Source: a virus
Direction: 5' to 3' (one strand)
IMG/VR virus record: IMGVR_UViG_3300032214_000319
Coordinates: 1-24,039 of that record
DNA length: 24,039 bases
The notes under the pieces were generated by a model that saw only the letters and a list, made by a program, of their open reading frames with translations, had not been told where the DNA came from and did not search any database. The position numbers and the translations under genes are program-made. Numbering within the stretch: the first letter of the stretch is position 1; each line of letters opens with the position of its first letter. This document shows positions 1 through 24,039 of this stretch, one piece after another.

Positions 1-2
1 CA

Positions 3-1016
3 ACAAAAAAGAACGCAGTAAAGAATCCAGTAGCAGAGAAATTTGTATTCATGGATAAAACAGTTAGTATCCTAAATGTAGGATTTTCTACAGCTAAGAA
101 TGTTATTTTATATGGTCCAGGTGGTCATGGTAAATCAGAAATCACATTAGATTTCTTAAAAGCTAAAGGTATTGATCCTTTCATCCAAACTATGGGTACA
201 GGTATGACTACAGACAGATTGTTTGGTGGTCTTGACATTCCTACATTCGAAACAACAGGTAAGATTGAGTATTTAGTACACAATTCATTCATGAATCATG
301 AATATGTTATTTTCGAAGAGTTATTCGATGCACCTGATTTCATCTTAGAGCAATTGAAGGACATCTTATCATCAGGTGTATTCAGAAATGGTACACAGAT
401 ATTTCCTATCAACACCAAGTTCATCATCTGTTGTACTAACAGAACTCGTGATGAATTCTCTAAGAACATGTCATTAAAGGCATTGATGGAGCGTTTTCCA
501 TTAGAATTGAATGTTATCTGGGATAACTATACAGAAATCAGTTACAACAAGTTGCTTGAGAGCAAGTTTGGTGTTGATAATGTAGATCCAGTGATTCCAT
601 ACTTATTACAAGAGTATGCTAAGAATGGTATAACCATTTCACCTCGTGTTGCTGTTACAGCATATCAAGTGTATGATGAATGTGGTCCAGAATCATTGTC
701 ATTCATTGCAGAGTTTGCAAAGAAACCATCTTTGATCTCTGAAGCAATCAAGAAGTTTGAATCAACAATCAAGTTCAGAGAGTTGTCTGCAGCTATTACA
801 TTTAGCATCGAGACTCTAACAACTCTACCATTGGTATCTAGAGAAGATGAGCAGTTACATAAAGGTGCTATTTCAGATCTTAAGAAACAATTAGCTGATA
901 TGAAAGGCTTAACAGTGGGTGATGATGTTGTACATGTACACTCACAGCTTGTTAAAGCAGCTACATCTGCTCTTGAGAAATTTGAGAAGAACTTAACTAT
1001 TGCTTCATTTATCTAA
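3..1016 (+). CDS. MoxR-like AAA+ ATPase (5' end probably outside window)
   Basis: AAA+ ATPase of the MoxR/CobS kind, which usually works with a VWA-domain partner to remodel or activate proteins. Numbering from the ATG at 51, the P-loop GPGGHGKS lies at residues 22-29, the Walker B FEE at 88-90, a sensor-1-like CCTN at 127-130, and an arginine-finger-like MERFP at 146-150. The frame stays open from the ATG at 51 back to base 3 with protein-like codons (ending VAEKFVF before that Met), so the true start may lie upstream; the 321-residue version from 51 is the alternative. The stop overlaps the start of the VWA gene (TAATG), arguing for coupled translation. Substrate unknown. The family call is firm, the start is not. 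Confidence 0.85.
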   Translation, partial: TKKNAVKNPVAEKFVFMDKTVSILNVGFSTAKNVILYGPGGHGKSEITLDFLKAKGIDPFIQTMGTGMTTDRLFGGLDIPTFETTGKIEYLVHNSFMNHEYVIFEELFDAPDFILEQLKDILSSGVFRNGTQIFPINTKFIICCTNRTRDEFSKNMSLKALMERFPLELNVIWDNYTEISYNKLLESKFGVDNVDPVIPYLLQEYAKNGITISPRVAVTAYQVYDECGPESLSFIAEFAKKPSLISEAIKKFESTIKFRELSAAITFSIETLTTLPLVSREDEQLHKGAISDLKKQLADMKGLTVGDDVVHVHSQLVKAATSALEKFEKNLTIASFI

Positions 1017-2416
1017 TGGCAAAGTATTGGGATGATGAGTATGATGACTACTACGGTAGTTATTATGCTCCCACCTATACTCCTAAAAAGAGTAGCGGAG
1101 GTTGGAAGAGTAAGTATGGAGGAGGTGGTTGGTCTAAATCAGGCTGGTCATCATTCTCGTATACATGGGATTATGGTAGTGTTGATAACAATGATGATCT
1201 GTTTGTTAAAGATCCAGTTAATTATCTAACACCAACAGCTGCAGAGATCAGAAAGAAAGTGCATGCACCTAAGCAAACATCTATTGATACAATCAAAGAA
1301 CTAGCACGTATATGCTATTACAAAATGATTGATGAAAAAGAATATGTAGCTGAGAAGTATGCAGACTATGATAAACTAACTGAATCTGAACAAGGTGAGT
1401 ATCAACAAAAGAAAGGTCTTTACGATAGTATATTTGAGCAATTCATTCCTGGATTCTCTCCATTAGAACAAGCTATATCTATCTATTTGAAACTGAAAGG
1501 TCAATCAAGTAGAGAAGAAAGAGAAGAGAGAGATGAAGATCAAGAGATAGATCTTACTAAAAGACTTGACTTTGATAGACAGTTATATTCTGATCCAACA
1601 ATCAATGAGCAGCTAGATCTTAACGAGCTTAGTAAAGATAGAAAGATGGAGATTATGAACCATCTATCTCTTGTAGGTCAGTTTGGTAGTGAGTTCAAGG
1701 TGGAGAAAGAAATCTCTGAGAAGATAGTTGCTAACTCTGATCAGTATGCCACTATGATTATGAGAGACTACTCTCAGATTCATATGATGAATCTAATGCA
1801 GAAGGTGTATCCAAACTTTAGAAGTAAGTTCTTAACTAAAGACTTGACAGTGAATGTACCTGTTGATAGAAAAGAACAGATTCAAAAGATCATTATCCTT
1901 CTAGATTACTCAGGAAGTATGCATGAATATAAGAAACAGGTGTGGGTTAATGCTATATTAATCGACAGGTTCAGATATGTAATGAAGGGAGAAGCTGAGG
2001 TGTTCTTTAGTTATTTCGTTCATGATGCTGAAGATCTTCAGTTCCAACATATCAAGGATAGAGATGATGTAATTAGATTCTGGCAAACGTTCTCTAATGA
2101 ACCTAATGGTGGTGGTACAGCAATTGGTGATATAGTTCAATATGTTGCTGATGAAGTGATGCACAGTCATAGGTTACATAACCTAGATATAGATTTATCA
2201 GAAGAGAAACCAGAAATCTTAATCATCAATGATGGTCAAGACTCTGTTGGTACTGATGCATTTCCATACAAAGTGAATGCTATTTCATTGATGTCATTCA
2301 GTGAAGAGCTAAAAGACTTATGTCTTGCTACAGAAGGTAAACAGATTGAGGTTACATATGATCTTGAAACGTTTGCTTATTCTAAAGAGGCAGGAAAACA
2401 ACAGTTAAGAGAATAA
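1016..2416 (+). CDS. VWA-domain protein, partner of the MoxR-like ATPase
   Basis: A 466-residue protein. Residues 1-55 are low complexity, rich in Tyr, Gly, Ser and Trp. A helical middle part contains a highly charged stretch around 165-180. The C-terminal von Willebrand A domain starts near 290 and has a complete metal-ion-dependent adhesion site: DYSGS at 297-301, the Thr of GGGTAIG at 368, and the Asp of INDGQD near 406. MoxR ATPase plus VWA protein is a recurrent two-component chaperone pair (RavA-ViaA, CbbQ-CbbO, CobS-CobT are known examples), and the TAATG overlap with the ATPase supports a working pair. The target cannot be read from sequence. A clear hairpin terminator follows the stop. 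The sticky aromatic/glycine-rich N-terminus is unusual for the family. Confidence 0.85.
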   Translation: MAKYWDDEYDDYYGSYYAPTYTPKKSSGGWKSKYGGGGWSKSGWSSFSYTWDYGSVDNNDDLFVKDPVNYLTPTAAEIRKKVHAPKQTSIDTIKELARICYYKMIDEKEYVAEKYADYDKLTESEQGEYQQKKGLYDSIFEQFIPGFSPLEQAISIYLKLKGQSSREEREERDEDQEIDLTKRLDFDRQLYSDPTINEQLDLNELSKDRKMEIMNHLSLVGQFGSEFKVEKEISEKIVANSDQYATMIMRDYSQIHMMNLMQKVYPNFRSKFLTKDLTVNVPVDRKEQIQKIIILLDYSGSMHEYKKQVWVNAILIDRFRYVMKGEAEVFFSYFVHDAEDLQFQHIKDRDDVIRFWQTFSNEPNGGGTAIGDIVQYVADEVMHSHRLHNLDIDLSEEKPEILIINDGQDSVGTDAFPYKVNAISLMSFSEELKDLCLATEGKQIEVTYDLETFAYSKEAGKQQLRE

Positions 2417-2422
2417 CCAAGT

Positions 2423-2450
2423 CCCTCTGTTAACGCAGAGGGATTTTAAT
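2423..2450 (+). terminator. Rho-independent terminator after the MoxR/VWA pair
   Basis: CCCTCTG (2423-2429) pairs perfectly with CAGAGGG (2436-2442) around a 6-nt loop, followed by ATTTTAATTT. It begins seven bases after the VWA stop codon. Confidence 0.8.
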
Positions 2451-2459
2451 TTAAACATC

Positions 2460-2627
2460 ATGGTAAATAAAATCTTCATGACATTCATAATCGTTGTATT
2501 ATGGATCTTTGCATCAATTTGGTGCTTCAATCATATAAATGCCTGGATTGGGATAGGGCTGTTTATATTAGGAATATACATCTCAACAAAACAAATTTTT
2601 AATAACAATAAAAAATCAGAAGAATGA
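2460..2627 (+). CDS. Small two-helix membrane protein
   Basis: A 55-residue ORF starting MVNKIFMTFI and ending NNNKKSEE. Residues 5-24 and 28-43 are two hydrophobic stretches rich in Ile, Leu, Phe and Trp, consistent with a membrane hairpin; the tail is hydrophilic and basic. It lies just after the VWA terminator, and its TGA overlaps the ATG of the SPFH lipoprotein gene (ATGA), so the two are probably co-translated and may act together at the inner membrane. No family recognised. The overlap and the clean hydrophobic pattern argue for a real gene. Confidence 0.65.
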   Translation: MVNKIFMTFIIVVLWIFASIWCFNHINAWIGIGLFILGIYISTKQIFNNNKKSEE

Positions 2628-3427
2628 AAAAATTAGTATTATTAGCATTGGGTGTTGTATTATTAACATCATGTGAGCGTGTGGCACCAAATTATTATGG
2701 TGTATTAATGGAAAACTATGGTAAGAATGGTAAAGATGACTATTCTAAACAACAGGGGAGAGTTTCTACAATGTCTCCAGGTACAGAATTGTTTCAAGTA
2801 CCAGCATGGGAACAACGTGGTGTGTTCACTGATGAAGAAGGTAATGATCGTACATTACAGATCAAAGCAGCTGATAACACAGCATTCACATCTAAACCAT
2901 TGTATTCATATAAAGTGATTCAAGCTAAAGTGGTTGATGTTGTATTCCAGAACGCAAGACTTGGTTCAGGAGATGATTTTATGACAGCTTTACAAGATAA
3001 TGTATTAGAGCCTCGCATTTATGACATCATTAAAGAAGCATCAAGAAGTTATACAACAGATGCATTAATGGCTAATGGTGGTTCATTGAAGTTTGAGAAG
3101 TATGTTCAGGACATTGTTACTAAAGAGTTTGAGAAATCAGGCTTGACATTAATTAGCTTTAGTCTTAACTTAGATTTCTCATCAAAGGTGAAAGCTAAGA
3201 TTGATTCTAGAAACGAGGTGAATACAAACATCTCTGTATTAGATCAACAAATAGCTGAGCAAAGAAAACGTAATGAGTTAGAACAACTAAGAACAGAACA
3301 AGCAATCATTCGTTCTAGAGGATTGACTAACGAGATATTACAAGAAAGAACTATATCTAAGTGGAATGGAGTTCTTCCTTCTACATATTCAGGAGGAGGT
3401 CTTCCTTTTGTTAAAACAGTTAGATAG
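2624..3427 (+). CDS. SPFH/prohibitin (Band 7)-like lipoprotein
   Basis: A 267-residue protein with a lipoprotein signal peptide: basic MKK, a hydrophobic core, and the lipobox LLTSC with Cys17 as the predicted lipidated residue. The mature part begins with a prohibitin-like segment (VAPNYYGVLMENYG) and has the mixed alpha/beta SPFH pattern to about residue 190, then a charged coiled coil (roughly 196-235, rich in Glu, Gln, Arg). It is likely a membrane-anchored oligomer. SPFH proteins form ring-like membrane scaffolds and modulate proteases; phage versions have been proposed to act in membrane protection or superinfection effects, which is not shown here. ATGA overlap with the upstream membrane protein. 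A Bacteroidota-type promoter for the RNA locus starts immediately after its stop. Confidence 0.8.
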   Translation: MKKLVLLALGVVLLTSCERVAPNYYGVLMENYGKNGKDDYSKQQGRVSTMSPGTELFQVPAWEQRGVFTDEEGNDRTLQIKAADNTAFTSKPLYSYKVIQAKVVDVVFQNARLGSGDDFMTALQDNVLEPRIYDIIKEASRSYTTDALMANGGSLKFEKYVQDIVTKEFEKSGLTLISFSLNLDFSSKVKAKIDSRNEVNTNISVLDQQIAEQRKRNELEQLRTEQAIIRSRGLTNEILQERTISKWNGVLPSTYSGGGLPFVKTVR

Positions 3428-3430
3428 ATA

Positions 3431-3462
3431 TTTGTTTTATTAATCCCTGTGAAGTATATTTG
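3431..3462 (+). promoter_or_regulatory. Bacteroidota-type promoter driving the RNA locus
   Basis: TTTG at 3431-3434, a 20-nt spacer, then TATATTTG at 3455-3462 match the -33/-7 consensus TTTG / TANNTTTG of the housekeeping sigma factor of Bacteroidota. Initiation would fall near 3467-3470. There is no good start codon and ORF immediately downstream, so the promoter most likely serves the structured RNA and tmRNA. Confidence 0.75.
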
Positions 3463-3469
3463 CAGGGAT
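3443..3469. promoter_or_regulatory. Inverted repeat straddling the -7 box (operator or terminator)
   Basis: ATCCCTG (3443-3449) and CAGGGAT (3463-3469) form a perfect 7-bp inverted repeat with a 13-nt centre that contains the TATATTTG box. It could be an operator, or a hairpin ending the SPFH transcript. No clear U-tract follows (TAGTTATGTTTC), so a purely terminator role is less convincing. Confidence 0.45.
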
Positions 3470-3956
3470 AGTTATGTTTCATATCAATACAGTCAGTTTA
3501 AAACTCACTAGAGTGATATAAAAGATAAAATAGCTAAGCTGTGTAAAGCGTCAGAACTTATAATCTGTTAGAAGCTTGGGTTAAACATTGAATACCTGAT
3601 AGTGTGCATAACTTGTACCTTGAAAGACTATCGAAGATGCTATCAGTAACGGTAGATGTATTGAAGCCTTGAGAAAGCTTAGCAGAACAGATGAAGTTGA
3701 ATAAACGAGTGCCTGATAAAGAGGATAACACTTACACGTTAACTGCTCTTACAATACAAATGAGTTCTCAGCAAGTAGTGACTAAGTAAGAATTTATTCT
3801 TACAGTTTTTAAAGAGATGAATTAACATACCCACTACGTGACCCTACTCTTAAGTAAGCACAGGGGGCTAACCTTGAAGGCTATAAGAAAGAGGGTGCTA
3901 AATTTTAATTCAGGCAAACAGTTATACTAATCAGCTTCTGTAAAAAGTAGATTAAT
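3469..3956 (+). ncRNA. Large structured non-coding RNA (class unknown)
   Basis: About 490 nt with no plausible ORF but many complementary segments: ATATCA 3481-3486 with TGATAT 3514-3519; AGAAGCT 3570-3576 with AGCTTCT 3933-3939, a 357-nt-long-range stem enclosing most of the region; GATAGT 3598-3603 with ACTATC 3627-3632, competing with CTGATAG 3596-3602 and CTATCAG 3640-3646; AACG/AGTG 3704-3711 with CACT 3729-3732 and CGTT 3737-3740; GTAGTG 3775-3780 with CACTAC 3832-3837 enclosing the perfect hairpin GTAAGAA/TTCTTAC at 3786-3803; ACCCT 3841-3845 with AGGGT 3892-3896. It lies between a Bacteroidota-type promoter and a tmRNA. Size, phage context and linkage to a tRNA-like gene recall the ornate large RNAs GOLLD and ROOL, but I cannot assign it to either by sequence. 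Both ends are estimates. Confidence 0.6.
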
Positions 3957-4328
3957 GGGCCCAACAGGTATCGATTGCTAGTTATAGGTCTTACAATTCA
4001 GCCAGAGAGATAACTGTAAACTAAGATGAATTAATTAAATGGCAAATCAATTACTCGTGTAGTATCTCTAGGAGACAACGCACAAATCGAAGCTAACATG
4101 AACAAAGTATTCTCTTTATTAAGAGAAGAAGTTGCTGTAGCAGCCTAAACATTCAAAGATTTCTCAGTTAGATTAAACTGAGTGGTGGTTTTTTGACTGT
4201 TTACAGTCGATCCTCTTCCCAAATTTAGTAGATTATTAGGAAGTAAATAACATTAGAATCTGCAAAAAGCTGTATAAAATTGTATTATCGAAGTTAGTAA
4301 GACGAGAGTTCGAATCTCTCTGGGTCCA
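3957..4328 (+). ncRNA. ssrA: tmRNA (transfer-messenger RNA), phage-encoded
   Basis: Rescues stalled ribosomes by acting as an alanyl-tRNA and then as a short mRNA adding a degradation tag. The tRNA-like half is complete: acceptor stem GGGCCCA (3957-3963) with TGGGTCC (4321-4327, one G-U pair); D-loop-like GGTATCGAT at 3967-3975; a perfect T arm GAGAG-TTCGAAT-CTCTC at 4304-4320; and a long helix GTCTTACAATTC (3988-3999) with GAAGTTAGTAAGAC (4290-4303), two bulges, joining the 5' and 3' halves next to the T arm. The discriminator is A4328; CCA is not encoded. A tag frame ends ...LLREEVAVAA at TAA 4146-4148, followed by hairpin CTCAGTT/AACTGAG (4163-4182), as expected after a tmRNA tag. I did not check for an SmpB gene outside the window. 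Confidence 0.85.
4041..4148 (+). other. Predicted tmRNA tag reading frame (long)
   Basis: The frame ending in the Ala-Ala-stop expected of a tmRNA tag is open from the codon after TAA 4032-4034 to TAA 4146-4148. Counted from GGC at 4041 it would encode 35 residues beginning GKSITRVVSL and ending REEVAVAA. The resume codon cannot be fixed by eye: GGC 4041 and the codon after TAGTA (TCT at 4062) are both possible, giving tags of about 28-35 residues. Typical tags are nearer 10 residues. The competing frame from GCA 4042 (ANQLLV, stop) lacks the hydrophobic Ala-Ala end. Confidence 0.55.
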
Positions 4329-4465
4329 CAGCAGTTACTTGACGCAAATAGCACAGTAACAGACATTGGGTAGTTTGCATGCCACGAATGTTAAGTCCTT
4401 TCCACGCAGAGAAGGAGTTGAGTACTTATGGGAAGAAGTGTATACCAAGTTCCAATCTCAACACT
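4329..4465 (+). ncRNA. Structured 3' segment downstream of the tmRNA
   Basis: Lies between the tmRNA acceptor end and a strong terminator, so the primary transcript should include it. Complementary pieces: GTTACT (4334-4339) with AGTAAC (4355-4360); TCCTT (4396-4400) with AAGGA (4412-4416); GTTGAG (4417-4422) with CTCAAC (4457-4462), the latter enclosing GGAA/TTCC. No ORF, and no cloverleaf that I could fold. It may be a separate small RNA, or a trailer removed by processing. Confidence 0.4.
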
Positions 4466-4494
4466 AAGGCTATCAGAAATGGTAGCCTTTTTTA
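4466..4494 (+). terminator. Rho-independent terminator ending the RNA locus
   Basis: AAGGCTATC (4466-4474) pairs with GGTAGCCTT (4481-4489) around the loop AGAAAT, followed by TTTTTATTT. A stable 9-bp stem with one U-G pair and a good U-tract. Confidence 0.9.
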
Positions 4495-4527
4495 TTTGTA
4501 TTTATCAATCCTTAATAATAAACAACA

Positions 4528-4674
4528 ATGAAAAAAATTGAATTACAACCAGTGGATTTTTACCACTTCAGAAAATTAGCGTTTGCAATTAGTCTTGCAT
4601 TCGGATGTACAATGACACATGGTGTGTATATTGTAGAAGCCAGTATAGACCAACTTGAAAAGTTGGGTTATTAA
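4528..4674 (+). CDS. Small hypothetical protein, 48 residues
   Basis: ATG at 4528 after the AT-rich leader AATAATAAACAACA, stop TAA at 4672-4674. The protein starts MKKIELQPVDFYHFRKLAF, has a moderately hydrophobic centre (AFAISLAFGC) too polar and short to be confident of a membrane span, and ends with a Glu/Lys/Leu-rich helix (DQLEKLGY). It is bracketed by the RNA-locus terminator and its own terminator at 4688, so it looks like a single-gene unit. No family recognised. Confidence 0.6.
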   Translation: MKKIELQPVDFYHFRKLAFAISLAFGCTMTHGVYIVEASIDQLEKLGY

Positions 4675-4687
4675 GGAGGGGAATGAT

Positions 4688-4719
4688 GGGCTCTGTAACA
4701 AGAGCCCTTATTTCTTTTG
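4688..4719 (+). terminator. Rho-independent terminator
   Basis: GGGCTCT (4688-4694) pairs with AGAGCCC (4701-4707) around a 6-nt loop, followed by TTATTTCTTTTG. Confidence 0.85.
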
Positions 4720-4732
4720 TTTAATTTAAAAA

Positions 4733-4781
4733 CATTACACTTTTTGGTAATAATTTAATGTATTACGCTTAATGGTAATAA
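4733..4781. promoter_or_regulatory. AT-rich inverted and direct repeats upstream of the small zinc-ribbon gene
   Basis: GTAATA (4747-4752) and TATTAC (4761-4766) form an inverted repeat, and GGTAATAA occurs twice (4746-4753 and 4774-4781), in the leader between a terminator and the next start. This could be an operator or promoter region. I do not see a full TTTG/TANNTTTG pair here. Confidence 0.3.
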
Positions 4782-4795
4782 AAACAAATAAGACT

Positions 4796-4912
4796 ATGAA
4801 TAAATTTGAATGTAGTGAGTGTGGTACCAAGTACAGCTCACCAGAAACAACACCACCTCCAGGAATCAAATGGAGTGATGGTCATGTATGTACACCTAAA
4901 CCTGTAAAGTAA
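4796..4912 (+). CDS. Small zinc-ribbon-like protein, 38 residues
   Basis: A short ORF beginning MNKFECSECGTKY and ending CTPKPVK. CSEC is a CxxC knuckle and there is a later His-x-Cys (GHVC), so one zinc-binding site of CxxC...HxC type is possible. The middle is Pro/Thr rich. Its TAA overlaps the ATG of the phosphoesterase gene (TAATG), which supports a real, co-translated gene. Partner and role unknown; tiny zinc ribbons of this kind are common between larger phage genes. Confidence 0.6.
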   Translation: MNKFECSECGTKYSSPETTPPPGIKWSDGHVCTPKPVK

Positions 4913-5388
4913 TGAGTACGTATATGTTTAGTGATCCACATTTTCATCATGAGAATATGGCAAAGCGTAGAGGGTTTTCATCTGCAGAAGAGATGAATGA
5001 GCTCATTGTAAAGAACTGGAACAACACTATATCGAAAAGAGATTGTGTGTATCTTCTAGGAGATATTACAATGGAAAAGAAGCAATATGAGATCTTGTCT
5101 AGATTACAAGGAATCATACACGTGGTGCTTGGTAATCACGATCAAAAACAACATGTAAGAGAGATGTTGAAATATGTGCACAGTGTATCAGGTATTATAT
5201 ATTACAAAGATGTATGTATCCTATCACATTGTCCTGTTCATCCACAAGAACTTACATATAAGAGAGCACATTACAACATTCATGGACATGTTCATGAGAA
5301 CAGTCTTAATGATCCAAAATACATCAATGTATGTGCTGAGATGATAGATTACACACCAGTAGAATTTAATAAACTAATAAAAGTATAA
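4912..5388 (+). CDS. Calcineurin-like metallophosphoesterase
   Basis: A 158-residue compact metallophosphoesterase. Metal-binding motifs in order: SDPHFHH (Asp8, His10), GDIT (Asp51), GNHD (Asn75, His76, Asp77), SHCPVH (His106) and NIHGHVH (His124, His126, His128), which is the full two-metal set. The length fits the short phage/YfcE-like group that acts on phosphodiesters or phosphomonoesters; the natural substrate cannot be told. Starts by TAATG overlap with the small zinc-ribbon gene. Many large phages carry such an enzyme, with proposed roles in nucleotide or nucleic-acid end processing. Confidence 0.9.
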   Translation: MSTYMFSDPHFHHENMAKRRGFSSAEEMNELIVKNWNNTISKRDCVYLLGDITMEKKQYEILSRLQGIIHVVLGNHDQKQHVREMLKYVHSVSGIIYYKDVCILSHCPVHPQELTYKRAHYNIHGHVHENSLNDPKYINVCAEMIDYTPVEFNKLIKV

Positions 5389-5391
5389 GAT

Positions 5392-5673
5392 ATGAAAGAA
5401 GAACCTAAACAAGAAACACTTGAAGAATTAGCTGAAAAGTTGCAGGAAGAGATAAAATATGGGGCAAGTATATCAGATATTATTGATACTTTAACTAAAT
5501 GGCAACAAGAGCAAGACAAGAAAATGTATAGTGATGAAGATATAACAAAATTCGTTTCGTTTGTAGGTAAAAACTATATTAAAGCAAAAGGATTTTATTA
5601 TATAAAAGGAGATTTTGAAAAGAAACATAAAGTTTCAATACATCAAATACTTGAACAATTTAAAAACAATTAA
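5392..5673 (+). CDS. Hypothetical phage protein, 93 residues
   Basis: Starts three bases after the phosphoesterase stop. The protein is charged and mostly helical: a Glu/Lys-rich N-terminus (PKQETLEELAEKLQEEI), then WQQEQDKKMYSDEDI, and a C-terminal LEQFKNN. The KMYSDEDI...EQFK arrangement resembles small helical proteins common in Bacteroidota phages, none with an assigned role that I know of. No membrane segment, no catalytic motif. The first copy of the 33-bp leader repeat begins right after its stop. Confidence 0.7.
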   Translation: MKEEPKQETLEELAEKLQEEIKYGASISDIIDTLTKWQQEQDKKMYSDEDITKFVSFVGKNYIKAKGFYYIKGDFEKKHKVSIHQILEQFKNN

Positions 5674-5676
5674 ACA

Positions 5677-5709
5677 CCGATTGCAAGGTAAAGTGCTACA
5701 AATATTATG
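5677..5709 (+). repeat. 33-bp leader repeat, copy 1
   Basis: Begins CCGATTGCAAGG and ends CTACAAATATTATG, the last three bases being the start codon of the next small ORF. It differs from copies 2 and 3 at two adjacent positions (GGTAAAG instead of GGATAAG). Confidence 0.85.
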
Positions 5710-5895
5710 GGAACAATATTATTAAAATTACCGATTAAAATTAGACCAACAGTGCAAAATGATGGATATGTAATCACAGATGCAACCGATACTGAACATT
5801 TTTTTTACAATGAAAAAAATAAAGAAGAGTTAATTTATGACGGTTTTTGTACCACAACAAAACCTATTATAGAAACTGAAAATAATAATAATTAA
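5707..5895 (+). CDS. Small hypothetical protein in repeat-led cassette 1
   Basis: A 62-residue ORF whose ATG is the last codon of leader-repeat copy 1. It begins MGTILLKLPIKIRPTVQNDG, continues as short predicted beta strands (YVITDATDTEHFFYN), and ends in an Asn run (ENNNN). No recognised domain. Codon use is even more AT-rich than in the replication genes, with A/T homopolymers. It is the first of three unrelated small ORFs that share the same leader, which suggests a cassette-like acquisition. Confidence 0.6.
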   Translation: MGTILLKLPIKIRPTVQNDGYVITDATDTEHFFYNEKNKEELIYDGFCTTTKPIIETENNNN

Positions 5896-5897
5896 TC

Positions 5898-5930
5898 CCG
5901 ATTGCAAGGATAAGTGCTACAAATATTATG
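5898..5930 (+). repeat. 33-bp leader repeat, copy 2
   Basis: Identical over all 33 bases to copy 3 and two bases different from copy 1. Ends on the ATG of the next ORF. Confidence 0.85.
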
Positions 5931-6152
5931 AACTCATTAGACTTTTGCTATTGGCTACAAGGCTTTTTTGAATTATCAAAAAAATCTCAATTAAAAGAAC
6001 TTGATGAAAATCAAGTTCAGACAATCAAATACCATTTAAAACTTGTTTTTTATAAAGAAACACCTGATAATTGGAATGAACAAGAAAAAGGGAATTTTGG
6101 AACTTGCGGTATTTCAGAGCCAATTTCAGAACCAAAAGAATTAAATTATTAA
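5928..6152 (+). CDS. Small hypothetical protein in repeat-led cassette 2
   Basis: A 74-residue ORF started by leader-repeat copy 2. The first half (MNSLDFCYWLQGFFELSKKS... QVQTIKYHLKLVFYKE) is aromatic and helical; the second is polar and ends GISEPISEPKELNY with a small SEP repeat. The FCYWLQGFFEL start is a recognisable feature of small proteins in Bacteroidota phages and prophages, with no function known to me. No membrane span or catalytic motif. It is unrelated in sequence to the ORFs before and after, which share only the leader. Confidence 0.65.
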   Translation: MNSLDFCYWLQGFFELSKKSQLKELDENQVQTIKYHLKLVFYKETPDNWNEQEKGNFGTCGISEPISEPKELNY

Positions 6153-6164
6153 AAAACCAAGAAA

Positions 6165-6197
6165 CCGATTGCAAGGATAAGTGCTACAAATATTATG
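6165..6197 (+). repeat. 33-bp leader repeat, copy 3
   Basis: Exact repeat of copy 2, again ending on an ATG. A possible degenerate fourth copy (CACGATGTAAAGGTTAATCG...TTATTATG) leads into the gene at 6385. Confidence 0.85.
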
Positions 6198-6344
6198 GAA
6201 TTAATAATAGGATTGATGGGTGTTGGTAATGATGGTAAAACATTATATTTACCAAATGGCAAAAAACTTTTTAAAGTTCCAAGTTTTTTAGCTTGGAGGT
6301 TGCAAAAAATTCAACACAAAATTTCTTACTTAAGTCATAAGTAA
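6195..6344 (+). CDS. Small hypothetical protein in repeat-led cassette 3
   Basis: A 49-residue ORF started by leader-repeat copy 3. It begins MELIIGLMGVGNDGKTLYL and ends basic (QKIQHKISYLSHK). GLMGVGNDGKT superficially recalls a P-loop but lacks the GxxxxGK[ST] spacing, and the protein is far too short to be an ATPase. Basic overall. No family recognised. The exact leader match and proper stop support translation. Confidence 0.55.
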   Translation: MELIIGLMGVGNDGKTLYLPNGKKLFKVPSFLAWRLQKIQHKISYLSHK

Positions 6345-6384
6345 CCAAATACACCTCACGATGTAAAGGTTAATCGTTTTTATT

Positions 6385-6861
6385 ATGAGAAAGAAAACAA
6401 TTAGAATACCTATTTATGAGTGTGATTTAACTATCATATTAGATAAAGACTTGTCTTATATAGAAAAGAAATATAAGACAAAATCTTTGTCTGATTTTGG
6501 AGCAGTTACATTAGATAAAGAAGCAGGGTACAGACATTATGTTGTAGCTTTTACAGACGCAACTCATCTAAGTAATATAGCACACGAAATAGTCCATTTA
6601 AAGAACTCTATATATATAGACTGCGCAATGGATGTAAATAGATACGATGATGAACCTGAAGCATATTTAACAGGTTGGTTGTTTGACCAAATAAATGATT
6701 TCTTAAATGGTAAAAATCAACAAACAACCATTGATCAACAATTTTTAATATTAAAAGATACTCTTGAAGAAATGTTAACAACATTTGATACAGAAGAAGA
6801 TAAAAACGATTTTATTCTTGATGTATGTAATGGATACAAGAGTAGATTAACTAAACAATAG
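6385..6861 (+). CDS. Putative HExxH zinc metallopeptidase-like protein
   Basis: A 158-residue protein with HEIVH at residues 67-71 (THLSNIAHEIVHLKN) and downstream acidic residues in DDEPEAYLTGWL (Glu90, Glu92), one of which could be the third zinc ligand, as in gluzincin-type minimal metallopeptidases. Helices follow to the C-terminus. Small HExxH proteins are frequent in phages, where the substrate is usually unknown; a structural, non-catalytic role cannot be excluded. No signal peptide, so cytoplasmic. A weak hairpin follows the stop. Confidence 0.65.
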   Translation: MRKKTIRIPIYECDLTIILDKDLSYIEKKYKTKSLSDFGAVTLDKEAGYRHYVVAFTDATHLSNIAHEIVHLKNSIYIDCAMDVNRYDDEPEAYLTGWLFDQINDFLNGKNQQTTIDQQFLILKDTLEEMLTTFDTEEDKNDFILDVCNGYKSRLTKQ

Positions 6862-6873
6862 CAATATAAAATT

Positions 6874-6905
6874 GGCAAAAAGCAAACAATTTTGCCTTAA
6901 TTATA
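6874..6905 (+). terminator. Possible weak terminator hairpin
   Basis: GGCAAAA (6874-6880) pairs with TTTTGCC (6890-6896) around a 9-nt loop, followed by TTAATTATA. The stem is weak and the U-tract poor, so it may be only a processing hairpin. Confidence 0.4.
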
Positions 6906-6928
6906 AACTTTAAAAACAAATAAGATAT

Positions 6929-7189
6929 ATGACAAAGAAAGAAAGAGTGCTATATCACAAACTAGCTGTATTATCTAATTTATTACTAATAGAATTAGAT
7001 GAAATGAAACCAACAGCAGCAATTGGTGCAAACATGCATCAGAAGGCCAAAGAGTTTATTGAAGCACTAGAACCATTTCTAGTAGCAGCATATGACAGTG
7101 AACAAGTACGCTCAGGTACATACCTGACAGATGTATCTCACAAGGTAGATACAGTGATAAGAAAGAATTACGAACAAATACTAACCTAA
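6929..7189 (+). CDS. Hypothetical helical protein, 86 residues
   Basis: Starts at 6929 after the leader AAAACAAATAAGATAT. The protein (MTKKERVLYHKLAVLSNLL... KNYEQILT) is predicted to be almost wholly helical, with a leucine-rich first helix and a GTYLTDVSHKVDTVIRK C-terminal part. No catalytic motif, no membrane span. No family recognised. Ends one base before the next ATG. Confidence 0.7.
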   Translation: MTKKERVLYHKLAVLSNLLLIELDEMKPTAAIGANMHQKAKEFIEALEPFLVAAYDSEQVRSGTYLTDVSHKVDTVIRKNYEQILT

Positions 7190-7190
7190 C

Positions 7191-7556
7191 ATGAAAAAAT
7201 TACTATTAGGAGCTCTACTACTATTGAGCATGTTTGGTTTCTCACAAGAGACACCGTTCGCAAGAAAATACAACTATTCTATTCTAGAGAATGAAACTAC
7301 ATTCACAAAGATAGATCTAACAGTGGTCTTTAATTACAAAGGAACTAAAGATGTTGTATTCTATCTTCCAGGAAGAGAAATCTATATGTATAGAATATCT
7401 AATGTAACAACAGGTAAAACAAAATCTGGAAATCCATATCAAGTATTTGATTGTATCAACGGTGATGGTGGTGAAGAGGTTACATTACAGCTATTTGATG
7501 ATAATGTATTGAGAGTGTTTATGTACGGTGATTATGTAGAATATCACGAAAAATAA
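7191..7556 (+). CDS. Exported protein with signal peptide
   Basis: A 121-residue protein with a classical Sec signal peptide: MKK, hydrophobic LLLGALLLLSMFGF, and a likely cleavage near SQ-E at residues 19-20. The mature part is mostly beta strands (YNYSILENETTFTKIDLTVVF, REIYMYRISNVTTGKTKSG, EVTLQLFDDNVLRVFMYG) and contains no Cys. It is therefore predicted to be periplasmic or surface-located when the phage genes are expressed; possible roles include envelope change or superinfection exclusion, which is inference only. No lipobox. No family recognised. Confidence 0.75.
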   Translation: MKKLLLGALLLLSMFGFSQETPFARKYNYSILENETTFTKIDLTVVFNYKGTKDVVFYLPGREIYMYRISNVTTGKTKSGNPYQVFDCINGDGGEEVTLQLFDDNVLRVFMYGDYVEYHEK

Positions 7557-7561
7557 TAGTT

Positions 7562-7726
7562 ATGAAAAGATTTTTAATATACTACATGGCTAAAGACAAT
7601 GAATCAGGTATAGATTCTGAAATCATTGTTAATGCTGATGATATGGAAAAAGCACTTAAGACATTTAAGAAAGAAATGAAGGGCTATAAATCATTAACAA
7701 CAATAACAGAACTTACTTATGCTTAA
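7562..7726 (+). CDS. Small hypothetical protein, 54 residues
   Basis: ATG at 7562, five bases after the previous stop; TAA at 7724-7726 overlaps the next start by eight bases. The protein starts MKRFLIYYMAKDNESGIDSE and continues with a strand-helix-strand pattern (EIIVNADDMEKALKTFKKEM ... TTITELTYA). No recognised domain. The overlap with the following gene and sensible composition support it. Confidence 0.6.
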   Translation: MKRFLIYYMAKDNESGIDSEIIVNADDMEKALKTFKKEMKGYKSLTTITELTYA

Positions 7727-7955
7727 ATCAATAGAAACAGATGTAAACATCTATGATGTCACACTAACAGTTAGTGGTGATTATGAAGCTGAAGAACCAA
7801 GAGAGTTATATGATGGTAACATGGAAGGTTATCCAGGAAGTGGTGCTGAGTTTGATTTACAATCAGTAGAACTAGAAGGAATAAATATCATTGATTTACT
7901 CAATGATCGTGTAATTGAATTAATTAGAGAAAAAGTAATCGAAAATCAAAATTAG
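7719..7955 (+). CDS. Hypothetical acidic protein, 78 residues
   Basis: Overlaps the previous gene by eight bases. The sequence has N-terminal strands (DVNIYDVTLTVSGDYEAEEPREL) and a C-terminal amphipathic helix (INIIDLLNDRVIELIREKV). This beta-then-helix form occurs in many small phage proteins of unknown role. Acidic, no Cys, no membrane span. Confidence 0.7.
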   Translation: MLKSIETDVNIYDVTLTVSGDYEAEEPRELYDGNMEGYPGSGAEFDLQSVELEGINIIDLLNDRVIELIREKVIENQN

Positions 7956-7960
7956 GAATT

Positions 7961-8197
7961 ATGAAAGTAGTAAACGGAAAATGGCAAGACCAATATGGTG
8001 AGCCTATCAATCATTTTAATGCACCAAAGCTTATGGAAATAGGCCAAAAGGTGAAAGCAGTGTATGGTGAACAAATCACATCTAGTAGAATAGAACTTAT
8101 CTCTTCTATTGTTAATCTTTCAGATAAAGAAGAAAGAAGTCTTGCTCATCTATTGAATAGAGATGATGTTAGTTTCTCTAAGTTAGCAGGTTTCTAA
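7961..8197 (+). CDS. Hypothetical protein, 78 residues
   Basis: Starts five bases after the previous stop. Begins MKVVNGKWQDQYGEPINHF, then helices (APKLMEIGQKVKAVYGEQI, RIELISSIVNLSDKEERSLAHLL). Soluble, near-neutral. No family recognised. Two bases separate it from the next gene, consistent with a tightly packed operon. Confidence 0.7.
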   Translation: MKVVNGKWQDQYGEPINHFNAPKLMEIGQKVKAVYGEQITSSRIELISSIVNLSDKEERSLAHLLNRDDVSFSKLAGF

Positions 8198-8199
8198 TT

Positions 8200-8490
8200 A
8201 TGAAACCAAAAGATCTTATAGGTAAAGAGTTTACATGTTTTGAATTTAAACCTACTGATAAAATTGTTACTTTTGACAAAACATATCAAGATTGTGTAGG
8301 AAAGACTGCTATTGTTAAAAGACTAAATAATGTGTTTCCACATTATGCTGAAGTAATAGTTCGTGTAAGTATTGGTAAACTAATGCATAGACATTATCCT
8401 ACACAAATGATTATAGACCAGATTGAATATGAAAACAAATCTGTAGAAGAACTCCTTAATGACATGAAACAATTAACATCACAGATATGA
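8200..8490 (+). CDS. Hypothetical protein, 96 residues
   Basis: Starts MKPKDLIGKEFTCFEFKP and contains a strand-rich core resembling a small beta barrel (KTAIVKRLNNVFPHYAEVIVRVSIG), then a C-terminal helix (EELLNDMKQLTSQI). The IGKEFTCFEF... GKTAIVKRL pattern hints at an SH3- or KOW-like barrel, but that is only an impression. The stop overlaps the next start (ATGA). Confidence 0.7.
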   Translation: MKPKDLIGKEFTCFEFKPTDKIVTFDKTYQDCVGKTAIVKRLNNVFPHYAEVIVRVSIGKLMHRHYPTQMIIDQIEYENKSVEELLNDMKQLTSQI

Positions 8491-8789
8491 GTAGATGGTA
8501 CATTTTAAACAACAACAATAAACCAATTCCTGCTTCTATTACAGAAGCAGGAGACTGGTTAGAAGAGGGTTCAGATAGAAGAACAGTCAAACAAGATGAA
8601 ATTGGTGATATATTAGTATCAACAGTTTTTCTTGGATTGGACCATTCTTGGACACCTGGAGGTAAACCAGTGTTATGGGAAACTATGATATTTGGAGGAG
8701 AACACGATCAATATCAAGAGCGTTATACATCTCATAAAGATGCTCTTGAAGGACACAAAAAAGCATTAACCTTAATAACAAAAGAATAA
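8487..8789 (+). CDS. Widespread phage protein of unknown function (WETMIFGG type)
   Basis: A 100-residue protein. The features DILVSTVFLGLDHSW, LWETMIFGGEHDQYQER and a C-terminal YTSHKDALEGHKKAL are those of a small protein found throughout tailed phages of many hosts: a strand-rich core with the conserved WETM-FGG-YQERY-A-GH pattern. No function is established that I know of. Complete in length. Coupled to the preceding gene by ATGA. Confidence 0.8.
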   Translation: MSRWYILNNNNKPIPASITEAGDWLEEGSDRRTVKQDEIGDILVSTVFLGLDHSWTPGGKPVLWETMIFGGEHDQYQERYTSHKDALEGHKKALTLITKE

Positions 8790-8790
8790 T

Positions 8791-9147
8791 ATGGCAAAAC
8801 TAAACGAAGAAATTCAAAAAGTAATTGATAACGCTAGTGAAGTGTTATACAGAGAAGAGATCTACATCAACAGCAAACACGAGTATGATTATCATAAGCT
8901 TGAGGCTACAAAGAATGTAACTGTACATACATTATACTTCAGTGAAGATGAAGAATGGGGTGATGCATTTAAGAAACAAGTTGCTATGCAGCTTGTGGAT
9001 AATGGTGATGGTATAGAAATCATTGGATCATGTACTAAGAAGGTTCTTAATTATCTTGAAGCAGAACAGCTTCATATATTGTTGAGACTTGCAAGTACAC
9101 ATTGTGTGTACCAGATTGCTGAACCAACACCTAAAAAAGATTTCTAA
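8791..9147 (+). CDS. Hypothetical protein, 118 residues
   Basis: Starts MAKLNEEIQKVIDNASEVLYR one base after the previous stop. A helix at the N-terminus is followed by strands (NVTVHTLYFSEDEEWGDAF) and an alpha/beta C-terminal half (DGIEIIGSCTKKVLNYLEAEQLHILLRLAS). Mildly acidic, two scattered Cys. No family recognised. Its last base is shared with the next ATG (TAATG). Confidence 0.7.
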   Translation: MAKLNEEIQKVIDNASEVLYREEIYINSKHEYDYHKLEATKNVTVHTLYFSEDEEWGDAFKKQVAMQLVDNGDGIEIIGSCTKKVLNYLEAEQLHILLRLASTHCVYQIAEPTPKKDF

Positions 9148-9638
9148 TGTGGATGCCTGCAGAAATATCATTGTCAAGCTACCTACCTTCTGAATTGGAG
9201 GTAGGAATGCTTTTCGTTAATAGAATCTCTGTTGGTGTTATAGAACCTTACATTGAGCTATTTGAGCTTGAAGACATACCAGAAGACCCAGATGCATTTA
9301 TGGCCAAGAATGGTGCTCCTGTAGAACTATTAATCATCAATAATGAAGGAGAACCAATTGCTTCACATGATGAAATAGGTTGGTGGGATGAAGGAGATGA
9401 TTCTGATGAATACAGAGATGTTACACTAGATGATATAAACTATCTATTGAGAGAATTCGATGGATATGTAGATATTGAACTTGATGATGACGAAGATATT
9501 GTCTTAATAGAAGACAAAGTGGTTTTATCACTAGTACCAGATTATTCAGATGATGAATACTTACTAAACAAATCAGGAGAAGGAAGAGATGATTTTGAAG
9601 ATTGGGATGAAACATTAGATGATGGATTAGAAGAATAA
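9147..9638 (+). CDS. Very acidic protein, 163 residues
   Basis: About 51 of 163 residues are Asp or Glu against about 7 Lys/Arg, with dense clusters near 81-90 (DEGDDSDEYR), 111-120 (ELDDDEDIVL) and at the C-terminus (DDFEDWDETLDDGLEE). The N-terminal 45 residues are more ordinary (LEVGMLFVNRISVGVIEPYI). Such charge is typical of proteins that mimic DNA or bind basic proteins, but this is a hypothesis; an acidic structural or chaperone role fits equally well. No recognised domain. TAATG overlap with the gene before. Confidence 0.7.
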   Translation: MWMPAEISLSSYLPSELEVGMLFVNRISVGVIEPYIELFELEDIPEDPDAFMAKNGAPVELLIINNEGEPIASHDEIGWWDEGDDSDEYRDVTLDDINYLLREFDGYVDIELDDDEDIVLIEDKVVLSLVPDYSDDEYLLNKSGEGRDDFEDWDETLDDGLEE

Positions 9639-9650
9639 CTAATTTTGTTA

Positions 9651-9680
9651 TTGCAATAATAATATTTTTAATTATCTTTG
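9651..9680 (+). promoter_or_regulatory. Possible Bacteroidota-type promoter upstream of 9687
   Basis: TATCTTTG at 9673-9680 matches the -7 consensus TANNTTTG exactly. The -33 element is weak: TTG at 9651-9653 gives a 19-nt spacer, while the full TTTG at 9644-9647 lies 25 nt away. Initiation would fall almost on the ATG at 9687. Confidence 0.4.
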
Positions 9681-9686
9681 TAAGCT

Positions 9687-9884
9687 ATGAAATTTATAAA
9701 TTATTTAGTTAGGTGGATATCGAATAATCTTGCAATGCCCTTCTGGGTTGTAGGACATATCCATCTATCTCTTAATATATATGAAGATTTGCATGAAATT
9801 TTAATTTCATTTGGGATGAATATCATAGTGGCAATAGGCTTTTGGCTAGATTGGAAAGATCATAAAAAAACAACGAGAGAATGA
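9687..9884 (+). CDS. Small membrane protein, 65 residues
   Basis: Begins MKFINYLVRWISNNLAMPFW and has two hydrophobic regions (about 14-32 and 37-53, the latter ISFGMNIIVAIGFWL), ending in a charged tail DWKDHKKTTRE. Likely a two-helix inner-membrane protein. It overlaps the polymerase start by four bases (ATGA), which places it at the head of the replication operon. A good -7 box six bases upstream of the ATG suggests a very short or absent 5' leader. Holin-like size, but context does not support a lysis role. Confidence 0.65.
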   Translation: MKFINYLVRWISNNLAMPFWVVGHIHLSLNIYEDLHEILISFGMNIIVAIGFWLDWKDHKKTTRE

Positions 9885-11842
9885 AGAACGTAATAATATA
9901 TGACATAGAAACTATGCAAGAACTATTCTTAATAGTTTGTATGGTGCCTGGTAAAGCTGGTAAAAGCTTTCAAGTTTCTAAATGGAAGAATCAGTTAGAT
10001 GCTTTCGTTAGATACACAGAAGCAAATCCTGATGCTTATTGGGTAGGTTATAATAATCTACGTTTTGACAGTCAGGTTGTTGAATGGATCTTGAGAAACT
10101 ATGAGAATTGGCATGAGCTATCTAATCTAGAAATATGTGCTAAGATAGCACAGAAAGCTGCAGATGTTATTCATGATGCAAATTATGATGTCTTCCCTGA
10201 GTACAGAGAACACGAACTAACACTGAAACAACTTGATTTGTTTAAGATACATCACTACGATAATAAGAATCGTATGGTGAGTCTAAAAAGATTAGAGTTT
10301 GAGATGGACCTTGAGAACATTGAGGAAATGCCTATACATCACACCAAAACAAATATGACTAAGGAAGAGGTAGAACTTACCATAGACTATTGTTTTAATG
10401 ATGTTGATGCAACTTATGAATTCTATAAAGTGACCCTGGGTGAGACCGATCACCCACTATACAAAGAAAACAACCAGATACAACTTAGACAAGATATCTA
10501 TGAAGAGTTTGGTATTCCTTGTTTGAATTATTCAGACAGTAAGATAGGGGATGAAATGATCAAGAAGTACTATTGTCAAGAGAAAGGTATTGAGTATAGA
10601 GAACTTCCTAGAAAAGGATATTTCAGAAAGAATATAGATCTTAAGAATTGCATTGCTAAATATGTTGTCTTCCAGACACCAGAACTTAGTGATTTCTTAA
10701 AAAGAATGAAGAAGACTCAACTAGGTCTTCAAGATGATTTCAAAGAGGAACTACATTTCTATGGGAATGTATATTCTTTTATGAAAGGAGGTCTTCATAC
10801 AGAGAACAAACCTAAAGTGTTTGAGGCTGATGAAGAGTACGAGATAATCGATTGGGATGTTAGTTCTTACTATCCTGCTATCATCATCAATAATGGGCAG
10901 TTTCCTGCTCATTTAGGTAAAGAATTCCTTAGGGGATACAAACAGATGTTTGATAAGAGATTGGAGCTTAAACCGCTAGCAAAGAAAGACAGAAAGATCA
11001 ACGGAATTGTAGGAGCACTTAAACTTGCAGTTAACTCTGTGTATGGTAAGTCATCTGATATGCAATCATGGATATTTGATAGGCAGTTAACTATGTTCAC
11101 CACTATAACTGGTGAGCTTAGTCTAATGATGCTTATAGAACAATATGAATTGAATGGCATACATGTGATCTCTGCAAACACAGATGGTGTAACTATCAGG
11201 ATTAAGAAAGAGTTGATTCCTTTGATGCATCAGCTTAATGACTGGTGGTGCAATCTTACTCAATATGAGTTAGAGAGAATTGACTATTCCAAGATTATCT
11301 TTAGTACGGTTAATGATTACTTAGCAATTATGACCAATGGAGAGATTAAAAAGAAAGGTGATTTCCTTACTGATTTTGAATTACACAAGAATAAATCGGC
11401 AAGAGTGGTTCCAATTGCTCTTGAGCATTACTTTGTACATGGTACTCCTGTTGAGCATACTATTAGAAATCATACTAATTTATATGATTTTTGCATAAGA
11501 CAGAAAGCAACTAGAAGCTTTCATTATGAAGGAACTAATAGATCTACAGGTGAAGTGACCCAGTACAATAAGTTAATTAGATACGTTGTGTCTAATACTG
11601 GAGAAAAGATATTTAAGGTGAAGAACCCTGAATGTCAAACCAGAGCTGCTGCAATTAGTCAAGTGGAAGCAGGTGAATGGGTATGTGAAGTGCGTAACTT
11701 CTTACCAAAGAATTCACCAGTTGACAATGTAAATTATGATTATTACATTGAGAAAGCTAATAGAATCATTACTAAAGTTATTACTGAAGGTAAAAGAATT
11801 AAAACAGTTTTTATACCTAATCAATTAAATTTATTTCAATGA
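9881..11842 (+). CDS. Family B DNA polymerase with 3'-5' exonuclease
   Basis: Phage replicative polymerase, 653 residues. Exonuclease motifs: YDIET (Asp8, Glu10), YNNLRFD (Asp63), YCFNDVD (Tyr170, Asp174). Polymerase motifs: A WDVSSYYP (Asp326), B KLAVNSVYG (Lys381, Asn385, Tyr388), C SANTDG (Asp435). In motif C the first Asp of the usual DTD is Asn, while the metal-binding second Asp is kept. It is short for family B, similar to compact phage enzymes, and has no protein-priming insertions that I can point to. The C-terminus PNQLNLFQ contains QLNLF, a good match to the bacterial sliding-clamp binding consensus QL[SD]LF. Translationally coupled with neighbours on both sides. Confidence 0.93.
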   Translation: MKNVIIYDIETMQELFLIVCMVPGKAGKSFQVSKWKNQLDAFVRYTEANPDAYWVGYNNLRFDSQVVEWILRNYENWHELSNLEICAKIAQKAADVIHDANYDVFPEYREHELTLKQLDLFKIHHYDNKNRMVSLKRLEFEMDLENIEEMPIHHTKTNMTKEEVELTIDYCFNDVDATYEFYKVTLGETDHPLYKENNQIQLRQDIYEEFGIPCLNYSDSKIGDEMIKKYYCQEKGIEYRELPRKGYFRKNIDLKNCIAKYVVFQTPELSDFLKRMKKTQLGLQDDFKEELHFYGNVYSFMKGGLHTENKPKVFEADEEYEIIDWDVSSYYPAIIINNGQFPAHLGKEFLRGYKQMFDKRLELKPLAKKDRKINGIVGALKLAVNSVYGKSSDMQSWIFDRQLTMFTTITGELSLMMLIEQYELNGIHVISANTDGVTIRIKKELIPLMHQLNDWWCNLTQYELERIDYSKIIFSTVNDYLAIMTNGEIKKKGDFLTDFELHKNKSARVVPIALEHYFVHGTPVEHTIRNHTNLYDFCIRQKATRSFHYEGTNRSTGEVTQYNKLIRYVVSNTGEKIFKVKNPECQTRAAAISQVEAGEWVCEVRNFLPKNSPVDNVNYDYYIEKANRIITKVITEGKRIKTVFIPNQLNLFQ

Positions 11843-12096
11843 AAGCAAAAGTAAACAGAGCTAACATTACCAGACATTTAATCGAGTATCAGCTTGATAT
11901 GGTTGGTAAAAGACTAGTGGACACACTAGATGATGATATGTGGTACTTCAATTGGACCATGAATCAAGAACAACACGAGGAATTTAAGCGTTATTCTATT
12001 CCTCTAATTAAAAAAATCTTTAAATGTAACAAAGCAAGGGCTGAATCAACATTTGGTTGGTTCGATATGCAATTTGGCCTTCGCATTAAAAATTAA
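11839..12096 (+). CDS. Hypothetical protein, 85 residues, replication operon
   Basis: Overlaps the polymerase stop by ATGA. The protein (MKAKVNRANITRHLIEYQLDMVGK ... FGWFDMQFGLRIKN) is helical and basic, with several Trp/Phe in the second half (DDMWYFNWTMNQEQHEEF). No recognised fold. Close coupling to the polymerase suggests a replication-linked role, but nothing in the sequence defines it. Confidence 0.7.
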   Translation: MKAKVNRANITRHLIEYQLDMVGKRLVDTLDDDMWYFNWTMNQEQHEEFKRYSIPLIKKIFKCNKARAESTFGWFDMQFGLRIKN

Positions 12097-12101
12097 AAAT
12101 T

Positions 12102-12386
12102 ATGGAAACACCTAACATTATTTTAGTATTAGTTATATTGACATCTTTGGCAATATTAAGTTTTATATTATTAAAAATTTCAAACAAGGAATATCCTCCC
12201 AAAGAGGAAGAAATTGTACGTCCAAAGTTTGAACCTAGAAAGATGCATTATGTAGCTGGTACAGATCCTTATGAAGCTGAAAAGCCTAAAAGAAGATACA
12301 AGAAGAAAAGAAAAAAGAAACCAACTGTTGCAAATAATGCACAAGTTGAAAAAAGACCTGTTGGAAGACCTAGAAAAGTTGAATAA
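12102..12386 (+). CDS. Membrane-anchored basic protein with AT-hook-like tail
   Basis: A 94-residue protein. Residues 5-26 (IILVLVILTSLAILSFILLKIS) form a single transmembrane helix with the rest predicted cytoplasmic. The C-terminal half is very basic: RRYKKKRKKK near 64-74 and RPVGRPRK near 85-92, the latter a textbook AT-hook core (GRP flanked by basic residues) that inserts into the minor groove of AT-rich DNA. No signal-cleavage site. It would tether the AT-rich phage DNA to the membrane; this is inference from motifs. It sits between polymerase and helicase genes. Confidence 0.75.
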   Translation: METPNIILVLVILTSLAILSFILLKISNKEYPPKEEEIVRPKFEPRKMHYVAGTDPYEAEKPKRRYKKKRKKKPTVANNAQVEKRPVGRPRKVE

Positions 12387-12601
12387 TGGATTGGGTATTG
12401 GAGGATTGGGAATATCCTAATGACCATATCTATGCAATGGAAAAACACCATGATATGCAATTAGAATGGCAACAATGGGAAGAGGAGCAGGAACGTAAAA
12501 AACGTTTACCTGCAATTATAAAAGTAGTAACACCAATTTTAACAGATGAAGCTGAACGTAACACCAGAACAGTTCGAGGAGCTCATCAAACGAGGTTATA
12601 A
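12386..12601 (+). CDS. Hypothetical acidic protein, 71 residues
   Basis: Starts by TAATG overlap with the preceding gene. The N-terminus is rich in Trp, Asp and Glu (MDWVLEDWEYPNDHIY; EWQQWEEEQERKKRLP) and helical. The last 18 residues lie in a 56-base overlap with the next gene in another frame, which is long for this operon; the C-terminus may be an extension fixed by the overlap. No recognised family. Confidence 0.6.
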   Translation: MDWVLEDWEYPNDHIYAMEKHHDMQLEWQQWEEEQERKKRLPAIIKVVTPILTDEAERNTRTVRGAHQTRL

Positions 12602-13175
12602 TCTTGATGTAATATTCTTATTAAAGTTGATAGACGATAGGTTTGATGTTTCACCACTATGTGATGGAAGTATGAAGATCGCATCTGTCTATCATTCTTT
12701 GATAAGGAAAGGACTTATAACACCAGATGATGAGAAGATCACAACATTAGGTAGAGATTTATTAGACTTCATGAACACTAAAAGTACAGGAAGAATAATA
12801 AGAAGAAAACCAGCCAGTACAGATTTTGAGGAATGGTGGAAAGCTTATCCAGGTACTGATTCATTTGAGTATAAGGGTAAATCTTTTAAAGGTACTAGAG
12901 CACTCAGACTATACAAAGAAGACTGCAGACTGAAGTTTGACAAGATAATACTAGAAGGAGAATATACAGCTGCACAGCTTATAGCTGCTTTGAACTTTGA
13001 GATCACACAGAAGAAAGAAACTTCTATCACTACAAATAGTAATAGACTAACATTCATGCAGGGATCTTCTGTATATCTAAACCAGAGATCATTTGAACCA
13101 TTCATTGAACTAATCAATGAAGGAGCTAAAGTGGACATTGCACCACAGAAACCAACAGGAGGAACAGACATATGA
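12546..13175 (+). CDS. Putative replication protein / helicase loader
   Basis: A 209-residue protein directly upstream of, and ATGA-coupled to, the DnaB-like helicase. The N-terminal 75 residues have a winged-helix-like pattern (LDVIFLLKLIDDRF ... SVYHSLIRKGLITPDDEKITTLGRDLL). The middle FEEWWKAYP...YKGKSFKGTRALRLYKEDCRLKF resembles the FW..YP...K..A segment found in phage replication initiators and loaders. No P-loop, so it is not a DnaC-type AAA+ loader. Position and this motif suggest a loader or organiser, but the function is inferred. The start at 12546 lies within the previous ORF; no later Met gives a complete N-terminus. Confidence 0.6.
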   Translation: MKLNVTPEQFEELIKRGYNLDVIFLLKLIDDRFDVSPLCDGSMKIASVYHSLIRKGLITPDDEKITTLGRDLLDFMNTKSTGRIIRRKPASTDFEEWWKAYPGTDSFEYKGKSFKGTRALRLYKEDCRLKFDKIILEGEYTAAQLIAALNFEITQKKETSITTNSNRLTFMQGSSVYLNQRSFEPFIELINEGAKVDIAPQKPTGGTDI

Positions 13176-14236
13176 GTTTTGAATTATTAAAAGCAGAGGT
13201 TGATAAAGGCCTTCAAGGTAAGAACGGTGGAATCCCAATGGGATTTGATAGACTGAATAGATATGTAGGTATCCGTAAGGGTATGTATTATCTAGTAGGT
13301 GGACTTACAGGTTCTGGTAAGACATCATTCATTGATGATGCTTTTGTTTTGAATCCTGTTGATTGGGCTATGTCCAAAGAAGGAATAGCTTCAGGAGTGA
13401 AGGTGAAGGTGTGGTATAGATCTATGGAGAGAAGTAGAACTTACAAGATGGCCAAGTGGGTAGCTCGTAAGATATTTCTGGACCAGGGAATCATCATTCC
13501 TGTAGGTAAGCTGTTAGGTTGGACTGAGAAGATGACTAAAGATGAACATGATCTATTCTTATATTATGAAGACTATATCAATCATCTTAGTGAAATTGTT
13601 ACAATCATTGATGGACCAGAGAATCCTGTAGGTATAGCAAAAGATCTTAAGAAGTATGCATTAGAGAGAGGTTCTATTGAACAACTTGATGAATACAACA
13701 AGATTTATGTTCCTGAGGATCCAAATGAAATAACTATGGTGGTTATTGATCATATTGGTCTTTTAAAACTTACTACTACACAACCTACAAAGAAACAGGC
13801 TATTGACAAAATGTCTGATGAGCTGAGATATGCCAGAGACTTCTATGGATATTCACCAGTGGTAGTTAGCCAGTTTAATCGTGACATCTCTAATCCTGCA
13901 AGGATAAAGAATGGAGATGTAGAACCTCAACTAGAAGATTTTGCAGACAGTTCAGCAACACAGAATGATGCTGATGTTGTTATGGCATTATTTGATCCTA
14001 TGAGGTATAAAGTGGCTGATCCAAGTGGTTATGACCTTGATAAGTTAAAAGATGATTATGGAGCTAAATACTTCAGAAGTCTTAGACTAATCAAGAATTC
14101 TTATGGAGAAGATGATGTGCGTATTGGTCTTGGTTTCTTAGGCCAGATTGGAATGTTCAAGGAATTAAATAAGAAAAAAGATATGACTGATGCAGATTAT
14201 GAATCAGTTGTTAATAAAACTTGGTTTCTTAGATAA
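13172..14236 (+). CDS. DnaB-like replicative helicase
   Basis: A 354-residue RecA-fold hexameric helicase of the DnaB C-terminal-domain type without a typical N-terminal DnaB domain. Walker A GGLTGSGKTS at 43-52, the RSME motif near 83-86, Walker B MVVIDHIG with Asp193, SQFNRD near 233-238, then DFADSSATQNDADVVMAL and RLIKNSYGEDD. Unwinds DNA 5'-3' at the fork with the primase encoded downstream. Coupled by ATGA to the putative loader. The last ~29 residues (IGMFKEL...NKTWFLR) have a diverged second copy at 15213-15305, beyond an inserted homing endonuclease, so this C-terminus probably came with the insertion. Confidence 0.9.
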   Translation: MSFELLKAEVDKGLQGKNGGIPMGFDRLNRYVGIRKGMYYLVGGLTGSGKTSFIDDAFVLNPVDWAMSKEGIASGVKVKVWYRSMERSRTYKMAKWVARKIFLDQGIIIPVGKLLGWTEKMTKDEHDLFLYYEDYINHLSEIVTIIDGPENPVGIAKDLKKYALERGSIEQLDEYNKIYVPEDPNEITMVVIDHIGLLKLTTTQPTKKQAIDKMSDELRYARDFYGYSPVVVSQFNRDISNPARIKNGDVEPQLEDFADSSATQNDADVVMALFDPMRYKVADPSGYDLDKLKDDYGAKYFRSLRLIKNSYGEDDVRIGLGFLGQIGMFKELNKKKDMTDADYESVVNKTWFLR

Positions 14237-14252
14237 AATTTATTGAATAATA

Positions 14253-14284
14253 TTTGGTAGTTTGTAAAAGATACCTTAACTTTG
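14253..14284 (+). promoter_or_regulatory. Bacteroidota-type promoter for the homing endonuclease
   Basis: TTTG at 14253-14256, a 20-nt spacer, TAACTTTG at 14277-14284: an exact TTTG/TANNTTTG pair. Initiation near 14290 leaves a short leader before the ATG at 14302 and rules out the in-frame ATG at 14254, which would not be on the transcript. Confidence 0.75.
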
Positions 14285-14301
14285 TAATAAAATTTTATAT
14301 T

Positions 14302-14991
14302 ATGAAGACAGGTATCATTTACACACTCTCACATCCTATAACCAAAAAAGTTGTTTACGTAGGTAAAACAATCAATACGTTAGAAACTAGACTATATGGT
14401 CATATTGGAGACAGTAAAAGGCACAATAGAAAGATCTGTAAATGGATAAGTAAATTAACTTCTGAAGGATTAATACCATTGATTGAAGAGTTGGACTCTT
14501 CTTCTGAAGAAGATTTAGCTAGATTAGAAATATTCTATATTGAATTATTCAAAGCTTGGGGATTTGATTTAAAAAATCATACTGATGGTGGAGAAGGATT
14601 AATAGGTTTCAATCATTCAGAAAAATCAAAATTATTAATGTCAAAAGAAAGAAAAGGAGAAAAAAATGCTTTTTATAACAAGACTCATTCTCAAGAAGCA
14701 AAAGACAAAATATCAAAGGCAAACAAAAATAGAAAAATGTCTGAAGAGTTTTGTAATAAGAGAAGTCAATACATGAAAGCTAATCCTATAACAAAAGAAA
14801 CTTATCAAAAAATAGCAGAGACTAACAAAATAAAAGTTGCCCAATATGATCTTGATATGAACCTTGTAAAGATACATGATTCAGCTGCTGATGCATGTAG
14901 AGATTATCCTGAACTTTCAACTGGACACATATCTAGTTGTTGTAAAGGTAAGAGAAAAACACACAAAGGGTTTGTGTGGAAATATTATTAA
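14302..14991 (+). CDS. GIY-YIG homing endonuclease with NUMOD domains
   Basis: A 229-residue free-standing mobile endonuclease. The GIY-YIG domain begins GIIYTLS (4-10) and YVGKT (19-23), followed by catalytic-type Arg30 and the helix LARLEIFYIELFKAW with the conserved Glu. Next come NUMOD3-like DNA-binding repeats (GFNHSEKSKLLMSKERKGEKN, KTHSQEAKDKISKANKN), then a C-terminal NUMOD1-like helix-turn-helix (VAQYDLDMNLVKIHDSAADAC ... TGHISSCCKGKRKTHKGFVWKY). It has its own promoter. The in-frame upstream ATG at 14254 is rejected because the promoter overlaps it. Inserted just after the helicase gene; its target is probably the helicase 3' region. Confidence 0.92.
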   Translation: MKTGIIYTLSHPITKKVVYVGKTINTLETRLYGHIGDSKRHNRKICKWISKLTSEGLIPLIEELDSSSEEDLARLEIFYIELFKAWGFDLKNHTDGGEGLIGFNHSEKSKLLMSKERKGEKNAFYNKTHSQEAKDKISKANKNRKMSEEFCNKRSQYMKANPITKETYQKIAETNKIKVAQYDLDMNLVKIHDSAADACRDYPELSTGHISSCCKGKRKTHKGFVWKYY

Positions 14992-15012
14992 TGTTTAAAA
15001 CAAATAAAAACC

Positions 15013-15207
15013 ATGACAACAGTAGCAAAATTAGGAATTGGATTTAGACAATGGCAAAAAGATTGGCAAAGTTATGAAGAAACAGGAAAGAACAAACCTG
15101 TATCCTATGATGAGTTCATAGCTCCTTTTTTAGAAATGGAAAGACAAGAATTAAAAGATGCCTATTTACGAGGTATTGAAAATTATGATCCAACATTTAA
15201 AAAATAA
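15013..15207 (+). CDS. Hypothetical protein carried on the homing element, 64 residues
   Basis: Starts after the leader AAAACAAATAAAAACC, 21 bases beyond the endonuclease stop. The protein (MTTVAKLGIGFRQWQKDWQSY ... ENYDPTFKK) is charged and helical with several Trp/Tyr. No family recognised. It lies inside the segment that separates the two helicase 3' ends, so it probably arrived with the endonuclease. Confidence 0.65.
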   Translation: MTTVAKLGIGFRQWQKDWQSYEETGKNKPVSYDEFIAPFLEMERQELKDAYLRGIENYDPTFKK

Positions 15208-15212
15208 AAAAC

Positions 15213-15305
15213 ATTGGTATGTTCAAAGAGCTTCCTAGAAAGAAAGACATCACAGATGCTGATTATGAAGCTATTACTAACAAATCATATTTTCTTAGAG
15301 AATGA
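15213..15305 (+). pseudogene. Displaced original 3' end of the helicase gene
   Basis: In frame this reads IGMFKELPRKKDITDADY, then EAITNKSYFLRE and stop, matching the C-terminus of the DnaB-like helicase (IGMFKELNKKKDMTDADY, then ESVVNKTWFLR) at about two thirds of positions. Its TGA overlaps the ATG of the next gene (ATGA at 15302-15305), as elsewhere in this operon, so this is most simply the ancestral helicase end. It has no upstream helicase sequence. A short ORF from the ATG at 15219 exists but need not be translated. Confidence 0.8.
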
Positions 15306-15514
15306 AACTAGATGAATTATTAGAAATTAGATCTGAACTAAAGAGATTTTCAGATACATTGGATGAAGCTATTAAGTTGGCTAAACAAACAGAAGGATAC
15401 ACTTCTTATGATGGAATGCTTTTAGGTAAGCAGGATATTTCTGGTACCAGAATGTCAGGAGCTGTTAAGAGAAGAGCTTTAGATCTTAAATACTATTTAA
15501 CAAAGAAGCTATGA
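15302..15514 (+). CDS. Hypothetical protein, 70 residues
   Basis: Starts MKLDELLEIRSELKRFSDTLDEAI: an amphipathic, coiled-coil-like helix, followed by SYDGMLLGKQDISGTRMSGAVKRRALDLKYYL. Basic at the C-terminus. ATGA overlaps at both ends, with the helicase remnant and with the SF2 helicase gene. No family recognised. Confidence 0.7.
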   Translation: MKLDELLEIRSELKRFSDTLDEAIKLAKQTEGYTSYDGMLLGKQDISGTRMSGAVKRRALDLKYYLTKKL

Positions 15515-16587
15515 CAATAAGAGATAAGAGGCAAAAAGAGTTTGCTGATATGTGGATAAGACATGGCAAATTTGGAATTCTAAATCTATGTCCTAGGTTT
15601 GGTAAGATTAGAACTAGCATACATGCTCTAAAGAAACTGAAGCCTGAGAGCATATTGATTGCTTATCCAGATAACAAGATTAGAGATGCTTGGCAAGCTG
15701 ATTTTGAAGAATTAGGATATGATGACAGCATTGTCACATACACCACACATCTCTCTTTAAAGAAGTATGCTGATCAGAGCTTTGATGTTGTAATCATTGA
15801 TGAAATACATCTATTGAGCGAGGCTCAAATAGAAGTGTGTAAGGAACTGTTTATTAATAATGGACAGATCCTTGGTCTAACTGGTACATTATCCAGTTGG
15901 ACAGAAAGAACCCTTGAAGAAGAATTAGATCTTCATGTACTAGCAACCTATCCAATTGAAAAAGCAATTGAGGAGGGAGTTATAGTTGATTATGAAATCC
16001 ATGTTATTAGAGTGCCATTAGATAATGTAACACTAATTGATTACAAGGGTAAGAAGAAGACTGAAAAGAAACAGTTTGATGCTCTCACCTGGGTAGTTAA
16101 TAAGTTACAGAACAGTGGATCTGATACAATGTTTATGCGTCTTGCTAGAATGAGACTGATACAATCATCATTGGCCAAGGTGAAAGCAACAAGAGCGTTG
16201 CTAGAGAAACATGCTGATGAGAGAGTGTTAGTATTCTGTGGTGTTACCAAGATAGCTGACAGTCTAGGAATTCCTTCCTATCATAGTAAGTCTACTGAGA
16301 AACAACTCTTTGAAGATTTTGCTGAAGGTAAAGGTAATCACCTTGCTGTTGTGAAGATTGGTAATACAGGTGTAACGTATAAACCCTTAGACAAGGTGAT
16401 CATAAACTATTTTGACAGCAATGCAGAGAATCTAGCACAGAAGATAAATAGATGTATGGCAATGGAGTATAACACTCCTGATAAAAAAGCACACATTTAT
16501 ATCGTCAGTACTACTGAACCTACAGAGCTGAAGTGGTTATCAAAGGCCTTAGAATTCTTTGATAAAAACAAAATAAAATACATATAA
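15511..16587 (+). CDS. SF2 DEAD/H-type DNA helicase
   Basis: A 358-residue superfamily-2 helicase. Motif I CPRFGKIRTS around 28-36, motif Ia-like AYPDNKIRDAW, motif II DEIH (97-100), motif III LTGT (123-126), the second RecA lobe with VLVFCGVTK, and motif VI AQKINRCMA. In motif I the residue after GK is Ile where Thr or Ser is normal; the Thr two residues later may substitute, or ATP binding may be altered. Phage enzymes of this type act in recombination-dependent replication and branch migration. Short and complete. The next gene has its own promoter. Confidence 0.88.
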   Translation: MTIRDKRQKEFADMWIRHGKFGILNLCPRFGKIRTSIHALKKLKPESILIAYPDNKIRDAWQADFEELGYDDSIVTYTTHLSLKKYADQSFDVVIIDEIHLLSEAQIEVCKELFINNGQILGLTGTLSSWTERTLEEELDLHVLATYPIEKAIEEGVIVDYEIHVIRVPLDNVTLIDYKGKKKTEKKQFDALTWVVNKLQNSGSDTMFMRLARMRLIQSSLAKVKATRALLEKHADERVLVFCGVTKIADSLGIPSYHSKSTEKQLFEDFAEGKGNHLAVVKIGNTGVTYKPLDKVIINYFDSNAENLAQKINRCMAMEYNTPDKKAHIYIVSTTEPTELKWLSKALEFFDKNKIKYI

Positions 16588-16589
16588 TA

Positions 16590-16621
16590 TTTGACTTTAT
16601 TGAATATTATTCGTATATTTA
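16590..16621 (+). promoter_or_regulatory. Bacteroidota-type promoter for the ATPase/SSB pair
   Basis: TTTG at 16590-16593, a 20-nt spacer, TATATTTA at 16614-16621 (one mismatch to TANNTTTG). Initiation near 16627 gives a leader of about 35 nt for the gene at 16662. Confidence 0.65.
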
Positions 16622-16661
16622 TAGAATAAAACTAATATTAATAATTAAAGCAAGTAAAACA

Positions 16662-17333
16662 ATGGCAAGCAAATTAGTAGGGATTGTTGGTGCAACTGGT
16701 ACTGGAAAGAGTACAGCAATTAAGCATCTAAATCCAGAAGAAACGTACATTATTAACGTTGCAAAGAAAGAGCTTCCTTTCAAGGGAAGTGAAAAGCTTT
16801 ACAACGCAGAGAACAAGAATTACAAAGAAATAGAAGATGCTAACGAGATCTCTCGTTTGTTAAAAACTATCTCTGAGAAAGCTCCTCACATTAAGAACAT
16901 TATTATTGAAGACTCTAATTACATTATGGGATTCAATATGGTGGCAAAAGCTACAGAAGTAGGATTTACTAAATTTAGTCTTATGGCTAGAGACATGGTG
17001 GATCTATTTAGAACAGCTAGACAATTACGTGATGACATCACTGTATTCTATTTAACTCACCCAGAAACTATTGAAGATGGTGGAGAGATTATAGGATACA
17101 AGATCAAAACTGCAGGTAAGTTGATTGATAACCAAGTGTTATTAGAAGGATTACTAACTGTATGTCTTTACACACTCGTAGAAGAGAACAAAGATGGAAC
17201 AGCTAGTTATCAATTTGTAACCAATCGTTATAGAAAGATGCCTGCAAAGAGTCCAGATGGTATGTTTGCAGAAACAAAAATACCAAACAACTTACAACTA
17301 GTAGTAGAAACATTAAATGATTATTATAACTAA
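16662..17333 (+). CDS. Sak4-like RecA-fold ATPase
   Basis: A 223-residue P-loop NTPase of the AAA_24/Sak4 kind found in phage recombination modules. Walker A GATGTGKS at 10-17, Walker B NIIIEDS with Glu83/Asp84, and a sensor-like VFYLTHPE near 138-145. Sak4 proteins are single-domain RecA relatives that promote single-strand annealing together with a phage ssDNA-binding protein; the adjacent gene fits that role. Start at 16662 follows the leader AAGCAAGTAAAACA and leaves the promoter at 16590-16621 upstream. The general fold is sure; the recombinase role is by family and context. Confidence 0.8.
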   Translation: MASKLVGIVGATGTGKSTAIKHLNPEETYIINVAKKELPFKGSEKLYNAENKNYKEIEDANEISRLLKTISEKAPHIKNIIIEDSNYIMGFNMVAKATEVGFTKFSLMARDMVDLFRTARQLRDDITVFYLTHPETIEDGGEIIGYKIKTAGKLIDNQVLLEGLLTVCLYTLVEENKDGTASYQFVTNRYRKMPAKSPDGMFAETKIPNNLQLVVETLNDYYN

Positions 17334-17345
17334 AATTAAATTAAA

Positions 17346-18218
17346 ATGAGTAGTATCGGAGGAAAAAAGAGAGAAAACACAGGTGGTGGAGATTTCGGAA
17401 AAAAAGTGGGTTTGTTTGAAGCAAACGTAATTGCAATTAATCCAACAGCAGAAGAGTTTAAAGACATTCTGGGTATGGAACTTAAAGAAGACAGCAAAGC
17501 TGCTGAGTATTTAGGTGAAACTAAAGATGGTAATAGCTATCTACGTGTTGATGTATGGTTACAGAAGGTTAATTCTGATGACAAGTTCAAAACATCATTC
17601 TTCTTAGAAGATAAAGAACGTGAGAACAAAGATGGATCTAAGAAACAATATATCAATTCTATTGGTATGTGTTCTTGGGCTGCAGATGAAAATGATCTTG
17701 CTGAATGGTTTACTAAAGGAAGAGATTTCAGAGTGGCTTATACAGGTGAAGAAGATCTTTATAATTTCATGCGTACATGGTTAGCTGATCTTGATTATCG
17801 TGATTCAGAAACTGTTCTACAATTAGAATGGAAGAAGTTGATGAGAGGTAATGTAAAAGATTTGAAAGACCAAATCGATGGTGAATGGGCTAAATCTATT
17901 GTAGCTCTTGCAACTGTAATAGTTAAAGAGAAAGATGGAGAGTCTAAAGAATACCAAGGAATATATAATAAAGCTTTCTTAGGTGGTTATACATTGAAAC
18001 AATTTAGACTTGTTGATTATGGAAATAAGAAAACACAAGAGGGGCTTAAGAATAAGAAACCTAAAGAGTTGAAAGCTTACGAAAAGTTTGTTGTAAATGT
18101 TATAGGTGAGTATGGTTGTAAAGATTATTACACATTCAAAGACCTTCAGGATTATAATGCAGATGATAACTTAGTTGCTTCTGATGCATATATATCTGAT
18201 GAGGGAGATGATTATTAA
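17346..18218 (+). CDS. Probable phage single-stranded DNA-binding protein
   Basis: A 290-residue protein directly after the Sak4-like ATPase. Gly-rich N-terminus (MSSIGGKKRENTGGGDFGKK), a central strand-rich region (LRVDVWLQKVNSDDKFKTSFFLEDKER, WAKSIVALATVIVKEKDG), and an acidic, aromatic C-terminal tip DEGDDY, like the protein-interaction tails of SSBs. Sequence similarity to classical SSB is not obvious; the call rests on neighbourhood, the acidic tail and its likeness to the ssDNA-binding proteins annotated next to this ATPase in crAss-like phages. A strong terminator follows. Confidence 0.6.
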   Translation: MSSIGGKKRENTGGGDFGKKVGLFEANVIAINPTAEEFKDILGMELKEDSKAAEYLGETKDGNSYLRVDVWLQKVNSDDKFKTSFFLEDKERENKDGSKKQYINSIGMCSWAADENDLAEWFTKGRDFRVAYTGEEDLYNFMRTWLADLDYRDSETVLQLEWKKLMRGNVKDLKDQIDGEWAKSIVALATVIVKEKDGESKEYQGIYNKAFLGGYTLKQFRLVDYGNKKTQEGLKNKKPKELKAYEKFVVNVIGEYGCKDYYTFKDLQDYNADDNLVASDAYISDEGDDY

Positions 18219-18240
18219 TTCAATTAATTGTTGATAAGAG

Positions 18241-18268
18241 CCCTCATCAGAAATGGTGAGGGTTTTTT
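18241..18268 (+). terminator. Rho-independent terminator after the SSB gene
   Basis: CCCTCATC (18241-18248) pairs with GGTGAGGG (18255-18262) around AGAAAT, followed by TTTTTT. The central ATCAGAAATGGT is identical to that of the terminator at 4466. Confidence 0.92.
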
Positions 18269-18279
18269 ATTTTAAAGCT

Positions 18280-19281
18280 ATGATACAAGGAAGAAAAAAA
18301 GTAAAATTAACACCTGATAGCATACTAGATAAGATATCTGAATATGATATTTATAAATTCTATATGCCACATCAGAATTGGAAAATAAATGTAGTTACTT
18401 ATTCTCCCTTTAGAAATGAAAAGAATCCATCATTCATTATAGGATATAGAGGAGGAGCATTGAGATATTGTGATTTTGGAGATTCCAGCAAGAAAGGTGG
18501 ATGTTTCAATTTTGTAATGATGTTATTCAATGTAAATCTTAACGATGCCTTACTAATGATTGATAGAGATTTTGACCTAGGGATTATCAGTGGGTCCTCT
18601 ACAAAACAATATGAGAGGATTGTTTCTGATTATGCACAACCAACAGCTACATCTAAACGTGAATTCTTTATTCAAGTGAAGACTAGAAAGTTTACTAACG
18701 AAGAGTTGGCCTATTGGAATGGGTATTATCAAGACATAGATGATCTTAGAGCTAACAATGTGTATTCAATAGACACTGTCTATCTAAACAAACAGAAGTT
18801 TCCTATTAAGGACTCTGAGTTGAGGTTTGGTTATTTATATGAAGGCCATTGGAAAATCTACAGACCATTTGCTGATAAGAAGAATAAGTGGATGCCTAAT
18901 AATGTGCCTATTACTATGATGGATGGACTAGATGACATCAAAGACTGTGATGTAGCATTCATCAATAAGAGTAAGAAGGATTACATGGTGATGAAAAAGA
19001 TCTACCCATGTTGTTGTGCAGTTCAGAATGAAGGTATGGGATGTTTCTCTGAAGAGAACGTTGAATACATCAAGGAAAATTCTGAAAGACAAATCTTAAG
19101 CTTCGATAGTGATGAGACTGGTGTAAAAAATTCTCAAATGATAACTGATAAGTTTGGATTTGAGTATTGCAATGTACCTAGACTCTATCTAGATGAAGGA
19201 ATTAAAGATTGGGCTGATCTAGCACGCATACATGGACTAAAGACTATAGAGAAATATTTAACACAAAAAGAAATAATATGA
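18280..19281 (+). CDS. DnaG-type DNA primase with degenerate zinc finger
   Basis: A 333-residue primase. The N-terminal CHC2-like part reads YSPFRNEKNPSF (41-52) and RYCDFGDSSKKGGCFNFVMMLF (62-83), where the first Cys and the His of the normal CPFH...PSF are Ser and Arg, so the zinc site is incomplete. The TOPRIM part has INKSKKDYMVMKK (228-240, Lys where Glu of EGxxD is usual) and SFDSDETGV (274-282) with the metal-binding Asp pair. Makes RNA primers with the DnaB-like helicase. An in-frame ATG at 18253 lies inside the terminator stem and is rejected; ATG 18280 is chosen. Coupled to the next gene by ATGA. Confidence 0.82.
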   Translation: MIQGRKKVKLTPDSILDKISEYDIYKFYMPHQNWKINVVTYSPFRNEKNPSFIIGYRGGALRYCDFGDSSKKGGCFNFVMMLFNVNLNDALLMIDRDFDLGIISGSSTKQYERIVSDYAQPTATSKREFFIQVKTRKFTNEELAYWNGYYQDIDDLRANNVYSIDTVYLNKQKFPIKDSELRFGYLYEGHWKIYRPFADKKNKWMPNNVPITMMDGLDDIKDCDVAFINKSKKDYMVMKKIYPCCCAVQNEGMGCFSEENVEYIKENSERQILSFDSDETGVKNSQMITDKFGFEYCNVPRLYLDEGIKDWADLARIHGLKTIEKYLTQKEII

Positions 19282-19997
19282 ATTGGGATAATTTTAAACA
19301 TCAGTTTCATCCATCTTGGCATGCTAAGATGAGGCCATTCATAGAGAGTGAACAGTGTGATAAAATTTATGCATTCCTGAAAGCAGAAAGTAAGAGAGGT
19401 AAGAAAGTTGCTCCTCTATCTATGCATGTATGGAGATGCTTTAAAGAAACATCACTAGATGATCTTAAAGTGGTAATGGTTGGTATGTGTCCATATCACA
19501 CATTCAAGAATGATCTTCCTGTAGCAGATGGATTACTAATGGGATGTTCTATTACAGAACAAGTACAACCTTCATTAGGTCAATTCTATGGAGCTATGGA
19601 GAGAGAATTCTACGATGGGCTAAACTTGAATATTATAGAGAATCCAGATGTAAGCTTTTTAGCTCATCAGGGAGTGCTAATGTTTAATGCGGCATTAACA
19701 ACAGAGATGAACAAAGCAGGAAGTCATATGGAAATATGGGAACCTCTTGTGAAATATCTGTTTGAGGAAATTATAAACCACTTAGGTGTTCCTATTATAT
19801 TTTTAGGAAAGGACGCTGCGAAGTACAAAAAATACACAGGTATATTTACACATGTATTTGAAGTGTCTCATCCAGCTAGTGCTTCCTATAAATCAATAGA
19901 TTGGGATACAGAAGGTGTGTTTAGTAAAGTGAATAGATTATTAGAAGAAAACAATGGGTTTAGTGTTCAATGGTTAGATGTTGACCTGCCCTTTTAA
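19278..19997 (+). CDS. Uracil-DNA glycosylase-fold protein with altered catalytic motif
   Basis: A 239-residue member of UDG family 1. Motif 1 reads VVMVGMCPYH (65-74), where the canonical form is GQDPYH, so the catalytic Asp is Cys71 and the Gln is Met70. Other parts are kept: LPVADGLLMGCS, GVLMFNAALTTE with Asn137 (uracil-recognising Asn of LLN), and VSHPASASY with His198 (HPSP loop). Family 1 enzymes remove uracil from DNA using that Asp, so activity here is doubtful; a DNA-binding or polymerase-accessory role is possible, as with the poxvirus D4 protein. The gene is in the replication operon, ATGA-coupled to primase. Confidence 0.82.
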   Translation: MNWDNFKHQFHPSWHAKMRPFIESEQCDKIYAFLKAESKRGKKVAPLSMHVWRCFKETSLDDLKVVMVGMCPYHTFKNDLPVADGLLMGCSITEQVQPSLGQFYGAMEREFYDGLNLNIIENPDVSFLAHQGVLMFNAALTTEMNKAGSHMEIWEPLVKYLFEEIINHLGVPIIFLGKDAAKYKKYTGIFTHVFEVSHPASASYKSIDWDTEGVFSKVNRLLEENNGFSVQWLDVDLPF

Positions 19998-20009
19998 AAA
20001 CTTAAAGCT

Positions 20010-20351
20010 ATGATGGGAAGACCAAGAATTTATACAGAAGAAGAAGCAAAAGAAAGAAAAAGAGTAAGACAGAAAGAGTATTATAAAACTTATTATTATT
20101 TAAATAAAGAGCAATATATTAAAGCTTCAAAGAAATATAGACACACTGAAAAAGGAAAAGCAGCTTTAGAAAGAGCAAGAAAAAAAGAAAGAGATAATTT
20201 ATCAGATAATTATATTGTTCAACTATTAGCATGTAATTTATATAATAATGGAAAACATTCTTTAGATAGAAAATCTGTACCTAAAGAAGTGATAGAAATG
20301 TCTAGACAGACAATATTAGCAAAAAGACAATTTAAACTATTAAATAATTAA
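20010..20351 (+). CDS. DNA-binding-like basic phage protein (GRPR N-terminus)
   Basis: A 113-residue, strongly basic protein. It begins MMGRPRIYTEEEAKERKRVRQKEYY, an AT-hook-like GRPR followed by a Lys/Arg/Tyr-rich helix common at the N-terminus of phage HNH nucleases and DNA-binding proteins, and continues with charged helices. The C-terminal SDNYIVQLLACNLY ... VPKEVIEMSRQTILAKRQFKL matches the layout of small phage proteins containing IP-ELIELKR-LKLKR. No HNH residues are visible, so I do not call it a nuclease. Starts 12 bases after the UDG-like gene. Confidence 0.65.
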   Translation: MMGRPRIYTEEEAKERKRVRQKEYYKTYYYLNKEQYIKASKKYRHTEKGKAALERARKKERDNLSDNYIVQLLACNLYNNGKHSLDRKSVPKEVIEMSRQTILAKRQFKLLNN

Positions 20352-20354
20352 ATC

Positions 20355-20534
20355 ATGAACACAAATCAAAAATTAAAAAAAATTGAAAGAAAAACTTTCA
20401 AAATGGGAAACAAAGCATATGAAACATATTCTAAAACAGGAAGTTTAAATGCTTTAAAAGGATCTATAGATGCATATAGAACAACTATGCAATCTGTAAG
20501 ATATCAATTAATTTTCAATAATTTGAAAAAGTAG
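20355..20534 (+). CDS. Small basic hypothetical protein, 59 residues
   Basis: ATG at 20355, three bases after the previous stop; TAG at 20532-20534. Sequence MNTNQKLKKIERKTFKMGNK ... YQLIFNNLKK is basic and helical, Lys/Asn rich. No recognised domain. Tight packing on both sides supports translation. Confidence 0.55.
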   Translation: MNTNQKLKKIERKTFKMGNKAYETYSKTGSLNALKGSIDAYRTTMQSVRYQLIFNNLKK

Positions 20535-20539
20535 AAAAC

Positions 20540-20797
20540 ATGGAAAATCAAATTATTAAAGTGGATCATCTACAAGTAGGTGATGAAATTATTTATGCAA
20601 GTAATGGTAGTCTTAGAAGAATAAAGATTATCAGACCTCTTCAATTAGCTAAGAACAGACAATGGGGTGGTATGTACAGTAGTACTAAAGTGGAAGTCTT
20701 AAATACACATGACCTACATGATACTACACCAATTAGAACAATGTACCAAGATCTTAACTATAAAGACCTTTGGTTGATCAAAAGAGAAACAATTTAA
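20540..20797 (+). CDS. Hypothetical protein, 85 residues
   Basis: Starts MENQIIKVDHLQVGDEIIYASNG five bases after the previous stop. VDHLQVGDEIIYASNGSLRRIKIIRPL looks like a small beta-barrel lead, as in proteins with a VGDEI... element, and the rest is strand-rich (TKVEVLN, DLWLIKRETI). No catalytic motif. Not recognised beyond being a plausible small phage protein. Confidence 0.7.
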   Translation: MENQIIKVDHLQVGDEIIYASNGSLRRIKIIRPLQLAKNRQWGGMYSSTKVEVLNTHDLHDTTPIRTMYQDLNYKDLWLIKRETI

Positions 20798-20807
20798 AAC
20801 TAGAAAG

Positions 20808-23108
20808 ATGATATTAGAAAAACAGACAGAAGCAAACGTCCTAACAGAAGGACAATCACAAGAATCAATTGGAATGTCCCTAGACTTAGATTCTGCTCAA
20901 GTATTGATGCAGATGTTAAGTAAGAATTTATATTCTGATGATATAGGCTCTGCTATCAGAGAATGTGCATCCAATGCACTAGATAGCCATAGAAGAGCTG
21001 GAGTGGACACTCCTATAATTGTATCATTTAAACCATCTGCAGCAAGTAACTATGAGTTTTGTGTAGAGGATTTTGGTATTGGTCTTGATGCTGATGATGT
21101 AAAGAACATTATCAGTAAATATGGTAAATCAACTAAGCGTGACAGTAACACTGAGCTTGGTATGATGGGATTAGGTTTCAAAGCACCTCTTGCTTATTCA
21201 TCTAGTTTCTACTTTGTATGTAGAAAAGATGGAATGGAACGTAAGTATATGATGTATGAAGGAGAAGATGTAAACACAATTGATCTTTTACATGAGGTGC
21301 CTACAACAGAGGGTAATGGTGTAAAAATCATTATTCCTGTTAGATATCAAGATGCATATCAGTTTCGTAAAAAGATTAAAGAACAACTATGTTATTTCGA
21401 AAGTGTTTATTTTGATGTACCAGAAGATTCTACAATCACTAATGATTTTGTTATCTCTAGACATACACATTTTCAGTTCTCTGAGATGAGTACAGATGAT
21501 AAAGTGCACATTTGTTTAGATAATGTGTATTATCCTCTTGACTTTGAGAAACTAGGAATAGATAGAATTGACTTCCCTGTAGGTCTTAGATTCTCATTGA
21601 GTGATGGACTTTATCCAACACCAAATAGAGAATCTTTGAGATATACACAAGAGGCCAAACAAATCATCTTAAGTAAGCTTAGTAATGTGGCAGATTATTT
21701 TGTCAACAAATATAATGAGCAACTAGGTGAAGGTAATGATATAGCATCTGTAATCAATCATCTTGAGAAGAATGGTCATAGACTTACAATGCCTAATGGT
21801 ACACCAAGAACAATTGATGACTTCATTAAATTTTCTACAATAAAAGTTTCTATTCCAGAAATAGATGGTGTTAAGCTAATCAACTTTCCTTCTTTGTATA
21901 AAACATACAAACAGAACATGTTGAATGATGCATTTCCTTCTAATTTCTTATTGAGATATAAGAGAATGTCCAATACAGACAAACACTATTCATGGGGTTA
22001 TAACTTAGAATCTATATGCAATGGAAGTGCTAAAGTGTGGGTATATAATGATAGAATTCCTGGTATTAAGAAAGATTATCTAAGAGCTACATGTAAAGAA
22101 AGTGAATACAATTTTATTGTTAAACGAGCTTCTCCTATGAAATTAGGAATTCCTGCTAAGTTTGACATTAAAACGTACTACCACTTGTTACATCTTAAAG
22201 ACTATCCAAAATCACAATGGAGAGCTGTTATTAAAGAATATCAACACATTATGTCTTTGGTAGAAGATCAATTTATTGATCTTGATGAATTAGTTGTACC
22301 ACAAGCATTCGTTGATAGTAAGAAGAAAGCTAAAGTAGCTGCTATTTCTACAGGAAGTACTAAAAGACTTAAGATACAGGGAGAGATTGTTTGTAAGAAA
22401 GGTGTAGAGTTGATGAGATGGAATGATGGTAGAAAGTGTAAGTTTGATTCTCAGCTATATAAGTTAGAAGATCTTGAAAGTGCTAAACACTTAAAGGTTT
22501 ATGCTCATCACGATGACTATTTAAAGCTTGATGCTTTATATGGTGTTATGGGAAAACAGAAGATGGAAGTAATTACATTTTCTTCTAGAGAACTTAAAAT
22601 AGTTGAACAATTAGAAGTACACAATTTAATATCATATGACAAATTTATGGAAGGGAAAAACGCACCATTCAAGAGAATAATAACATCAATGTTAATCAAT
22701 GACATGATAAGTAAATACAGAAGTGTGTTTGAGAAAACTGATATTATAAGATATGTATCTTCAGATCTTGCTGACAAATTAAAAGCTATGTCTGAATACA
22801 AAACTGTTAATTATCACGATCACACTGGTGATTTGAAAGCAGCTATGTTAGAAGTGGCTCAAGAGCACAATCTGTTTGATCAGAACATCTATCCAGAATA
22901 CTTACAGATGTTAGAATTATTTGAGAAACTTTCATTCTTACAACCATTGTGTTCAAGAATGGGATATTTCAATGAAGAAGATGCTATGGTAAATGTAATG
23001 ACTGACTTATTCAAGTATTACAAACACAGAGTGAATTTTAAACACTACAACATTAGAATCAATGAGGAAGTGTTAACAGAAGAAGACGTAGAACAATTAA
23101 TAAACTAA
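20808..23108 (+). CDS. rIIA-like GHKL ATPase
   Basis: A 766-residue protein with an N-terminal Bergerat (GHKL) ATP-binding fold. N box AIRECASNALDSH with Glu52 and Asn56; G1 box EDFGIGL (87-93) with Asp88; G2 box MMGLGFKAPLAY (119-130). The long remainder is mixed alpha/beta without a recognisable catalytic domain. Size and layout match T4 rIIA-type proteins, and an rIIB-like gene follows within 180 bases. In T4, rIIA and rIIB are membrane-associated and allow growth in the presence of the prophage RexAB exclusion system; the role in this phage is unknown. Confidence 0.85.
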   Translation: MILEKQTEANVLTEGQSQESIGMSLDLDSAQVLMQMLSKNLYSDDIGSAIRECASNALDSHRRAGVDTPIIVSFKPSAASNYEFCVEDFGIGLDADDVKNIISKYGKSTKRDSNTELGMMGLGFKAPLAYSSSFYFVCRKDGMERKYMMYEGEDVNTIDLLHEVPTTEGNGVKIIIPVRYQDAYQFRKKIKEQLCYFESVYFDVPEDSTITNDFVISRHTHFQFSEMSTDDKVHICLDNVYYPLDFEKLGIDRIDFPVGLRFSLSDGLYPTPNRESLRYTQEAKQIILSKLSNVADYFVNKYNEQLGEGNDIASVINHLEKNGHRLTMPNGTPRTIDDFIKFSTIKVSIPEIDGVKLINFPSLYKTYKQNMLNDAFPSNFLLRYKRMSNTDKHYSWGYNLESICNGSAKVWVYNDRIPGIKKDYLRATCKESEYNFIVKRASPMKLGIPAKFDIKTYYHLLHLKDYPKSQWRAVIKEYQHIMSLVEDQFIDLDELVVPQAFVDSKKKAKVAAISTGSTKRLKIQGEIVCKKGVELMRWNDGRKCKFDSQLYKLEDLESAKHLKVYAHHDDYLKLDALYGVMGKQKMEVITFSSRELKIVEQLEVHNLISYDKFMEGKNAPFKRIITSMLINDMISKYRSVFEKTDIIRYVSSDLADKLKAMSEYKTVNYHDHTGDLKAAMLEVAQEHNLFDQNIYPEYLQMLELFEKLSFLQPLCSRMGYFNEEDAMVNVMTDLFKYYKHRVNFKHYNIRINEEVLTEEDVEQLIN

Positions 23109-23110
23109 CT

Positions 23111-23224
23111 ATGGCAAAGATAAGTGATTGTTGTGGTGCATATTCAGAATATGCAGATGACATAGATTTATGCCCAGCTTGTATGGAACATTGTGAGTTC
23201 TGGGATGATGAAGAAGAAGAATAA
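23111..23224 (+). CDS. Tiny zinc-ribbon-like acidic protein, 37 residues
   Basis: ATG at 23111, two bases after the rIIA-like stop. It contains DCCGAYSEY near the start and LCPACMEHC in the middle (CPxC knuckle plus a further Cys), enough for one zinc site, and ends in the acidic tail FWDDEEEE. Small treble-clef or ribbon proteins with acidic tails are common in phages. A stable terminator lies three bases after the stop, so it closes the rIIA transcript. Confidence 0.65.
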   Translation: MAKISDCCGAYSEYADDIDLCPACMEHCEFWDDEEEE

Positions 23225-23226
23225 AC

Positions 23227-23250
23227 AGAGGGACATTCGTGTCCCTCTTA
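23227..23250 (+). terminator. Terminator hairpin with UUCG tetraloop
   Basis: AGAGGGACA (23227-23235) pairs perfectly with TGTCCCTCT (23240-23248) around TTCG, a very stable tetraloop. The following U-tract is short (TATTAAAA). Confidence 0.8.
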
Positions 23251-23284
23251 TTAAAAAGTAACAATTAATTAATAAATAAAAATC

Positions 23285-24039
23285 ATGAGTAACAAATTTT
23301 TAAGTCTTGACTGGTTCAAGCAAACTGCAGAAAATGCAATAGCTAAAGTGGTAGCTAACAAGTTAGAAAGTCTAATGGAACAAGAGGAAGCTCCTGTACA
23401 ACAATCGTATGTAAAACCATACACCAACATTAAATTAGTAAATAATACACTAACTATAGTGTTATCAAATGGAGACATTCTTACTAAGCCTGGAGCAACA
23501 GAAGATGATTATCATGCCATTATTAATGCAAGAAGTGTACATGAAATCTATGCTGTAATTGCTTCTCGTGAAGTGTTAGAAGATGTAGAGAAGGTTAGAG
23601 CTGAAGCAGCTAGAATCAAAGCTTTACAACAGGGTATAGAAATACTTGGTTGTCTAAATGATTTCAGAGTGGAAGGTACTTCTGTATATCTAACTGGTAC
23701 ATCTAGAAGTATGCCTCAGATATTAGTTGAGGAATTTATTAGAGTGGTAGACAGAGTGGCTGATGAACCATCTCAAGAATTGTTCAGTGATCAATTGAAT
23801 CAAGATGATGAGTATGTAGCATTGAAGAACTTCTTCATGTGGTGTTGTTTAAACCCAAGAGCTGAAGTGGCACATGAGTTATACAGATTCTTGAGTGAGA
23901 ATTCATTTAGAATCACAAGACAAGGTTTTGTTGTAGCATTGAGAAATGTTGTGACATTACATGGATCTCCTGAATTAGTTCACTTCATCAGTAATACTTA
24001 CAACAAGGTGAAAGCTGTATGGAAGAAGAATCCAGCTGA
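23285..24039 (+). CDS. rIIB-like protein (runs off the right edge)
   Basis: ATG at 23285 after the leader TTAATTAATAAATAAAAATC. The frame is open for 251 codons to the window end. N-terminal segment MSNKFLSLDWFKQTAENAIA, then a strand-rich region (IKLVNNTLTIVLSNGDIL), a helical part, and a conserved-looking block FFMWCCLNPRAEVAHELYRF followed by LSENSFRITRQGFVVALRNV. That block resembles the T4 rIIB core, where a short helix, LYRFL, and an F-I-T--G-FVA(Y/L) strand precede the rest of the protein. Placed after an rIIA-like gene, in the T4 order. The 3' end is missing from the window. Confidence 0.75.
   Translation, partial: MSNKFLSLDWFKQTAENAIAKVVANKLESLMEQEEAPVQQSYVKPYTNIKLVNNTLTIVLSNGDILTKPGATEDDYHAIINARSVHEIYAVIASREVLEDVEKVRAEAARIKALQQGIEILGCLNDFRVEGTSVYLTGTSRSMPQILVEEFIRVVDRVADEPSQELFSDQLNQDDEYVALKNFFMWCCLNPRAEVAHELYRFLSENSFRITRQGFVVALRNVVTLHGSPELVHFISNTYNKVKAVWKKNPA

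Follow-up and report, generated by a model that had tools for sequence, protein, structure and literature searches.

A family of phage tmRNAs with long tags that probably carry an additional recognition helix

The stretch of viral DNA that we analysed (positions 1 to 24,039 of the IMG/VR record IMGVR_UViG_3300032214_000319, 24,039 nucleotides, hereafter the window) encodes a tmRNA with a tag frame of 35 codons. We consider it likely that this is a working phage tmRNA, which adds a long degron-like tag endowed with an extra recognition helix. A preliminary description made from the letters of the window had proposed a phage-encoded tmRNA with an unusually long tag, and this proposal is now well supported by ARAGORN, the Rfam model RF00023, 145 phage loci, and compensatory changes. 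The gene and its parts are located as follows.

3957-4328, + strand: one-piece tmRNA (ssrA) gene, 372 nt, CCA not encoded (ARAGORN, Rfam RF00023, relatives).
3957-3963, + strand: 5' strand of the acceptor stem, GGGCCCA, making 7 bp with TGGGTCC at 4321-4327, including G3-U70 (sequence).
3991-4002, + strand: 5' strand of the P2 joining helix (..TACAATTCAGC; cofold, conserved CAGC and GCTGTA boxes).
4006-4025, + strand: conserved box AGAGATAACTGTAAACTAAG, lying 5' of the resume codon at the position of pseudoknot 1 (pattern scans, match in phage phi14:2).
4041-4148, + strand: tag frame, 35 codons, from the resume codon GGC at 4041 to GCC at 4145, with the stop TAA at 4146-4148.
4083-4121, + strand: tag core QIEANMNKVFSLL, within the predicted helix of tag residues 10-34 (codon-level selection, AlphaFold2).
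4269-4285, + strand: 3' strand of the P2 joining helix (GCTGTATAAAATTGTAT; cofold).
4304-4320, + strand: T arm, 5-bp stem GAGAG/CTCTC and loop TTCGAAT (sequence; the five pairs covary in relatives).
4321-4328, + strand: 3' strand of the acceptor stem with the discriminator A at 4328 (sequence).
4466-4489, + strand: intrinsic terminator-like hairpin, the likely end of the tmRNA precursor (pattern scan).

Both searches suggested at the outset matched: ARAGORN called a tmRNA at 3957-4329, and RF00023 aligned end to end at 3957-4331, just over its gathering score (48 bits versus 47, E = 2.6e-16). The low score is probably caused by a divergent internal part and by a tag region longer than the model expects. 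The sequence bears out the complete tRNA-like half that had been described, with its 7-bp acceptor stem and its 5-bp T arm with TTCGAAT, as well as the end-to-end length of 372 nt. The joining helix, described as 12 bp with two bulges, finds only rough support: a bulged P2 folds, but its mean gain over shuffled controls (cofold) is only moderate, which makes it weaker evidence than the acceptor and T stems. With G3-U70 and A73 on a 7-bp acceptor, a T loop of the TTCGAnT type, and a resume-codon context, the phage RNA has, as read from its letters, the main features needed for the RNA side of trans-translation.

The frame had been thought open for up to 35 codons or slightly more; it has exactly 35 from GGC 4041 and encodes GKSITRVVSLGDNAQIEANMNKVFSLLREEVAVAA, a peptide that ends in AVAA before the stop. 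An in-frame TAA (4032-4034) lies two codons upstream, with no start codon in between. ARAGORN starts the tag 11 codons too late and reports only its last 24 residues (DNAQ...). Judging from context, first residue, spacing to the conserved box, and the shortest tags of the family, the resume codon is GGC 4041. It is preceded by TTAAAT, and the set TTAAAT, ATAAAT, TTAAAC, and GTAATT is also found before the resume codons of Bacteroidota host tmRNAs. The first tag residue is G or D (resume codon GGC, GGA, or GAC), as in many hosts. The resume codon lies 15-18 nt from the box in the 145 loci, despite tag lengths of 26-45 residues. The script that extracted the tags looked itself for certain triplets followed by a codon for G or D; among context, first residue, and spacing, only the spacing is therefore independent. 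The shortest tags (DKEQISANM..., GKDQVSANM...) leave no room for later starts like that of ARAGORN. A given frame of 35 codons would stay open by chance with a probability of ~0.06 (from composition alone), so that a single locus says little by itself, but about 145 loci retain the frame.

A tblastn search with the 35 residues retrieved 29 Flavobacterium psychrophilum phages, with 68.6% identity over the full tag; the annotated records of these phages have no feature at the tag site. A relative with a 38-residue tag, not annotated as a tmRNA, is present in the Cellulophaga phage phi14:2 (Crassvirales, Steigviridae). When IMG/VR was scanned twice with patterns of the upstream box, 30 and 113 stretches came out and, apart from one truncated record and a few matches due to chance, all of them translate into the same type of tag. 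The final set contains 145 phage loci, with 97 distinct DNA tags and 92 distinct peptides of 26-45 residues. They share one plan: the upstream box, a host-like resume context, a Q-x-x-A-N-M-x-x-V core, and usually an end made of a hydrophobic residue followed by A-A. In terms of sequence, the box AGAGATAACTGTAAACTAAG is a hallmark of this family of long-tag phage tmRNAs. ARAGORN called 12 of the motif-bearing stretches of one scan set, and RF00023 was over its cut-off in 25 of the 33 large relatives and below it in the other 8. Standard tools misplace the tag start of long-tag phage tmRNAs or miss the genes altogether, and phage tmRNAs are undercounted as a result.

Some members of the family deserve mention in their own right. 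The tmRNA of phi14:2 (locus L082, 4031-4500) is found by ARAGORN with a truncated tag. That of FPSV-S29 (locus L083, ~4475-4950) is missed by ARAGORN, and its record has no tmRNA annotation. One record of 105 kb, IMGVR_UViG_3300025853_000041, has two tmRNA genes with different long tags of 40 and 42 residues, at ~57 bits each (L086, 1151-1270, - strand; L112, 9936-10061, - strand). In the record that holds locus L128 (G127), weak RF00023 matches and T-arm-like fragments are spread over 5 kb near a long-tag tmRNA (66249-71275); they could represent a cluster of tRNAs or else a tmRNA lacking a recognised 3' half.

The tRNA-like ends could be paired by a script, acceptor and T arm together, in 127 of the 145 loci, with G3-U70 in 126, the last one being a false pairing. 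Among the 18 loci that fail this strict test, several are truncated and others have an apparently full sequence. When only distinct complete copies are counted, G3-U70, the alanine identity pair, is present in 89 out of 89, on 17 different acceptor stems, and both partners of a pair have changed at every position of the T stem and at positions 4-7 of the acceptor. The pairing of acceptor and T arm is thus kept in relatives through compensatory changes, next to a frame that has no ordinary start codon, as the tmRNA reading of the preliminary description implied. These data bear on the idea that the tmRNA has decayed and that the conserved frame overlapping it is simply a small gene of the ordinary kind. 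Such a gene would be open and conserved at the protein level, as the frame is, but the nearby upstream stop of the window leaves it no start codon, 88 of 141 relatives likewise lack an in-frame start before the upstream stop, and the tRNA-like ends covary and keep G3-U70. With no conserved start codon and a stop close upstream, we rejected this idea as exceedingly improbable.

The centre of the tag is its most constrained part. In an alignment of 60 tags, Q15, A18, N19, M20, and A35 are invariant, and V23 and A34 nearly so. The N- and C-terminal linkers vary and occur in different combinations around the core, which gives the tags a modular look. Over 77 distinct 14-codon cores, the Q, A, N, and M are invariant while third codon positions vary, with synonymous variety for A (GCT, GCA, GCC, GCG), N (AAC, AAT), and the nearly invariant V (GTA, GTT, GTG). 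The pN/pS of these cores is 0.42 in frame, versus 0.79 and 1.09 in the other two frames, and versus a mean of 0.83 when columns are shuffled (0 of 200 shuffles as low). The test is weaker for 30 closely related 35-codon tags (0.53, versus a shuffled mean of 0.86 and minimum of 0.44), and the N-terminal third of the 35-codon tags has a pN/pS of 0.78, so that selection is firm for the core and less so for this third. Hence, the conservation of the frame 4041-4148 as protein, which had been proposed as a check, is seen in the relatives and is clearest in the 14-codon core. The conserved bases could in principle serve an RNA structure and the peptide be incidental, since the nucleotide sequence of the tag region, too, is well kept in close relatives. 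Yet, the codons of conserved residues change synonymously, neither of the other two frames retains the signal, and tag length varies while the frame and the C-terminal A are kept. The synonymous changes led us to reject conservation of RNA only, which we regard as very improbable.

AlphaFold2 places a helix at tag residues 10-34, with a mean pLDDT of 86-87 for residues 11-30, weak evidence in that it is a model of a 35-residue peptide. The hydrophobic moment of the core is 0.35, versus 0.24 when shuffled. There is no other occurrence of the core in the 3.1 Mb of DNA examined, the tmRNA site is the sole match of the tag profile in 33 phage records, and the tag matches nothing in Pfam, PHROG, or PDB. 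We rejected mimicry of a protein by the tag, for want of a second core in the phages and of a match in these databases.

Binding sites are typically short motifs that stay conserved while the linkers around them vary. This pattern, together with the precedent of the altered tag of Mesoplasma discussed below, leads us to favour an added recognition element, and the conserved helical core makes likely the earlier suggestion that the long tag carries an extra signal. The extra residues might instead be a passive spacer in a working phage tmRNA, with ClpXP recognising the tag as a common degron by its C-terminal xAA. The C-terminal A of all tags, the A-A of nearly all, and the wide variation of linkers and length (26-45 residues) fit this view. 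However, in a spacer one would not expect Q, A, N, M, and V to be kept over 77 distinct cores under protein-level selection, and hosts manage without such an extension. We find a passive spacer rather unlikely.

The phage tags are markedly different from those of the potential hosts. A tmRNA was matched in 114 of the 118 Bacteroidota genomes sampled, and 64 of the 67 host tags that ARAGORN could read have 9-10 residues (the remaining three were apparently misread). The 35 residues of the window tag are thus unusually long, as initially stated relative to the ~10 residues of most tmRNAs. Each of the 64 short host tags ends in LAA (36), MAA (27), or YAA (1), and each has a Y or F among the three residues that precede this end. 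An aromatic residue occurs there in only 11 of the 145 phage tags, among which VAA is the commonest end, followed by LAA, IAA, AAA, MAA, MVA, LVA, and rarer forms. The window tag is not of the host type, i.e., 9-10 residues with an aromatic followed by [LM]AA. The suggestion that the phage marks proteins with another tag than the host is therefore supported by both lengths and ends. Otherwise, host ssrA (RF00023) and phage tmRNAs have much in common: ends with G3-U70, a T arm, a probable P2, xTAAAT before a GGC or GAC resume codon, a first residue that is often G or D, and a C-terminal xAA. They differ in the tag, which in the phages has 26-45 residues, a QxxANMxxV helix, and mostly VAA, and in the different conserved box that replaces the host pseudoknot 1.

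A search of 198 Bacteroidota genomes with the tag profile, run without positive control, gave no match, and the upstream box had only 8 matches in bacterial genomes, none with a tag frame. Based on this profile search, and with the same caveat on its control, we rejected the idea that the tag comes from a host. One host genome (G104) has a second weak tmRNA, which was also discarded because, by eye, it is a host-type sequence with a short tag (...GENNYALAA). The loss of the host aromatic and [LM]AA, with VAA as the commonest end, could also mean that the tag is a protective label or a decoy, diverting tagged proteins from host proteolysis or occupying host ClpX or adaptors. Against this, the xAA end, part of the ALAA read by ClpX (PMC3985003), is mostly kept. 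We give this protective or decoy role little credence, as we do the passive spacer.

The window is very probably from an environmental crAss-like phage of Bacteroidota, because the portal protein of phi14:2 was matched in all 33 large tmRNA-bearing records (23-60% identity excluding phi14:2 itself) and 15 of these encode an AAA protein 81-93% identical to that at 16662-17330 of the window. The portal evidence comes from these relatives of the 24-kb window. In the gut phage crAss001 (~99.7 kb read), there is no tmRNA call, no box, and no core. The first part of the window (1-3427, + strand) encodes close together a MoxR-type ATPase, a Band-7/SPFH protein, and a VWA-like protein whose match lies below the curated cut-off; VWA and SPFH genes are also present in crAss001. 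Upstream of the tmRNA (3443-3690, + strand), we found no convincing gene; with a terminator-like hairpin (3443-3469) and blocks conserved in up to 30 matches, this region may hold a further small RNA. Between tmRNA and terminator (4330-4489, + strand), a foldable stretch (z = -1.86) with ~23 blastn matches could be a second small RNA or a trailer. Just 3' of the tmRNA (4528-4674, + strand), a small ORF of 48 codons (MKKIELQPVDFYHFRKLAF...) is covered by ~37-44 blastn matches among the loci collected.

None of the 33 large phage records encodes SmpB, and none encodes a ClpP over the cut-off, with one sub-threshold ClpP-like stretch in G132. We thus rejected phage-encoded SmpB or ClpP; the SmpB and proteases of the host must be used. 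Charged tmRNA and SmpB enter stalled ribosomes and add alanine and then the tag, the C-terminus of which is read by AAA+ proteases (PMC3985003). There are strong reasons to infer trans-translation by the phage tmRNA. It would be charged with alanine by the host AlaRS via G3-U70, and the SmpB and EF-Tu of the host would deliver it into ribosomes that have stalled on broken mRNAs. The ribosome would then switch to the resume codon GGC 4041, and the trapped protein would gain an alanine and the 35-residue tag. Trapped proteins in infected cells would probably get a label other than that of the host. This tag keeps a ClpX-type C-terminus (...AVAA) and would insert an amphipathic Q-x-x-A-N-M-x-x-V helix that is absent from host tags. 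The helix is most likely an added recognition element, through which the handling of tagged proteins in the infected cell, or the protease or adaptor in charge of it, would be altered. A broader scenario, which we put forward tentatively and hold to be somewhat less probable than its opposite, is that environmental crAss-like phages rewrote the tag into a motif-bearing signal of 26-45 residues, giving tagged proteins a fate chosen by the phage (protease, adaptor, or compartment) and relabelling the proteome in infection.

Long-tag tmRNAs occur in isolates that can be grown, namely Cellulophaga phage phi14:2 and the Flavobacterium phages of the Fpv1/FPSV group. With these, ~90 distinct tags, and tags unlike those of the host in length, end, and helix, the question of why phages carry tmRNAs becomes testable. 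Tagged proteins could be sorted by their tag, revealing which proteins are tagged, when, and with what fate. A new tag with its own recognition partner might, in addition, be put to use as an orthogonal degron.

Phage tmRNAs and long tags are already known elsewhere. The long helical-core family itself is apparently undescribed in the open literature: we found no description of 26-45-residue tags with a QxxANM core in crAss-like phages in open-access publications, most subscription papers being outside the search. Hudson and colleagues listed ten phage tmRNAs (PMC4131195), and one is known in the Cellulophaga phage Calle (PMC8776804). In work on the marine OM43 phage Melnitz, a census counts 402 phages with a tmRNA, ~2.3% of phages, and the phage ssrA is proposed to keep the hijacked machinery running or to mark proteins of the host for recycling (PMC9004378). 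The Melnitz tmRNA differs from the family described here in being of the two-piece permuted, alphaproteobacterial type. The tmRNAs of mycobacteriophages of the Wildcat group are also phage-encoded, and that of Wildcat is its most highly expressed lytic gene (PMC7474061). EniyanLRS, a phage of the Wildcat type, has an annotated 22-residue tag, AVDTDVDFAMWEAELASDLVAA, which ends in VAA, and another mycobacteriophage member has a tag of ~12-13 residues; a mycobacterial tmRNA sequence was used as search probe only. These phages have actinobacterial hosts, shorter tags, and no QxxANM core. The tags of Mollicutes end in AFA, and their bacteria lack ClpXP. They are not known to share a core motif with the phage tags. 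Like the phage tags, that of the Mollicute Mesoplasma florum (mf-ssrA) has an unusual length and sequence, and it provides a precedent for the use of another protease: this altered tag is read by Lon in place of ClpXP (PMC8138137, PMC3985003).
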